From positions 124,001-188,000 of the forward strand of contig JAJFKC010000007.1 of assembly GCA_021773435.1 (NCBI GenBank): a stretch of DNA of 64,000 bases. Direction: 5' to 3'. Shown here one piece after another: positions 1 to 64,000 of the stretch. Each line of letters opens with the position of its first letter. Positions within the stretch are counted from its first letter, which is position 1. The notes beneath the pieces were generated by a model, which saw only the letters and a list, made by a program, of their open reading frames with translations, did no database searches and was not told the DNA's origin. Both the position numbers and the translations under genes were made by a program. The DNA comes from Porticoccaceae bacterium (GTDB taxonomy: Bacteria; Pseudomonadota; Gammaproteobacteria; Pseudomonadales; Porticoccaceae).

Positions 1-461
1 AGCAAGAACTAAGCCCGCTGCTGAAGCAAACATTCTCAGAACAACCGACCATTGAGGATATCTGGTTCTTTCTGCATCTTGGTTTTGAGTTAGCCTTACA
101 GTACCGATTTATCTATCAGGATACGGATTACATCATCTCAAAATGCCCATCACTGGTCCCAAAATTTCGACGTATTTTGCAGAAGTTAAACACTGCCTTG
201 CTCGCCCTGCTCAAGCAACTTTCCCTGTGCGGGACACTAGCCGTCGACTCAGAAACCTTATTGAAAGATCTCAGCTTAACGATGCTATTGATCTGCACTC
301 AATGGATCAGTTTCAAACAACACTTTAGTGCCACATCCAAAACAGGCCTCACCGGCGATGATTTGAGCCAGGGCGTTTATCAAGTGCTCTCGCTATTACT
401 ACCTTATCTTGACCCGCCTCATCAGGCGCATTTAAATGCCCTGAGGGAAGAATACAGGTGA
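1..461 (+). CDS. TetR/AcrR-type transcriptional regulator, C-terminal part
   Basis: The reading frame is open from base 3 to the TGA at 459-461, so the gene starts before the window. The visible 152 residues are all helical and match the ligand-binding half of a TetR-family repressor. They include a segment around FRFIYQD/SLVPKFRRIL-type residues that resembles the 'fly..DPEL..R' helix pair of this family. The N-terminal helix-turn-helix is outside the window, so the assignment rests on the C-terminal half only. It faces the kinase/phosphatase gene tail to tail. No target can be inferred. Confidence 0.65.
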   Translation, partial: QELSPLLKQTFSEQPTIEDIWFFLHLGFELALQYRFIYQDTDYIISKCPSLVPKFRRILQKLNTALLALLKQLSLCGTLAVDSETLLKDLSLTMLLICTQWISFKQHFSATSKTGLTGDDLSQGVYQVLSLLLPYLDPPHQAHLNALREEYR

Positions 462-472
462 ATCAACTTTCG

Positions 473-503
473 AGTTCGGCCTGATCCAGGCTTCAAGCCG
501 ACT
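473..503. terminator. stem-loop between convergent genes
   Basis: AGTtCGGC at 473-480 can pair with GCCGACT at 497-503 with one bulged T. A nested alternative pairs GCCTG with CAGGC (479-491). It sits between the stop codons of the convergent TetR-type and kinase genes, where a shared terminator is expected, but no T-run follows on either strand. Confidence 0.3.
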
Positions 504-2212
504 CACCAGAATAGTTTGATCAGCAAGAGACCGTTGATGATAAGACTGATGGTGGTTAAGCCTCGCCAAAACGCCAGTGGATCACGAACCAACAACGGCT
601 CACTGCCCACCCCTAGAAATGCTTCGTTGGGATTGGCAAGATCGTGAATAAACTCTGAAAGCTCGCCGTAGCGTCTTTGGGCATTTTTGTGCACAGCTTT
701 TTCCAGCGCACCATCAATCCAGACAGGCAACTCGGGTAGGCGCTGGCGAGCCGGGATATAGTTGACCCTCTGAATAGACCCTTCGTCATACTTATCACCA
801 TAGGGCAGTTTACCGGTGAGCATTTCGTAGACAATAACGCCTACCGAAAATATATCCGAGCGTGTAGAGCAGGGGTAACCCTGTAGGTATTCTGGGGCGG
901 TATAATTTTTTGTGCCGAGTAATGTCAGGCGATCCAGAGGCGTGGTAATTTCTTCTATCCCGGCAATCTTGGTCGAACCAAAATCGATAATCTTAACGGT
1001 GCCCTCGCTGTCAATCATAATGTTTTCAGGCTTCAAATCCTGATGAATCATTTCCTTGTTATGGAAGGCCATTATTCCACGGGAGATTTGTCCAACGATT
1101 TCTCTGACCGCGTTTAGATCGGGCTCCGGATTATCATTCATCCAGCCTCGCAGGGTCTGACCATCGATGTATTCAGATACGTAATACAAAAAATTCCGTG
1201 GTCTCTCCTGATCGACAACGCGTAATACATGGTTGTTGTCCAGGCGACCGCCCACCCATTCTTCGTGCATAAACATATCGAGAAACACCGGATCATCTTC
1301 ATAGTTCACCGAAGGGGTTTTCAATACCACCTGCTTGCCGCTGTCTTCATCCAGGGCCAGATAAACCTGGGTGCGGGTACTGGAATGCAACTCCCTCAAT
1401 ATTTTATAACCGTCAAGTATCATGCCTGCCGACAATTCAGGGGGGAACGGCAATTCGGTGAGCTTCTTGTAAAGACCTTCCTCGCCCACACCGGGTATCT
1501 GCTCAATACGAATTATCTGGCAGGTAACATTGTCGGGACTACCATTTTTGAGGGCGACGGTCGCTATCTCTTTCGCTGCCCTGTCCAGATTGTCAGGGTA
1601 GCGAGCGATGAAGTCTTTGATTTGTGTGGTCGGCAAATACTCATGTACCCCGTCGGTAGTCAAAACAAATAGATCACCCACTTGCACCGGTATTTTTTTA
1701 TAGTCGATGTCCATACGCAGGTCGATGCCAACCGCACGGGTTAAATAGTTTTTATCCTCTGATGCCCAAATACAGTGATCCTGAGTCAGCAACTCCAGAT
1801 CATTGTTAGATAATTGATAGATCCGAGTGTCACCAATATGGAACAGATGGGCCGTGGAAGATTTAATCACCATGGCACTAAGGGTCGTAGCCATACCTTT
1901 CTGGCCATGGGGGTCTTGCTGCCCGTGGCTGTATAGCCAGCGATTAGTGGCGAGCAATACTTTTTCGATAGAGGTCTTAACCGTCCAGGAATCCGGCGTG
2001 CAGTAGTAATCATGCATCAGGCTATTGACGCAAGTCTCACTGGCGACTTTGCCTTCGTCACAACTACTGACGCCATCGGCAATAACCGCAACAATACCTT
2101 TGTAATCGATAGCCGGGAAATTGGGAACCAGGACGCCATAGCTATCCTGGTTCTCAGCTTTGGCACCGCGGTCTGAATACTGACCAACGCTGATTAGTTC
2201 GCTCATTTCCAT
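503..2212 (-). CDS. fused PP2C phosphatase / Ser-Thr protein kinase with C-terminal membrane anchor
   Basis: A 569-residue fusion of two opposing enzymes. Residues about 8-240 are a PP2C phosphatase: metal-binding signatures ENQDSYG, VIADGVSS, GDTRIY, LTTDGVHEYL and GSPDNVTC are all present. Residues about 270-530 are a Hanks-type kinase with the ATP lysine K298, catalytic loop HQDLKPEN (D392), DFG (D410) and an APE-type motif in YTAPEY. The HRD arginine is replaced by Q, as in several bacterial kinases. The last 20 residues are hydrophobic and likely hold the protein at the inner membrane. It follows the nitrate transporter by 84 bases on the same strand. A kinase/phosphatase gene in nitrate assimilation loci is also known from Pseudomonas (next to nirB and nasA), so a role in adjusting nitrate uptake or reduction is plausible but not shown. 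Two ATG codons (2212, 2206) could start it. Confidence 0.9.
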   Translation of the reverse strand: MEMSELISVGQYSDRGAKAENQDSYGVLVPNFPAIDYKGIVAVIADGVSSCDEGKVASETCVNSLMHDYYCTPDSWTVKTSIEKVLLATNRWLYSHGQQDPHGQKGMATTLSAMVIKSSTAHLFHIGDTRIYQLSNNDLELLTQDHCIWASEDKNYLTRAVGIDLRMDIDYKKIPVQVGDLFVLTTDGVHEYLPTTQIKDFIARYPDNLDRAAKEIATVALKNGSPDNVTCQIIRIEQIPGVGEEGLYKKLTELPFPPELSAGMILDGYKILRELHSSTRTQVYLALDEDSGKQVVLKTPSVNYEDDPVFLDMFMHEEWVGGRLDNNHVLRVVDQERPRNFLYYVSEYIDGQTLRGWMNDNPEPDLNAVREIVGQISRGIMAFHNKEMIHQDLKPENIMIDSEGTVKIIDFGSTKIAGIEEITTPLDRLTLLGTKNYTAPEYLQGYPCSTRSDIFSVGVIVYEMLTGKLPYGDKYDEGSIQRVNYIPARQRLPELPVWIDGALEKAVHKNAQRRYGELSEFIHDLANPNEAFLGVGSEPLLVRDPLAFWRGLTTISLIINGLLLIKLFW

Positions 2213-2296
2213 GGCCCCAGTTTACTGCCTTCTATCTGCAAAGAGCCATTCCGATGAGCAAGCGCCCTTGTTGCAGCACTGATTGTTTCAGTACTA

Positions 2297-3784
2297 TCAG
2301 GCGACATCTATCATCTGTACCGTGCCGTCTTCCAGAATCTCTGCGGTCTGGCCTTTAGGTTCTTCTAACCAGAAAAGAATACACGCCAACACCACGGCAG
2401 CAACGCCGCCAATGACCAGAAAAAACACCTGAGGCGCAACAAAGGACAGCACGGTTAAAAACACCAGGCCACCGACATTACCGTAGGCTCCCGCCATCCC
2501 TGCGACCTGCCCGGTCATGCGCCGACTGATCAAGGGCGCCATGGCAAAGACTGCACCGGAACCGCCCTTAGCGAATAGGCCACAAACCAGGGTGATCACT
2601 ACGACCACGGGAACCGCCCAATCGGAAGTCACCTGACCCAGCACAAAAAAGCTGCCGACAATGCCTGAGAACAGAATGATCAACGTACGCCTGCGGCCGA
2701 CTTTGTCGCTCATCACGCCGCCACCGGGGCGGGCAATCAAATTCATCACTGGATAAGCCCCCGCCAGTAGCCCGGCACTAACCGCTGAGAGACTGAAGGT
2801 GTCCACATAAAACAGCGGCAACATCGATACCAGTGCTAACTCTGAACCAAAAGTCACCAGATACGCCAGATCGAGAATCGCCACTTGTTTGAATTGATAA
2901 CGGAAAATCTCAGGGACTTCTTTTTGAAAAATTTCCTTGTTCACCTGGACAATTTTATAAGCCTGGATAAGATAAATAGCCGCTATGGCTGTGTATAACA
3001 AATAACAGGCGGTTGCACTAAACCAGCCAACACCAACCGGTGACAACTTCCATACCAACAAACTCAGCGCGCCATAAATAGGCACACTCATCACCAAATA
3101 AAGCATCAGGTCGCCCTTGCTGGTGACCTCCATAGCGCCCATCTTTTTGGATTTAAAATACGTTGAGCCTTTGGGGCTATCACTCACTGCAAAAAAATAG
3201 AATATGCCGTAAGCCACTGAAATAGCTGCTGTACATAGCAATGCATAGCGCCAGCCATTTTCGCCACCAAACCAAAGCGCCAGAGCCGGCAAAGCCATAG
3301 CCGAAGCCGCCGAGCCAAAATTACCCCAGCCGCCATAAATACCTTGAGCCACGCCCGCTTGCCTGGCAGGAAACCACTCACCAATCATACGAATACCGAC
3401 CACGAACCCGGCACCGACAAAGCCTAATAGAAATCGCGCAATAGCCAATTGTTGAAAGTTCTGGGCCAGAGCAAAGAAACAACATAGGACACCAGAAATA
3501 ATCAGGATGCCGGAGAACAGGCGTCGTGGGCCATAACTATCCACCAGCATACCCACCACAATTCGAGCCGGAATGGTTAATGCCACATTGAGCAACAAAA
3601 GAACTTTGACTTCTTGATCGCTGAGCGCAAAAACTTCGCGGATAACGACCATTAAAGGCGCGTGGTTGAACCACACCATAAAGCTGATAAAAAAGGCCAT
3701 CCAGGTGGTGTGTAAAATTCGATACTTGCCAGAGAACGATAACAAACTCAATTTTTCAGACGGTGACTTAGCGTTTTCCGACAC
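2297..3784 (-). CDS. narK: nitrate/nitrite transporter, MFS NNP family
   Basis: A 495-residue major facilitator with about 12 membrane segments. Both nitrate-signature glycine-rich stretches of the NNP family are visible: GIYGGWGNFGSA in the first half and GAYGNVGGLVF in the second. The R-x-G-G-x-x-S-D-x-x-G-R-R loop between segments, typical of MFS proteins, is present as RPGGGVMSDKVGRRR. It probably imports nitrate for assimilation, because it stands divergently to nirBD/nasA. Translation starts at GTG with GAGGAG 6 bases upstream. A large cytoplasmic loop of about 60 residues with several lysines lies in the middle. The gene leads the kinase/phosphatase gene and has its own sigma-54 promoter. 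Confidence 0.93.
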   Translation of the reverse strand: MSENAKSPSEKLSLLSFSGKYRILHTTWMAFFISFMVWFNHAPLMVVIREVFALSDQEVKVLLLLNVALTIPARIVVGMLVDSYGPRRLFSGILIISGVLCCFFALAQNFQQLAIARFLLGFVGAGFVVGIRMIGEWFPARQAGVAQGIYGGWGNFGSAASAMALPALALWFGGENGWRYALLCTAAISVAYGIFYFFAVSDSPKGSTYFKSKKMGAMEVTSKGDLMLYLVMSVPIYGALSLLVWKLSPVGVGWFSATACYLLYTAIAAIYLIQAYKIVQVNKEIFQKEVPEIFRYQFKQVAILDLAYLVTFGSELALVSMLPLFYVDTFSLSAVSAGLLAGAYPVMNLIARPGGGVMSDKVGRRRTLIILFSGIVGSFFVLGQVTSDWAVPVVVVITLVCGLFAKGGSGAVFAMAPLISRRMTGQVAGMAGAYGNVGGLVFLTVLSFVAPQVFFLVIGGVAAVVLACILFWLEEPKGQTAEILEDGTVQMIDVA

Positions 3785-3853
3785 GGTGACTCCTCACTAT
3801 TGTTTAATTCAACCGGGCATCCCGGCGCGCACCTGGCTCAAGCTTGTAAAAAG

Positions 3854-3877
3854 AAGGCTTTTTACCAGGAAAGCCTT
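3854..3877 (-). terminator. stem-loop plus T-run in the narK leader (possible attenuator)
   Basis: AAGGCTT and AAGCCTT form a perfect 7-bp stem with a 10-base loop. Read on the minus strand it is followed by CTTTTT. It begins about 5 bases after the transcription start predicted from the sigma-54 promoter at 3892-3907 and 70 bases before the narK start codon. It may be an attenuator, a 5' stabilising hairpin, or chance. A second small hairpin (CCGGG/CCCGG, 3813-3825) lies closer to the ribosome binding site. Confidence 0.4.
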
Positions 3878-3891
3878 TATCAAAAGCTATG

Positions 3892-3907
3892 AGCAATAGC
3901 TGTGCCA
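3892..3907 (-). promoter_or_regulatory. sigma-54 promoter of the narK-kinase operon
   Basis: On the minus strand the sequence reads TGGCAC-AGCTA-TTGCT, an exact match to the RpoN consensus TGGCAC-N5-TTGCW with GG and GC separated by 10 bases. The predicted start of transcription is near 3881, leaving a leader of about 97 bases before the GTG of narK. RpoN promoters need an enhancer-binding activator; for nitrate assimilation this is usually NtrC. No convincing NtrC site was found. Confidence 0.8.
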
Positions 3908-4028
3908 AATTGGCGCAACAAGGCCAAAAGTCTAGTCAGAAGCAGCAAATCCACCCACAAACACCGCCCCGTAGATTCATTCTCTCCGCCGATTTTGGCA
4001 AAGCTCAACCCAGTTCGACGCATCGCCA

Positions 4029-4077
4029 GGTGCCTGAGCGCACCAAACCGTTGCCCAACTACGAGGCGCATGCACCA
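4029..4077. other. inverted repeat and GCACC half-sites between the two sigma-54 promoters
   Basis: GGTGC (4029-4033) and GCACC (4040-4044) form a 5-bp inverted repeat with a 6-base spacer. A further TGCACCA lies at 4071-4077. They are centred about 130-180 bases upstream of both predicted transcription starts, where enhancer sites would be placed. TGCACCA resembles one arm of an NtrC site, but the second arm in the right orientation is missing, so this is only a pointer. Confidence 0.25.
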
Positions 4078-4236
4078 TAAACAGTCACAGCAAAATATAT
4101 AGCACCTATGCCACTCAGTTATTTATTGTGTAACTCTCTGAAAATGTATCCAGCAAACACTTATACCCCACACTAGTGACCCCGAACCTTCTCAAAGACT
4201 TCCTTATTCACAGACGCAGCTACTCACACAAGCTAT

Positions 4237-4252
4237 TGGCACAGAGTGTGCT
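4237..4252 (+). promoter_or_regulatory. sigma-54 promoter of the nirB-nirD-phzF-nasA operon
   Basis: TGGCAC-AGAGT-GTGCT matches the RpoN consensus at all positions except the first base of the -12 element, and has the required GG-N10-GC spacing (GG 4238-4239, GC 4250-4251). Transcription would begin near 4263, which leaves a 94-base leader. This also rules out the in-frame ATG at 4246 as the nirB start. A weak GCCTC/GAGGC hairpin (4291-4315) lies in the leader. Confidence 0.75.
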
Positions 4253-4356
4253 TTATCTCTTTTTACAGTATTTACAGAAAACATAGCACCGCCTCATCAG
4301 CAAAATTAGCGAGGCACTCCGTTTTAACAAAGTCTATAAATAGGGGTTTTGAATAC

Positions 4357-6912
4357 ATGGCTTCGAAGCAAAAAGTTCTGGTTATTGGTAACGGCATGGT
4401 CGGCCATAAATTCCTGGAGGCACTGGCTAGTAGCGAGACCGGGGCCGAATATGAAATCACCACATTCTGTGAAGAAACCCGCGTCGCTTATGACCGGGTT
4501 CATCTCACTGAATTCTTCAGTGGCCGCTCGGCAGAAGATCTATCGCTGGTCGAGCCGGGTTTTTACGAGGCAAATAATATTCGGGTGTTGCTTGGCGACA
4601 AAGCGACCACTATTGATCGCGACGCCAAAACCGTAAGCTCTGAAAACGGCGAAATCCTGGCTTATGACAAACTAGTGCTAGCCACCGGCTCCTTTCCCTT
4701 CGTACCCCCTATTCCTGGTCACCAGCGCGACAACTGCTTTGTCTACCGCACTATCGAAGATCTGGAAGCCATCCGTGATGGAGCAAAAGGTGGTTCAGTT
4801 GGAGTGGTGATCGGCGGTGGTCTGTTGGGTCTTGAAGCTGCAAAAGCGCTAAAAGACCTGGGTCTGACCACTCACGTGGTGGAATTCGCGCCGCGTCTAA
4901 TGGCGGTCCAGGTTGACGACGGCGGCGGTGCCATGCTCCGCCAGAAGATCGAAGAGCTGGGTGTAAAGGTACACACCGGTAAAAATACTCAGAATATCGA
5001 AGACGGCGAGGAGCATTTCCACAAAATGACCTTTGCCGACGGCGATGTGATTGAAACTGACGTGCTGTTATTTTCTGCTGGTATCCGTCCCCAGGATCAT
5101 CTGGCTCGGGAATTCGGCCTTGAAGTCGGCGAACGTGGCGGCATCGTCGTTAACGATTACTGTCAGACTTCCGACCCGGATATCTATGCCATTGGCGAAT
5201 GTGCGCTGTCAGGCGGTCGTATTTACGGACTGGTTGCCCCCGGCTACAAAATGGCGCAAGTGGTCGCTGAGCATATTATCGCCGCTCAAACTAAGGCAAG
5301 CAGCAACAATACCTTTACCGGCGCAGATATGAGCACCAAGCTCAAACTCATGGGTGTCGACGTTGCCAGTATCGGTGATGCCCATCGTAATACGCCGAAC
5401 TCCCGCGAATACACCTACATTGACGGCACCGATGAGATTTACAAAAAGATCGTCGTTAACGAAGACAACAACCGTCTGCTCGGTGCAGTGCTGGTCGGTG
5501 ACGCGACAGATTACGGAAACCTCCTACAACTCATGCTTAACGACATTCCACTCCCGGAATATCCAGATGCCCTGATTCTGCCGCAACGAGATGGCAGTGG
5601 CGTCACGGGTCTTGGCGTGACGGCCCTGCCCGACTCTGCACAAATTTGCTCCTGTAACGATGTCACCAAAGGCGATCTATGCCAGGCGATTTCCGATGGC
5701 GCAACGCTATTAGGCGACCTTAAAGCCTGCACCAAAGCCGGTACCAGTTGTGGTGGCTGTAACATCCTGGTTGGGCAGGTGTTAAATGCCGAGCTGGAAA
5801 ACATGGGTCTCGAAGTCAACACCGACATCTGCGAACACTTTGCCTACACCCGCCAGGATTTGTATAACCTGGTGCGCGTTGAAGAAATTAAAAGCTACTA
5901 TAACTTACTGGCAAAACACGGCACTGGCCGAGGCTGCGAAATCTGTAAACCCGCCGTCGCCTCAATCCTGGCGTCCTGCTGGAATGACTACGTGCTGGAG
6001 CCAAAGCATGCTGGCTTGCAGGACACCAACGACCGCTACCTGGGCAATATGCAGAAAAACGGCACCTACTCCATTGTGCCGAGAATCGCGGGCGGTGAAA
6101 TCACCCCGGAAAAACTCATCGTACTCGGCGAAGTCGCCAAAAAATATAATCTTTATTCAAAGATTACCGGCGGTCAACGAATCGATTTATTTGGCGCGCG
6201 CCTTGAACAATTACCGGAAATCTGGAAAGAACTCATCGATGCAGGTTTTGAAACCGGCCACGCCTACGGTAAAGCCCTGCGTACCGTAAAAAGCTGTGTC
6301 GGTAGCACCTGGTGCCGTTACGGCCAGAATGACAGTGTCGCTTTGGCTCTCGACGTTGAGAATCGCTACAAGGGCCTACGCTCCCCGCACAAACTAAAGT
6401 CGGCAGTGTCGGGCTGCACCCGAGAATGCGCCGAGGCCCAGAGCAAAGACTTCGGCATTATCGCCACCGAGACCGGCTGGAACTTATATGTGTGCGGTAA
6501 CGGCGGCATGCGTCCTCGTCATGCTGACCTTTTCGCCACCGACCTCGACACTGAAACCCTGATTAAATATATCGACCGCTTCCTGATGTTCTATGTGCGC
6601 ACTGCCGACCGCCTGCAACGTACCTCCACCTGGATGGACAATATGGAGGGCGGTCTCGACTACCTAAGAGAAGTCGTTATTGATGACTCTCTCGGTATTT
6701 GTGAACAACTCGAAGTAGAGATGGCGGAAGTGATCGGCGCCTATCAATGCGAATGGAAGACTACTCTTGAAGACGAGGAAAAATTACGTATGTTCCGCCC
6801 CTTCATTAACAGTGATAAAGGTGACAGCAACATTGTCTTTGTCGAAGAGCGCGGCCAGATTCGACCAGCCAACAAGGACGAAATAATTAACCAGGAAGGG
6901 GTGTCCGCATGA
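4357..6912 (+). CDS. nirB: assimilatory nitrite reductase [NAD(P)H], large subunit
   Basis: Reduces nitrite to ammonium with NAD(P)H in the cytoplasm. The ATG at 4357 gives 851 residues, the usual NirB length, and is preceded by AGGGG. FAD-binding GNGMVG is at residues 11-16 and the NAD-binding glycine motif at about 149-160. The BFD-type [2Fe-2S] domain has C431, C433, C465 and C468. The C-terminal siroheme/[4Fe-4S] half carries C647, C653, C687 and C691. The longer frame from 4246 is rejected because it begins upstream of the predicted transcription start. First gene of the operon; it overlaps nirD by 4 bases (ATGA). Confidence 0.97.
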   Translation: MASKQKVLVIGNGMVGHKFLEALASSETGAEYEITTFCEETRVAYDRVHLTEFFSGRSAEDLSLVEPGFYEANNIRVLLGDKATTIDRDAKTVSSENGEILAYDKLVLATGSFPFVPPIPGHQRDNCFVYRTIEDLEAIRDGAKGGSVGVVIGGGLLGLEAAKALKDLGLTTHVVEFAPRLMAVQVDDGGGAMLRQKIEELGVKVHTGKNTQNIEDGEEHFHKMTFADGDVIETDVLLFSAGIRPQDHLAREFGLEVGERGGIVVNDYCQTSDPDIYAIGECALSGGRIYGLVAPGYKMAQVVAEHIIAAQTKASSNNTFTGADMSTKLKLMGVDVASIGDAHRNTPNSREYTYIDGTDEIYKKIVVNEDNNRLLGAVLVGDATDYGNLLQLMLNDIPLPEYPDALILPQRDGSGVTGLGVTALPDSAQICSCNDVTKGDLCQAISDGATLLGDLKACTKAGTSCGGCNILVGQVLNAELENMGLEVNTDICEHFAYTRQDLYNLVRVEEIKSYYNLLAKHGTGRGCEICKPAVASILASCWNDYVLEPKHAGLQDTNDRYLGNMQKNGTYSIVPRIAGGEITPEKLIVLGEVAKKYNLYSKITGGQRIDLFGARLEQLPEIWKELIDAGFETGHAYGKALRTVKSCVGSTWCRYGQNDSVALALDVENRYKGLRSPHKLKSAVSGCTRECAEAQSKDFGIIATETGWNLYVCGNGGMRPRHADLFATDLDTETLIKYIDRFLMFYVRTADRLQRTSTWMDNMEGGLDYLREVVIDDSLGICEQLEVEMAEVIGAYQCEWKTTLEDEEKLRMFRPFINSDKGDSNIVFVEERGQIRPANKDEIINQEGVSA

Positions 6913-7355
6913 CTGACCTGAGTAAACCCGTAAACGATGTGGATGAGGGCCCCAGCGCCAGTAAAACGCTTACCGATACAGCACTCAGCGATAGCTGGAT
7001 AGATATTTGTGCGCTGAGTGAACTACCCCACGATGCAGGCGTCGCCGCTTTGCTTAACGAGAATACCTCGGAGGAAACCCAGCTAGCTCTGTTTTTGCCC
7101 ACGGATTCGGACCGGGTATACGCGATCAGTAACTTCGACCCCTTTAGCGATGCCAATGTTCTGGCCCGAGGCATTGTCTGTAGCATCGGTAATGAAATTG
7201 CCGTGGCCTCTCCCATACACAAAGAACACTTCTGCCTCACTACGGGCAAGTGCTTTGAAGACAACACCGTCGCCGTAGCCACCTACCCGACCAAAATACA
7301 CCAGGGACGGGTATTCGTGCACGCGAATCCTGTCGCACTGTCGGGAGAAGCCTGA
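6909..7355 (+). CDS. nirD: nitrite reductase [NAD(P)H] small subunit
   Basis: A 148-residue protein whose last ~105 residues form the Rieske-like fold of NirD (WIDICALSEL start, CLTTGKCFED and GRVFVHANP near the end). As expected for NirD, the Cys/His ligands of a true Rieske cluster are absent. The first 35-40 residues are an acidic, low-complexity extension not needed for the fold. Start and stop overlap nirB and the next gene (ATGA at 6909; TGATG around 7353-7357), pointing to coupled translation. Confidence 0.93.
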   Translation: MTDLSKPVNDVDEGPSASKTLTDTALSDSWIDICALSELPHDAGVAALLNENTSEETQLALFLPTDSDRVYAISNFDPFSDANVLARGIVCSIGNEIAVASPIHKEHFCLTTGKCFEDNTVAVATYPTKIHQGRVFVHANPVALSGEA

Positions 7356-8308
7356 TGACCAAGCATCGATTTTATACCGCAGACGTATTTACCAGTCAGG
7401 TATTCCAGGGCGCGCAAATCGCGGTGTTTCCAGAAGCTGAACAAGTCACTGACGTCCAGATGGGCTTGATAGCCGCTGAACTGAATCTATCAGAGACCGT
7501 GTTTGTCACCAAAGACGGCTGCGAGGGAGGTGCGAGCAATAAATTCCGCTTGCGTATTTTTACCCCGAAAGGAGAAATTGATTTCGCCGGGCACCCCATA
7601 CTGGCAACGGCCCAAGCACTGCTCGAAGCCGGACGGCTGGATATATCTTCGGGCAACTCGGCACCCAACTCTGCCCTCACTTCGACCCTGATATTTCAGC
7701 AGAATACCGGCGATATCAATGTTAACGTTACTCAGGATACCGATAAGCCATTATTCGTTCAGTTTTCGCTGACAGCCAGTCCGGTCATTGATCATTACAC
7801 TCCCACGGAAAGTGAGCTGGCGAGCTTACTGTGTATTAATGAAAGCGCCATCGACACACGCACCTTCCATACCCGCCTCGCCTCCATTGACCTACCTTAT
7901 CTGGTGGTGCCGCTGACCTCACAACAAGCTGTACGCAAAGCCCGCTTTAGCCTCGACGCCTGGAGCCAGTCCAGTGCACCGGCAATGGCTGCCCAGGAAA
8001 TCTTCATTTTTAGCAGTAAAACTGACAACCACGATACCGACTTCCATGGTCGTCTGTTGGGACCGGGTATAGGCGTTAACGAAGATCCACCCATCGGTTC
8101 GGCCATGCCCTGCTTCGCTGGCTACCTGGGCGAACACGAACATATTCGTGAAGGCACCTACACCTTTAGCATTGATCGCGGCACCGCTGAAACACGGCGC
8201 AGTTTGTTACAGCTCGAAATGGACTATCACAAAGATAAACCCACCACACTGCGTGTCGGTGGTGAAGTGATACTGGTTAGCGAAAACACTTTGCTGATGG
8301 GTAACTAG
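7355..8308 (+). CDS. PhzF-family isomerase/epimerase-like protein
   Basis: A 317-residue protein of the PhzF/DapF-like fold. The family signatures are visible: FTSQVFQGAQIAVF near the N-terminus, NLSETVFV with the presumed catalytic Glu47, RIFTPKGEIDFAGHP and, in the second half, PPIGSAMPCFAGYL. PhzF proteins isomerise small carboxylic acids; the substrate here is unknown. It is tightly embedded in the nitrate operon, overlapping nirD and ending 4 bases before nasA, which is not a usual place for this family. A housekeeping or metabolite-repair role in the operon is a guess. Confidence 0.88.
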   Translation: MTKHRFYTADVFTSQVFQGAQIAVFPEAEQVTDVQMGLIAAELNLSETVFVTKDGCEGGASNKFRLRIFTPKGEIDFAGHPILATAQALLEAGRLDISSGNSAPNSALTSTLIFQQNTGDINVNVTQDTDKPLFVQFSLTASPVIDHYTPTESELASLLCINESAIDTRTFHTRLASIDLPYLVVPLTSQQAVRKARFSLDAWSQSSAPAMAAQEIFIFSSKTDNHDTDFHGRLLGPGIGVNEDPPIGSAMPCFAGYLGEHEHIREGTYTFSIDRGTAETRRSLLQLEMDYHKDKPTTLRVGGEVILVSENTLLMGN

Positions 8309-8312
8309 CAAA

Positions 8313-10517
8313 ATGTTATTTGGCCGCCATCGCAAAAACCCCATCAAGATCGCCGACAAAAAAGTCGTCGACTGGACCTATTCCACCTGCGGTTATTGCT
8401 CCACCGGTTGCGCTATCGAGGTCGGTAAAAATGCTGAGGGCCAGGCGGTTGCCTCGCGCGGTGTCGGTGGTGCCGATGTAAATCGCGGCAAACTCTGTTT
8501 AAAAGGTATGTATAGCCACGAGCTGTTTAATTCTGATGGCCGGGGCGAAACACCCCTGCTACGAGAACACATTGGCGAAGACTTTAAACCGACCAACTGG
8601 GACGGGGCTCTCGGCCATATGGCCGGAGAGATCAAACGCATTCAAAGCAGTTACGGCGACGACGCCTTTGCGATTGTTTCCACCGGGCAATTACTCACCG
8701 AAGAATTTTATACCCTCGGTAAAGTCGCGCGAGGTTTAATCGGCACTAACAACTACGACGGCAATACCACTCTATGCATGGCCTCGGCGGTATCCGGCTA
8801 CAAGCGCTCCTTTGGCTCTGACGGCCCACCCGGTTGCTATGAGGATTTCGAGCACACCGAGTGTCTGATGGCCTGGGGTTCTAACCTGCCCGAGCAACAC
8901 CCCATTATTTACTGGCGTTTAAAAGAAGCCCTGGAAAAACGCAAATTTCCTCTTATTGTGATTGATCCCCGTGTCACCATGATCGCCCAGTTTGCCGATA
9001 TTCATCTGCCCATAAAGCCCGGCACCGACATCGTTTTACAAAACGCCCTGATGCATGTTATTTTTGACGAAGGCCTGGAAGATACTGAATACATAGAAGC
9101 TAACACGGTCGGACTGGAAGCCCTTAAAGCCGAGGTAGCCAACTACGACCCCGCCACCGCCTATAAAATATGCGGTATCGACGAAGACACTATTCGTCAC
9201 GTGGCCCGGCTTTATGCCAAAGCCCCCGCCGCGATGCATATCTGGACCATGGGCATTAACCAGAGCACCCACGGCTCCGATGGCGTGGTGGGCCTTAATA
9301 ACCTGAGTTTAATTACTGGCAATATTGGCAAGCCCGGTGGTACCTCGTTATCGATTACCGGCCAGTGCAACGCCATGGGTACGCGCGAGTGGTCATCCTG
9401 TTCCGGCCTGCCCGGTTATCGCCAACTGGAAAACCCGGAGCACCGTGAAGAAATCGGCAAGTTCTGGAATGTTGACCCGGAATTTTTTCCCAAAAAACGC
9501 GGGCTTTGCCAGACCGATATTTTCCCCGGCATTGAAACCGGGCAAATTAAAGGATTATGGCTGGTGGCCACCAACCCCCTGACCTCCATGCCCAACACTC
9601 CGCGCATGCGCAAAACCCTGGAAAAGCTGGAATTTCTGGTGGTGCAGGATGCCTACGCCGATATGGAGACCAATCAATACGCTCACCTGTATTTGCCCGC
9701 AGCGATCTGGGCTGAAAAAGAAGGCACCTTCACCAACACCGAGCGTCGGGTCAATATGGTTCGCCAGGTGATACAACCAAAAAACGACTGTAAATCAGAT
9801 CTGGATATTTTTAACGACCTGGCTACTCGCCTGAACCCGGAAAATAACATTACTTTCCCGGAAAAACCGGCCGATGTATTCGAAGAAATGCGCGAACTTT
9901 CGAAAGGTAATCTGAATGACATTTCGGGTATGGATCACGAGCTCATCGAGAGCAGTCGCGGCATTCAATGGCCCTACACTGCCGAGCAGCGCAACAACCA
10001 TGAGGCACCATTACCCGGCGGCAAGCGACTCTATACCCAAGCCGCCACCTTTCGCCACGCCGATGGCCGGGCCAAATTAATTCCCCTACCCTTTATCGAC
10101 AACAACGAAAAGCCCGACGAGAAATTCCCCTTCTGGCTCAATAACGGTCGCCTGGTTGAACACTTCCACACCCGTACCCGCACCGGAAAAGTCGGCAACA
10201 ACAACAAGTTCAGCCCCATTCCCTTTATGGAAATCAATCCCGATGCCGCTGCCGAGATCGGCGTGCAGCATCAGCAATATGTGCGCTGCGTGTCTAAACG
10301 TGGCGACGCTGTGGTCATGGCCATGCTGACCCAGCGCGTACCCAGGGATATGGTGTTTATTCCTTTCCATTTTTTTGATTGCGTCAACCGCCTGACCCTG
10401 GGGCTACTCGACCCCCACTCCCGACAACCGGCATTTAAACAATCTGCCGTGCGCATCGAGCTTATCGAAGATCAGGAAAGCGCAGCGCGAATAAATCGGG
10501 AGCTAAGAACTTACTAA
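8313..10517 (+). CDS. nasA: assimilatory nitrate reductase catalytic subunit (molybdopterin, [4Fe-4S])
   Basis: A 734-residue molybdopterin oxidoreductase of the NasA/NarB group. The N-terminal [4Fe-4S] ligands are C26, C29, C33 and C62. The TLCMASAV motif supplies the likely molybdenum ligand C155. No twin-arginine signal is present, so the enzyme should be cytoplasmic. Many proteobacterial NasA proteins are about 900 residues and end in a BFD-type [2Fe-2S] domain; this one stops after the molybdopterin-binding C-terminal domain. Its electron donor is therefore probably the next gene product, whose ATG overlaps the nasA stop (TAATG). Confidence 0.93.
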   Translation: MLFGRHRKNPIKIADKKVVDWTYSTCGYCSTGCAIEVGKNAEGQAVASRGVGGADVNRGKLCLKGMYSHELFNSDGRGETPLLREHIGEDFKPTNWDGALGHMAGEIKRIQSSYGDDAFAIVSTGQLLTEEFYTLGKVARGLIGTNNYDGNTTLCMASAVSGYKRSFGSDGPPGCYEDFEHTECLMAWGSNLPEQHPIIYWRLKEALEKRKFPLIVIDPRVTMIAQFADIHLPIKPGTDIVLQNALMHVIFDEGLEDTEYIEANTVGLEALKAEVANYDPATAYKICGIDEDTIRHVARLYAKAPAAMHIWTMGINQSTHGSDGVVGLNNLSLITGNIGKPGGTSLSITGQCNAMGTREWSSCSGLPGYRQLENPEHREEIGKFWNVDPEFFPKKRGLCQTDIFPGIETGQIKGLWLVATNPLTSMPNTPRMRKTLEKLEFLVVQDAYADMETNQYAHLYLPAAIWAEKEGTFTNTERRVNMVRQVIQPKNDCKSDLDIFNDLATRLNPENNITFPEKPADVFEEMRELSKGNLNDISGMDHELIESSRGIQWPYTAEQRNNHEAPLPGGKRLYTQAATFRHADGRAKLIPLPFIDNNEKPDEKFPFWLNNGRLVEHFHTRTRTGKVGNNNKFSPIPFMEINPDAAAEIGVQHQQYVRCVSKRGDAVVMAMLTQRVPRDMVFIPFHFFDCVNRLTLGLLDPHSRQPAFKQSAVRIELIEDQESAARINRELRTY

Positions 10518-12535
10518 TGAACGAGACCCAAACCCACATCCAAACCCAGGAAGATTCTAAACCGCTTATTTTTGAGGTGCGTAGCGACGAGCCTGCTCAT
10601 GCTTTTTTGTGGGATGCCGTTCCCGAAGAATCAGCGGAGCCTTCTAGTAACTGCCACGGCAACTTAATCGATCTGGTCAATGAAACTAGCGAACTGTACG
10701 GTGAAAGCCTAAATATTAATGGCAACGATGCGATTGGCGACAATCCCAACCGCTACAAACAGCACGGCTTTTTCTTTAATGCCGACAATTGCATCGGTTG
10801 CCATGCCTGCGAAACCGCCTGTAGCGAGAAGAATGACAACCCGGCCCACATCGCCTTTCGCTCCGTCGGCTATGTTGAGGGCGGCACCTACCCGGATTAC
10901 CAACGCATTAATATCTCCATGGCCTGTAACCACTGCGACGATCCGGTTTGCTTAAAAGGCTGCCCCACCCGTGCCTACACCAAGTTCGCCGAGTACGGTG
11001 CGGTGCTGCAAGACCCCGATATTTGCTTTGGCTGTGGCTACTGCACCTGGGTGTGCCCCTACAACGCACCCCAGCTAGACCCGGTAAAAGGCGAAGTCAC
11101 AAAATGCAATATGTGTGTGGACAGGCTCGAAGTAGGCCTAAAACCCGCTTGCGTTTCCGCCTGTGTCGGCAACGCTCTGGATTTTGGCGTGGTGGAAAAC
11201 ATTCCCGAAAATCGCATTGAAGCCAAAACTGAAATCCCCGGCTTTCCCTCCACCGATATCACCCAGCCCAATATTCGTTTTCAGCAAACCCGCAGTACCC
11301 AGCGCGAAATGACGCGGCCCGATGGTATGCCAGTGAAATACCACAAAGATGATAAAGCGGGACACTTTAAACCCGAAGTCGATAGAAAACTCGGCAACAA
11401 AAAACAGTGGAACTGGCGCAAGCTGCTCACCTCCCACGAGAGTGCTCATGTCATATTTACGCTGTCCACGCAGGCAGTACTCGGCGCTTTTCTGTTGATG
11501 AGTAGTGCCCTGTTATTACCAAAGAGTACTTTAGCTGCGCTGCAAGCACCGATTGTCTCGTTGCCTATGCTTGCGGTAATGATTCCCTTGATCAGTTTCG
11601 GTCTATTCAAGTTGAATATGCACCTGGGTAAACCCCACCGCTTTTATCGGGGCTTTAATAATTTACGCTGGTCCCCCTTAAGCCGAGAGATCGCCGGGGT
11701 TTCGGGCTTTTACACCTTCCTGCTGGGTTTTGCTTTATTCGCTCTGCTAGACGCATGGCTCGATATTGGCATTACGAGTTGGCTGAAAAACCTGTGCGCG
11801 GGCCTGGCTAGCCTCAGTGGTTTAATCGGCCTCTACTACATGTATCGCATCTATCGCATTAAAGCGCGACCATTCTGGGATCACTGGCAAACCGCTACTG
11901 CCTTTGTCGGCAACACCCTAAGCATTGGCGCATTACTCACCGCGCTGGTAGCTCTGCCAGCATTGCTAATCAGCGGCGAATCAAATCCGGTCAACACTCT
12001 AAGTATGAGCCTCGCCCTACTCGCTCTGGCTGGGTTAAGTCTTGAAGCTGTCGGCCACGTTTGCCATGGCCGCGCTATGAATAAACTCGGCAACGAGGGT
12101 GCCGCCTCCTGGTACCTACAAATTACTCGCTATGGTTATCCCTGGTTAATACGCAATGCCCTGTTAGCGATCAGCATCTTGGTAGCGGGCGGCATTGCCT
12201 TACTGACCTCGATCAATGCCATCGAAGGAGGGACCGCCCTGGTCCTGTGGGGCACATTAACCGCCCTCACACTAGTCACGGCCACTATCAGTCGCTCGCT
12301 GTTTTTCGTACTGGTTATTCCCACCACCATGCCCGGGGCCTTCTTCTGGAAAAACCAGGACTTTGTCGATCATGCCCGGGAAACCGATTTGGTTGATATG
12401 GAACAGGTGGGCGTCGTGCGTGAACAACACGGCAAATTTAAAATAGATGAATTAATCGACACCATTAAAACCACCAAGCCCAAAGAAATGCTTTCTCATA
12501 TTAAAGAGATTGTGGTGTGGAAGAAGTTGCCATGA
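10517..12535 (+). CDS. fused DmsB-like ferredoxin and DmsC-like membrane anchor
   Basis: A 672-residue fusion. Residues about 85-235 are a DmsB/NrfC-type ferredoxin with sixteen Cys in four cluster motifs (CIGCHACETAC; CNHCDDPVCLKGC; CFGCGYCTWVC; CNMC...CVSAC). Residues about 305-645 hold about eight membrane helices and the DmsC signature HLGKPHRFYRGFNNL followed by SPLSREI. In DMSO reductase these parts are separate proteins that carry electrons from quinol to the molybdoenzyme. Here they most likely form the quinol dehydrogenase for NasA. The first ~80 residues are acidic and unrecognised. Last gene of the operon. Confidence 0.9.
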   Translation: MNETQTHIQTQEDSKPLIFEVRSDEPAHAFLWDAVPEESAEPSSNCHGNLIDLVNETSELYGESLNINGNDAIGDNPNRYKQHGFFFNADNCIGCHACETACSEKNDNPAHIAFRSVGYVEGGTYPDYQRINISMACNHCDDPVCLKGCPTRAYTKFAEYGAVLQDPDICFGCGYCTWVCPYNAPQLDPVKGEVTKCNMCVDRLEVGLKPACVSACVGNALDFGVVENIPENRIEAKTEIPGFPSTDITQPNIRFQQTRSTQREMTRPDGMPVKYHKDDKAGHFKPEVDRKLGNKKQWNWRKLLTSHESAHVIFTLSTQAVLGAFLLMSSALLLPKSTLAALQAPIVSLPMLAVMIPLISFGLFKLNMHLGKPHRFYRGFNNLRWSPLSREIAGVSGFYTFLLGFALFALLDAWLDIGITSWLKNLCAGLASLSGLIGLYYMYRIYRIKARPFWDHWQTATAFVGNTLSIGALLTALVALPALLISGESNPVNTLSMSLALLALAGLSLEAVGHVCHGRAMNKLGNEGAASWYLQITRYGYPWLIRNALLAISILVAGGIALLTSINAIEGGTALVLWGTLTALTLVTATISRSLFFVLVIPTTMPGAFFWKNQDFVDHARETDLVDMEQVGVVREQHGKFKIDELIDTIKTTKPKEMLSHIKEIVVWKKLP

Positions 12536-12792
12536 CAGGTTCAGTCATTAATCATTGCCATGTAAAGTAAAAAAAGTTGCTTATTGCTTTGTAAGGAATA
12601 GTTGGGGAAAAGCACTTCCTGAGGCCTCGGCTCCCACATTCCACGTTCCATATTCCATATTGTTGAGAATATAAAAGGGCGATTGTAGTGGTGATATTGA
12701 ACCCACCCTGACTTTATGTTTAGAACTCGCGACACCCTGTCTCTTCCTTGGCCATGTCGCATCTGAAAGTGCGATTCCATTTTTAATCTACA

Positions 12793-15700
12793 CTAGGCTT
12801 TGTCAAATGCCACATCCCTTGTCTTATTAGCCCGGTGATCTTTGCCAAGAATAAGATAAAAAGAAGGAACCACGAACAGAGTAAATAGTGTTCCGATACC
12901 CAGACCACTGGCGATGACCAGGCCAATATCGAAACGACTCACCGCCCCTGGACCAGTTGCAGTGAGTAGCGGAATCATCGCCATGATCATCGCCATCGTC
13001 GTCATCAGGATAGGTCTCAGCCGAATCGCGGCAGCTTGCTCCAGCGCCTCTCTTTTTTCCAGAGCTTTGCTAATTTGTAGCTCGTTTGCGAACTGTACTA
13101 TGAGAATACCGTTTTTCGATATCAAACCAATCAGCGTGATAAACCCCACCTGGGTATAAATATTCATGGTCGCCGCGCCCAACATAATAAACGCCAGCGC
13201 ACTGGCTATAGAGAGCGGAACGGAAATCAAGATGATCAAGGGGTCACGCCAACTTTCAAACTGGGCAGCTAACACCAGATAAATCACCAGCAGCGACATA
13301 AAGAAAGTGGGCAACAGTGCTCCGCTTTGTTGCTTAAATTGCCGGGATGGCCCAGTGTAGTCCCAGTGGTAGCCACGAGGAAAGGTCTCGTCGGCCTGTG
13401 CTTCCAGATATGCCAGGGCATCGCCGATAGTATTGGGCGGAATCATCAAACCTTGCACAGTTAAACTATTCAGCTGTTGAAACTGTGTACGCTTGCTGGG
13501 TTCGACAGATTTCTCAACACGCACCAATGCTGATAGCGGCACCTGAGCACCATTTGCTGTTTTAAGGTAATAGTTATCTAGCTTATCCATGTTCAGCCGA
13601 GAACTATCATCGACCTGTGGAATTACCTTGTAGCTTCGACCTGCCAGGCTGAAACGATTGCTATCGTCCTCTCCAAGAAAGGACGATAGATCGCGGCCAA
13701 GCTCCTGCATCGAGATTCCTAAGTCAGCGGCAAGGTTGCGGTCAATAACCAGCGTGCCTTTGGGGCGCGAGAATTTACTGTCTTTTTGCAGAAACGCAAA
13801 GATCCCGCTGCTCATGGCATTACCAATCAGTTGGTCGGCAACTGCATCAAGTTCGGCGTATCCTGCATCTGAAGTGATGACAAATTGAATGGGTAAGCCG
13901 CCACCGGTACCAGGTAGGCTTGGGCGAGCAAAAATTACGGTTTCTACACCCGCTAGCGTACTAACTTTGCGCTGCAGATCCGCATGCACTTCAAACTGAG
14001 AGCGCTCTCTCTCGGCGGTGGAGTTCATGGCAAAACCACCAAATATGACGTTAGGCTGATCCTGAAAACCAACGGTAATAAAGCTGTGGTGATACTCGTC
14101 CTCGAAGCTCTCGAAAATATCGACCAGCTCGCGGGTATAGGTATTGCTGTAATCAAGCGTTGCGGTTTGTGGCCCGGTCGCCATATAAAAAACAATGCTT
14201 TGATCTTCGTCCGGCGCAAGTTGCTTTTGTGAAAGCGCGAACATGAGATAAAGACTGGCGAGAACCAACACCGAAAACAGCATAATGGCAGAGGGATATT
14301 CGAGCACCCAATGCAGCGCTTTGCGATAGCGGCTCGCCAGCATTCCAAAAAGATGTTCAACCAATTTTTCAAATCGGCTTTCGGATTCTTTGCTTCTTAA
14401 CACGCGGGAGGCCAACATCGGCGCTAACGTCAGCGCCACCACCCCGGACACCAATACTGCAGTGGCGAGTGAATACGCAAATTCAGTGAACAGTGTGCCG
14501 ACCAGGCCGCCGAGAAAACCGATGGGGGCATAAACAGCAATGAGAGTGGTCGTCATGGCTATAATCGGTAAGCCCAGCTCGCGAGCGCCTAGCAGCGCAG
14601 CGCGATAAGGCGTTTCTCCCAACTCGATATGTCGGTGCACGTTTTCAACCACAACAATGGAGTCATCCACCACCAAACCAATGGCGAGCACCATCGCCAA
14701 TAATGTCATTAAATTTAGTGAATAGCCGAGCGCCAACATCAATAGCGCTGCGCCAACCAAAGACAGCGGCACACTGACGGCTGGCAGCAAAGCCGCCCGA
14801 AGGGAGCCTAAAGACAGAAGAATAACCAGCAGGACAATGACAACCGCCTGCCCGAGGCCAACAACAACTTCGTTAATGGATTCCTCGATAAATTTACTGC
14901 CATCAAAGGGCAAGTCGGCTATTAGCCCTTGCGGCATATCTTCAACGATCTCGTCATATGCCTCGCGTACGGCTCGGGCAACGGTTAATGGATTCGCTCC
15001 GGGCGCTTGCTCTATAGCGATAAACACCGCTTTTAAACCCTGAAATAAATTCAAGGTGTCGTAATCTTCGGAGCCTAACTCAACACGGGCAACATCTTCG
15101 AGGCGCGTCAAAATGCCATTTTTCTGGCTGACTACCAACTTTTTAAAATCCTCTGCGTTGCCGATATCAGTGGTGGCAGCAAGATCTACAGCAAAGTATT
15201 CGCCTTTTGTCCCACCCACTCCGGACAAATAATTATTGTTCTGGAGCATTGTCGTAATCTGGCCCGCGGTAATATTCAGCGCCGCCATTCTTTCCGGGTC
15301 TAACCATATACGCATGGCAAAGGTTTTATTACCAAACGGAATCGCTCTACTGACACCGGGCACGGTTTGAAATTTGGGCTGCACCACCCTGACCAGATAA
15401 TCGTAAATCTGAGAAGGCGTGAGTGATTCACTGGAAAAGGATATATACATCAGTGCCGTGTTACCGCCGGTCCTGGAGCTAATAACTGGGTCATCAACAT
15501 CGGCTGGTAGCACATTGCGCTTGCTGCCCACCTTGGATTGAATCTCGGACACCGCCGCACTGGGGTCAAAGTTGAGCCGCATGTGGGCCTGAATAACCGA
15601 GCGACCCTGACTACTGATGGAGGAGATATAATCTATACCATCTGCTTCTGAGATAGCCTGCTGCAATGGCGTGGTAATAAAGCCCTTCACTAGCTCGCTG

Positions 15701-15867
15701 CTAGCGCCGGGATAGGTAGTAGTAACCGTAATAACGGTATCTTTGGTTTCGGGAAACTGACGCACCTCCAATGAAGTAAGTGCCCGTAAACCCAGCACCA
15801 TAATCAGCAGGCTGATCACCGAAGCCAACACCGGACGTCGGATAAAAATATCCGTGAAGTTCACCAC
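12793..15867 (-). CDS. RND multidrug efflux permease (HAE1/AcrB type)
   Basis: A 1024-residue inner-membrane proton-drug antiporter of full family length. It shows the start of AcrB-like pumps (FTDIFIRRPVLA), twelve membrane segments in the usual 1+5+1+5 layout and the proton-relay DD in GLVVDDSIVVVENV. The periplasmic porter regions are intact. It overlaps the adaptor gene by 7 bases. No outer-membrane channel gene is present, so a TolC-like protein encoded elsewhere would be needed. Substrate unknown. Confidence 0.94.
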   Translation of the reverse strand: MVNFTDIFIRRPVLASVISLLIMVLGLRALTSLEVRQFPETKDTVITVTTTYPGASSELVKGFITTPLQQAISEADGIDYISSISSQGRSVIQAHMRLNFDPSAAVSEIQSKVGSKRNVLPADVDDPVISSRTGGNTALMYISFSSESLTPSQIYDYLVRVVQPKFQTVPGVSRAIPFGNKTFAMRIWLDPERMAALNITAGQITTMLQNNNYLSGVGGTKGEYFAVDLAATTDIGNAEDFKKLVVSQKNGILTRLEDVARVELGSEDYDTLNLFQGLKAVFIAIEQAPGANPLTVARAVREAYDEIVEDMPQGLIADLPFDGSKFIEESINEVVVGLGQAVVIVLLVILLSLGSLRAALLPAVSVPLSLVGAALLMLALGYSLNLMTLLAMVLAIGLVVDDSIVVVENVHRHIELGETPYRAALLGARELGLPIIAMTTTLIAVYAPIGFLGGLVGTLFTEFAYSLATAVLVSGVVALTLAPMLASRVLRSKESESRFEKLVEHLFGMLASRYRKALHWVLEYPSAIMLFSVLVLASLYLMFALSQKQLAPDEDQSIVFYMATGPQTATLDYSNTYTRELVDIFESFEDEYHHSFITVGFQDQPNVIFGGFAMNSTAERERSQFEVHADLQRKVSTLAGVETVIFARPSLPGTGGGLPIQFVITSDAGYAELDAVADQLIGNAMSSGIFAFLQKDSKFSRPKGTLVIDRNLAADLGISMQELGRDLSSFLGEDDSNRFSLAGRSYKVIPQVDDSSRLNMDKLDNYYLKTANGAQVPLSALVRVEKSVEPSKRTQFQQLNSLTVQGLMIPPNTIGDALAYLEAQADETFPRGYHWDYTGPSRQFKQQSGALLPTFFMSLLVIYLVLAAQFESWRDPLIILISVPLSIASALAFIMLGAATMNIYTQVGFITLIGLISKNGILIVQFANELQISKALEKREALEQAAAIRLRPILMTTMAMIMAMIPLLTATGPGAVSRFDIGLVIASGLGIGTLFTLFVVPSFYLILGKDHRANKTRDVAFDKA

Positions 15868-16967
15868 TGGTCTCCATCAACGTTGGGTCTTTCTCCAGGA
15901 GCAGGCTTGTCGTCTAGCAATACCGGAATACCATTCCTCAATTTCACCTGGCCTGCACTCACAACTGTTTGTCCAGCCTCTAAACCCTCGCTAATTTCGA
16001 CGCGGCCTTCCCGAGATTGACCAACCGTAACCTGCTGTCTTTCGACTCGATAACCGGTTTCGTTTTCGATAATTAAAAAAACCGAGTCGCCATAGGTGTT
16101 AAAGGTAATAGCGGTATCTGGCAAGGTCAGCACGTTTTTCATTTCCCCTAGACGAACGACCACCCGGACAAACATGCCGGGTCTCAGCAAACCTTCCATA
16201 TTGCTTAGTGTTGCTCTCAGATTCACATTGCGCGTTGCGATATCAATACCAGGGTTGAGGGCATTTACCACGCCCTTGAAACGCTGGTCAGGGTAAGCTT
16301 GAACATAAATATCGATGCTTTGGCCAGGCGCAAGCTGGGCCAAATAACGTTCCGGTAAGGCAAAATCTGCGTACAGGGATTCTATCATTTGCAGCGGCAC
16401 CATTGCCGTACCTGCGGAGAGATATTGACCAACATCAACGCGACGAATACCCAGCTTCCCGGAAAAAGGGGCACGGATTTTCTTTTTCTCAATAAGGGTT
16501 TTCTGTAGCTGTAAAGACGCCTCGGCCTGCGCCAGTAAGGCTTTGGTTTCATCATAATTGGATTTCGATACAAAGGACGTGCTGACCAGCTTCTCTGCCC
16601 GTTTATATTTAATATTTGCTAAGCCGCAGGCGGCTTCCAGCCGTTTCAATTCGGCCTGTTCAGTAGCTATATCCAGTTCAATTAGAAGCTGTCCTGCTTC
16701 AACGCTTTGCCCCGACTGGAAGTGAATGTTTGTTACCTTTCCGGATAACTCATTACTCACGTCGATGCCTTTGACAGCCACCAAACTGCCTACCGATGCA
16801 TGGAAGGGTTGCCATTTTTCACTAGCCACTTTAGTGATGGCAACCGTGGGCGGCGGAGGCGGCTGATGGCTTTCCTGTGCCTCTTTGATTTGCATAAATC
16901 GCCAGGCGAACAAAGCACCGAACAACAAAATAGTGAGCGAGCCAATTAACAACAGGCGTTTAATCAT
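15861..16967 (-). CDS. RND efflux periplasmic adaptor (membrane fusion protein)
   Basis: Links the RND permease to an outer-membrane channel. The ATG at 16967 is preferred (GGGAGAG lies 10 bases upstream; a hydrophobic anchor starts directly after MIKR), giving 368 residues; an in-frame ATG at 17051 would add 28 uncharacteristic residues. The protein has an N-terminal signal anchor, a lipoyl half-motif around LSGKVTNIHFQSGQSV, an alpha-hairpin rich in Ala/Lys/Glu and the second half-motif APFSGKLGIRRVDVGQYL, then beta-barrel and membrane-proximal domains. First gene of the efflux operon. Strand and position place it apart from any visible regulator. Confidence 0.93.
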   Translation of the reverse strand: MIKRLLLIGSLTILLFGALFAWRFMQIKEAQESHQPPPPPTVAITKVASEKWQPFHASVGSLVAVKGIDVSNELSGKVTNIHFQSGQSVEAGQLLIELDIATEQAELKRLEAACGLANIKYKRAEKLVSTSFVSKSNYDETKALLAQAEASLQLQKTLIEKKKIRAPFSGKLGIRRVDVGQYLSAGTAMVPLQMIESLYADFALPERYLAQLAPGQSIDIYVQAYPDQRFKGVVNALNPGIDIATRNVNLRATLSNMEGLLRPGMFVRVVVRLGEMKNVLTLPDTAITFNTYGDSVFLIIENETGYRVERQQVTVGQSREGRVEISEGLEAGQTVVSAGQVKLRNGIPVLLDDKPAPGERPNVDGDQW

Positions 16968-17169
16968 GGTGTTTAACTCTCCCACAGCGGGTATTAAATA
17001 CTCGCCGGCCGACATTATTTCTTCAGGAATATCTGTTTTTCTTCGATACAATATAAGTCGCGTTATGGTTTAGCACAACTAGTTACCGGGCGGGTCAGCT
17101 TTTAACCGATCTGGTTTCAATCCTATTTGCTTATCGAAACTTAGATAAGCGAGCTCTGACAATGGCCTT

Positions 17170-18606
17170 CTATTTAATCAGCCTTGTTTCTGGGTAAGCC
17201 GCGTGCCACCCAAACCAGAAGGCTCGATGATAAGGCAGACGTTTTAGGGATTGTCCCGTGGTCGATATCAGTGATTGCTCCGTCACTCGCCAATGACCAC
17301 CATTTGCATCTGTTACGGTATCTAAGCCGTCATACGCTACAAAATTAATTCGCTCTGGGTCGTAGACTCGATTGGCACCCGACTTATCAGTTAATACAAC
17401 AAATTTCTGTTGGCCGATGGCATCACTAAATACCGGATTTTTGTTTAAATACTCCGTATCAATAGCCAACTGCTCACCGGGAGCCGCAAAGAATCGCAGG
17501 GCCAGCACTTCACGCTTATTGCTTAGGCGCTTGTCCTGAAAGGGTGTATTAAACATCAGACGGTCGGTGGCAAAGTATTCCTGATAGGCCGCACCTTCAC
17601 CATAGTCGCGGCGATGACCAGTATTGAGGGAAAGCACCAATGTGTCGGGATGTCGACGCCGCCATTCCCTCCAGGTGGTAGTCACCACACCTATATGTTC
17701 AAGGGCGATACCTTGCCCGGCAAGGGGGCCGAGCACTGGCTCACCGCGTACAGTACTCCACAGCGATTGCGTGGCCTTGTCATACATAAGTTTATTAGAG
17801 CGATACAAAAATCCGCTGGTGCCTAATTGATGGGCCACACCTTTATGTTCGGTTTTATAAATAATTACGGTGCCACATAAAGTGCAATAAACACCGGCGA
17901 TAGCCTGTTCATCATCGCCTTTACCAAAGGTATCAATAAACATTTCGTGCCAGGCCAGAATACGCTTGGGGTAGGCCCGAACATCACCGTTGACCTCTAC
18001 CCCAAAAACAATATTGTCGTCATCGAGATAAGCGGCTTCTGAGGCTTCAATCATTTCTGGCTGACGAAGTGGTGGGATGCCGTCCTGGGCAACGCCACCC
18101 CAGGCGATTTCGTCCAGCCGTATTTGCGCAGAAGCCTGGCGGCCACGAAAGTACTGCTCAAATCGCGGATCGACAAGGCCATATAGTGCCGCTTTAAAGT
18201 CACCGTAGTCTGCTAAATGAGAATCAGGTAACTGGTTTGCCGGCTGGTTCCATAACCATTGGTACCAGCCGCTCACGCCCTGAATTTGATCCTGACCAGT
18301 TTTTTCAACCAGCATCGCGGTCAGATTGCTTCGCACAAATACCGACGAGGAATAGTTTATGGTCTCCAGGACCATCGGAATAAAGACTGACGACCAGTTT
18401 TTATTTAACTTCTCAAAAAAGCTCTGTGCGTAGGCTGAATCCTGATTTTGCAGCAGCTCGATAAACTCTTCATATTTAATAAGCTCCGTCTCCTCTACTC
18501 TGGAATTCTCCGGGCCGGCCGCTACAATCAAACTTACAAACATAGTAGTGCCAAAAAAAATGATCGCTAACATTCGGACAAAACCATTTTGATGTTTATG
18601 CATCAT
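17170..18606 (-). CDS. DUF3179-domain exported protein
   Basis: A 478-residue protein with an N-terminal hydrophobic segment (residues about 10-28) that looks like a signal peptide or anchor. The C-terminal ~330 residues match DUF3179: GVEVNGDVRAYPKRIL, a CTLCGT motif and LGTSGFLYRSNKLMYD are characteristic. The CxxC pair suggests a metal or redox site, but the function is unknown. The N-terminal ~130 residues have no recognised domain. It follows the DUF1223 gene by 30 bases, and both products are exported, so they probably form one operon. Confidence 0.85.
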   Translation of the reverse strand: MMHKHQNGFVRMLAIIFFGTTMFVSLIVAAGPENSRVEETELIKYEEFIELLQNQDSAYAQSFFEKLNKNWSSVFIPMVLETINYSSSVFVRSNLTAMLVEKTGQDQIQGVSGWYQWLWNQPANQLPDSHLADYGDFKAALYGLVDPRFEQYFRGRQASAQIRLDEIAWGGVAQDGIPPLRQPEMIEASEAAYLDDDNIVFGVEVNGDVRAYPKRILAWHEMFIDTFGKGDDEQAIAGVYCTLCGTVIIYKTEHKGVAHQLGTSGFLYRSNKLMYDKATQSLWSTVRGEPVLGPLAGQGIALEHIGVVTTTWREWRRRHPDTLVLSLNTGHRRDYGEGAAYQEYFATDRLMFNTPFQDKRLSNKREVLALRFFAAPGEQLAIDTEYLNKNPVFSDAIGQQKFVVLTDKSGANRVYDPERINFVAYDGLDTVTDANGGHWRVTEQSLISTTGQSLKRLPYHRAFWFGWHAAYPETRLIK

Positions 18607-18636
18607 ATTGACCTTCCGCTTCGAATTTCTGTCGAT

Positions 18637-19413
18637 CTAATCAAGGCTTATCCAGCCGCCGACCGCCTGTACAGGCTTGCGGCTCATGGTGTCTTCCAGC
18701 CAGGCAACCACGGCATACCTTTCTGCCTTGGGTAAGTTGTTTGAATCCAATATCAAACTGGCATGGTAGTTATCTTCAGCACGCAATAGGCTGCCCGTAG
18801 ATCGCAGCACTACAAAATTATGTGGCAACGTAAGTCCGCTGTTCTCACCTCTTTTTACTTCGCTATCAAGACCCATACCAAGCCAGGCAAGCTGTAGTTC
18901 GAGCGCGCGTGGCTTTTTGTTGCCAGGTAAATCGGCGGGTATATACGTCACATCAACATGGCCTTTGTCGTAGACAATTTGCAAATCGCCTGGCTCGTTA
19001 GATTTTTGCCTCGGCCATGCCGCACCATTAAAAAACCCGGTCCACTCTCTGCCGTCAATCACAAAACCGGGGGTATAAACACTGCGCGTATTTCCAAGCC
19101 TTTGATGCAGCCGTTGTCGTTGGCTGTGCTCAGGTTTTGCGAAAGGGTCTTTCCAGCCAACGTAATCCCAGTAGTCGACATGAAACGCTATTGGAATACG
19201 GGTCTTCCACAAATTCTGATCGGTTAACAACGCACTAATATGCTTATCGGCGGGTGGACAACTACTGCATCCTTCTGAAGTGTAAAGCTCAATCAGCTGC
19301 ACTTGTTGCGATCCGCTCTGGAAAATGGTCGGCGCCGCATGGCTACATACTGCACAGAAACTTAACCATGAAATAGTGACAAGACTGATAATCAATCTGG
19401 ACTTTTTATACAT
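18637..19413 (-). CDS. DUF1223-domain exported thioredoxin-like protein
   Basis: A 258-residue protein with a signal peptide (residues about 1-26, ending near SHA-AP). It contains the DUF1223 signature LIELYTSEGCSSCPPAD, in which CSSC sits where thioredoxin-fold proteins have their redox pair. FHVDYWDYVGWKDPFA is a second family motif. DUF1223 proteins are presumed periplasmic or secreted; their activity is not established. It is the first gene of the pair with the DUF3179 gene. A perfect inverted repeat lies about 85 bases upstream. Confidence 0.88.
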   Translation of the reverse strand: MYKKSRLIISLVTISWLSFCAVCSHAAPTIFQSGSQQVQLIELYTSEGCSSCPPADKHISALLTDQNLWKTRIPIAFHVDYWDYVGWKDPFAKPEHSQRQRLHQRLGNTRSVYTPGFVIDGREWTGFFNGAAWPRQKSNEPGDLQIVYDKGHVDVTYIPADLPGNKKPRALELQLAWLGMGLDSEVKRGENSGLTLPHNFVVLRSTGSLLRAEDNYHASLILDSNNLPKAERYAVVAWLEDTMSRKPVQAVGGWISLD

Positions 19414-19497
19414 CGTATTTCATTTGATCAGCTGTCTATTTTTCGGTCGATTGTTGATGAACAGAGTGTTTATAGACCACTTAATAAGACGAACATT

Positions 19498-19517
19498 CCG
19501 TTCTTTAGAAAGAACGG
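19498..19517. promoter_or_regulatory. perfect inverted repeat upstream of the DUF1223-DUF3179 operon
   Basis: CCGTTCTTT-AG-AAAGAACGG: two 9-base arms with a 2-base centre. It lies 85 bases upstream of the DUF1223 start and 145 bases after the cysN stop. No T-run follows on the minus strand, so an operator for a dimeric regulator is as likely as a terminator for cysDN. Confidence 0.4.
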
Positions 19518-19661
19518 GCAAAGAGAAAGGCAAGGGGGAAAGGGCAAGCCCAGTCTCGGACAATTGAGTCAACAGACCCAGAGCCACAAGCTTTTGACTC
19601 TGTAACTCGATGAAAAAAATGGGGCCATAAGCACCGCAGCGATCGCTGAAGGCAAACAGAC

Positions 19662-21311
19662 TTAAGCGAAGACACCCTCTTCCAACAAACGTTTTAGCAC
19701 ATCTTCAACATTTGTCTGCTCACTCACAATCTCGATGGCTCCACTAAAACCGCCATTTGTGTCAGACGAAAGGCAAATCACGATCAAGCATCCAGATTCA
19801 GCAATATCAGCAAGCCTGGCGGCATCACCACTACTGACATCTTCAAGCAACAAGCAATGGCAACCACGCTCAAAAAGATGTCGCTCCAACGCTCGACCCA
19901 ACTCTGGCGCATCACTACCGGTCAGGCTTAACAGCGCAGGCTTATGACCTGTGCGTGCCCGTCGCTCAGCTCCGCTAACCGGCTCGAAACGCTGACTCGC
20001 GGCTCCACTCGAGCCGGTAACCATCCCGGCCCCAACGGTAATGTTGGTCAGCCGGTCAACTAAAATAAAGGCCCCAGTGCTTTTAACCTTGGCGTAGGCA
20101 TCAAAAGCCAGCGGCACGTTGGTGGTGATCTGGCAATGGGCAATTTCGTTGAGCTGTAGTTCGTTAATATCTTTGTGCTGCTCGAAGGTATTAATATCGG
20201 TTCGATAATAAATGCTGGAGATAGACCCCGTAACCAGATGAGTGGCCAATTTTATATAATACTGTTTGCCCGGCAGGCAGGCGGCCTCGGCCATCCAGAC
20301 AATGCTTGCGTCAAAACGATGGCCAATTTCAGCCCGATTATTAACGTGGGCGATGGTGTCACCGCGACTGATGTCGATCTCATCTTCTAGCGTCAGCGTA
20401 ACCGCCATGGGCGGGAAGGCTTTATCAATTTCACCTTCTGCGGTAATAATTGAACTCACCTTTGTGGTTTTTCCAGAAGGTAATGCAACCACCTCATCGC
20501 CCTTGCGAACCACACCTGCTGCCAGCGTACCGCAAAAACCGCGGAAATCCAGGTTAGGTCGATTGACATATTGCACGGGTAGACGCAGATCTTCGAAATT
20601 AGCGTCATTGCCAATCTCAATAGTTTCGAGAATTTCCATCAGGGGTTTACCCTGATACCAGGGCGTTAGCTCACTCGGGTTCACCACATTGCTGCCGGTT
20701 AAGGCCGACAGAGGGATATATCGGATATCGTCAATTTCAAGCTCCTGGGCGAGCTGCTGGTAGTCGGCACAAATTTCGTTAAACACGTCCTCGCTGTAAT
20801 CGATCAGATCCATTTTATTCACAGCGACCACAACATGCTTAATGCCCAACAGCGAGGTGATGTAGCTGTGTCGACGGGTCTGGGTGAGAATACCGTAGCG
20901 GGCATCGATCAGAATAATTGCCAGATCACAGGTCGACGCGCCAGTGGCCATATTGCGCGTATACTGCTCGTGACCCGGCGTATCGGCAATAATAAATTTA
21001 CGTTTGGCGGTAGAGAAATAACGATAGGCAACATCGATGGTAATGCCCTGCTCGCGCTCAGCCTGGAGACCGTCTACTAATAGCGCCAGATCAATCTCAT
21101 CGCCAGTGGTGCCGGACTTGACGCTATCGGCTTTAACCGCAGCAAGCTGATCCTCATAAATCATTTTAGAGTCGTGGAGTAATCTCCCGATCAGCGTGCT
21201 CTTGCCATCATCGACACTGCCACAGGTTAATAAACGAAGCAGCTCCTTACGTTCGTGCTCGGCAAGATAGCTTTCAATATCACTGAAGATGAGTTCTGAC
21301 TGGTGGGACAT
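19662..21311 (-). CDS. cysN: sulfate adenylyltransferase subunit 1 with relic APS-kinase tail
   Basis: GTP-hydrolysing subunit of ATP sulfurylase. Residues about 25-240 are the GTPase: P-loop [17 protein letters not shown] and NKMD are intact, followed by two beta-barrel domains. E. coli CysN has 475 residues; fused CysNC proteins have about 630. This one has 549. The extra ~95 residues begin like a CysC domain (PALLSLTG..., then [10 protein letters not shown]) and end like one ([13 protein letters not shown]). However, the P-loop G-x-S-G-x-G-K-S is replaced by GSDAPEL and the central ~90 residues are missing. The tail is therefore probably a non-catalytic relic. Lies 70 bases after cysD. Confidence 0.95.
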
Positions 21312-21346
21312 GTTTCAGTAATTCCTTTGGCTCGGTTTGGGCTGCG

Positions 21347-21374
21347 CTAGTTGCTAATAGCTAGTTGCTAATAA
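21347..21374. repeat. two tandem 14-bp repeats between cysD and cysN
   Basis: CTAGTTGCTAATAG is followed directly by CTAGTTGCTAATAA. The duplication lies in the 70-base spacer between the two genes, about 36 bases before the cysN start, and could affect coupling or be a recent slippage event. Confidence 0.6.
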
Positions 21375-21381
21375 TCGATAA

Positions 21382-22293
21382 CTAAAAATAGCCTTCTTTC
21401 TTTTTCTGCTCCATGGAACCGGCCTGATCAAAATCGATCACCCGACCCTGACGTTCGGAACTTTTAGTCAGCAGCATTTCCTGGATAATCTCTGGCAAAG
21501 TAGTGGCGTTGGATTCAACGGCACCGGTCAACGGATAACAGCCGAGGGTTCGGAAGCGCACCATTTTCATTTCTGGCACCTCGCCCTCCGCCAATGGCAT
21601 TCGATCATCATCGACCATAATCGACACGCCATCGCGTTGTACGACGGGTCTCTTTTTGGCTAAGTAAAGCGGCACGATAGGAATATCTTCCATATAAATG
21701 TATTGCCAGATATCCAGTTCGGTCCAGTTAGAGAGTGGGAACACGCGTATGCTCTCACCTTTCTTTACTTTGCCGTTATAGAGATTCCACAGTTCGGGAC
21801 GTTGGTTTTTGGGATCCCAACGATGGTTTTCATCGCGAAACGAATAGACTCGCTCCTTGGCCCTGGATTTCTCTTCATCGCGGCGCGCGCCACCAAAAGC
21901 CGCATCAAATTGATACTTGTCCAGGGCCTGCTTGAGTCCTTCGGTTTTCATCACATCAGTATGCTTCTGACTGCCGTGGCTAAAGGGGCCGATACCGGCA
22001 TCTACTCCGTCCTGGTTAATATGCACCAACAACTCCATGCCGACCCGCCTGGCCTGCTCATCGCGAAAAGCGATCATCTCCTTAAATTTCCAGGTGGTAT
22101 CGACATGCATTAACGGGAACGGCGGCTTACCAGGATAAAACGCTTTCATGGCCAGGTGGAGCATGGTCGCTGAATCCTTACCCACTGAATAAAGCATCAC
22201 CGGTTTATCAAACTCGGCGGCTACCTCGCGGATGATATGGATACTTTCCGCTTCAAGCTGCTTCAGGTGGGTAAGTTTGGATGCCTTCGTCAT
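21382..22293 (-). CDS. cysD: sulfate adenylyltransferase subunit 2
   Basis: Catalytic subunit of ATP sulfurylase, forming adenosine 5'-phosphosulfate from ATP and sulfate. [18 protein letters not shown] and the PP-loop type motif [13 protein letters not shown] are diagnostic. The ATG at 22293 gives 303 residues, matching E. coli CysD; the in-frame TTG at 22311 would add six. The C-terminal region ([23 protein letters not shown]-type end) is intact. First gene of a cysDN operon; the rest of the sulfate assimilation pathway is not in the window. Confidence 0.96.
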
Positions 22294-22657
22294 TCTGTAC
22301 GTCTCAATCAATGATTCAATTATTCGGCCAAATATTCAGCTAATTATTCAGCTAAATATCGCAGGGGCGCTATGTAAGCACGAATGCCATCGGACGGCAT
22401 AAGAGCGATGTATTATATCGTTATTGCGCCGTCATAATTCGTTTTCACCCTGTCATCAATTCGCCACTTGCGGCAGCCAATATTGGCCGTCCGGCAGTGA
22501 CCATTCCCAGGCACATTTTAGCTCGGTTCGGGCCGATCTGGTCGGGCAATTCAATCGTTACAGGCCACTGCATTGATCTCACACTCGACGACTAAAAATA
22601 GCCATTGAATTCTCTTACCCTTCAGACAAGAATGGGCAACACTTTTGGAGATCTATT
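22294..22657. promoter_or_regulatory. divergent intergenic region cysD / aldehyde dehydrogenase
   Basis: 364 bases without a gene. It must hold the promoters for cysDN (minus) and the aldehyde dehydrogenase (plus; GGAG lies 9 bases before its ATG). The cysD-proximal part contains three 12-bp tandem repeats. The rest shows no clear -35/-10 pair or operator that I can support. Confidence 0.5.
22321..22356. repeat. three tandem 12-bp repeats upstream of cysD
   Basis: Units TATTCGGCCAAA, TATTCAGCTAAT and TATTCAGCTAAA stand head to tail, 28 bases upstream of the cysD ATG, in the likely 5' leader or promoter. Regulator-binding iterons or a leader element are both possible. Confidence 0.65.
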
Positions 22658-24178
22658 ATGAATGCAGCACTCAGTCCGATTCCCACAGCCAGCGCCGGTG
22701 CCCCGCTATATCAGGAGGAGTATGGACAATTTATTGGCGGCGTATGGGTGGCTGGCGACAGCGGCAAAACCATCGACTTACTTAATCCTACCAATGGCCA
22801 AACGCTATCGCGTATTGCAGCGGGTAACGCCACCGATGTCGACCGAGCCGTCAGGGCCGCCGCCAAAGCCCAGCTCACCTGGGGACAGAGTGCTCCTGCA
22901 GAGCGGCAAGCCATTTTATTGGAAATGGCCCGTCGTTTACAGGCGCGAATATCGGACTACGCCTTACTTGAAACGCTGAACAACGGCAAAACGCTGATGG
23001 AATCGCAGATGATGGAATTACCCGGTTGTGTCGAACAGCTGTCAATGTTTGCGGGAGCGGCTTATTCACTCGAAGGTAAAAGCCGAGATTATCCCGACGC
23101 GGTGGGCATCATTCATCGCGAACCCATTGGTGTTGTCGCACAGATTATTCCCTGGAATATTCCAATGATGATGACCGTCACCAAGATCGCCCCGGCGATT
23201 GCTGCTGGTTGTGCGGTGGTGCTGAAACCGGCTGAATCGGTGTGTCTTTCGGTGATGGAATTCTTTCGCGAAATGCAGGATTTGATTCCCCCCGGCGTCA
23301 TCAACGTGGTGTGCGGTTACGGTGCCGATGTCGGTGAAGCCCTGGTCACCCACCCCGAGGTACGCAAGGTCGCCTTTACCGGCTCGAGACCCACGGCGCA
23401 GACCATCATGCGCTACGCCGCTGCCAATATTATTCCGCAAACCCTGGAGCTGGGTGGCAAATCTGCCAACATCGTCTGCCCCAGCGCTGATATCGACGCG
23501 GCAGTCGAGGGAGCGGTGATGTCAAACATCATGAATAAAGGCGAAATATGTCTTGCAGGCTCCAGATTATTCCTCCACGAATCAATCCAGGAAGAATTCC
23601 TCGCCAAACTCAAAGGCGTGCTTGAGCATGTCCAGTTAGGCGACCCAACCCTGCCCACTACCCACATGGGCCCCCAGGCTTCGGTGATGCAACGGGACAA
23701 AATAGAGCGGTATCTTGAGATTGGCATTGACGAGGGAGCGACAGTGCTCACCGGCGGACAGCGGGCCACGGGTGAAGGTTTAGACGCAGGCAACTTTATT
23801 CAACCAACAATATTTACCAATGTGCGCAATGATATGCGTATCGCTCAGGAGGAAATCTTCGGCCCGGTGACATCAGTACTGATCTGGAAGGATGAAGAAA
23901 CCCTGCTGGCTCAGGCCAATGACTCAGTTTATGGCCTTGCTGGCGGCGTCTGGACCCAGGATTTAAATCAGGCCCACCGGCTGGCCCGCGCGTTACAAAC
24001 CGGCACTGTCTGGGTCAATCGTTATTACAACAGTAAAACTGGCATGCCGCTGGGAGGCTATAAACAAAGTGGTTTCGGGCGCGAGTTCTCCCTGGAAGTA
24101 CTGAATCACTACACCCAAACAAAATCGGTGGTGATCAACCTCGCACCGGGGAAAATTGGGCTGTTTGATCCTCGGTAA
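22658..24178 (+). CDS. NAD(P)-dependent aldehyde dehydrogenase
   Basis: A 506-residue aldehyde dehydrogenase of the betaine-aldehyde/phenylacetaldehyde dehydrogenase-like group, which oxidises aldehydes to acids. The fold motifs are complete: PWNIPMMM, the glycine motif FTGSRPT, general base Glu264 in LELGGKS and catalytic Cys298 in GEICLAGSR. The C-terminal PLGGYKQSGFGRE segment is also present. The substrate cannot be told from sequence alone. It stands alone on the plus strand, with a good ribosome binding site (TTTTGGAG). Confidence 0.93.
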   Translation: MNAALSPIPTASAGAPLYQEEYGQFIGGVWVAGDSGKTIDLLNPTNGQTLSRIAAGNATDVDRAVRAAAKAQLTWGQSAPAERQAILLEMARRLQARISDYALLETLNNGKTLMESQMMELPGCVEQLSMFAGAAYSLEGKSRDYPDAVGIIHREPIGVVAQIIPWNIPMMMTVTKIAPAIAAGCAVVLKPAESVCLSVMEFFREMQDLIPPGVINVVCGYGADVGEALVTHPEVRKVAFTGSRPTAQTIMRYAAANIIPQTLELGGKSANIVCPSADIDAAVEGAVMSNIMNKGEICLAGSRLFLHESIQEEFLAKLKGVLEHVQLGDPTLPTTHMGPQASVMQRDKIERYLEIGIDEGATVLTGGQRATGEGLDAGNFIQPTIFTNVRNDMRIAQEEIFGPVTSVLIWKDEETLLAQANDSVYGLAGGVWTQDLNQAHRLARALQTGTVWVNRYYNSKTGMPLGGYKQSGFGREFSLEVLNHYTQTKSVVINLAPGKIGLFDPR

Positions 24179-24335
24179 CTGGCTACGTCAATCTGTGCTT
24201 ATTTAAATTGTTCGCATTCGTCTGCGAGAATATTGCTCGAAGACCACACTCATCCTGACTGATGTAAACCGTTTTTGTCCGTCAACGTTGAATAGTCAGG
24301 TAGTTTTCAAACACTCATTTAACGAGAGTAAGCAA

Positions 24336-24656
24336 ATGAAGAAATCTATAGTTTTGAGCACGATTGCAGCTGTAGCAACTTCTCTGGCGATTGCCAGCGA
24401 GCCGGTAGAGCGCGACAAGGACCATCAACGGGCCAAATTGGGTCAGATGATGATGAAAAAAATGGACACGGATAACGATCATCAAATTAGTCTGCAAGAG
24501 TTCACCCAGTTTCATAAACAACGCTTCGAGAAAATGGATGCTAATAACGATGGCTATGTGACACCCGAAGAGGCGAAAGCCCATCATCAAAGCGTGCGAG
24601 AAAAATGGCGTCAGCGAAGGCAGGAAGCTGAGTCTAATGCAAGTCCGGAAACCTAG
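24336..24656 (+). CDS. small exported EF-hand protein
   Basis: 106 residues from the ATG at 24336. It has a signal peptide (residues 1-20, ending AIA-SE) and two EF-hand calcium loops: DTDNDHQISLQEF and DANNDGYVTPEE. The His/Lys/Arg-rich C-terminus is unstructured. It is probably a periplasmic calcium-binding protein; partners are unknown. An in-frame ATG 16 codons upstream would hide the signal peptide and is not preferred. Confidence 0.85.
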   Translation: MKKSIVLSTIAAVATSLAIASEPVERDKDHQRAKLGQMMMKKMDTDNDHQISLQEFTQFHKQRFEKMDANNDGYVTPEEAKAHHQSVREKWRQRRQEAESNASPET

Positions 24657-24665
24657 ATTTCAATT

Positions 24666-24684
24666 GTGCTTCGTAGCGAAGCAC
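24666..24684. terminator. stem-loop between EF-hand and CoA-transferase genes
   Basis: GTGCTTCG-TAG-CGAAGCAC, a perfect 8-bp stem with a 3-base loop, 9 bases after the EF-hand stop and between two convergent genes. The T-run is weak, so it may act as a bidirectional or mRNA-end hairpin. Confidence 0.5.
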
Positions 24685-24738
24685 TAATACTACGAAACCC
24701 TAATACAATCGAACAAATTCCGTGCGATATCTAATCGG

Positions 24739-25917
24739 CTAACGCACAACATTAGACTGATAAAGCCGGTCGATATCGCTATCTTCGAAGCCACAATTTG
24801 CCAATATTGATCGGCTGTGTTCGCCCAAACCCGGTGCCGAACCCTGAATTTTTGCCGGTGTTTCAGAAAATATTGCGGCGGGTCTGGCCTGCCTGACGCG
24901 ACCCAGGCTATCGTCATCTAGCTCGACTATCAGCTGGTTCGCAAGGATTTGTTCATGATCCAATAATGTCTTTCTGCTTAATACCGGTGCGCAGGGCACT
25001 CCGTGGTCATCCAGCTGTTTAAGCCAGTATTCGCTTGTATTGGTAGCGATCACTGCCCCGGTCATGGTGATTCGTTCATCAACATTTTTAATTCGCCCAT
25101 TTGGCGTATTAAAACGTTCATCATTCAACCAGCTCTCGCGATCCAAAGACCGACACATGCCCTCCCATTCGGCATTGGATACCGCACCCGCGGTGATGTA
25201 ACCGTCCATAGTTTGATAGACAAGATCGGGGGCCAGCTGTGGTGGCGGCTTGCACTCATCACCGACCACGGTATATCCCGCCATACCTTCGGCCCAGGTC
25301 AGCGCAATCATGGCATCAAGCATCGCCAGTTTTATGTGCTGACCCTTGCCGGTTCGCTCACGAGCAAGCAATGCGGCAGTTATAGCCTGGGCAGAGGTGA
25401 TTGCAGTGGTCTTGTCGGGAATAACCGTGCGAATCATTTGGGGGCGACCGGTGTCTCGGTGCCGTTGGATATCAGCCAAACCGGATAGAGCCTGAATGAC
25501 CGGATCGTATACCCGTTTATGTGCATAAGGGCCATCTTCACCGAATCCAGATATCGAGCAATAGACAATATCTGGCTTGACCTGCTTGAGCACTTCATAA
25601 TCCAGGCCCATCCGCTCAATAGCCCCGGGCCGAAAATTTTGCACAAATACGTCTGCGGTCGCGGCAATATTTTTGACGATTTGCACGCCCTCTGGCGTCT
25701 TCAAATCCAGAGCTATACTTTTTTTGCCTCTGTTTGCGGATAAAAAAGAGGGTGATGTGTCCGCTTGGCCTCCGCCCATCTGGCGGACAATATCACCGGC
25801 GAGGGGCTCAACCTTGATGACTTCGGCACCCTGATCACATAAAAGCATTGTCGCCAGTGGACCAGACAAAACAGCCGAAAGATCAAGAATTCGAAAACCG
25901 GATAATGGCCCAGCCAT
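24739..25917 (-). CDS. CaiB/BaiF family (class III) CoA-transferase
   Basis: Class III CoA-transferases move CoA between carboxylic acids without a ping-pong anhydride of class I. The 392 residues from ATG 25917 (GGAG 7 bases upstream) show GFRILDLSAVLSGPLATMLL, the GADVIKVEP-type motif and FVQNFRPGAIERMGLDYE. SANRGKKSIALDLKTPEG is typical, as is YCSISGFGEDGPYAHKRVYD with the region of the catalytic Asp. The substrate is unknown. An upstream ATG at 25986 adds 23 atypical residues. A related gene lies at 55.1 kb. Confidence 0.9.
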   Translation of the reverse strand: MAGPLSGFRILDLSAVLSGPLATMLLCDQGAEVIKVEPLAGDIVRQMGGGQADTSPSFLSANRGKKSIALDLKTPEGVQIVKNIAATADVFVQNFRPGAIERMGLDYEVLKQVKPDIVYCSISGFGEDGPYAHKRVYDPVIQALSGLADIQRHRDTGRPQMIRTVIPDKTTAITSAQAITAALLARERTGKGQHIKLAMLDAMIALTWAEGMAGYTVVGDECKPPPQLAPDLVYQTMDGYITAGAVSNAEWEGMCRSLDRESWLNDERFNTPNGRIKNVDERITMTGAVIATNTSEYWLKQLDDHGVPCAPVLSRKTLLDHEQILANQLIVELDDDSLGRVRQARPAAIFSETPAKIQGSAPGLGEHSRSILANCGFEDSDIDRLYQSNVVR

Positions 25918-26198
25918 GCTTTGCTCCAGATTATTTAGCCGCTGATAACGGCTCTGTCGATACCAGGTTGGGTATTCTGTACTCAATTAAAACCGGTAAG
26001 GTCATTGTCAAAAAACGTTACCATCAATTTTTTGAGGATAAGCAGCCAAGCGTCAACGCACTGCCAAGTATGAATTGCCTCAATCAATTTAAGGCCACCA
26101 TTGACGATAAAAATGGCAGTCTGACTATTAAGTAAAAGACCGCAGCTAATGGCCTGATAATCAAAGCTTCGCCAATCAAATCTTCTAATTGGCGATTA

Positions 26199-27062
26199 TC
26201 AAGCAGCCTCAATACGAATAAGCGCACCGAACACATCTTCTCTGGGTACTTCAAGAGTATCGGCTGAATCCGCCGACGGCTTAACATTAAGACCATTACC
26301 CGTTAGGGCTTTGGCTGTGCCTGCCAAATCTGGAGACTGCAGTACCAGGGCGTACATACCCTCTTTACCATCTTCCAGAAACTGGGCGATGGCTTTGGCA
26401 AACGGTTTGGATGCATCCTCAACTTCAACCAGTTCGATAGCGCCGCCAGTTGGCGGTCGGCAAATAGCAGACCGCACGCCCCGCTGCTGGTCTAATTCAG
26501 CATCGACTGCGGACTCGTCCATAGCCAGTTTGAATTGCTCAGCATAAACACTCACCGCGTGATCCAGATCCTGAACAGCAACGATCACTCGGACAATACC
26601 CGATAATTTTGGCGCGCCGGACTCGTCTATCTTGCCTTTGTAAGGCGTATTAAAAGATTTCACCGGGTAAACACGAATCAATACGCCATGGGTAGAGCTC
26701 GGGTGGACATCGCGACCAAAAGCGCCGGACATCAGGGGCATCACGTTCAGTCCTCGCTCTGCCAACTCAACCGCTTCGTCATCCGGCACCGGGGCTTCCA
26801 ACATTAGCGCAAATAGCCCTTCGCCACGACTATCCAGAAAGCCCTGTAAGCTCTTGCTCAACGGCGTATCGGGATCGACCGGAGACATCAATTCAATATT
26901 ACTGCCGCCCTCGGGCACACACATCCCCAGGGCCGCGCCGTAATCCCTGGAACTCATTTTGGCCATGTCGATAACCGGCATAGCGAATTTATCTCGGAAC
27001 AGCTCAACGATGGCGGGATAATCGTGAACAGCAATAGCAATACGAGGCATTCCAGTAATCAT
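26199..27062 (-). CDS. tandem VOC-superfamily (glyoxalase-like) protein
   Basis: A 287-residue protein made of two consecutive vicinal-oxygen-chelate modules. The first begins at MPRIAIAVHDYPAIVELF and the second near residue 145 at GIVRVIVAVQDLDHAVSVY. Each has the beta-alpha-beta-beta-beta pattern, with an E-type end strand (IELVEVED). Members are metal-dependent dioxygenases, isomerases or non-catalytic binders. The expected His metal ligand at the first strand is not conserved, so catalysis is uncertain. The start is set by AGGAG 9 bases upstream. It lies 281 bases upstream of the CoA-transferase gene on the same strand. Confidence 0.75.
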   Translation of the reverse strand: MITGMPRIAIAVHDYPAIVELFRDKFAMPVIDMAKMSSRDYGAALGMCVPEGGSNIELMSPVDPDTPLSKSLQGFLDSRGEGLFALMLEAPVPDDEAVELAERGLNVMPLMSGAFGRDVHPSSTHGVLIRVYPVKSFNTPYKGKIDESGAPKLSGIVRVIVAVQDLDHAVSVYAEQFKLAMDESAVDAELDQQRGVRSAICRPPTGGAIELVEVEDASKPFAKAIAQFLEDGKEGMYALVLQSPDLAGTAKALTGNGLNVKPSADSADTLEVPREDVFGALIRIEAA

Positions 27063-27201
27063 GGTCTTGGCTCCTTTTCTGTAGCACAGAAATATTTATG
27101 ATCGTTTGAATTAGAACTTGTTGCCTAATTAAAGCACAGGCTGGCATAGTAGGACTCAAATAATAGTATCGAAACCAACTAAATTAGCTGATAAAACCGA
27201 C

Positions 27202-27741
27202 ATGGCAAATTCACTACTTGATCAATTACAAAAAACCGGCCTGGTAGACGGCAAAAAAGTTAAGCAGGTAACCAAAGATAAACGCAAGCAAGAAAAGGCT
27301 CAGCGCAAAGGCCAACAAGCCCCAGGTGATGAACGCCAGGCACAATTACAACAGGCGAAAGCCGAAAAACTGGAAAATGACCGACAGCTGAACCTGGCCA
27401 AAGAGGAAAAAGCCCAACGCAAAGCCGTGGCCGCACAAATCAAACAATTGATCGAGATGAATGCAATTGCCGCCACCGGTGATCAGCCATTTAATTTTGC
27501 TGATGGCAAATATATCAAACGCATCTACGTGGACGATGAACAGGCCGGGCGCTTAAGTCGGGGCGTGTTCACCATCGTCAAGCAAGGGGAGAAATATATT
27601 GTCGTGCCCTCCCCCGTTGCCGACCGAATCGCCCAGCGGGATCCCGGGCGAGTCATTTTCAAAGCGGACAAAAGACAGCAAATTGCCGACGAAGAAGATG
27701 CCTATGCAGATTATAAAATTCCGGATGATCTGACCTGGTAG
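27202..27741 (+). CDS. DUF2058 family protein (YaiL-like)
   Basis: A 179-residue cytoplasmic protein. The N-terminus SLLDQLQKTGLVDGKKVKQV followed by a long Lys/Gln/Glu-rich helix and a C-terminal globular part (FNFADGKYIKRIYVDDEQ, PDDLTW end) matches DUF2058, exemplified by E. coli YaiL, at the same length. The charged helix is likely a coiled coil or nucleic-acid-binding. Function is not established. Confidence 0.9.
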   Translation: MANSLLDQLQKTGLVDGKKVKQVTKDKRKQEKAQRKGQQAPGDERQAQLQQAKAEKLENDRQLNLAKEEKAQRKAVAAQIKQLIEMNAIAATGDQPFNFADGKYIKRIYVDDEQAGRLSRGVFTIVKQGEKYIVVPSPVADRIAQRDPGRVIFKADKRQQIADEEDAYADYKIPDDLTW

Positions 27742-27840
27742 GGCCCGTCAAGTCGAAACCGAGTTAGGCAGCGTATCTGTAACTTATCGGGCTATGACGG
27801 CCGTCAAGGACAGCGGCAATCAAGGGCGGTAACTGTGACA

Positions 27841-28644
27841 ATGACAATGACAAAAAAAGAATACACAGGACTTATCTTAATCATCGTTGTCTGTGTGATT
27901 GCCAGCATAGCCGTATTTAACCAGGGGGCCATCCCGCAGGATATTAATTACCACCACTTTAAAGATACCAACCCTCGGTTTGGCATTGCCAATTTCTGGA
28001 ATGTTGTGTCTAACCTGCCATTTTTATTTGTCGGTTGTTTGGGCCTGTACAGATTACGGGGCAGTAAAAACGTGGCGGTACTTGGTGAGATGAAATATGC
28101 CTACATGATATTGTTTGCCGGGGTGGCTATGGTCTCGGTTGGCTCTAGCTATTACCATCTGGACACCAACAATCAGACTCTGGTCTGGGACCGATTACCT
28201 ATGACCATTGCCTTTATGGCGCTGTTCTCGATTGTTATTGCTGAATTTATTTCGATAAGTACAGGCAAAGCATTACTTCTACCACTCTTGATAGCAGGGG
28301 TTTTGTCCGTGGCTTACTGGCATTTTAGCGAGCAGTCCGGTCGGGGTGATCTCAGGTATTACGCTTTGGTTCAATTTCTGCCAATGCTTATCATCCCCAT
28401 CATACTTATTTGTTTTGGCTCCCGTTACACCGGTGCTTCGGCGGGTTACTGGGGCTTACTGGTCACCTATCTAATCGCCAAAATTTTTGAATATTATGAT
28501 GCGGGAATATTCGACATACTCAAATTTATCAGCGGGCATTCCATAAAACACGTGATGGCCGCAGCGGGCATGTATATATTGCTAAAATCTTATGAAGACC
28601 GCGACCCTCAGGGTACTGCTAACCCTAGCGCAATCGCAATATAG
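27841..28644 (+). CDS. ceramidase-like (CREST superfamily) membrane protein
   Basis: About 267 residues with seven membrane segments. Conserved polar motifs match the alkaline ceramidase/PAQR/Per1 (CREST) superfamily: NFWNVVSNLPF, GSSYYHLDTNNQTLVWDRLPMT and, near the C-terminus, SGHSIKHVMAA. The Asp and His residues in these motifs bind zinc in the eukaryotic hydrolases. Membrane amide hydrolase activity is plausible, but the substrate is unknown. The start could be GTG 27835, ATG 27841 or ATG 27847. Confidence 0.75.
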   Translation: MTMTKKEYTGLILIIVVCVIASIAVFNQGAIPQDINYHHFKDTNPRFGIANFWNVVSNLPFLFVGCLGLYRLRGSKNVAVLGEMKYAYMILFAGVAMVSVGSSYYHLDTNNQTLVWDRLPMTIAFMALFSIVIAEFISISTGKALLLPLLIAGVLSVAYWHFSEQSGRGDLRYYALVQFLPMLIIPIILICFGSRYTGASAGYWGLLVTYLIAKIFEYYDAGIFDILKFISGHSIKHVMAAAGMYILLKSYEDRDPQGTANPSAIAI

Positions 28645-28703
28645 CTATCGTCTTCTAACGAAACCCTTACCACGTAACTAAGACGCCATTGAATAAGCAA
28701 GAC

Positions 28704-29027
28704 ATGGAACAAGCTAAAACAAAGTTGCTTGAACTTCGCTCAGAATTACAGGCCCTTGAACATTCCGCTAAAACGAACCTCCAGGCTATAGAGCTAGATC
28801 AATCCAGAGTTGGGCGGCTATCGCGAATGGATGCGATGCAACGCCACGAAATGGCTTTAGAAACCAGTCGGCGACGTCAGCAGCAACTACAAAAGCTGGA
28901 AAGCGCCCTCCGTCGTATCGAATCGGATGATTACGGATACTGCTTCGTCTGCGACGAGACGATAAGCCTGGATCGCCTGATGATAGACCCTAGCAACACC
29001 CGCTGCATTCGTTGTGCAAGCGCCTAA
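28704..29027 (+). CDS. TraR/DksA-family zinc finger protein
   Basis: 107 residues from ATG 28704 (an in-frame TTG at 28689 is possible). It has a long charged coiled coil and a C-terminal C4 zinc finger, C-x2-C-x17-C-x2-C, in the DksA/TraR style (YCFVCDE ... RCIRCA). DksA proteins bind the RNA polymerase secondary channel. The acidic coiled-coil tip of DksA (DxxDxA) is not clearly present here, so it is probably a paralogue rather than DksA itself. Confidence 0.8.
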   Translation: MEQAKTKLLELRSELQALEHSAKTNLQAIELDQSRVGRLSRMDAMQRHEMALETSRRRQQQLQKLESALRRIESDDYGYCFVCDETISLDRLMIDPSNTRCIRCASA

Positions 29028-29033
29028 CTTATT

Positions 29034-29065
29034 CACAGCCAACTAATTCACAATTAGTCGCTGTG
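29034..29065. terminator. long stem-loop downstream of the DksA-like gene
   Basis: CACAGC (29034-29039) pairs with GCTGTG (29060-29065), and CTAATT pairs with AATTAG inside it around a CAC loop; a small CAA/TC internal loop separates the two stems. It begins 7 bases after the stop codon. There is no strong T-run, so the role as terminator is tentative. Confidence 0.45.
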
Positions 29066-29280
29066 GCTTGTTGGCGTAGGTATAGACATGGCTATACGCT
29101 GAATTAACTATCGATAGCAATCTTCTTGCTTTTGCGCTTTACTAACCTGTGTTACTAGCATTTATAGATTATCAATGGAACATCCTGCTGCACCGCGTTC
29201 AACTCAAGAGCAACCGAATTTTTTACTATTATATACATTAATAAACAATCTTAACTAACTATTATATAAGGATAATTAAC

Positions 29281-30381
29281 ATGAACAAACCTATCATTTC
29301 AGCGGATTCTCATATTTCTGAGCCGCCCAACTGTTATGTTGATTTTATCGACCCTGCCTTTAAAGATCGAGCGCCACGGATAGAAGAACACGAGCGATAC
29401 GGCGATGTATTCATCGTTGACGGCCTCAAACAGCCAGTGCCCATGGCACTTTCAGCGGCAGCCGGTAAGCCACCCGAAGAATTGAAACCGGGCGGTGTCA
29501 AATTTGAAGACTTACCTAAAAGTGCCTGGAGTGGCGCGCACCGGGCCGCTGACCAGGATCGTGACGGCGTTGCAGCCGAAATCATCTACCCCACAGCAGG
29601 CATGTTGCTATGCAATCATCCCGACACCGATTATCAGGTTGCCTGTTTTAACGCCTATAACCGCTGGCTCGAAACATTTATCGGTGACGCTCCTGACAAT
29701 CGCCTGTTTGGTCTGGGCCAGGTCGCACTGAGATCTGTGGACGAAGGCATCAAAGAACTGGAAGACGCTAAAAGCCGCGGCTATGTCGGTGTGATGATGA
29801 CCGGCAATCCACCGGAGGCAGATTACGATGACCCCATGTACGACGCCCTATGGGAAGCAGCGGTCGATCTCGAATTGCCTCTGTCGTTTCATATCCTTAC
29901 GTCCAAAACCGACTCACTTAAGCAACGTGGCCCGAAAATTAATGGCTTCCTCGGCATTATGAGGGGTTGTCAGGACATCATGGGCACCTTCGTCTTTGGC
30001 GGTGTCTTTGAGCGTCATCCCAAGTTAAAAGTGGTTTGCGCCGAAGCCGATGCCGGTTGGGTTCCACATTTTGTTTATCGCATGGACCATGCCTATGACC
30101 GGCACCGCTTCTGGATGAAGGCTCCACCCCTGGAAAAGATGCCCAGCGAATATTTCCTGAATAATATCTATCTGACTTTTCAGGATGACTGGACAGCCTT
30201 CAAATACAGGGAAGATATGAATCCGCAGCGTTTGATGTGGGCCAATGATTTCCCTCATAGCGACTCTACCTGGCCGTGGTCACAGGGCCTCCTGGCTGAA
30301 CACACCAAGGGTATGAGCCAGCAGGAGAAAGACTGGATTCTCCACGATAATGTGGCCGAGTGTTACAACCTGCCCATTTAA
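29281..30381 (+). CDS. amidohydrolase-2 family metal-dependent hydrolase
   Basis: A 366-residue TIM-barrel hydrolase of the amidohydrolase-2 (ACMSD-like) family. It begins with the D-x-H-x-x-E motif (ADSHISEP) and carries LPLSFHILT, VFGGVFERHPKLKVVCAEADAGW and WANDFPHSDSTWP, which supply the barrel metal ligands. Family members hydrolyse or decarboxylate ring-cleavage products; the substrate here is unknown. AAGGA lies 7 bases before the ATG. An AT-rich upstream stretch probably holds its promoter, and a strong terminator follows. Confidence 0.9.
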   Translation: MNKPIISADSHISEPPNCYVDFIDPAFKDRAPRIEEHERYGDVFIVDGLKQPVPMALSAAAGKPPEELKPGGVKFEDLPKSAWSGAHRAADQDRDGVAAEIIYPTAGMLLCNHPDTDYQVACFNAYNRWLETFIGDAPDNRLFGLGQVALRSVDEGIKELEDAKSRGYVGVMMTGNPPEADYDDPMYDALWEAAVDLELPLSFHILTSKTDSLKQRGPKINGFLGIMRGCQDIMGTFVFGGVFERHPKLKVVCAEADAGWVPHFVYRMDHAYDRHRFWMKAPPLEKMPSEYFLNNIYLTFQDDWTAFKYREDMNPQRLMWANDFPHSDSTWPWSQGLLAEHTKGMSQQEKDWILHDNVAECYNLPI

Positions 30382-30427
30382 TAACTGGAAGGCCATAGAC
30401 GTTCCCGAATAAAATCAGCAATACTTG

Positions 30428-30459
30428 CGCCCGGTTGGAGTTTTCTAACCGGGCGTTTT
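30428..30459 (+). terminator. rho-independent terminator after the amidohydrolase gene
   Basis: CGCCCGGTT and AACCGGGCG form a perfect 9-bp GC-rich stem with a 10-base loop, followed by TTTTA. It lies 46 bases after the stop codon. Confidence 0.9.
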
Positions 30460-30596
30460 ATCTTGTTCGCAGTATAAAATTAACGGTAATGAACTCATGG
30501 TGCTTCTCTGTTGTAAAGAGTCTGTGGTAATAGATTCTGTGGCAGAGAACTCTTGTCGCTAATAAATATCACCACTAAAACCGGGCAATTAGTATC

Positions 30597-31370
30597 ATGA
30601 AGTATTTAAGTGTCGATGAAGCCAAACAAATATCTGGGCTACGCTTGGTGCTGTCTGTCGGTGGTCCCTTTGCCTATGGCCAGGCCGTCAAAAGCGTACT
30701 GGAAGTAAAAAACATCCCCTATCATGCGGTAGCTCAATTCCCGGGACAAAGCAACGATGAATTATTCGACTGGTCGGGCTTTCGCAACGCCCCAGTGGCC
30801 ATCTATGAAGATGAATCGCCTAAAGCTGACTGGATGAAATTACTGTACCTTGCAGAACGCCTTAATCCTGAGCCACGTCTTATCCCCACGGATACAGGTG
30901 ATCGAGCACTCATGTTCGGACTCGGTCATAAATTATGTTCCGAAGACGGCTTTGCCTGGTCATGCCGATTAATTCTTATCCAAAATATGCTCGCAGCGCC
31001 GGATAGTTCACCCGCAAGACAAGTCGGCGAAGTATTAGCCGAAAGGTATGGCTACTCCGATGCAGCGGCCTTCGAGGCCCCCTCTCGAGTCACTGAAATC
31101 CTGGCCATACTAGCCTGGCAACTGGAAATGCGCCGTGATGCGGGCAGCGAGTATTTTGTCGGCGATACATTAAGTGCGGCAGATATCTACTGGGCGACCT
31201 TTGCGCTGATGGTTGCACCGCTTCCGGAAAAGGACTGCGCTATAGATACCGATAGCAGGGCTTCATTTGAAGGACTTGGACGTTTGGTCGAAGCTGAACA
31301 ATACCCGATATTGATTGAACACCGCGATATGATGTATCGGCGCCACTTGAAACTACCCCTGGACTTTTAA
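30597..31370 (+). CDS. glutathione S-transferase-like protein
   Basis: A 257-residue cytoplasmic protein. The N-terminal ~85 residues look like a thioredoxin-fold GST domain (GGPFAYGQAVKSVLEVKNIPYHAV, then RNAPVAIYEDE in the cis-Pro position). The rest is helical, with a GST C-terminal motif near GDTLSAADIYWATFAL, where the N-capping Asp is conserved. No typical catalytic Ser/Tyr/Cys is evident, so it may not be a transferase. The ribosome binding site is weak. Confidence 0.7.
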   Translation: MKYLSVDEAKQISGLRLVLSVGGPFAYGQAVKSVLEVKNIPYHAVAQFPGQSNDELFDWSGFRNAPVAIYEDESPKADWMKLLYLAERLNPEPRLIPTDTGDRALMFGLGHKLCSEDGFAWSCRLILIQNMLAAPDSSPARQVGEVLAERYGYSDAAAFEAPSRVTEILAILAWQLEMRRDAGSEYFVGDTLSAADIYWATFALMVAPLPEKDCAIDTDSRASFEGLGRLVEAEQYPILIEHRDMMYRRHLKLPLDF

Positions 31371-31482
31371 TCAGAGGTGTAGAATTGGCGAAAAAGCTCA
31401 TGTGAGGAATTAGGTTAACGACCAAACCGTTCGTGAGCTATTGGCAATTCCGCAAGCGCGTTAAAAAATAAAGAGAAGCCTG

Positions 31483-32662
31483 ATGGCCGTCCAATAGAGT
31501 CCACCCGCCACACCCGAAATTGAAGAGTCTCAAATTGAACCTCTGGCAGAAAATCTGCCACAAGTCGCTGACTGGCTACCGGAATCATGGCTGCCATTTT
31601 GGGGATTGGTAGCCGACTACCCCCTGCTTGGTGGACTCATCGTGGCATTGGCATCCGTGGTGTTGGCCCTGATTGTGCGCCTGGTGATATTCCGCTCTTT
31701 AGCCCACCTTACCGGCATCACCAGCGCTTTAATCGATGATCAATTGATCGAACACCTCCGCAAACCGGTCTGCACCTCGGTGTTGTATTTCGGTTTCACT
31801 CTGGCAATAAACACCACGCAACTTACCATCGGATCCGGCCTGATCATCAATATCCCGCTGTCGGTGATCGTCTCCAGCTGGATGCGCGCGGCACTTCGGG
31901 TTTCCACATCACTGCTAAGCTCACTAGGCACTCAGGATCGTTTCACAATCATTGAATCCCGTACCGTCCCTCTATTTGATCTCACCGCAAAGCTACTCAC
32001 CATCCTCGTCGGCAGTTATGCCCTGTTGCTGATCTGGGGAATAAACCCGGTAGGTTGGCTGGCGTCGGCGGGCATTGTCGGAATCGCCGTGGGTTTTGCC
32101 GCCAAAGACACCCTGGCTAACTTGTTCGCCGGGTTCTTCATCGTTGCCGATGCACCCTATAAAATAGACGATTACATCAACCTGGATACCGGCGAGCGCG
32201 GCAAAGTGACGGCCATTGGTCTGCGCAGTACACGCTTGCTTACCCGCGATGATGTTGAAGTCACTATCCCCAACGGCGTCATCGCAAATGCCAAAATAGT
32301 CAACGAGAGGGGCGGCCCCAACCTGAAAATGCGTAATCGTATTCAGGTGGGCGTGGCCTACGGCTCCAACGTGGATCGGGTTTGTGAGATTTTGCTGGAG
32401 ATCGGTAGAGCCCACGAAGAGGTATGCGCCCAACCCGAACCGCGGGTGCGGATGCGTGGTTTCGGACCATCGAGTCTGGATTTCGAACTACTGGTATGGA
32501 TCGAGCATCCAGAATACCGGGGTCGCCTGTGACCACGAAATTTATATGCATATCTATAAGCGCCTGGCTGAGGAAAGCATCGAAATTCCCTACGCCAAAC
32601 ACGATATATTTATCAAGGAGTTGCCCGGTGGTGCAAATCGCGGTGGAGATGAAGGCGCTTAA
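31483..32662 (+). pseudogene. mscS-family mechanosensitive channel gene, broken twice
   Basis: The frame encodes a small-conductance mechanosensitive channel: membrane helices, the pore-lining Gly/Ala-rich stretch GWLASAGIVGIAVGFAAKDTLAN and the beta domain GERGKVTAIGLRSTRL. Two lesions are visible. The ATG at 31483, with AAGAGAAG before it, is followed after four codons by TAG (31495-31497), while the same frame continues with a sensible N-terminus. Near the end the frame stops at 32532 after EHPEYRGRL, while the next frame continues with CDHEIYMHIYKRLAEE to the stop at 32660-32662. Removing one G of the GGGG run near 32519 restores the frame. Translation from TTG 31606 could still give a 308-residue product lacking the last ~40 residues. 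Confidence 0.8.
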
Positions 32663-32714
32663 AGCCTGACCGGCTAGTCTAATTCATAAGCAATTATAGA
32701 GAATAACCATTCTC

Positions 32715-33176
32715 TTATTGTTGAGCCTGCCACCAGTCTCGATAAGTATCATCCGGCGCAAGAACCTTAGCTTTTGCACTGGTAAGCCGCTCACCCGTGT
32801 CGCTATTAATCGTAATATCGACTTCCAGAACCGCCCCCCTGATTCGGGTAATCACAAAATGAATCTCGATCTTGTCGTCAGGACAAACCGGACTACGGAA
32901 ACGTTCTGGGACAAACGACAGCCCGATGGCACCATCACCTGGGAATTCAGTACCGAAGAATCCTGAGACAGTACTTTGAATTAATCCACCCGGCACGATG
33001 ATGCCCTGAACACCTGGAAATCGCACCTGAGCCGCCTCAGGCTCCCGGTGAATGGCGTTACGGTCGGCGGTCAGCTCACAGTAAACGTCCACCTGTTTGC
33101 GACTAAATGACAATGTTTTCGTATACTCATTACCGACTTCAAACATATCCGCTGTCATACATTTAGTGTTTATCAT
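32715..33176 (-). CDS. MaoC-like acyl dehydratase / hot-dog fold protein
   Basis: A 153-residue single hot-dog domain. The hydratase-type motif is present: Asp and His in TADRNAIHREPEAA, followed by VPGGLIQS. Enzymes of this family hydrate or dehydrate enoyl-CoA thioesters. It is one of several acyl-CoA genes in the region but has no obvious operon partner. The ATG at 33176 is preceded by AGGAG at a rather long distance; MTADMF at 33158 is an alternative start. Confidence 0.85.
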   Translation of the reverse strand: MINTKCMTADMFEVGNEYTKTLSFSRKQVDVYCELTADRNAIHREPEAAQVRFPGVQGIIVPGGLIQSTVSGFFGTEFPGDGAIGLSFVPERFRSPVCPDDKIEIHFVITRIRGAVLEVDITINSDTGERLTSAKAKVLAPDDTYRDWWQAQQ

Positions 33177-33293
33177 TGTGGAACGAATCTCCTACGAATT
33201 CATGTCGCTAGCTACACCAAAGCAATCCGGGGCTCAAAGCTTCAACCCAGGATTGTATGTTTAGATGGCCTGTCTATTTATAGATAAAACCCT

Positions 33294-34061
33294 TCAGCGC
33301 TTTAGTAATTTATATAATTCACTGTACTGCTGGGTCAAGGGGTGGGTGGGAGCAAGATATATCAAAGGGCGAAAGCACTCGTGAGACTCCCGCATCTTCA
33401 CTGAACTGGACAGATAAACTGGAAATACCGGCTGACCGTCACTGATAATCTCTTCCACAATTTGATTAGGTAAATTAGCCCTGGATTGAAACTGATTAAT
33501 GATCACTCCTTCGACAAAAAGCGAATCATTGTGATCTTCGCGAATTTCATCAATCACATCCTGCAACATATAAAGAGAGTTTCGCGCGAAGGCATCACAG
33601 TCGAAAGGTATCAAACAGCTATCGACACTAATTAATGCTGACAGCGTAAAGAAATTTAATGCCGGTGCGGTGTCGATAAATATCCAGTCAAATTGATCTT
33701 CCAGCTTGTTTAGCAAATCCCTTAATTTATAGATCTTGTGCTTGCTCTCAAGCTTGGATTCAAGCTCGGCAAGTTCAGGACTGGCTGGAATCACAGACAG
33801 ATTTTCAAAGGCTGTGCTATGGACAAAATCCGTGGGATCGTTTTTAGTCATCCGGGCATTAAGAACCTGCTTAAAATAATCAGCCACATCCGGTAGCGCG
33901 TCTTCAAAGGCATCACCCAATAGATAGTGGCTGCTATTCCCCTGAGCATCGAGATCGACGACCAGGGTCCGCAAACCGTCGTTTGCAGCGATGGCTGCGA
34001 GATTACAGGTAATGCTGGATTTGCCCACACCACCTTTCTGATTAAACACGACTCTCTTCAC
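33294..34061 (-). CDS. orphan ParA-family ATPase
   Basis: A 255-residue ParA/MinD-like ATPase. The deviant Walker A KGGVGKSS is at residues 9-16, followed by the A-prime motif VVDLDAQGNSS and the Walker B-type FIDTAPAL. It starts at GTG with AGAGAG before it. No parB gene or parS-like repeat is next to it, and genes on both sides are metabolic, so it is not a simple chromosome or plasmid partition pair. It may position another cargo. Confidence 0.9.
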   Translation of the reverse strand: MKRVVFNQKGGVGKSSITCNLAAIAANDGLRTLVVDLDAQGNSSHYLLGDAFEDALPDVADYFKQVLNARMTKNDPTDFVHSTAFENLSVIPASPELAELESKLESKHKIYKLRDLLNKLEDQFDWIFIDTAPALNFFTLSALISVDSCLIPFDCDAFARNSLYMLQDVIDEIREDHNDSLFVEGVIINQFQSRANLPNQIVEEIISDGQPVFPVYLSSSVKMRESHECFRPLIYLAPTHPLTQQYSELYKLLKR

Positions 34062-34203
34062 AAGTTGCTCTCTCTAATCGTCACCCATTAATTTGTTCAC
34101 GCTATGTATCTCTGATTATCATTATTGTGTTTGTCGCCACGATTAAGTTGTTCTTATAAGGCCGTTCCTATACTTGAAGACCCCTATAACAACCATCACG
34201 CTG

Positions 34204-34647
34204 TTATGCGGCACCAGTTCCCCAGCCTTCCGCCAATGGCACCCAGTGGTAAAGCTGAAAATCTCGATGGGCGAACTTCCACTCGCCATCCACTCGCCGG
34301 TAGCTATCATTGTAATGGCCACAAGCGGTCACCGCCTGACCTTTATCAATCAAACGAATTTCAACAGCACAATTGCCTGTCGCCGTGTCACCATTCACTT
34401 CCACAACATGGCTTTGGATAAATGGTTTTGGACCGACTTCTCCAATCTTGTCTGAATACAGCGCGGTTAACTCTGCCCGTCCTTCAAAATGCATATCCGG
34501 CGACATGTCGAATACCCCATCTTCGGTAAACATATTGATCAACGCCGCTGAATCCTGGGCCACCACTGCGTAGCAATATTTTGCCGTGAGCTCGCGAATT
34601 TCATCTTTATCTTCTATGTTCTGAACCCGTTCTTCTAATGAAGCCAT
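34204..34647 (-). CDS. SnoaL-like (NTF2 fold) protein
   Basis: A 147-residue cone-shaped alpha+beta-barrel protein. DEIRELTAKYCYAVVAQDSAALINMF followed by EDGVFDMSP is typical of SnoaL-like polyketide-cyclase or steroid-isomerase-like folds. These proteins act as isomerases, dehydratases or binders; no function can be assigned. It lies 100 bases downstream of the thiolase gene on the same strand, so the two may be cotranscribed. GGGG sits 8 bases before the ATG. Confidence 0.8.
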   Translation of the reverse strand: MASLEERVQNIEDKDEIRELTAKYCYAVVAQDSAALINMFTEDGVFDMSPDMHFEGRAELTALYSDKIGEVGPKPFIQSHVVEVNGDTATGNCAVEIRLIDKGQAVTACGHYNDSYRRVDGEWKFAHRDFQLYHWVPLAEGWGTGAA

Positions 34648-34747
34648 TTGAATTACCCCTGTCTTGAATTTACCCGTTTATAGGTTGGTTAATAATAATG
34701 TCGTTTATATGTACTAGAGCTAATCGGCGTACTCGCTAATATAATAT

Positions 34748-35938
34748 TCACCGAGTCAGCACTGTTAATGTGGTCACGGCGGTATCGTCCTCAATCCAGC
34801 CACCGCCATTTTGGGCCAGCGCCACTTTCGCACCTTCAACCTGTCTTTCACCACAGCGCCCACGTAGCTGATTGGACAATTCGACAATTTGAGCACAGCC
34901 CGTGGCACCCACGGGATGCCCTTTGGCAACCAAACCACCGCTGGTATTAACCGGCACCTTGCCACCGAGGTCAGTCTGACCTTCGCGAATCATTCCTACG
35001 CCTTCGCCTTTCCCACACAGGCCTAGTTCTTCTATATATATCAGTTCTGCTGGTGAAGCAGCATCGTGCAACTCAACCACATCAATATCTTCCGGGCCTA
35101 TGCTCGCAGCGTTGTATGCCTTTTCACTGGCTCGATCATTACAGTTCGGGCCACCCGGCATACCGGTGACCAGGGTTATGGTTTCAGCAACCACAGCATC
35201 ACAACCGTGCTTTTTAACAAAATCTTCTGAGGTAAAAACAAGCACTGCTGCACCGTCACCAATAGGTGAACACATGGCTAGCTTTAAAGGATCAATAATA
35301 TCCCGGCTGGCTAATATGTCTTCTACCGACAAGGCTGTTTGAAATTGTGCTTTAGGGTTGAGTGAACCAAATTTATGCGATTTAGCAGCCACCCGGGCAA
35401 AATCTTCTATCGTCGCGCCTGCTTCCTCCATATATTTACGCGCCTTACCGGCGTATATATCCATAAAGCCCGAACGACCCGGCGCACTGCCTGCTTCCAG
35501 GGGATCATCCGAACCCGTTTCTGCTTTGATCTGCTCCAGATCCATGGCCGCAATCAGGGCCTTGAAGGGTACCGACTTATCCTTGTTGGTCATTTTCTCT
35601 GCACCAATGGCCAGGGCGACCTCGCATTGACCGGAAGCCACCGACAACCAGGCCAGGTGCGCGGCTGTTGAGGAAGATGCACAGGCGTTTTCGACATTTA
35701 TAATAGGTTTACCCATCAAGCCTGAGTCACGGAGTGCGACCTGGCCTGGGATCATCTCCTGCCCTGTCAACAAACCCGCAGCGGCATTGCCAAAGAAGAT
35801 CGTATCGACATGATCAGTCGTTGCGTTAGCATCAGCGAGCGCCTGCACCAATGCATCATTGGTAAGACTACGAATAGTGGCATCCATATGCTTGCCAAAG
35901 TGAGTCATCCCGGTACCCGATATCATGACTTTTCTCAT
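34748..35938 (-). CDS. thiolase-family acetyl-CoA acetyltransferase (SCP2-thiolase-like)
   Basis: A 396-residue thiolase that cleaves or forms 3-ketoacyl-CoA. The nucleophile Cys86 lies in NACASSS, the NEAF-equivalent is ELHDAASPAE and the His/Gly region is NTSGGLVAKGHPVGATG. The HDAA form and the overall length fit the SCP2/SCP-x-like thiolases, often used for branched or sterol side chains rather than straight fatty acids. The C-terminal CxG is replaced by QNGGG. CAGGAG precedes the ATG. Confidence 0.9.
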   Translation of the reverse strand: MRKVMISGTGMTHFGKHMDATIRSLTNDALVQALADANATTDHVDTIFFGNAAAGLLTGQEMIPGQVALRDSGLMGKPIINVENACASSSTAAHLAWLSVASGQCEVALAIGAEKMTNKDKSVPFKALIAAMDLEQIKAETGSDDPLEAGSAPGRSGFMDIYAGKARKYMEEAGATIEDFARVAAKSHKFGSLNPKAQFQTALSVEDILASRDIIDPLKLAMCSPIGDGAAVLVFTSEDFVKKHGCDAVVAETITLVTGMPGGPNCNDRASEKAYNAASIGPEDIDVVELHDAASPAELIYIEELGLCGKGEGVGMIREGQTDLGGKVPVNTSGGLVAKGHPVGATGCAQIVELSNQLRGRCGERQVEGAKVALAQNGGGWIEDDTAVTTLTVLTR

Positions 35939-36149
35939 TATTTATCTCCTGCTTAAGTAATTACCAAGGCCGAATTCCCGCTTGATTATGGCCTATGATA
36001 GAGCCAAGTCCAGCACCATCGCTGACTTATTTCCGTTGATCGATTGCGCGATCAAATGCCTTCAACCATCAGCACTTGAGTGCACAGGCAAGCCAGCATT
36101 CGAGTCAAAATACCATCTTGAATGTTAGCTTAGTCTATCCCCTTCGTCG

Positions 36150-37064
36150 TTAGCGCGGCGGCTCCATCGCCAATATCCGCCTAATTTCAGGTAGTTGACG
36201 TTCGACACTAGCCCGCCCTTCGGCGATGGCCTCCTCTGCCCTGAAGAATTCCAGCAAACCAATATCTACCAGATCCGGCGTAATGACGATATCGGGGGGA
36301 TCACCTGCCATACGGCTACGGGTAATTCTGTCCTGGACAATATTGATCGAGCTTGCCACCGCTTCAAACAGTCCCGGCGAGGAATTTTCGTTCGCGTTGT
36401 CAACGAGGCTTTCCTTGCCCAGCCTGGCTCGCACGTTGTCTGTGGTATCGCGCCAGAAACCGGGTTTCCCGCTATGTTTACCGATCAGGGCGCCGTTAAG
36501 ATTCACGGCGATAACGACATCTGCGCCCATGGCGCGACACACAGAAACGGGCACCGGATTAACCAGACCACCATCGACCAACCAGTGTTGATGATGCTGG
36601 ATGGGCGGAAATAAGCCCGGTACCGAAACCGATGCCCAAACGGCTTCCAGCAATGGACCTTTGCTAAACCAGATTTCCCGCCCGGTGGTCAAATCAGTCG
36701 CTACTGAGGCAAAGGCCTTACTGTGATCTTCGATCAGCACATCATCGCTGGCCAAATGCTCATTAAAAAAAACGTGTAACCGGGCTTTTTTGATAAAACC
36801 TTTGCGGCGGGAACTCAACTCAAGGAATTTCGCGGTTTCGAATCTGTTCAGGGAGCGCACACCGGTTTCCAGGTCGGCAATTTTGCCAGTGAGGTAAGAC
36901 GCACCCACCACCGCACCGACGGAGCAGCCGCAAATGATATCGGGTTCAATGCCATGCTCCTCCAGGGCCTGAATAACCCCGATATGCGACCAGCCCCTTG
37001 CCGAACCACTGCCCAGCGCCAGTGCTATTTTAATGGCCGGCTGGCCTGACTGATTTATTGCCAT
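36150..37064 (-). CDS. patatin-like phospholipase (RssA-like)
   Basis: A 304-residue patatin-fold lipid acyl hydrolase. The oxyanion-hole motif GSGSARGWSHIGV, nucleophile Ser48 in GCSVG and catalytic Asp164 in DGGLVNPVP make up the expected Ser-Asp dyad. There is no signal peptide, so it is cytoplasmic or peripheral. Its 5' end faces the DUF2235 hydrolase gene across 259 bases. Two divergent lipase-like genes may share control. Confidence 0.93.
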   Translation of the reverse strand: MAINQSGQPAIKIALALGSGSARGWSHIGVIQALEEHGIEPDIICGCSVGAVVGASYLTGKIADLETGVRSLNRFETAKFLELSSRRKGFIKKARLHVFFNEHLASDDVLIEDHSKAFASVATDLTTGREIWFSKGPLLEAVWASVSVPGLFPPIQHHQHWLVDGGLVNPVPVSVCRAMGADVVIAVNLNGALIGKHSGKPGFWRDTTDNVRARLGKESLVDNANENSSPGLFEAVASSINIVQDRITRSRMAGDPPDIVITPDLVDIGLLEFFRAEEAIAEGRASVERQLPEIRRILAMEPPR

Positions 37065-37323
37065 CGAATCACCAAAATCCCCTGAGATCCTAAATATTAT
37101 CTATCATGTGAGTTTCAACTAAGCCATCGGTTTAGCGCGCTAACATTACCAGCTCTATGGATAATTGCGCCAGATTCAGGCCAGTTCATCCCGGCAGGAA
37201 ATCTTTGATACACTGAATTTACTATCATCAACACCACTTAATACAGCGTTACTTAAGACAACCCTATTTACGACAGCTATTTACGACACTACGTCACCAG
37301 GATCAGGAACCAGACCAACACAG

Positions 37324-38334
37324 ATGAAGCGACTGCTTATTTGTTCCGATGGCACATGGAATACGCCAGAATCACGCAATGTCACCAACGTCGCGAATAT
37401 GGCGCGCGCCATTAAACCACGAAGCGCCGATGGTACCGAACAAGTCGTGTTTTACGACTGGGGAGTCGGCACCGATGACAAACTGGATTCATTGAGCGGC
37501 GGAGCCATTGGCGCGGGCATCGATAAAAACATCAAGGATGCCTATCGTTTTCTGGTTCACAATTACCAACCCGGCGATGAACTCTGGTTTTTTGGTTTTA
37601 GCCGAGGGGCCTATACCGTACGCAGTTGTATCGGCCTACTTCGAAACTGCTGGTTACTGGACAAGGCGAAAACTGAACTCATCGATAAGGCCTACCATAT
37701 CTATCGAACCAAATGGCATGCCGACGCAGACAACGCCCTGCAGTTTCGCGAACCCAATGCACTACCTGTCACCGTGAAATTTCTCGGTGTCTGGGATACG
37801 GTCGGTGCCCTGGGTATCCCTCTGAGTATGTTCAAAAGCATGGACGAAGATCGCTACCAATTTCACGACACGACTATTAGCAGCACCGTTGAAAACGCCT
37901 ACCACGCGCTGGCCATTGACGAAAAGCGCAAACCCTTCGCCCCCACTATCTGGCATACAGCCAAAGATCGAGAGCGTACCGAGCAAAGTTGGTTTGCCGG
38001 CGTTCACAGTGATATCGGCGGTGGTTACCGCGAGGCTGGCTTATCTCATATCGCCCTGCAATGGATGGCGGAAAAAGCCAGTATGTCTGGGTTGGAGCTG
38101 GACGAAAATTACCTTTCGAGTCTTTATCACCAGAATAATAAGGTTCAGCTACACAACTCTTACAAAGATGCTATGCGAGCCTTAGGTTCCTTCAGGCGAC
38201 CCATCATGGCAACCAACTCAGACGAAACTCTGCATATCAGCGCCGAGCAGCGCTTTTTTAACGATGGACGCTATCGGCCAAAGAATCTGGGCGAGTATTT
38301 AGCGAAGCAAGAGCAAATCCGACTGCCGTTATAA
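37324..38334 (+). CDS. DUF2235 alpha/beta-hydrolase (Tle1-like phospholipase fold)
   Basis: 336 residues from the ATG at 37324. It starts with RLLICSDGTWNTPE, carries the nucleophile motif GFSRG (Ser93) and WFAGVHSDIGGGY with the catalytic Asp/His region, all typical of DUF2235. The family includes the type VI secretion phospholipase effectors Tle1, but many members stand alone. No secretion gene, immunity gene or signal peptide is nearby. The frame remains open upstream to 37165, but that stretch is low-complexity and unlike the family. Confidence 0.88.
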   Translation: MKRLLICSDGTWNTPESRNVTNVANMARAIKPRSADGTEQVVFYDWGVGTDDKLDSLSGGAIGAGIDKNIKDAYRFLVHNYQPGDELWFFGFSRGAYTVRSCIGLLRNCWLLDKAKTELIDKAYHIYRTKWHADADNALQFREPNALPVTVKFLGVWDTVGALGIPLSMFKSMDEDRYQFHDTTISSTVENAYHALAIDEKRKPFAPTIWHTAKDRERTEQSWFAGVHSDIGGGYREAGLSHIALQWMAEKASMSGLELDENYLSSLYHQNNKVQLHNSYKDAMRALGSFRRPIMATNSDETLHISAEQRFFNDGRYRPKNLGEYLAKQEQIRLPL

Positions 38335-38724
38335 ATCACCTAAACTATAGGCCTCATAAACTATCAGCCCCAAAAACCAATAAAGGTAAGCCCAACCCGT
38401 GGGTAAGCACTATCACTAATTGGCGAGCATGTTCGGTACTCCAAACCACTAATCGCTGCCATTAAAAGACCAGGCTCTAGGGGATAGGTCAGAAGGAATA
38501 GCTTCGGGCGGATACTGGCTTAGCAAAACTCGGTTTAGACCTACCATCAACACAGATTAACGGTTTCAGTCAGCAAAGGGAGGGGCTATAATTTGCGGCT
38601 TCAAAATTTTCTAAGCTGCCAGAATAGATCATGCTTAATATTGCCACTCATAAGCTTAACGCCTGACCATAACGCTTTTACGATTTGATCTTACCTACGA
38701 CCACACTTGCTGCAAAGGTTAACC
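38335..38724. other. 390-base intergenic stretch
   Basis: No coding signal on either strand. A CTATAAT (38586-38592) could be a -10 element for the decayed enoyl-CoA hydratase gene, but no good -35 lies at the right distance. Nothing else recognised. Confidence 0.4.
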
Positions 38725-39052
38725 ATGTCCTACCAATATATTCAGTATGAGGTCAACGACTCGCTGGCCCTTATCACGCTGAATCGCCCAGATAAATTGA
38801 ATGCGGTATCGCTGGGCATGCTCGACGAATTACTGCCTGAGCTAAAGCGCATGGCCACACATATTTCAGCGTTCGCACCGCTGGTACCTCAGTTCATGAA
38901 AGCAATGGTTAATTACGGCATGGAGGGGTAGTAGCGCAGCCGGATTGGCACTTGAGAAATTTGCACAAAGCGCTCTGTGTAGCACCGCCGATAAGGAAGA
39001 AGGCTTAAGAGCTTTCCTTGAAAAAGGTCCGCCTGTATGGGACAAGAGTTAA
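38725..39052 (+). pseudogene. enoyl-CoA hydratase/isomerase remnant (internal deletion plus frameshift)
   Basis: The first 47 codons encode a normal crotonase N-terminus (ALITLNRPDKLNAVSLGML). The frame then jumps straight to a C-terminal crotonase segment (ISAFAPLVPQFMKAMVN), so about 150 central residues with the CoA pocket and active site are missing. A TAG at 38929 ends this frame. One extra G in GGGG (38925-38928) explains it: without it the frame reads MEGSSAAGLALEKFAQ and ends in RAFLEKGPPVWDKS, a typical crotonase tail, at the TAA 39050-39052. Clearly non-functional. Confidence 0.85.
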
Positions 39053-39262
39053 CTTTAACGCTGGCAATAAAACCTACTGATCTACTGATTACAGACTTCT
39101 TACTAAGGGCATTCTGGTATTTCACCTAAGTATGCTTACCTGGCCTCACCCGAAACACCATAAAAGGGTCACCGGAATCGATTAATGACACTTATAAGGC
39201 CATAATCATAATTCATAGATCTTACGCTATTTCCTTGCTATTTCGTCTGCCCGATTTCCTAT

Positions 39263-42200
39263 CTATACCTCAGTAAGCTTCATCTCATCCACCCAGGCCT
39301 GAAACTGCTCCAATGTCTTTTCATGACGGCGTTTTAATTTAAAAACGTTACAAATGTAATTTACTGGATCACTAGATGAGTTCTCTAATGCCAATCGGGC
39401 TAAACCTTTTGCTTCTGGATACGGTACTTCACTCCAATCGCGCTCATCGCCCCATGGATCAAGCCCTCGCCAGGCCATCTCATCTACGATCTCTTCAGGA
39501 CGAGACCAGACTACAGTCTTATGCACACCATCCCGCTTTAAGCCCGCCCAGGGTTTTATTAAATCGAGAATATGCTTAAGTTGCTTTTTACTTGTTCTAG
39601 ATAAACCATGAAGATTGGCAATATCCAGTGCCAACTCATGGAGCGTAATACCATTTTTTTCTACAAGAATTCCCTTAGCAATATCAACAAGTGTGAGTTT
39701 GTAGCCATCATCAAAATACCTAGAATGATCGTATTCAGCAGAAATTCCACTCGCTGAATCCTCCTCGGATTCTATATCAGAAGAAATGCCATTGGGGCTG
39801 CTATTTTCCATATTATGAACACTGTCCAAGTTGGACTCTTCGGAAGACTCAAGATGGCCAGCATCATTCTTTTCTTTCAATTCGGCCTTGCTTCTATCTT
39901 CTTCTAGAATTTCATTTAGGCGACGATCTATCTTTGCTATCGCTTCTTCAGGGTCCTGAAAATAATCAGTGGACCATAGACGGACTAACCGCCACCCGAG
40001 GTTTTCTAGAATCACATGACGTACACGATCACGATCCCTAGCTGACGGAGAACCATGATAGGTAGCGCCATCGCACTCAACCCCTGCCAAGTACACACCC
40101 GGGTGGTCTGGGTGAATGACCCCAAGGTCAACCCTGAACTTGCTAACACCAATTTGGCTCTGAACTTGCCATCCTTTCCCCCGTAAGACCCAAGCGACTG
40201 CTTGCTCAAAATCACTATCGAATTGATCTACGCCATAAGCGGCTGTCGATTGCTCGGCCAAGGCAATCGGTCCTTTTTCAGCAAACTCCAAGTAGTGCTT
40301 AAGATGTTCGATAGCCAATGCTGATGTACGACTTAAATCAATCATTGAAGAATCAAAGCTGGAGAATAACAATACTTCGCTCGTGGCCCTAGTTATGGCG
40401 ACGTTCAATCTTCGTTCGCCCCCCGATTTATTTAGCGGACCAAAGTTCATGCTCATGGTACGACCGCCTGCTACTGTCGGTCCGTAGCCTAAGCTTAAAA
40501 TAATAATGTCGCGTTCATCACCCTGTACAGACTCAAGGTTTTTCACAAAAACCCCATCATATGTATCAGTAGACTGAAAATAGGGCTCAATTTGAGGATG
40601 CTTTCTACGAGCATCATCTAACAAATCTTCAACTGTTCGCTGTTGTTCTGTGTTGAGCGTAACAACCCCAATGCTTTGATGACAACGCGCTGGGTCTGTA
40701 AGACGCTTAACTATCTCTTTAACTACAGCTACAGCCTCGATCGGGTTATTCCGCCCCTTACCCTTCGAATAAACTCCATCTACCCGGTGCATGGTAACCG
40801 CAGATTCTTTGGTATCTGAAGAAGGGTATGTAACCAGCGAGTTTTCGTAATATTTACTATTCGAAAATGCAATCAGGGTTTCATGTCTACTTCGATAATG
40901 ACCTTTCAACCTAAGATGGGGCAACCGCGCAGCTAGCGCCTGATCCAGAATTGATTCCAGATCTTCTTCATCGGGATCATCAACATCCACCGCCCCACTA
41001 AAGAAACTGGTCGGCGGCATCTGCTTAGGATCGCCCACAACAATAACGTTTTTGCCTCTTGCAATAGCACCAACTGCGTCCCAGGTAGTGATCTGAGAGG
41101 CTTCGTCAAAGACCACTAAATCAAACCCTTTGAAATCAGAAGGGAGAAATTGAGCAACGGATAAGGGCGACATCATCATACAAGGGCACAGATCCAATAA
41201 GTGGGACCCCATTTCATTAAAAAGAGATCGTACCGGCTTGTGGCGAGTCTTCTTCTGGAGCTCTCTGGCTAACACACCAAACTCTTTGGGACTATCTTTA
41301 GAAAAAGGGTCAGGGACTGTTTGCGCAGCAATAGCTGCCACGTAATCACTGGTGGTTTCCGAAACCTCAGCATCGAGTTTCCGGAACTCTTGAATCAACT
41401 GCTCATGGCTTGACGCCTTAAACTGACGCAAATCATCACTTTCATCAATTAATTGCGGCGCGATCCACCTACAAAATGCTGTTAATACTTGATCCTCAGC
41501 GTCATCAGGTAAAATAGTTCGAGCCTCAAGTCCTTCCGTTAACATATTGAGCTGATATGCTTCAGCAGCCTCCTTAGCAGCTAGCCACTCACTCCAGGCT
41601 TTAAATTTAGATGCGCTAGCTATTAGGGCATCGATTGCAGGGTTAACAGCTTCAAGGGAGGAATTTTTATCAAAATTTAGCTCTAGCTTCTTGGCTTCAT
41701 CCCCTACAGAAATGTAAGCATCCCAACACCGCCTAAATTTATTTTTCTGGCTGACGACTTTGGAACTATCGAGAAAGTCTCGCCCACCAATGAGCTTAGA
41801 TTTTACCGCTGTAAGAACCACAGCTGGGTCATCGGTCAGGCCTATAATGTCTGACAGTGCCTTATGAGCAGCTTTCCCTCTAACAGCAGCATCACTTAAG
41901 CTCTCAGCTGTTGTATCCCATCCTTGCCATATTTTATCTTTTTCAAACGGAGCTGCTAATGGCACGATAGCTTCTTGTAGGAGGGCTCCCTTTTCTATAT
42001 CGGACAACAAACCCAAGTCTTTGAACCTTTCATAGCCGAGCTTTTTAGCCGCACTATTAATTCTTCTTTTTGCAAAGAAGCGCTTAAACCAACTCTCTTT
42101 TGCTCCTTCATAGGTATCCACCCATTCAGCAACCGGGCTGTTGGCCAAAATCTCTGGGGAGATATTATGTCCAACAGCGTTAAGCGTCTGGTCAAACTCC

Positions 42201-45112
42201 TTCTTAGTTGCACTTAATTTTTCGAGATTTTTTAATAAGTCACGAACACCTTTGGTGACAAGGTAACTTAAGGGGTAGGACTCAGCGGACTCAATCAACT
42301 CCGCCAAAGAATTTACACGTGCAACACTAACAATAGTTTTTTCTTGCAAGCCAATATTAAAATTTGATGCCAGTATTACAGCACGAGGGTAAAGCTCGTT
42401 GAGCGCCGACTTATACCGGTTCAAACAATCCACAACTTGGCTTTGCCAAGCATTGGACCAACTTCTAGCTCTAAGAATACGAAACTGAGAAGGATTAAGG
42501 TGAGAAATATCACTATAAGCTAGGGCAGCTAATTTAACGGTTTCAAGCATTTCATCCAGTTTTTCAGCAGAATCAACTGGGGCAGACTCAAAGCCCAAAG
42601 GCCATGGCATGAGTAATAAATGCGTGTCTTTATAGAGAACGTCACGAGCTATCGCATCACGGGTGGATAACCCATAAATAGATTTCTTATGTAGTGCTTG
42701 TACAAAATTATTAAGTCGATCTCGCTTCTCTTTTAACGTTCTTACAGATTCAACCCACCCATCACTCTGGGCTTCATCGCGCCTATCCGTTGCTACCCTA
42801 AGCTGTTCAAGAACAGCCTTTTTGTTGGCTTTATTGCTGTGCAGCTCTAAACACAAGTGGTCGAGATCGATTTTTTCTATGCGACGGTACACCACATGAA
42901 GCGCGGCCATTTTTTCAGCCACAAAAAGCACCTTCCTTCCGAGAGCAATGTTGTGGCAAATAATATTTGCTATTGTTTCAGACTTTCCGGTCCCAGGCGG
43001 GCCTTCCAAAACAAAATCCTGAGGGTGCCCAGAGGCCTCTACCGCTACTAGTTGAGAGCTATCACAATTCAGCGGTGTAAATATTTTTTCAGGGTCAATC
43101 TTTTCGTCAACTTCATCGCGCAATACGAAGCTGGCATTCTGAACATATGCATCCTGAGGATGATCAACCAGGTGCTTAACAAAAGGGTTTTCTTTTAAAT
43201 CGTCAATCCGGTCTTTGAGATCCTTCCACATCAAGTATTTGGCAAAGGAAAATGACGCGAGAACTAAGTCTTCTACAACTTCAAAGCCGGGCTGTTCCGC
43301 TATCGCGGCCCGGACAGAACTCCAGATTGAATTTACATTAACGCCAGACTCATCTTCAGGTAATGACTCTCGAAAATGATTGAGATCTATACTGTGTTCA
43401 GAGTATAAAAATTCAATCAGCGTCATATTGAAAATAGGTGTTTCATCAGGCAGTTGACGTACTTTTACCGGAGCCCTTGCGCTACTTCGGGTTAGTTCTG
43501 CGGGTATTAATATTAGAGGAGCACGATAGGAACGGTCATCTTCAGGGTTTTCCTTCCAACGTAACATTCCAAGGGCCAGATACAACGTATTCGATCCGCC
43601 TTCCTCTAGATCATTTTTGGCTTTACGCAATAGATTAATGGCATTCTGATCAAGCTTCTTCCTGGACATGTTCGCTAGAAGAATGTTCTTATCAAGCTGT
43701 TCTAGCGCATAATCTTTATGAATATTCGATCCCGCCTGTAATCTAAAAGTTTCCTCACTTCGTTCGCTATCGTTTAGTGGGCTTTCCTCTGCCGACAAGA
43801 ATCTAAAGGAAACTCCATCGGCCAAACTATCTTCCATTGAGCTGATATCTGGACAATATAACTTAATGGCTATCGCTCGATCTTTAAACGCTAACAATGA
43901 ATTTCGCTTGGTTAGATCCAATAGCTTACGCTGCCAAGCATCAATACGAGTATCCGCCGTTTCAGTAATGACTTGCTCATTAGCCCTAACTGGTGGTAAC
44001 GGAGGGACAACAGGCAAACTCAATTCATTATCTGATTCAGAACTTTTCTCTTCTGGTTTTTCCTCAACAGTAGATATAGGTCTAATCTTTCGCGCTCTGG
44101 CTTGCTTTATATCGATTACATAGACAAAGTCGTCTTCCTTTTCTTCGCTTATCAGCTCACGAGCGTGGGCTTTAGCTTGCTCAAATGTTACTGGCGTATC
44201 ATTGGTCACCAAAGTACTTTCAAATAGCACTAGATCACGAGCATCAATCCGCTTTCGTAGATCCATTGGATCGTCATTCGTCAGCACTGGAAAGCGCTCA
44301 TCAATCAGCCAAACACCTACAAATGCGTGCTCTTTCCCTAGCGCAATGACTGGATTTAGTCCCATTAACTCAATACAACTGGCAAATAGGAGAGATGTGT
44401 CAAGACAGGCACCTATTTTCGAAGCGCTTATATCAGCAGCTAATCGGATACGTTGTCCTTCCCGAGCAAAGTCTTGGGGAGGAGAAACATACGCAATTCG
44501 TTGAGAAAAAATAACATTCCACAGTGCAGCGGCCATCAAATACGGTTTTTCTCGTGTATTGGACTGATAACCATCAGCACTTCTTCCATGACCGCCTTTC
44601 TCAAGAACCTCCGTCACTTGCCTAACTAGAGATTCGACATAAACACCATTAGGTTTTACGAAAGCGGCCAGAAGATCCGGCTGCCGACTCTCTCCGCCCC
44701 AAAAGTTGGCAGGAAGAACTACTATAGAGATCTCTTTTGTAGCAAGTACGCTTTCAGGTGAATCAAGGCAATAGGCCGTTAGAGTGATTGAAACCCTCAT
44801 CTCCTCTGTCAAATTAAAGAGGATATTGTGTGGGATATTCAAAGGGCGCTGCTGAAGTGAAATAATCTGACCAGAACGAATCTCATCAACCAACCATTCT
44901 TCAGGAGAAAAAATTTCAGGTTCAGAAGTTAATTTAACAGTAAGCTGTCTCAAAAGAGTCTGATCTACTAACAACTCACTATCTAAAGACGGATAATGTA
45001 AGCTCAAATTCCGAAATAGTGGGTAAGCATTTTGCTGAGCGGCCAATGAAAATGTAGAAAGGTTCTCGATTATAATTTTTACTTTCGGTTTCATATCTTC
45101 TCGAAATTCCAT
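39263..45112 (-). CDS. DUF4011-helicase-Vsr/MTES-type nuclease-DUF3320 protein, probable antiviral defence
   Basis: A 1949-residue multidomain protein. Residues about 230-300 contain a transglutaminase-like stretch (GACLDTSLLFASCIELMG). DUF4011 begins near 395 (DAWQRKLLDLTKRNSLLAF). A superfamily 1 helicase follows, with Walker A GPPGTGKS at 704-711, DEAS at 1336-1339, GDPKQMPP, and the late motifs VQGDERDIIILS and RRLNVAITRA. A Vsr/DUF559-like nuclease carries ECDG around 1679-1682 (Asp1681) and LVRLWSTDYF. DUF3320 occupies about 1805-1885. This order matches the single-gene DUF4011-helicase-Vsr design reported as a defence candidate (hhe). The gene is visibly richer in A+T than its neighbours, and a decayed gene lies next to it, suggesting horizontal gain. 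ATG 45094 is an alternative start. Confidence 0.9.
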   Translation of the reverse strand: MEFREDMKPKVKIIIENLSTFSLAAQQNAYPLFRNLSLHYPSLDSELLVDQTLLRQLTVKLTSEPEIFSPEEWLVDEIRSGQIISLQQRPLNIPHNILFNLTEEMRVSITLTAYCLDSPESVLATKEISIVVLPANFWGGESRQPDLLAAFVKPNGVYVESLVRQVTEVLEKGGHGRSADGYQSNTREKPYLMAAALWNVIFSQRIAYVSPPQDFAREGQRIRLAADISASKIGACLDTSLLFASCIELMGLNPVIALGKEHAFVGVWLIDERFPVLTNDDPMDLRKRIDARDLVLFESTLVTNDTPVTFEQAKAHARELISEEKEDDFVYVIDIKQARARKIRPISTVEEKPEEKSSESDNELSLPVVPPLPPVRANEQVITETADTRIDAWQRKLLDLTKRNSLLAFKDRAIAIKLYCPDISSMEDSLADGVSFRFLSAEESPLNDSERSEETFRLQAGSNIHKDYALEQLDKNILLANMSRKKLDQNAINLLRKAKNDLEEGGSNTLYLALGMLRWKENPEDDRSYRAPLILIPAELTRSSARAPVKVRQLPDETPIFNMTLIEFLYSEHSIDLNHFRESLPEDESGVNVNSIWSSVRAAIAEQPGFEVVEDLVLASFSFAKYLMWKDLKDRIDDLKENPFVKHLVDHPQDAYVQNASFVLRDEVDEKIDPEKIFTPLNCDSSQLVAVEASGHPQDFVLEGPPGTGKSETIANIICHNIALGRKVLFVAEKMAALHVVYRRIEKIDLDHLCLELHSNKANKKAVLEQLRVATDRRDEAQSDGWVESVRTLKEKRDRLNNFVQALHKKSIYGLSTRDAIARDVLYKDTHLLLMPWPLGFESAPVDSAEKLDEMLETVKLAALAYSDISHLNPSQFRILRARSWSNAWQSQVVDCLNRYKSALNELYPRAVILASNFNIGLQEKTIVSVARVNSLAELIESAESYPLSYLVTKGVRDLLKNLEKLSATKKEFDQTLNAVGHNISPEILANSPVAEWVDTYEGAKESWFKRFFAKRRINSAAKKLGYERFKDLGLLSDIEKGALLQEAIVPLAAPFEKDKIWQGWDTTAESLSDAAVRGKAAHKALSDIIGLTDDPAVVLTAVKSKLIGGRDFLDSSKVVSQKNKFRRCWDAYISVGDEAKKLELNFDKNSSLEAVNPAIDALIASASKFKAWSEWLAAKEAAEAYQLNMLTEGLEARTILPDDAEDQVLTAFCRWIAPQLIDESDDLRQFKASSHEQLIQEFRKLDAEVSETTSDYVAAIAAQTVPDPFSKDSPKEFGVLARELQKKTRHKPVRSLFNEMGSHLLDLCPCMMMSPLSVAQFLPSDFKGFDLVVFDEASQITTWDAVGAIARGKNVIVVGDPKQMPPTSFFSGAVDVDDPDEEDLESILDQALAARLPHLRLKGHYRSRHETLIAFSNSKYYENSLVTYPSSDTKESAVTMHRVDGVYSKGKGRNNPIEAVAVVKEIVKRLTDPARCHQSIGVVTLNTEQQRTVEDLLDDARRKHPQIEPYFQSTDTYDGVFVKNLESVQGDERDIIILSLGYGPTVAGGRTMSMNFGPLNKSGGERRLNVAITRATSEVLLFSSFDSSMIDLSRTSALAIEHLKHYLEFAEKGPIALAEQSTAAYGVDQFDSDFEQAVAWVLRGKGWQVQSQIGVSKFRVDLGVIHPDHPGVYLAGVECDGATYHGSPSARDRDRVRHVILENLGWRLVRLWSTDYFQDPEEAIAKIDRRLNEILEEDRSKAELKEKNDAGHLESSEESNLDSVHNMENSSPNGISSDIESEEDSASGISAEYDHSRYFDDGYKLTLVDIAKGILVEKNGITLHELALDIANLHGLSRTSKKQLKHILDLIKPWAGLKRDGVHKTVVWSRPEEIVDEMAWRGLDPWGDERDWSEVPYPEAKGLARLALENSSSDPVNYICNVFKLKRRHEKTLEQFQAWVDEMKLTEV

Positions 45113-45416
45113 ATACAGAATCCATCAACGCATAACTATCTAAGATAGCTTATAACTATTATTGGTCACCACACGCTTCATATGTTCGGAATGCATACAG
45201 GTGTGCATGACGTACCCCCATTCGGACATAAAAGCGCAGCTGCAACATATCATTCCCTGACTGATTAATTATCTTTGCCACAATACCTTGATTTTAAAGA
45301 TTAAATCAATGGGCTATATACTTCTCTCAAATAGGACGCGCGTGCTCAATGATGGCAGGCATTATCCAATGGGCCTCCGTGATTGTTTGGCCAGGGATGA
45401 CCAAACTCCAATGTAT
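45113..45416. other. intergenic stretch upstream of the defence-type gene
   Basis: 304 bases without a gene, A+T-rich. It holds an imperfect inverted repeat ATGCATAC-AG-GTGTGCAT (45191-45208), about 80 bases upstream of the DUF4011 gene, a possible operator. It also holds GTTTGG-N10-CCAAAC (45385-45406), 11 bases after the sortase stop, a possible weak terminator without T-run. Confidence 0.35.
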
Positions 45417-46043
45417 TTATAGCGCAAGCTGGGCCAAAGGTTTCAGCCAATCACTGTCTTGATTAGCTTCCACCACATAACGAAACCTTGCTTCGCCAGC
45501 GATGCCATCAAAGGGCCAGCAGGTGACTAGCAGTAAGCGGTCAGAACCAATGTCCCCAGCAATCAACATATCCTCTGGCACGATATGGATCGCGGTCACT
45601 GAGTATTGATAAGTCTGGCCACGCGTATTTTCCAGAGAAATGAAATCACCAACAGCCAGCTTTTTAAGAAAACGAAAATGGGTATCTCGATGCCCGGAAA
45701 CCAGCACTGTTCCACTCTGCCCCGGCAGCGCACTAAGCGATGTATGCCCCGGACCAAAAGCCAGTGCCTGACCGCTATCACCGGCTAGAACAAACTGCTC
45801 AACATTAATATTGGGTATTTGGAGACGGGCCACCGGCCAGGTATCGGCCCAGGGCCAGGGTTTTTCGTTTTGTCCAGATTGCTGTGTTTGCTGCCAGGCA
45901 TGGGCGATCAAGTATTGTCCCAACTGGGCTTTAGCAAGAATGTAGGCGCTATGCCCCCACAACGTTAGGCCCGCGAGGACCAGCGCTATACAAAAATACC
46001 AGGCGATATCACGATGAAAAGCGCTTCCGATAAACCTGGCCAT
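45417..46043 (-). CDS. class GN sortase
   Basis: A 208-residue membrane-anchored transpeptidase (one N-terminal membrane helix, residues about 15-38) of the Gram-negative class GN family. Catalytic residues are visible: His118 in VSGHRDTHF, Cys175 in LLLVTCWPF and Arg186/Arg188 in EARFRYVV. It should cleave the LPKTA signal of the target encoded immediately upstream (41-base gap). GAGGG lies 6 bases before the ATG. Last gene of the minus-strand sortase operon. Confidence 0.95.
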   Translation of the reverse strand: MARFIGSAFHRDIAWYFCIALVLAGLTLWGHSAYILAKAQLGQYLIAHAWQQTQQSGQNEKPWPWADTWPVARLQIPNINVEQFVLAGDSGQALAFGPGHTSLSALPGQSGTVLVSGHRDTHFRFLKKLAVGDFISLENTRGQTYQYSVTAIHIVPEDMLIAGDIGSDRLLLVTCWPFDGIAGEARFRYVVEANQDSDWLKPLAQLAL

Positions 46044-46084
46044 AAAACCCTCATAAAGCCTTTTACCAATTTAAGTGATCGGCT

Positions 46085-48259
46085 TTAGATCCTTATAAGG
46101 GCGCTGTCCAGATTGCGCCTTCGCCGAAAGAGAGCCATCAGCGCTGCTAAAGCTACACACAACAAACCCAGCCAGTTATATAAACGTATGGGCGTTGCTG
46201 TTTTGGGCAAGCCAAAGGTGGTGCCCCTGGGCGCATTAATTTTTAGCTTATGAGCAAACGCCTGTTTGTTTTGAGGTCTTACGGGCGTGGTATCAACAGC
46301 GACCAGGCTGGTAAAAGGCGATACTAAATGATGCTGTAAGGCCAGCTTAAGTACATCGCCCTTTAATTGACCTTTTACCTTTACATCTCGACTCAGGGAT
46401 CGCTGGGTGAGCAGGGAGGCGATTCGCTTTCTCGCCCATTGGACATGGATTCCGCTGTGTGTGGTTTCTTCATTAATACTTTCAATTTCAAGATTATTTT
46501 TAAGTTCAGTTCCCGCGAGGCTCTTTTCCATTAGTTCGTAATCCGGCATATCCAGATCAGTCTGCCAGGGCCTGCCGTTCAGTGAACCACTCAGCGTTAT
46601 TTGTTTGGGCAAGTGTTTGCTCTTGATCGCTAATACCAGGGGTGAACCGGCGTAGAGATCGGGTATTGGTGAGGGGGTGACTTCGTGGCTTGCGCCCTGA
46701 TTATCGTCGGGTAGCTCCAAGCGTAGATTGGTGAGCACCGGCGCTTCAATGCTGGCGAATAAAGCCTGCATTTTTTCATTGACCTCGTCAAGCTTGCCGA
46801 TGTAGGTGAAGGTGCCTCGACCAATCTCAGCGGCGCGGCGCATAAAATAGCTGTTGGGCGCAGAGCCTATACCCACCGTGAATAATCGCGTGTGACCGAG
46901 TTTGTCATTGATGATGGCAAACAGTTGCTGCTCATTACCCACGGCACCATCGGTGAGAAATACCACCTGACGCAAACGTTCTGGCGACTGGCAGCTCGCG
47001 CATAGCGCCAGATCAAGGGCGCGTTTCATTTCTGTACCGCCCCGTGCTTTGAGTCCTTTAATAAAACCCAGAGCTGTGGCTTTGCTGTTTTCATCTGCCG
47101 CCTTAACTGCATCAAACAGCGCCCAGGCACCGGAATTAAATTCGATGATATTAAAACGATCTTGCCCAGCCAGTCGCTCCACTGCCCACATTAAGGCCTG
47201 CCGCACCTGGCGAATGGATTCACCCCCCATGGAGCCGGAGGTATCGATAACATAGGTGATATCACGGGGCATCCGTTGCACATCGTCGGTATCTATCGGC
47301 GGCGAGACCATCAGCAACCCGTATTCGCTGCCTTTATAGCGCTCGGCAAACAATTGCACCTGAGGGATGTCCAGCTCGCGGCCCGACCAGTCAAGCACGA
47401 AATCTGCATTAGCGTGGTGCTGGTCTGCCGGAAGGCTTGCCTGCCAGTGTCTCGGGTCTATTTGGGATTTATCAATTTGATGATAGCGACTCTCTACATG
47501 AGCGATTTCAAAACCCGGCTGGACACTGACGCTAATTGCCGTGGGATTATGGTGTTCGTGACTTAAACCCCAGGGCGGTGATATTCGCTGGGTATCGGTT
47601 TCAAGCTCAGCAGACTGAGACGAGTCTGGGAATCTCGTACCAGGTGTGTAACGAGGCGTAATCGTCATGGGAAAACGCAAACTGTATTGATTGTCCTTGC
47701 GCCTCCCTTTGTGATGAGCTTCGTGCTGATATTCGATGATGACTTTTATAGACTCGCCGGGGGGAATATTTGCCACAGAGGTAGTAAATATGTTCGGCCG
47801 CTCCTGCTCTACCAGGCTTGCGCGGCGACCACTTTGTTTGGCCTGCTGATAAACCTTTTTCGCTGCGGCCCGCTCTTTAATCTGCCCCTCAATAATGCGC
47901 TCACCGATTTGCAGACGCATATGATCAACCGCAGCGTTTTCCGGTAACGGGAAAACATAAACACCCTCTGCCCAGTGCTGGGCGGGATTAGTGAAGGTCT
48001 GGGTCAACACTACCCGAACCAGGGGGCCGGTGACTTTAATATCGACCTCGGACTCCAGTTGAGGAGCGACCCACTGAGATGCATCGCTCTGGCTTCGCTC
48101 TGCCTGCCCGGCTTCTTTATCAAATCGTAATAACAACGTACCGCTCTGGACTTCGGCGATAGCATCTGCCCGCCCTTTTTCATCAGCCAGTGCACAAGCG
48201 CAAACCAGGAAAGTGAGGGCAATTAACCACTGAATAAACAGACTAATTTTTTTACTCAT
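46085..48259 (-). CDS. marine proteobacterial sortase target protein (VIT and vWA domains, LPKTA sorting signal)
   Basis: A 724-residue exported protein. A signal peptide (residues 1-25, ending ALA-DE) is followed by a VIT domain (about 40-165; VYVFPLPENAAVDHM, PNIFTTSVANIPPGE) and a von Willebrand A domain (about 330-510) with an intact MIDAS motif DTSGSMGG. The C-terminus is a complete sorting signal: LPKTA at 684-688, a hydrophobic helix and the basic tail RRRR. The protein should be cleaved by the adjacent sortase and attached to an acceptor, which in Gram-negative cells is not known. It overlaps the OmpA-like gene by 4 bases. Confidence 0.95.
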   Translation of the reverse strand: MSKKISLFIQWLIALTFLVCACALADEKGRADAIAEVQSGTLLLRFDKEAGQAERSQSDASQWVAPQLESEVDIKVTGPLVRVVLTQTFTNPAQHWAEGVYVFPLPENAAVDHMRLQIGERIIEGQIKERAAAKKVYQQAKQSGRRASLVEQERPNIFTTSVANIPPGESIKVIIEYQHEAHHKGRRKDNQYSLRFPMTITPRYTPGTRFPDSSQSAELETDTQRISPPWGLSHEHHNPTAISVSVQPGFEIAHVESRYHQIDKSQIDPRHWQASLPADQHHANADFVLDWSGRELDIPQVQLFAERYKGSEYGLLMVSPPIDTDDVQRMPRDITYVIDTSGSMGGESIRQVRQALMWAVERLAGQDRFNIIEFNSGAWALFDAVKAADENSKATALGFIKGLKARGGTEMKRALDLALCASCQSPERLRQVVFLTDGAVGNEQQLFAIINDKLGHTRLFTVGIGSAPNSYFMRRAAEIGRGTFTYIGKLDEVNEKMQALFASIEAPVLTNLRLELPDDNQGASHEVTPSPIPDLYAGSPLVLAIKSKHLPKQITLSGSLNGRPWQTDLDMPDYELMEKSLAGTELKNNLEIESINEETTHSGIHVQWARKRIASLLTQRSLSRDVKVKGQLKGDVLKLALQHHLVSPFTSLVAVDTTPVRPQNKQAFAHKLKINAPRGTTFGLPKTATPIRLYNWLGLLCVALAALMALFRRRRNLDSALIRI

Positions 48260-48924
48260 AATCCGTCGCTCGCGTCATGGGTTGCTAATAATGGGTCGCC
48301 GGATACCGGACTTTCTGGGTAACCCGTCACCACTATCTCCACCCTCCGATTAGCAATACGACCATCCATGCTTGTGTTATCGCCTACTGGTCTGGTCTCA
48401 CCATAGGCCTCGATTCGTAGCAAGCCAGCTTCGACGCCTAGTTCTTCCAGCCGATCTGCGACGGCATTGGCTCGACCCAGAGATAACAGCATATTGCTTA
48501 ACTCCGACCCCTCACTGTCGGTATGACCGACCACCTTAACCTCGCGGACTATTACCCTATGGACAGAGTCCCAGGCCAATAAAGTTTTCATCAAGGGCCG
48601 CAAATAGCTGTCCATATCATCCAGCTGCTTTTGACCACTATGTTTTATGGGAATAAGCACTCGATGCTTTCTTACGAATAGTGAAGATTCTTCCCCGGTG
48701 ACCTCCCTCTCGATTTCCGGTACAACTTGAGACTTAATTTTCGGCTCCGCATTGGGTGACGAGGCGTAGTGCAAGTCCGACCTGAAATTTATAGTTTCAG
48801 ATCGGACATTGCCGCTATCGGCCTGACCATCGTGAGTGGTCTGACAGGCAGTCAATAGCAGTCCTGTGAATACGGCCGAATATAATGCCGCTTGATTACT
48901 TGCTTTTATGGTTGAGCTAAACAT
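48256..48924 (-). CDS. pdsO: sortase-system OmpA-family lipoprotein
   Basis: 222 residues from ATG 48924 (GGGAG 8 bases upstream). The lipobox LLTAC predicts a lipoprotein. The C-terminal half is an OmpA-like peptidoglycan-binding domain, with VKVVGHTDSEGSELSNMLLSLGRANAV and RIANRRVEIVV. An OmpA-family protein in this position is a known member of the proteobacterial dedicated sortase system. It could be the peptidoglycan-side partner of the target protein. Its ribosome binding site lies inside the end of the preceding small gene. Confidence 0.88.
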   Translation of the reverse strand: MFSSTIKASNQAALYSAVFTGLLLTACQTTHDGQADSGNVRSETINFRSDLHYASSPNAEPKIKSQVVPEIEREVTGEESSLFVRKHRVLIPIKHSGQKQLDDMDSYLRPLMKTLLAWDSVHRVIVREVKVVGHTDSEGSELSNMLLSLGRANAVADRLEELGVEAGLLRIEAYGETRPVGDNTSMDGRIANRRVEIVVTGYPESPVSGDPLLATHDASDGL

Positions 48925-48928
48925 AACT

Positions 48929-49126
48929 TCACTCCCTATCAAGACCCGTTGTACCTGCCCGTTCGCCGTTGCTGTGTATTTGTACCTGCAAATCAGCAGG
49001 CGTTAATTCAAAAGACTGGGCGTATAAACGACGGCATGTATAGTCCATGTGGTAAGGCACCAGGCGATTAAACAGGTCCGGCGCTTGGTCGAGAGATTCA
49101 TCGCTGACGGGTACAAATTCTTTCAT
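48929..49126 (-). CDS. unrecognised 65-residue protein heading the sortase operon
   Basis: Starts at ATG 49126 behind a strong GGAGG (6 bases away) and ends 4 bases before the OmpA-like ATG, so it is probably translated and coupled. The product is soluble, acidic at the N-terminus, without signal peptide or membrane helix, with one Cys. A middle motif RLVPYHMDYTCRRLYAQSF is followed by a polar tail. I do not recognise the family. The much longer open frame back to 49372 overlaps the divergent promoter and is not preferred. Its position suggests a regulator or accessory factor of the module. Confidence 0.6.
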   Translation of the reverse strand: MKEFVPVSDESLDQAPDLFNRLVPYHMDYTCRRLYAQSFELTPADLQVQIHSNGERAGTTGLDRE

Positions 49127-49322
49127 GTCACACCTCCATCCAAATAGGTAGGTCATTCGGCAATGGCTTTGCCGAGTTCTATTCAAACCGAAGAAAATGC
49201 ACCAACATTGAAGCAATAATGGAGAAACCATGGAGTTGGTTAGCCACTCACTGGTAATGTACGACGCAGCAGGTATGCTTAGAACCCTGCCTATATGGCT
49301 TAATAAAGAAGTACTCCGCCCA

Positions 49323-50027
49323 ATGACCCACAACATCGCCATCGTCGAAGATGACCCTGACCAACGACACAACTACACCGCCGCGATGGAGAACAAAGGC
49401 TTTGTGGTAAGGGCCTACGGCGACAGACTGTCAGCTCAGAAAGGAATAGCAGAGCATCTGCCCGACCTGGTTATTCTCGACATTATGCTTGGCCACGAAG
49501 TGGATGCAGGATTTCAATTGTGTCGAGACCTGCTAGCTGAAAGCCCGCATTTGCCAGTATTGTTCCTCACCGAACGGATTGATGAGATCGATCAAATTTC
49601 CGGCCTTCGCTTAGGCGCGTGGGATTATCAACCCAAACCCATTAGCCTCGCTTACCTGGCAGAACGGGTAGCTTCGCTGTTGCGCCTTAAGGAAGTCAGG
49701 CTTAACCCACAATCGACTGAAAAAGCGCCAAAACAGATCGGCGCCATGAGTATTCAGGAAGATGCCATGCTTGTTAGCTGGCGTGAGGAAGTGCTAGATT
49801 TAACGGTCACAGAATTCAGAATATTATCTCGCCTGGTAAGAACACCGGGACATGCCCTCGCCTATGAAACATTAATGCAGGCGACCATTCAACAATATGT
49901 CACCAATAACACCATCAACACGCATATGCGTAATATCCGTCGAAAATTCGCCAGCATCGATATTGAATTTGACTGTATTCGCAATGAGTATGGTTTTGGT
50001 TATCGCTGGGTCGATGTCAGTTTATAA
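49323..50027 (+). CDS. pdsR: sortase-system response regulator (OmpR/PhoB type)
   Basis: 234 residues from ATG 49323. The receiver domain has the acidic pair EDD, phospho-acceptor Asp53 in VILDIML, the Thr in FLTER and Lys in QPKPI. The C-terminal winged helix ends in NTHMRNIRRKFASI...YGFGYRW. It lies divergently from the sortase operon and 15 bases before the kinase gene, matching the proteobacterial dedicated sortase system regulator. It probably controls the 49127-49322 divergent promoter region. The open frame to 49230 is unlike the family. Confidence 0.92.
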   Translation: MTHNIAIVEDDPDQRHNYTAAMENKGFVVRAYGDRLSAQKGIAEHLPDLVILDIMLGHEVDAGFQLCRDLLAESPHLPVLFLTERIDEIDQISGLRLGAWDYQPKPISLAYLAERVASLLRLKEVRLNPQSTEKAPKQIGAMSIQEDAMLVSWREEVLDLTVTEFRILSRLVRTPGHALAYETLMQATIQQYVTNNTINTHMRNIRRKFASIDIEFDCIRNEYGFGYRWVDVSL

Positions 50028-50042
50028 AGCGACACAAGCTAT

Positions 50043-52202
50043 ATGAAAATCGGTGGAAAAATTATTGGCCTGAGGTTAACGCCTAAACTGCTTCTTGCTG
50101 GCACCACCCTGCTAATCATTCCCTGGCTCGGCCTACAAACCCTGAGCGCAATGCAACAGTTTCTGATCGATGGTCAGGCTCAGGCGCAATTACTCAGCGC
50201 CAAAGGCATCGCCACTTTGTTGCATGGCCGTGATGATCTGTTCGACGAGCCAGGTGATGATTCAAGCAGTTATGCCGATTTTCCCTTATACCCTTTGCCC
50301 GGAAAAATCCTGCTGGATGCTTACCAGGAAGACTGGCAAACGCTAGGTGATAAAAAACTTAGCTTTGGCAAAGCGGAAGACGTTCATTTCTCGCTGATTC
50401 TAGGCCAGGCCGACGACACGATTTATGGCATGATCGAAGTAAGCGACTACACACCGATTTATCGCCACCCTGGGTATTTGCGCCTCGACCACAGTGACCA
50501 TATCCGTCTGTATCTAAAAGGCACCGATTCCAAAGTTAAGGATTCCATAGAACTGCGCTATTTAATGACCTTTGAAGGCAGCGGTCGAATTTCCACATAC
50601 CAAATGGATGAGACCTGGCAACTCGCTAGTCCCGGCGCACCAGAATACCGTATTCAGGGCCAAGCCCGAATAACTGCTAATGGTTATATCGTCGAGTTCG
50701 CTCTGCCCAGTAGCTTCCTCGACAGCAGTCATCAATTGGGCATTGCAGTGGCCGATGTTACTGATCCGCGTGAACGAGTAATCAACACCCTGGTCCGGAG
50801 CTTCCCCAGTATTGAACAGGGTCAGTACAACCGCCTAATTATCCGCTCGCCAGAAACTGAACGAATTCTGCAAAGCCTCGCGCAAACCGAGGCTCAAATC
50901 TGGATTCTTGATAATCAGCTGCGAGTGCGCGCTACCGCTGGTGAATTACAGCCTGAAGACAATTATGAGTCGCTCGAACAAACTGACTTAACACAACAGG
51001 ACGAGTCATTAGTGGCGCTGCTGATTAACTGGTTGAGCGGTGTTAGCAATCGTCCTTTAGACGACTTTAACCCCGCCCAGACCCATGCGCGCGAAGACGA
51101 ATTTATCCAGGCCGCGCTATTGCGCGAGGGCAATGTGTCGAGAAGATCAACGCTTGATGGCAATCACGTGATTGTCGCCGCTGTGCAGCCCATTCTGCAC
51201 AGTGACAATCAATCCGTGCTTGGTGTTGTCTTACTTGAGCAAACCACCGACGCTATTTTAAACCTGCAAAGCCAGTCGATGCAGCACATCGCTCTACTGT
51301 CGCTGGCTGGCCTGGTTGCCATTACCTTTATAGTATTAATATTTTCCAGCCGCTTAACACTACGCATCAAACGCCTCGGCATCGATACCCAAAAAGCCAG
51401 CGATGAACAGGGGCGCATGCAGATAAAAACCGACTTTCGTGGTTTAGGGGCCGCAGACGAAATTGGTGACCTAACCCGGCATATAGATCAGCTATTGGCC
51501 CGACTGGATCGCTACCAACAATTTTTAATGGCGATACCCCGCACCTTGAGACACGAAATCAATAATCCCCTTAATACGGTTAGCACCTCATTGGAACATC
51601 TGGAAGGACTTGAACACTCTCAGGGGCACACTCCAGATAAAACCTACCTCGCTAGCGCCAAAAGGGGCTTACAGCGCATTGCGATCATTACCGACAGCCT
51701 TGCCGAAGCCGCTAGCCTGGAAGAGGTACTGACAGCAGAAAGTCTGTCACAAGTCGACCTAAACCAACTGCTCAAAAGCTATATCGACAATCAAAAGCGG
51801 CAGCACAAACATCCAATCGAACTGCAAACACCGGACCATAAAGTGTTGATAGTAGGTTCTGACATTCACCTTGAACAACTATTAGATAAACTACTGGATA
51901 ATGCCATCGATTTCAGCCCACCCGAGCGAGCCATTGAAATCAACCTAACCGCAACCAAAACCCACTGTTTTTTGAGTGTTTTGAATCATGGGCCTCCTAT
52001 ACCAGAAGCCCAGTTGCCGGAACTTTTTCGGCTGTTCAATAGCCGTCGAGATGGTGAACAGTCAAACGAAAAGAATAGCCAACACCTCGGTCTGGGCTTA
52101 TATATTGCGCGGGTGATCTGCGAAAGGCATGGCGGTGATTTAGTAGCGGAAAACCTTGCTGACGCGGTAGTTTTCAAAGTTTGTTTACCGCTTACTGTAT
52201 AA
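50043..52202 (+). CDS. pdsS: sortase-system sensor histidine kinase
   Basis: A 719-residue membrane kinase. One membrane helix lies near residue 15-35, then a large periplasmic domain (about 40-410), a second helix (about 415-440), a HAMP-like linker, the dimerisation box with His504 in LRHEINNPLN and the ATPase domain with N in LDNAIDFSP and the G-box LGLGLYIARVICERHGG. The first part of the periplasmic domain (about 95-250) resembles a CBM9-like beta-sandwich, including the GYIVEFALP strand motif. That points to an extracytoplasmic, perhaps carbohydrate, signal; this is inference. It partners the adjacent response regulator. Confidence 0.92.
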   Translation: MKIGGKIIGLRLTPKLLLAGTTLLIIPWLGLQTLSAMQQFLIDGQAQAQLLSAKGIATLLHGRDDLFDEPGDDSSSYADFPLYPLPGKILLDAYQEDWQTLGDKKLSFGKAEDVHFSLILGQADDTIYGMIEVSDYTPIYRHPGYLRLDHSDHIRLYLKGTDSKVKDSIELRYLMTFEGSGRISTYQMDETWQLASPGAPEYRIQGQARITANGYIVEFALPSSFLDSSHQLGIAVADVTDPRERVINTLVRSFPSIEQGQYNRLIIRSPETERILQSLAQTEAQIWILDNQLRVRATAGELQPEDNYESLEQTDLTQQDESLVALLINWLSGVSNRPLDDFNPAQTHAREDEFIQAALLREGNVSRRSTLDGNHVIVAAVQPILHSDNQSVLGVVLLEQTTDAILNLQSQSMQHIALLSLAGLVAITFIVLIFSSRLTLRIKRLGIDTQKASDEQGRMQIKTDFRGLGAADEIGDLTRHIDQLLARLDRYQQFLMAIPRTLRHEINNPLNTVSTSLEHLEGLEHSQGHTPDKTYLASAKRGLQRIAIITDSLAEAASLEEVLTAESLSQVDLNQLLKSYIDNQKRQHKHPIELQTPDHKVLIVGSDIHLEQLLDKLLDNAIDFSPPERAIEINLTATKTHCFLSVLNHGPPIPEAQLPELFRLFNSRRDGEQSNEKNSQHLGLGLYIARVICERHGGDLVAENLADAVVFKVCLPLTV

Positions 52203-52394
52203 GCAGACAAACGTCACCATAATTTCATCATTAAGGCGCCTTTGACTAATTACAACCAGCTCACTCTGACCTGGCTGCATTAATTTTTTCGATTAGCTCA
52301 GTCGTCATAAGTACTTTATTGTGCGCGTTGTTGTACGCGTTTGTCCTTTGAATATATTCGATAACGATTACTCCCGCGTACTCCAATAACAATG

Positions 52395-53462
52395 CTAATC
52401 AAACCTGGGGGCGACTTCCTCGACAAAACGCCGTTTTGACTCCCTCCAGTGGTCAAAATGATCGAGGTGATCATAGGCGGTGGTTAACAGGCAGCCAAAG
52501 CCACCAGATTCGTCGATGACGTTAGCCAATTTATCGCTAACGGTATCCGGAGTACCGACGAGCCAGTTGTGATCGGCCAGATATTCCAACGTCACATCTG
52601 AATCAGCAACGTCAGGCTTGTGTTTCATAATACCCAGCAAGCCAAATTTGGTGAACAGTGGCAGCAAATATTCTCGCCAGGTGATGCCCATGGGGCCTTC
52701 CAGAGCACGCTTTCTCGCTTCCTTATCGGTGTCGGCAATAAATATATCGCGCCCTAGTCGCCAAATGCCGCGGTCAGCTTCGCGCCCGGCTTCGTTAACG
52801 GCCCGCTCATAGGTATCCCAGTTTTCTTTCAAATACTGATTGCTCAAACCCAGGTTTAACGGGATATAGCCTTCTGTACCGGCCATGGTCATTGCCGGTG
52901 ATTGCGGTGTTAACGCAGTTATTCCTAGAGGGGGATGAGGCTGCTGGAAGGGCTTTAGGTGGAATCGGGTCGGGTCTTCTGTCGCCGGTCGCTCGACAGT
53001 CCAGTATTTACCTTCATAACGAAATGGCTCGTCGCTGGTCCAGAGCTTCGTCAGGATTTGTACAGACTCAAACATCATATCGCGGTTTTCGCCAGACATA
53101 GCATCAACGTTGAACAACTGCCAGTCACCGGGGAAACCTCCTGCGCCGACTCCCACTATGAGTCGGCCTTCAGACATATGGTCGAGATACGCTATGCGCT
53201 GGGCTAGCTCAGCGGGATGATGGTAAGGCAATAAAAAAGCACCCGTGGCCAGCTTGATATTGGTGGTCCTCTCGATGGCCTGCGCGATGATAAGGTCAGG
53301 CGAAGGACAAGGCTCCCAGGGCGTCGTGTAGTGCTCACCAATCCAGACTTCATCGTAGCCGACCTCATCGAGAAAGGCGATGTAGTCTAGATTGTGCTTG
53401 TGACCATCGAGAATACTGCGATGCGGTGGATTATTTGGCATCATAAAAGCGCCTGTTTTCAT
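52395..53462 (-). CDS. LLM-class flavin-dependent (luciferase-like) monooxygenase
   Basis: A 355-residue protein of the bacterial luciferase-like TIM-barrel family, which uses reduced FMN or F420 to oxidise organic substrates. Family motifs are clear: DEVWIGEHYTTPWEP, TGAFLLPYHHPAELAQRIAYLDHMSEGRLIVGVG and HNWLVGTPDTVSDKL. A partner flavin reductase is not in the window. The gene stands downstream of the acyl-CoA dehydrogenase gene on the same strand, but a terminator separates them. Substrate unknown. Confidence 0.92.
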   Translation of the reverse strand: MKTGAFMMPNNPPHRSILDGHKHNLDYIAFLDEVGYDEVWIGEHYTTPWEPCPSPDLIIAQAIERTTNIKLATGAFLLPYHHPAELAQRIAYLDHMSEGRLIVGVGAGGFPGDWQLFNVDAMSGENRDMMFESVQILTKLWTSDEPFRYEGKYWTVERPATEDPTRFHLKPFQQPHPPLGITALTPQSPAMTMAGTEGYIPLNLGLSNQYLKENWDTYERAVNEAGREADRGIWRLGRDIFIADTDKEARKRALEGPMGITWREYLLPLFTKFGLLGIMKHKPDVADSDVTLEYLADHNWLVGTPDTVSDKLANVIDESGGFGCLLTTAYDHLDHFDHWRESKRRFVEEVAPRFD

Positions 53463-53533
53463 TTTATGCTCCCCTTATCATATTTTTGATACGCTATTAG
53501 TCTTGTCAGTCTAGTCTCTTTTCCCTGCGCTTT

Positions 53534-53565
53534 AAAAGAAAAACCCGCATCTTTCGACACGGGTT
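53534..53565 (-). terminator. rho-independent terminator after the acyl-CoA dehydrogenase gene
   Basis: On the minus strand ACCCGTGTC-GAAA-GATGCGGGT forms a 9-bp stem (two wobble pairs) capped by a GAAA tetraloop, followed by TTTTCTTTT. It lies 34 bases after the stop codon. Confidence 0.8.
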
Positions 53566-53598
53566 ACCTAAACACTGCTCACCACGGGAGCAAACTCT

Positions 53599-54801
53599 CT
53601 ACATATATTTCTTCAACTCCAGGCGAGCAATCTGATTACGATGGACTTCATCAGGACCATCGGCGATACGCAAAATCCGGGTATGCGCCCAGGCTTTTGC
53701 CAGGCCAACATCTTCAGTAACCCCGCAACCACCATAAACCTGAATGGCATCATCGAGGATTTTCAGGGCCATAATCGGTGCCGCTACTTTAATCATGGCA
53801 ATTTCAGCACGGGCCACCTTGTTGCCGACAGTATCCATCATATGGGCGGCTTTAAGAGTTAATAACCGAGCCATTTCAATATTAATACGGGCATCAGCGA
53901 TGCGTTCAGACCATACCGACTGTTCAGAGATCTTTTTGCCAAAAGCAACGCGGTCCATAGCTCGTGTACACATCAGCTCCAGGGCCCGTTCAGCAACGCC
54001 GATAACACGCATACAATGGTGAATACGACCCGGCCCGAGACGACCCTGGGCAATTTCAAAACCACGGCCTTCGCCGAGTAGAATATTAGATGCCGGGACA
54101 CGAGCATTTTCAAAAACCACCTCACCATGACCGTGAGGGGCGTCGTCGTAGCCGAATACGGGCACCCAGCGTTCAATACGAACACCGGGAGTTGTTGGCT
54201 CAACAAGAATCATCGATTGCTGAACATGCTTGGCGGCATCAGGGTCAGTTTTGCCCATCACGATCCATATTTTACAGTTGGGTTCATGGACACCGGAGGA
54301 AAACCATTTGCGCCCATTAATGACGTATTCATCACCATCACGTTTGATGCTGGTTTCTATATTGGTGGCATCCGATGAGGCGACCGCTGGTTCGGTCATA
54401 CAAAAAGCCGAGCGGGTCTCGCCTTCAAGTAGCGGCTGAAGCCATTTTTCCTTGTGTTCTTCAGTGCCGTAACGCTCAATGGTTTCCATATTGCCGGTAT
54501 CGGGCGCGGAGCAGTTGAATACTTCTGGCGCAAATTTGCATTTGCCCATAATCTCGCACAGCGGCGCGTATTCGAGATTGGTCAAACCTGCGCCACGTTC
54601 ACTCTCAGGCAAAAACAAATTCCACAAACCGGCTTGCTTGGCCTCGGCTTTCATCTCTTCCATGACCGGTGGCACACACCAGCGGCCACCCTCTTCTAGC
54701 TCGCGATAATATCTCGCTTCATTGGGGTAGACCACACGATCCATAAAATCCTGGACGCGTAACTGTAGCTCACGTACTTTATCTGAATACTCAAAGTCCA
54801 T
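53599..54801 (-). CDS. acyl-CoA dehydrogenase
   Basis: 400 residues from ATG 54801 (GGAG 10 bases upstream), an FAD-dependent alpha,beta-dehydrogenase of acyl-CoA thioesters. Signatures include [39 protein letters not shown] and [18 protein letters not shown] with [14 protein letters not shown] at the end. It resembles the long ACAD10/11- or CaiA-like bacterial members that act on bulky substrates. It is divergent from the CaiB/BaiF gene at 55.1 kb; together they suggest activation and oxidation of a carboxylic acid as CoA ester. Confidence 0.93.
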
Positions 54802-55100
54802 CGTTGTCTCCTCTTTTGTCACCCAACGTCGCGATCTACTGGGTACTTAAAATTTGGCGTTACTTTAACGCTTGAGCAGCAAAATGTCGCGACATAAAGG
54901 TGCCAGTAGCCCCGGAAACCGACCAGCTAATTTATGTCCAATAATCACTAGCGCACAAGGAACTGTTTCCCCGAGGCGGCCTTATCTCCGTAAGCGATTG
55001 CATCCATTGGGGATTACTTGCTACCGTACTCGCCCGAAAATCTTTAACTAAACAACGTCAGCCGCAGAGCCTCTACTCTCGGCAAACAGGAGAGTAACTT

Positions 55101-56249
55101 ATGAGTGGCCCCCTAGCAGGATACAAGGTAATCGAACTGGCTGGTATTGGGCCAGCACCGATGTGCGCCATGATGCTTTCTGATATGGGAGCAGAGGTGG
55201 TTCGCGTTGACCGCCTGGCAGACGCAGGGCTCGGTATTGCCATGCCCAAAAAATATAACTTCCTGGGCCGTGGTCGCAAATCCATTGCCATCGATCTGAA
55301 GAATCCAGACGGTATCGAAGCCCTACTAAAACTAATAGACGGTGCCGACTGCGTGCTAGAGGGCTTCCGCCCCGGCGTTATGGAGCGCCTGGGCATGGGT
55401 CCAGATGTTTGTATGGAACGCAATCCCAAACTGGTTTTTGCCCGCGTGACTGGTTGGGGCCAGGAAGGACCGCTATCAAAATGTGCGGGCCATGATTTGA
55501 ACTACATCGCCCTTTCTGGAGCACTACACGCCATTGGTCGCAGCAACGACGAGCCGCCGACACCGCCACTGAATCTAGTGGGTGATTTCGGCGGCGGCAC
55601 CATGTTTGTCTTAACCGGTATTCTCGCCGCTTTGCTTGAAGTAAAAAGCTCTGGTCTGGGCCAGGTGGTCGATGCCGGTATGGTCGATGGCGCGTTGTCA
55701 CTGATGACCTCGATCTATGGCATGCACGCAGGTGGTGTGCAGCGCGATGAGCGGGCCTCAAATATCCTCGACAGCGGTTCGCATTTTTATAACACCTACG
55801 AAACCAAGGATGGCCGTTACGTGTCTATTGGCTCCATTGAGACCAAATTCTACGCGGAACTGCTTGATAAAATGAATATCGAACCGGACTCTATGGCACC
55901 CCAGATGGAACGGGAAAGCTGGCCAGCGATGAAGGAAAAACTCAAAGCACTGTTTTTAACCAAGACTCGCGATGAGTGGTGCGCGATTATGGACAATACC
56001 GATATCTGCTTTGCGCCAGTGCTGACCCTGGAAGAGGCCCCTGATTACCCTCACAACAAAGAGCGGGATGCTTTTGTCGATGTCGAAGGCGTTATGCACC
56101 CGGCCCCAGCACCTCGATTTAGCCGCACACCTTCATCCATTAAAGGGCCAGCTCCAAAAACAGGTATGCACACCGACGAAGTATTGGCTGACTGGGGGGT
56201 CTCCAGTGATGAGATTAAAACCCTAAAAGCCGGTGGTGCTATCAAGTAA
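55101..56249 (+). CDS. CaiB/BaiF family enzyme, alpha-methylacyl-CoA racemase-like
   Basis: A 382-residue class III CoA-transferase family member. GYKVIELAGIGPAPMCAMML and the Asp region RVTGWGQEGPLSKCAGHDLNYIALSGALHAIGR resemble alpha-methylacyl-CoA racemases more than transferases: the GHDxNY motif contains the racemase His and Asp. It may epimerise 2-methyl branched acyl-CoA, which would fit sterol or branched-chain degradation. GAGAG precedes the ATG. Confidence 0.9.
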   Translation: MSGPLAGYKVIELAGIGPAPMCAMMLSDMGAEVVRVDRLADAGLGIAMPKKYNFLGRGRKSIAIDLKNPDGIEALLKLIDGADCVLEGFRPGVMERLGMGPDVCMERNPKLVFARVTGWGQEGPLSKCAGHDLNYIALSGALHAIGRSNDEPPTPPLNLVGDFGGGTMFVLTGILAALLEVKSSGLGQVVDAGMVDGALSLMTSIYGMHAGGVQRDERASNILDSGSHFYNTYETKDGRYVSIGSIETKFYAELLDKMNIEPDSMAPQMERESWPAMKEKLKALFLTKTRDEWCAIMDNTDICFAPVLTLEEAPDYPHNKERDAFVDVEGVMHPAPAPRFSRTPSSIKGPAPKTGMHTDEVLADWGVSSDEIKTLKAGGAIK

Positions 56250-56259
56250 TTAGGTTTTT

Positions 56260-56289
56260 AAACGGGGAAGGCAATTGCTTTCCCCGTTT
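56260..56289. terminator. strong stem-loop terminator after the racemase-like gene
   Basis: AAACGGGGAAGGC and GCTTTCCCCGTTT form a 13-bp stem (one G-T pair) around an AATT loop, 10 bases after the stop codon. The A/T ends make it usable in both directions. Confidence 0.85.
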
Positions 56290-56464
56290 AACCTTTTCCA
56301 CTTTACCTTTCCCACTACAGAAGGAACGGGCGGCGCTTGATTGGGATGCTATCGGCGCGATTGCTGAACTCTTCGCGGCTGTAGCCGTTATTGGGTCACT
56401 GCTTTTTGTTGGTTCCCAGCTACGCCAGGCCAGCTATATCGAGCGTTCAAACGCCCAAAGGGAT

Positions 56465-56869
56465 ATGATTAAGCAAGCATCCGACTGGATGTCATCCACC
56501 TCAAGAGATTCAGAACTGTTCGCGGCGGTCCGCGAATGTTTGCAGGATTTTGACGAGGCGACCCCACTGACGAGAGATAGGTTTAATGGCTGGGCTTTTG
56601 CCGCTCTTTTCATGGTGGAGTCGGTTTATTACATGCGCGAAAATGACTTTGCTCACGACCAATCATTCAATAGCTTTGAACAAGTAGTACTTTCGATTAT
56701 CGCCACCAAAGGCGGCAAGCAATGGTGGACTCTTGCCTACCCAATAGTTGGCTCTGATGTTGGCAATCATATTAAAAAACGCCTGGATGAAACTGACGGA
56801 ACCATCCCTCCATGGGGCGTACTTATGCCTCAATTGAAGGCCGATACGGGCGACAATGCCGATCAATAG
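56465..56869 (+). CDS. small hypothetical protein; true N-terminus probably upstream
   Basis: The first ATG in the frame is at 56465 (134 residues). The same frame codes upstream for a plausible membrane anchor: from 56339 it reads DWDAIGAIAELFAAVAVIGS and a hydrophobic helix, then QLRQASYIERSNAQRD. This is the usual beginning of a family of small single-helix bacterial proteins that start near MDWxAIGA. The expected start position (56336) has CTT, with AAGGA 10 bases upstream. Either a non-standard start is used or the start codon is lost. The soluble part is helical and of unknown function. Confidence 0.6.
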   Translation: MIKQASDWMSSTSRDSELFAAVRECLQDFDEATPLTRDRFNGWAFAALFMVESVYYMRENDFAHDQSFNSFEQVVLSIIATKGGKQWWTLAYPIVGSDVGNHIKKRLDETDGTIPPWGVLMPQLKADTGDNADQ

Positions 56870-56917
56870 CTAGTCACACATTACTCTAATCATTGCCCAC
56901 GCTATGCACTCGGCGCT

Positions 56918-57640
56918 CTAAGTGCTCGGGGCAGTCGGTAACTGCCAATCTATAGCCTTTTGGGCTCTGCTCGTTAAATACACATTGGTTTGTGAAAAAG
57001 GTTTGCTGCCAAAAAAACCCCGGTAGGCCGACAATGGCGAAGGATGGGGTGAGCGGATCACACAATGTTTTTGCTGATCAATAAAACTGCCTTTCTTCTG
57101 TGCGTAGCTGCCCCATAAAATAAAAACCAGGCCTTCCCGCTCTTCGTTTAAGGCTTGAATAGCTCGATCCGTTAACGTCTCCCAACCCTGGTTTTGGTGG
57201 GCACCAGCCTGCCCGGCAGTAACAGTCAGCGTCGCATTCAATAACAACACACCTTGATTAGCCCAGTGGTTCAGGCAGCCGTGAACTGCTGGCGGGATAC
57301 CCAAGTCACTTTCAAGTTCTTTATATATATTTGCAAGCGAGGGTGGTATGGCAACACCCGGAAGCACTGAAAAACACAAACCATGCGCCTGGTTTGGCCC
57401 GTGGTATGGGTCCTGACCGAGCACCACCACTTTAACTTTGTCAAAAGGCGCTTGATCAAAAGCTGCAAACCAATGATCGCTGGCGGGAAATACCTGTTTG
57501 CCCTGCTGTTTTTCAGATATGAGAAAAGCGCGCAGAGTCTTCATATACGGCTTATCAAACTCCTCGCCCAGAACCTTTAACCAGGAGGGATGGAGTTTCA
57601 CTGCCCGCGCAGGCTGAATTTGGGAAGACTGATCAGCCAT
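56918..57640 (-). CDS. ung: uracil-DNA glycosylase
   Basis: Removes uracil from DNA (base excision repair). The 240 residues contain the catalytic water-activating motif GQDPYHG with Asp77 and the DNA-intercalation motif HPSPLSAYRGFFG near residue 200. FILWGSYAQKKG and LLLNATLTVTAGQAGAHQ are typical of family 1. It is downstream of lysS on the same strand by about 20 bases, so prfB-lysS-ung may be one transcript. Confidence 0.97.
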   Translation of the reverse strand: MADQSSQIQPARAVKLHPSWLKVLGEEFDKPYMKTLRAFLISEKQQGKQVFPASDHWFAAFDQAPFDKVKVVVLGQDPYHGPNQAHGLCFSVLPGVAIPPSLANIYKELESDLGIPPAVHGCLNHWANQGVLLLNATLTVTAGQAGAHQNQGWETLTDRAIQALNEEREGLVFILWGSYAQKKGSFIDQQKHCVIRSPHPSPLSAYRGFFGSKPFSQTNVYLTSRAQKAIDWQLPTAPST

Positions 57641-57660
57641 AACAGGTAAAATTGTCGTGC

Positions 57661-59160
57661 TTATTCAGACCGCATATGCGGGAATAACAGTACGTCCCGA
57701 ATAGACGGCGAATCCGTTAACAGCATCACCAAACGATCAATACCGATGCCTTCACCGGCCGTGGGTGGTAAACCGTATTCCAGCGCTCTGACATAATCAG
57801 CGTCGTAGTGCATGGCTTCATCATCACCGGCATCTTTTTCTCTAACTTGTTCGAGAAAACGCTCGGCCTGATCCTCGGCGTCATTCAGCTCAGAAAAACC
57901 ATTGGCAATTTCTCGCCCGCCAACAAAGAATTCAAAGCGATCAGTCACAAAAGGGTCGTCATCATTGCGACGGGCCAGCGGTGACACCTCGGTAGGATAA
58001 GCGGTAATAAAGGTGGGATTATCGAGACGATGCTCAACGGTTTTTTCAAATATTTCTATCTGCACCTTGCCCAGCCCCCAGCTGTCTTTTAGGGGGATTT
58101 CCAGCTTTTCGGCAACGCCACAAGCACTATCGAGATTATCAATATCGCCTATTTTCAAATGCTCGTTGTAATGCAGAATGGATTCAACAATGGTCAGGCG
58201 ATCAAAAGGCTGAGCAAAATCGTAGTCGCTGCCCTGATAAGTCACCGTCGTCGAACCCAACACTGTTTCACAGAGTTTACGGAGCATGTCTTCGGTGAGA
58301 TCCATCAGATCGCAGTAGTCGGCATAGGCCTCATAAAATTCCAGCATGGTGAATTCGGGATTGTGCCGCGTGGACAGACCTTCATTGCGGAAACTTCGAT
58401 TGACTTCGTAAACCTTTTCAAAGCCACCCACCACCAGACGCTTTAAATACAGCTCCGGGGCGACCCGCATATACATTTCCTGGTCAAGCGCATTATGGAA
58501 GGTTACAAAAGGTTTCGCCGTTGCGCCACCGGGAATAATCTGCATCATCGGGGTTTCGACTTCCATAAAGTCCCGTTGATTTAAATAGTGACGGATAAAA
58601 TCAATAATTTTTGAACGCAGCTGAAAGACTCGCCGAGAATCACTATTAACAATTAAATCTACATAACGTTGTCGGTAGCGCATTTCCTGATCAGCCAGAC
58701 CATGAAATTTTTCAGGCAGAGGCCGAAGGGATTTGGTTAATAACTCGTATTGATCAAGATTGACATACAGGTCGCCGCGCCCGGATTTATGCAGCGGCCC
58801 ACGAACACCCACCAGGTCACCGATATCCCAGTGGCCGTAGCGGGCTTTAATATCTTGCTGGACGGTTTTATCGGCGTAGAGCTGGATTTGCCCGGAGACA
58901 TCCTGGAGCACCATAAACGGCCCACGTTTGGCCATCACACGTCCAGCGACACTGACGATATGGTTCAGGTTTTCCAGCTCCTCTTTGTCTTTATCGGCAA
59001 AGCTTTCCTGCAATTTGTTGGCAAAATCAGAGCGGCGAAATTCATTGGGAAATGCCGAGGCATTATCCTGCACGCCTTTTTCACGAATCGCTGTCAATTT
59101 ACTGCGCCGCTCTGCAATCAACTGATTTTCGTCAACCGGCGTTTGATCGTCTTTACTCAT
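57661..59160 (-). CDS. lysS: lysyl-tRNA synthetase (class II)
   Basis: Charges tRNA-Lys. The 499-residue protein has the N-terminal OB-fold ([26 protein letters not shown]) and the three class II motifs: motif 1 around EVETPMMQ, motif 2 in [20 protein letters not shown], motif 3 in [11 protein letters not shown]. Length matches E. coli LysS (505). It follows prfB, the conserved gammaproteobacterial order, with a 74-base gap. Confidence 0.98.
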
Positions 59161-59234
59161 TACGTTATTTCACTCTTTATCGTCGGGTCAAAAATATTTT
59201 GGGTGGAGGTTTAGCCACCATTTTGTGGGAATTG

Positions 59235-60333
<1,099 letters not shown>

Positions 60334-60520
60334 AAAAAGGTCGCTTGGCTGTGAATGGCTTCAACAAAATGGGTGCAACGAGACAAGTCCGCTAGTCTAA
60401 CGAAATGCGCTTGCTCAGACTAGACGGCCGAACCAGATTGCCAAACGAGCTCACCACACTAGGTAGCCCGACTAAACAGCGCTAAAAGCCCGATCCACCA
60501 GTCCAGGCTATACCTTCAAG

Positions 60521-61282
60521 CTATAACCCCGGCCACAGACCACCGGACACTGGAATCGTCACACCGGTGATGTAACTGGATTCTTCACTGGCGAGGAACA
60601 AGGCAGCATTGGCAATATCTTCCGGCTCGCCCATACGTTTAAGCAGGTTTTTCTCAGCAAATTCATCAGCCACATCCTGGCCAACATCTTTCAGAGCCAG
60701 GGTACGAATAATCCCCGGGGCAATGCAATTAACATTAACGTGGGGCGCTAATTCTTCAGCCAGACTTCGCGTCAAAGAAGTCACACCCGCTTTGGCTGCA
60801 CCGTAGTCGGCGTGTCCTGCGGCACCGGCATATTCAATGGATGAAACGTTGACGATTTTCCCGTATTTTCGCTCAAGCATTGCCGGAGCGAGCTTTCGGG
60901 TGAGGTGGAAGATACCTTTCATATTGACGGTAAAACACATGTCCCAGCGCTCTTCCTGAACATCGATCACCGAAGTGTATTTTGCATCCAGCCATAAACC
61001 GCCAACCACGTTGATAATAATATCCACTCGATCAAAGTGTTCCCGGCTGCCTGCCAGCAACTCATCCACTTCGCTTTCAACCAGCACGCTGCCGCGTTGG
61101 GCGAAAACCTTTGCACTTTTTGCCAGCAATGGTTCAACCTCCTCCACTCCCTGGGCCAGGCGGCTACCGGAGATATCGGTCATGATCAGCGACGCGCCTT
61201 CTTCCGCAAAGCGTTTTGCAACGCTCATGCCCATTGGCCCACCGGCACCAGTGACCAATGCTACTTTGTCTTTTAATCTCAT
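60521..61282 (-). CDS. short-chain dehydrogenase/reductase
   Basis: 253 residues from ATG 61282 (GGGGAA upstream). It is a classical SDR with NAD(P)-binding TGAGGPMGMSVA, the catalytic Ser in VNVSSIEYAG and YGAAKAG (Tyr-x-x-x-Lys), and the C-terminal GVTIPVSGGLWPG. An acidic residue after beta-2 (IMTDIS) suggests NAD(H) preference. Substrate unknown; the surrounding acyl-CoA genes allow a hydroxyacyl or alcohol substrate. An in-frame ATG 11 codons upstream (61315) is less likely. Confidence 0.92.
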   Translation of the reverse strand: MRLKDKVALVTGAGGPMGMSVAKRFAEEGASLIMTDISGSRLAQGVEEVEPLLAKSAKVFAQRGSVLVESEVDELLAGSREHFDRVDIIINVVGGLWLDAKYTSVIDVQEERWDMCFTVNMKGIFHLTRKLAPAMLERKYGKIVNVSSIEYAGAAGHADYGAAKAGVTSLTRSLAEELAPHVNVNCIAPGIIRTLALKDVGQDVADEFAEKNLLKRMGEPEDIANAALFLASEESSYITGVTIPVSGGLWPGL

Positions 61283-61461
61283 CGTTTTCCCCAATTTAAT
61301 TGATTGTGCTTTCAAGTAATAATTCGTTTAAGCCTGATTACTCAGGTCCACATATGAGTTGAATCTTGATGATTTTATCTCGTCAAATTGAGTCTTTATT
61401 GAGAATGGCTACTAACCCAGATCCACAAAGTCAATATCCGCAAAACCAATAAGTGAAGCCC

Positions 61462-62826
61462 TTATGCTATGCCGATTGGCCCTTGATGATTAAAACACGC
61501 GGTCATAACACGACTTAAATCATAGCCGTCTTTAGAACCTGCCAGCTCCCGTATTGAGTGCATAGCAAAGGTTGGCACGCCGACATCCAGGGTTGGCACG
61601 CCGATTTGCGTGGCGGTGATGGGGCCTATGGTACTGCCACAATCTAGATCGGTGCGCGTGACAAAAGATTGTAAAGGCACGGCTTCAAGCTCACACCACT
61701 GGCGAAATAGTGCTGCCGTGACGCTCGTGGTCGCATAGCGCTGATTGGCATTAATTTTTAACACCGGGCCACGATTTAACACCGGCACATGGTTGCCGTC
61801 ATGTTTACTGACGTAGTTCGGGTGCACACCATGGGCATTGTCAGCAGAAATCATCAGCGAATGACTGATCGCTCTGCGCCTCTGCTCACTGTCTGGTAGC
61901 ACGCGCTCTAACGTGCTTTGCAGCATTGGGCCCTGGGCGCCGCAAGCGGAGGCGCTGCCGACCTCCTCATGATCAGCACAAACCAGAAAGCAAGTTTGTC
62001 TGCCATTTTTCTCGCTGGCCTTGAGTAAGGCTTGCAAGCCACAATAACAACTCAGTAAATTATCAAGTCGGGCTGATGCCAGAAAATCATTATGTAGCCC
62101 GATCCGGCCTGGCCCTTGCGTATCATAAAAACATAGTTCGTAGTCAAGCACTTCTATTTCGCTAAGGTCCGAATATTCGCTACTCAATTGTTGGGCTAAT
62201 AACTTACGGAAATCGCCGTCAGAGCCGTCACCATCACGACTAGCGTCACTGCCGGTTTCAAACAGTATTGGCAGGATATCGGTTTGTGGATTTACGGTGC
62301 GGTTTTTGTTGGCTTCTCTATCCAGATGGATGGCCAGGCTCGGAATTGTTGCTACCGGACGCCTGAAATCAATCAATCTTTTGCCAAGGCCACCGACTTG
62401 CTTGCTGTCATTAGATACATCTCTATAAACCACCCGTCCAGCCAGCGACAAATCCCGATCAAACCAGGGATTAAGTAGTGCACCACCGTACACCTCTACA
62501 CCCAACTGAAAATAATCCTTTATCTTTTCTGGCTGAGGTTTAACCATCAGGGTCGGACTATCGGTGTGTGCGCCAACCATGCGAATGCCATTGTCGAGCA
62601 TGCTTGACGTGCCGTAGACAAAAGCAATTATCGAGGAGTCGTTACGAGTTACGTAATATCTACCGCCCGCATGTAGTGACCATTCATCGCCTTCCGACAA
62701 TTTCTCGAAGCCACCCTTTTCTAACGCGTGAGCAATATTATTAGTGGCATGAAAAGGTGTCGGGGAATCCGCTATAAAGGCCAGTAACTGCTCATTAAAA
62801 TTATCGGTGTTAGTTTGCGATGCCAT
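61462..62826 (-). CDS. apeB: M18 family metalloaminopeptidase
   Basis: A 454-residue zinc aminopeptidase (aspartyl aminopeptidase-like). Metal-binding His lies in [16 protein letters not shown], the catalytic Glu pair in [11 protein letters not shown] and a further His near the C-terminus in [30 protein letters not shown] is an M18 signature. Length and motifs fit bacterial ApeB-type enzymes. Cytoplasmic peptide turnover is the likely role. Confidence 0.93.
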
Positions 62827-62884
62827 AGTTCTTTACTGCCTGCTACCTACTAGATTCATTTCGATTAGACTGTTTTGTATTAGA

Positions 62885-63760
62885 TTATTTTTGTCTCGAT
62901 AGCCTACTGAGCAAACTCGAAGTATCCCAGCGGCCACCGCCCTGAGCTTGAACATCTGCATAAAACTGATCGACCAAAGCCGCAAGCGGTATTTGCGCAC
63001 CATTGGTACGGGCTTCGCTGAGCACCATACCCAAATCTTTACGCATCCAGTCGACCGCAAAACCATGTTCGTACTCGCCGGCCAGCATAGTTTGATGTCG
63101 GTTTTCCATCTGCCACGATTGTGCAGCGCCTTTTGAAATCACGTCGACGACCTGTTCTGCATCGAGACCCGCACATTCTGCAAAGTGTAAGCCTTCGGCC
63201 AAACCCTGAACGATACCTGCGATACAAATTTGATTAACCATCTTACAGAGCTGTCCATCGCCAGCAGGGCCCATTAACTTAACCGTCTTTGCATAACTCT
63301 CGATCACTGGTCGCGCTTTATCGAACACATCTTTATCGCCACCGCACATCACGGTTAAAAGACCCTGCTCGGCACCCTGTTGACCACCGGATACCGGGGC
63401 ATCTATAAACGACAATTGCCGCTCAACACAGGCAAGGCTTAACTCCCTGGCCAAAAAAGCTGAAGCTGTGGTGTGATCTACCAAAATACTGCCCGGACTC
63501 ATTGCGGCAAGTGCGCCGACATCGCCATAGCAAATTTCACGAACGTCATCATCCTGTCCTACGCAGCTAAAAACCATATCAGCATTAACAACGGCTTCAG
63601 CAGGTGTGGCAGCTAAACTACCTGAATACCTATTTATCCAGCTTTCCGCTTTGAGCCGAGTTCGGTTATAGACTGTGACCTCAAAACCTGCACCACTAAG
63701 GTGACCCGCCATGGGATAACCCATCACCCCGAGACCGAGGAATGCGACTTTAGTGGTCAT
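62885..63760 (-). CDS. beta-hydroxyacid dehydrogenase (3-hydroxyisobutyrate dehydrogenase-like)
   Basis: A 291-residue NAD(P)-dependent enzyme. The N-terminal Rossmann motif GLGVMGYPMAGHL is followed by NRT, suggesting NADP preference. The substrate motif DAPVSGGQQGAEQGLLTVMCGG and the catalytic lysine region GDGQLCKMVNQI are intact. Candidate substrates are 3-hydroxyisobutyrate or tartronate semialdehyde; sequence alone does not decide. It lies 58 bases upstream of the aminopeptidase gene on the same strand. Confidence 0.9.
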   Translation of the reverse strand: MTTKVAFLGLGVMGYPMAGHLSGAGFEVTVYNRTRLKAESWINRYSGSLAATPAEAVVNADMVFSCVGQDDDVREICYGDVGALAAMSPGSILVDHTTASAFLARELSLACVERQLSFIDAPVSGGQQGAEQGLLTVMCGGDKDVFDKARPVIESYAKTVKLMGPAGDGQLCKMVNQICIAGIVQGLAEGLHFAECAGLDAEQVVDVISKGAAQSWQMENRHQTMLAGEYEHGFAVDWMRKDLGMVLSEARTNGAQIPLAALVDQFYADVQAQGGGRWDTSSLLSRLSRQK

Positions 63761-63788
63761 CTAAGAGTGATCGTCTAAGAGTAGTCAT

Positions 63789-64000
63789 CTATGTATTTCC
63801 CATAAATAAAACACCAAATAGAAAAGTTCCAAGTATCAGGCGATACCAGACAAAAGGCATCATGCCAATTCGATTAACCAGTGCAAGAAAAAAATGAATG
63901 CAAGTTAAAGCCATTATGGCCGAAACAACGGCCCCGATCATCAAATCGGCCCAGGACACAGCCATCGTGACCGCCTGGTTATCGGTGAATATTTGCAACA
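63789..64000 (-). CDS. uppP: undecaprenyl-diphosphate phosphatase, C-terminal part
   Basis: The frame runs off the right edge of the window; about 70 C-terminal residues are visible. Two membrane helices and the end motif IGMMPFVWYRLILG match the BacA/UppP family, which recycles the lipid carrier of peptidoglycan synthesis. The catalytic motifs lie outside the window. Confidence 0.85.
   Translation of the reverse strand, partial: LQIFTDNQAVTMAVSWADLMIGAVVSAIMALTCIHFFLALVNRIGMMPFVWYRLILGTFLFGVLFMGNT

What the first reader, a model, noticed from the sequence alone, without database searches (positions are those of the whole stretch)
8313..12535. Assimilatory nitrate reductase coupled to a fused DmsB-DmsC quinol module
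NasA lacks both a twin-arginine signal and the C-terminal [2Fe-2S] domain. It is translationally coupled (TAATG) to one 672-residue protein that joins a 16-Cys DmsB-like ferredoxin to a DmsC-like eight-helix anchor. In classical systems nitrate assimilation takes electrons from NADH/ferredoxin/flavodoxin, while DmsBC serves periplasmic respiration. Here the arrangement implies a cytoplasmic, membrane-bound reductase fed by quinol and used for assimilation. The fusion of DmsB and DmsC into one chain is itself unusual.
Basis: partly seen in the sequence, partly recalled or inferred. Interest (0 to 1): 0.62.

Follow-up and report, generated by a model that had tools for sequence, protein, structure and literature searches.

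The report
Quinol-fed assimilatory nitrate reductase
Next to its nitrite reductase genes this bacterium carries a nitrate reductase that seems to draw electrons from the membrane's quinol pool through a fused iron-sulfur and membrane protein, not from NADH or ferredoxin, and the same gene pair recurs in many Gammaproteobacteria such as methane oxidisers and animal symbionts.

Summary
nasA (8313-10517, 734 aa) has no Tat motif and no C-terminal [2Fe-2S] domain. It overlaps (TAATG) a 672-aa protein joining a 16-Cys DmsB-like ferredoxin to a DmsC-like eight-helix anchor. The genes end a narK / nirB-nirD-phzF-nasA-fusion cluster.

The fusion is not rare: 60 of 369 sampled gammaproteobacterial genomes matched, the window's own included. 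It is tied to one NasA clade: 58 of 61 fusions follow that NasA on the same strand, 54 within 150 nt; two exceptions are contig ends, one is truly separate. Among named contigs with room upstream, 74 of 74 do.

In 114 distinct fusions all 16 cluster cysteines and the residues matching E. coli DmsC H65, G67, S82 and E87 are invariant. Lys+Arg charge puts the ferredoxin side in the cytoplasm, unlike E. coli DmsC and like a SoeC-type anchor.

Best reading: a cytoplasm-facing quinol:nitrate oxidoreductase serving nitrate assimilation, a distinct NasA on a SoeABC-like inverted anchor. Eight full-text searches gave no description of it. Biochemistry is untested.

The parts
8313..10517 (+). nasA, short assimilatory-type nitrate reductase catalytic subunit (734 aa): one [4Fe-4S], Mo-bisPGD, no Tat motif, no C-terminal [2Fe-2S]
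   Evidence: tree; active site
8388..8498 (+). N-terminal [4Fe-4S] cysteines C26, C29, C33, C62 of NasA
   Evidence: invariant in 46 of 46 clade members in the tree set
8775..8780 (+). Mo ligand Cys155 followed by Met156, as in E. coli NapA and canonical NasA; the two formate dehydrogenases compared have His
10515..10519 (+). TAATG stop/start overlap of nasA and the fusion
10517..12535 (+). fused DmsB-like / DmsC-like protein (672 aa)
10760..11203 (+). DmsB-like four-cluster ferredoxin domain (aa 82-229), 16 Cys
   Evidence: TIGR02951 161.2 bits, under its cut-off of 214.1; 40% identity to E. coli DmsB over 183 columns
11435..12310 (+). DmsC-like membrane anchor (Pfam DmsC, aa 307-598, 62.8 bits, cut-off 22.3)
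   Evidence: fold like chain C of alternative complex III (Z 24.1) and PsrC 2vpw_C (Z 18.8)
11621..11689 (+). candidate quinol-site stretch H369-E391 (H369, G371, R375, S386, E391 = E. coli DmsC H65, G67, R71, S82, E87)
   Evidence: roles of His65, Ser82, Glu87 from PMC8076601 passages
7355..8308 (+). PhzF-family gene between nirD and nasA
   Evidence: between nirD and nasA in 24 of 25 named loci that hold both
6909..7355 (+). nirD, Rieske-type small subunit of nitrite reductase
   Evidence: TIGR02378 over its cut-off
4357..6912 (+). nirB, nitrite reductase large subunit (likely start ATG 4357; longest ORF starts at 4246)
   Evidence: NF011565 and TIGR02374 over their cut-offs; start read
2297..3784 (-). 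NarK-family nitrate/nitrite transporter, divergent from nirB
   Evidence: TIGR00886 309.4 bits, just under its cut-off of 311.7
503..2212 (-). PP2C phosphatase / Ser-Thr kinase fusion next to narK
   Evidence: relatives in 28 of 80 named loci

Best explanation
The pair is a cytoplasm-facing, membrane-anchored quinol:nitrate oxidoreductase used for nitrate assimilation. Quinol is oxidised in the first helix bundle of the DmsC-like part, at a site near the cytoplasmic face. Electrons run through the four [4Fe-4S] clusters of the DmsB-like part to the single [4Fe-4S] cluster of NasA and on to the Mo centre, where nitrate becomes nitrite; NirBD then makes ammonium with NAD(P)H. Tethered DmsB thus replaces the C-terminal [2Fe-2S] domain and soluble donor of ordinary NasA. 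Because quinol oxidation and nitrate reduction would both sit on the cytoplasmic side, the step should not build proton motive force. Shown by sequence: gene pair, fusion, cluster motifs, conserved quinol-site residues, charge pattern, clade-wide linkage. Inferred: complex formation, quinol as donor, nitrate as substrate, assimilatory role, electroneutrality.
For: (1) Linkage: NasA of this clade in 62 and the fusion in 60 of 369 genomes, both in 59; 58 of 61 fusions follow it on the same strand, 54 of these within 150 nt; 74 of 74 named loci with at least 400 nt upstream, median gap 48, largest 1387 nt; also the 5 further full-length fusions of a 398-genome phylum sample. (2) The cysteine pattern of the ordinary [2Fe-2S] tail is missing in 90 of 90 NasA of this clade and present in 30 of 34 more distant hits; the other four are not canonical NasA. 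(3) Quinol-site residues H369, G371, S386, R390, E391 invariant in 114 of 114, R375 in 111; H369, G371, S386, E391 align with E. coli DmsC H65, G67, S82, E87 and R375 with R71. (4) Orientation: Lys+Arg 20.6 on the ferredoxin side versus 0.6 on the other, 114 of 114 (these loops are also longer, about 146 versus 27 residues); E. coli DmsC 4 versus 7; an Azospirillum SoeC-type anchor shows the fusion's pattern (judged from positions). (5) Cys-Met at the Mo ligand in 46 of 46. (6) nirB in 41 of 48 loci with at least 8 kb upstream. (7) In two of six named genomes searched (a Crenothrix polyspora assembly and a Porticoccaceae MAG) the only other Pfam Molybdopterin protein is an NAD-type formate dehydrogenase. 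(8) In a Methylobacter MAG the pair is followed by an NAD(P)H flavoprotein and a canonical NasA with [2Fe-2S] tail, so two donor types stand side by side.
Against: No biochemical or expression data. The ferredoxin part of the fusion model is poor (pLDDT about 35-50). Of the four DmsC residues that PMC8076601 lists at the quinol site, Ser62 is not kept: it aligns with Leu366. The window's own genome also holds a Tat-exported NapA-like protein beside cytochrome c and Fer4_5 genes, so nasA is not its only candidate nitrate reductase; four of the six named genomes hold 5 or 6 Molybdopterin proteins. In one genome (G112) the two genes are apart. At least 18 genomes with this clade also carry a more distant NasA/NapA-type hit. 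nirB was not seen in 7 of 48 loci with at least 8 kb upstream. The best NCBIfam model is formate dehydrogenase alpha, 558.7 bits under a cut-off of 666.25; two canonical NasA show the same preference.
Confidence: 0.74

Rival explanations
1. The same complex mainly disposes of excess quinol electrons on nitrate (redox balancing or low-level nitrate respiration, with NirBD for nitrite removal) and assimilation is secondary.
For: NirBD is described as serving dissimilation too (PMC4914600 passages); some genomes hold a second, canonical NasA beside the pair.
Against: The predicted cytoplasmic quinol site gives no proton motive force; the cluster is nirB/narK/nasA as in assimilation clusters; in G848 and G849 no other NasA, Nap or Nar was found (assemblies may be incomplete).
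Confidence: 0.15
2. The DmsC-like part is only a membrane tether, and the DmsB-like part takes electrons from a soluble donor (ferredoxin, flavodoxin or the NirB flavin).
For: Known NasC enzymes use soluble donors: Flp in Bradyrhizobium, NasB with ferredoxin NasG in Paracoccus (PMC4724949 passages).
Against: Quinol-site residues are invariant in 114 of 114, which a mere tether would not need. Whether a soluble donor gene recurs in the clusters was not tested systematically.
Confidence: 0.08
3. The complex runs the other way, like SoeABC or a formate dehydrogenase: an oxidation in the cytoplasm feeding electrons to quinone.
For: SoeABC has the same predicted orientation and anchor type (PMC8076601 passages); the top NCBIfam model is formate dehydrogenase alpha.
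Against: Cys-Met instead of Cys/Sec-His at the Mo ligand; the catalytic subunit matches an Azospirillum SoeA-type protein at 65.5 bits only, versus 385 for a canonical NasA, 324 for E. coli FdhF and 315 for E. coli NapA; the genome has its own formate dehydrogenase; nitrite oxidation to quinone is uphill (general knowledge).
Confidence: 0.03

Closest known systems
SoeABC, cytoplasmic sulfite:quinone oxidoreductase (PMC8076601 and PMC6335251, passages)
   Same: Cytoplasmic molybdoenzyme, ferredoxin subunit and DmsC/NrfD-type anchor predicted inverted relative to DmsABC, with His65/Ser82/Glu87 at the quinol site
   Different: Catalytic subunit of another MopB branch; three separate subunits; oxidises sulfite and gives electrons to quinone
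DmsABC, periplasmic DMSO reductase of E. coli
   Same: DmsB-like clusters (40% identity), DmsC-like anchor with matching quinol-site residues
   Different: DmsA is Tat-exported (recalled); B and C are separate genes; anchor charge pattern is the other way round
Canonical NasA/NasC assimilatory nitrate reductases (Klebsiella NasA, Paracoccus and Bradyrhizobium NasC; PMC4724949 passages)
   Same: MopB fold, N-terminal [4Fe-4S], Cys-Met Mo site, clustered with nitrite reductase and narK genes
   Different: These carry a C-terminal [2Fe-2S] domain and use NAD(P)H flavoproteins or a ferredoxin; the present clade lacks the tail, sits on a long stem of its own and is paired with the fusion
Cyanobacterial NarB (recalled, not tested here)
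   Same: Short NasA with one [4Fe-4S] and no [2Fe-2S] tail
   Different: Fed by soluble ferredoxin, no membrane partner
Thermomicrobium roseum Fer4-NrfD fusion WP_012642954.1 beside a molybdopterin oxidoreductase
   Same: Ferredoxin and quinol-type membrane subunit in one chain
   Different: NrfD-type (Pfam NrfD) not DmsC-type; no nitrate gene among the eight annotated features shown

Membership tests
Canonical NasA/NasC assimilatory nitrate reductase | MopB catalytic subunit with N-terminal [4Fe-4S] and Cys-Met at the Mo ligand | tested here: met
   46 of 46 clade members in the tree set
Canonical NasA/NasC assimilatory nitrate reductase | C-terminal BFD-like [2Fe-2S] domain | tested here: not met
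   cysteine pattern in 0 of 90 of this clade and 30 of 34 distant hits; Pfam on the window's NasA against two canonical ones that have Fer2_BFD
Canonical NasA/NasC assimilatory nitrate reductase | NCBIfam NasC equivalog NF047855 over its cut-off | tested here: not met
   512.9 bits, cut-off 1100; the aligned parts of two canonical NasA of Methylobacter also miss it at 451 and 461, so this model does not separate the two
Canonical NasA/NasC assimilatory nitrate reductase | Clustering with nirB/narK | tested here: met
   window; nirB in 41 of 48 and narK in 26 of 48 loci with at least 8 kb upstream
DmsABC DMSO reductase | Tat-exported catalytic subunit | tested here: not met
   no Tat motif in 90 of 90
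DmsABC DMSO reductase | Four-cluster DmsB and DmsC with quinol-site His/Glu | tested here: met
DmsABC DMSO reductase | Anchor with periplasmic N terminus | tested here: not met
   charge pattern is reversed; prediction only
SoeABC | Cytoplasmic enzyme with inverted DmsC/NrfD-type anchor | tested here: met
   prediction only
SoeABC | SoeA-type catalytic subunit | tested here: not met
   65.5 bits over 244 columns to one Azospirillum SoeA-type protein versus 385 to a canonical NasA; that protein is called SoeA-type from its neighbours and recall
NapA periplasmic nitrate reductase | Tat signal | tested here: not met
Quinol-dependent nitrate reductase (by activity) | Quinol-driven nitrate reduction | not testable with these tools
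   needs biochemistry

The most novel reading that the evidence does not exclude
A distinct, widespread class of assimilatory nitrate reductase takes its electrons straight from the quinol pool. In methane and sulfur oxidisers, whose primary oxidations feed quinone and for which NADH is expensive (reverse electron transport), it would let two of the eight electrons of nitrate assimilation bypass NADH; operons that carry both this pair and an NAD(P)H-fed canonical NasA would choose the donor by redox state.
Probability: 0.45. Interest if true: 0.78.

Novelty: new variant of a known kind. Interest (0 to 1): 0.66.

Why it matters
Nitrate assimilation in bacteria is described as fed by NAD(P)H, ferredoxin or flavodoxin, with quinol reserved for respiration. 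A clade found in 60 of 369 sampled gammaproteobacterial genomes, among its named members methanotrophs, Cycloclasticus and animal symbionts, appears to break that division. It would change the electron budget of nitrate use in these organisms, give metabolic models a different reaction, and explain why their nasA has no [2Fe-2S] domain. It also offers a second case, after SoeC, of a DmsC/NrfD-type anchor turned over in the membrane, and so a handle on how orientation of these anchors evolves.

Tried and rejected
Rejected: that the fusion is a sequencing or frame artefact (114 distinct homologous chains); that it is a rare oddity (60 of 369 class genomes; 26 of 98 family genomes at E 1e-20, some of them fragments and one, G022, a DmsB-type hit only; both counts include the window's own genome); that the top formate dehydrogenase model means formate oxidation (Cys-Met site; same model preference in two canonical NasA).

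Led nowhere: plasmid records hold no fusion of this kind (0 of 172 matching records cover 80% of the query). Sequence search of solved structures with the fusion profile found only iron-sulfur subunits, none for the membrane part. Foldseek gave no match at E 0.001 or better; the second look by VIA-align gave alternative complex III chain C, cytochrome bd and PsrC. Eight full-text searches aimed at this arrangement (two more were on SoeABC and DmsC) gave no paper that I could see describing NasA with a DmsBC fusion; I read passages only, in PMC4013037, PMC4914600, PMC10609526, PMC8076601, PMC13059093, PMC6335251, PMC10100899, PMC10623323, PMC9455678, PMC4724949, PMC12300631, PMC5728499, PMC4886054, and saw the other listed papers as listings. 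Subscription papers and preprints are not in that library, so prior description cannot be excluded. Whether the clade is enriched in lithotrophs or methanotrophs was not tested. The NasA tree used the quick method and 45 of 65 non-redundant clade sequences (from 80 of the 90) plus the window, with several long branches. The list of distant NasA hits was cut by the tool and only two candidates per genome were scored, so counts of canonical NasA are lower bounds. Fusion chains of 590 aa or less and identical copies were dropped before the counts on 114; gaps are between match ends, not gene ends. The hydropathy scan of the SoeC-type anchor merged helices, so its sides were judged from the positions of Lys and Arg.


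Full report
Check of the observation. NasA has the three MopB domains and nothing after them, four N-terminal cluster cysteines and no twin-arginine motif. The 672-aa protein has a DmsB-like ferredoxin (16 Cys in four motifs, aa 92-216) and a DmsC domain (aa 307-598). Upstream on the same strand stand nirB, nirD and a PhzF-family gene; narK and a phosphatase-kinase gene point the other way.

How common it is. In a sample of 98 genomes of the family, 26 matched at E 1e-20, some with fragments and one (G022) with a DmsB-type hit only. In 369 genomes of the class, 60 matched at E 1e-60 or better; all but two of the 61 matches cover about 590 residues or more, and those other than the window's are 53-68% identical to it. 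Both counts include the window's own genome. A phylum sample of 398 genomes gave 5 more full-length fusions, two of them outside the class. From the loci in hand, 114 distinct chains of more than 590 aa were collected, the window's included; no two are 97% alike by an end-aligned count. Shorter pieces lie at contig or locus ends, and one apparent split copy (L025) is a run of N.

Linkage to NasA. Short NasA of the same clade (69% identity or more to the window) occurs in 62 of the 369 genomes, the fusion in 60, both in 59. Of 61 fusions 58 follow it on the same strand, with gaps of -4 to 802 nt and 54 of them within 150 nt. The exceptions are two contig ends (G283, G284) and one genome (G112) where the genes lie apart. 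The three genomes with such a NasA but no fusion hold fragments (G164, G387) or a copy at a contig end (G370). In the named set 74 of 74 loci with at least 400 nt upstream have it upstream on the same strand, median gap 48 and largest 1387 nt; the other 6 of 80 run off the contig. The 5 fusions of the phylum sample also follow such a NasA.

What NasA is. In a tree of 82 sequences the clade is one branch with full SH-aLRT support and a long stem, apart from canonical NasA and from NapA (quick method, long branches present). All 46 members in the tree set have Cys-Met at the Mo ligand, as do 30 canonical NasA and E. coli NapA, whereas the two formate dehydrogenases compared have His. The cysteine pattern of the [2Fe-2S] tail is absent in 90 of 90; 30 of 34 more distant hits have it, and the four without are the own genome's formate dehydrogenase and Tat-exported NapA-like protein, a protein that groups with E. 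coli NapA, and one 716-aa protein with Trp after the Mo cysteine. NCBIfam ranks formate dehydrogenase alpha above NasC but under its cut-off, and does the same for the aligned parts of two canonical NasA.

What the fusion is. Its ferredoxin is 40% identical to E. coli DmsB. The membrane part aligns with E. coli DmsC so that H65, G67, R71, S82 and E87 fall on H369, G371, R375, S386 and E391. H369, G371, S386, R390 and E391 are invariant in 114 of 114, R375 in 111. A review lists Ser62, His65, Ser82 and Glu87 at the quinol site of DmsC and reports that changing His65 blocks quinol oxidation (PMC8076601, passages); Ser62 is not kept here (Leu366). The AlphaFold2 model is good for the membrane part and poor for the ferredoxin. 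The membrane part resembles chain C of alternative complex III (Z 24.1 over 292 residues), cytochrome bd subunits (Z 19-22) and PsrC (Z 18.8 over 244), as expected for the NrfD-type fold.

Orientation. Loops on the side of the ferredoxin hold on average 20.6 Lys+Arg in about 146 residues, those on the other side 0.6 in about 27, with the same sign in 114 of 114. E. coli DmsC, whose N terminus is periplasmic (recalled), gives 4 and 7. An Azospirillum anchor that I take for SoeC-type from its neighbour xsc has its Lys and Arg on the same side as the fusion. By the positive-inside rule the ferredoxin and NasA lie in the cytoplasm. The same inversion has been proposed for SoeC (PMC8076601, passages).

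Role. nirB is present in 41 of 48 named loci with at least 8 kb upstream, narK in 26 of 48. Of six named genomes searched for Molybdopterin proteins, two (a Crenothrix polyspora assembly and a Porticoccaceae MAG) hold only this NasA and an NAD-type formate dehydrogenase; the other four hold 5 or 6 such proteins. So in those two assemblies the clade's NasA is the only nitrate reductase found, with the caveat of assembly gaps. The window's own genome also has a Tat-exported NapA-like protein beside cytochrome c and Fer4_5 genes. In a Methylobacter MAG the pair is followed by an NAD(P)H flavoprotein and a canonical NasA, and in class genomes nine canonical-type hits lie within 8 kb of a fusion.

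Conclusion. It works like SoeABC run towards its molybdenum subunit, with a NasA-type catalytic subunit. It is not a DmsABC (no export, opposite predicted orientation) and not a canonical NasA (no [2Fe-2S] tail). Direct proof of donor, substrate and role is lacking.

Noticed in passing
window 7355-8308: A PhzF-family gene sits between nirD and nasA; the same order is found in 24 of 25 named loci that hold nirD and this NasA. Its role in nitrate assimilation is unknown to me.
   Followed up: partly
window 503-2212: A PP2C phosphatase / Ser-Thr kinase fusion next to narK; relatives recur in 28 of 80 named loci, which may mean phospho-control of nitrate uptake or assimilation.
   Followed up: no
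L178 (own genome, contig C4:87000-95000): Tat-exported NapA-like protein (343 bits to NapA, cut-off 904) between a cytochrome c gene and a Fer4_5 ferredoxin-type gene: a divergent periplasmic molybdoenzyme.
   Followed up: partly
L083:9668-15603; L179:10868-16191: Clusters in which the short NasA-fusion pair is followed by a canonical [2Fe-2S]-tailed NasA, in L083 with an NAD(P)H flavoprotein between them.
   Followed up: partly
L105-L107, L109, L116-L118 and further loci: Many loci carry a divergent NirB (35-41% identical to the window's) without a detected nirD.
   Followed up: no
window 10517-10759: The fusion has an N-terminal stretch of about 80 residues before the ferredoxin, conserved near its end (N68, N76-P77, R79, Q82-H83-G84-F85 invariant in 54 sequences); the E. 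coli DmsB match starts at its residue 4. It could dock NasA.
   Followed up: no
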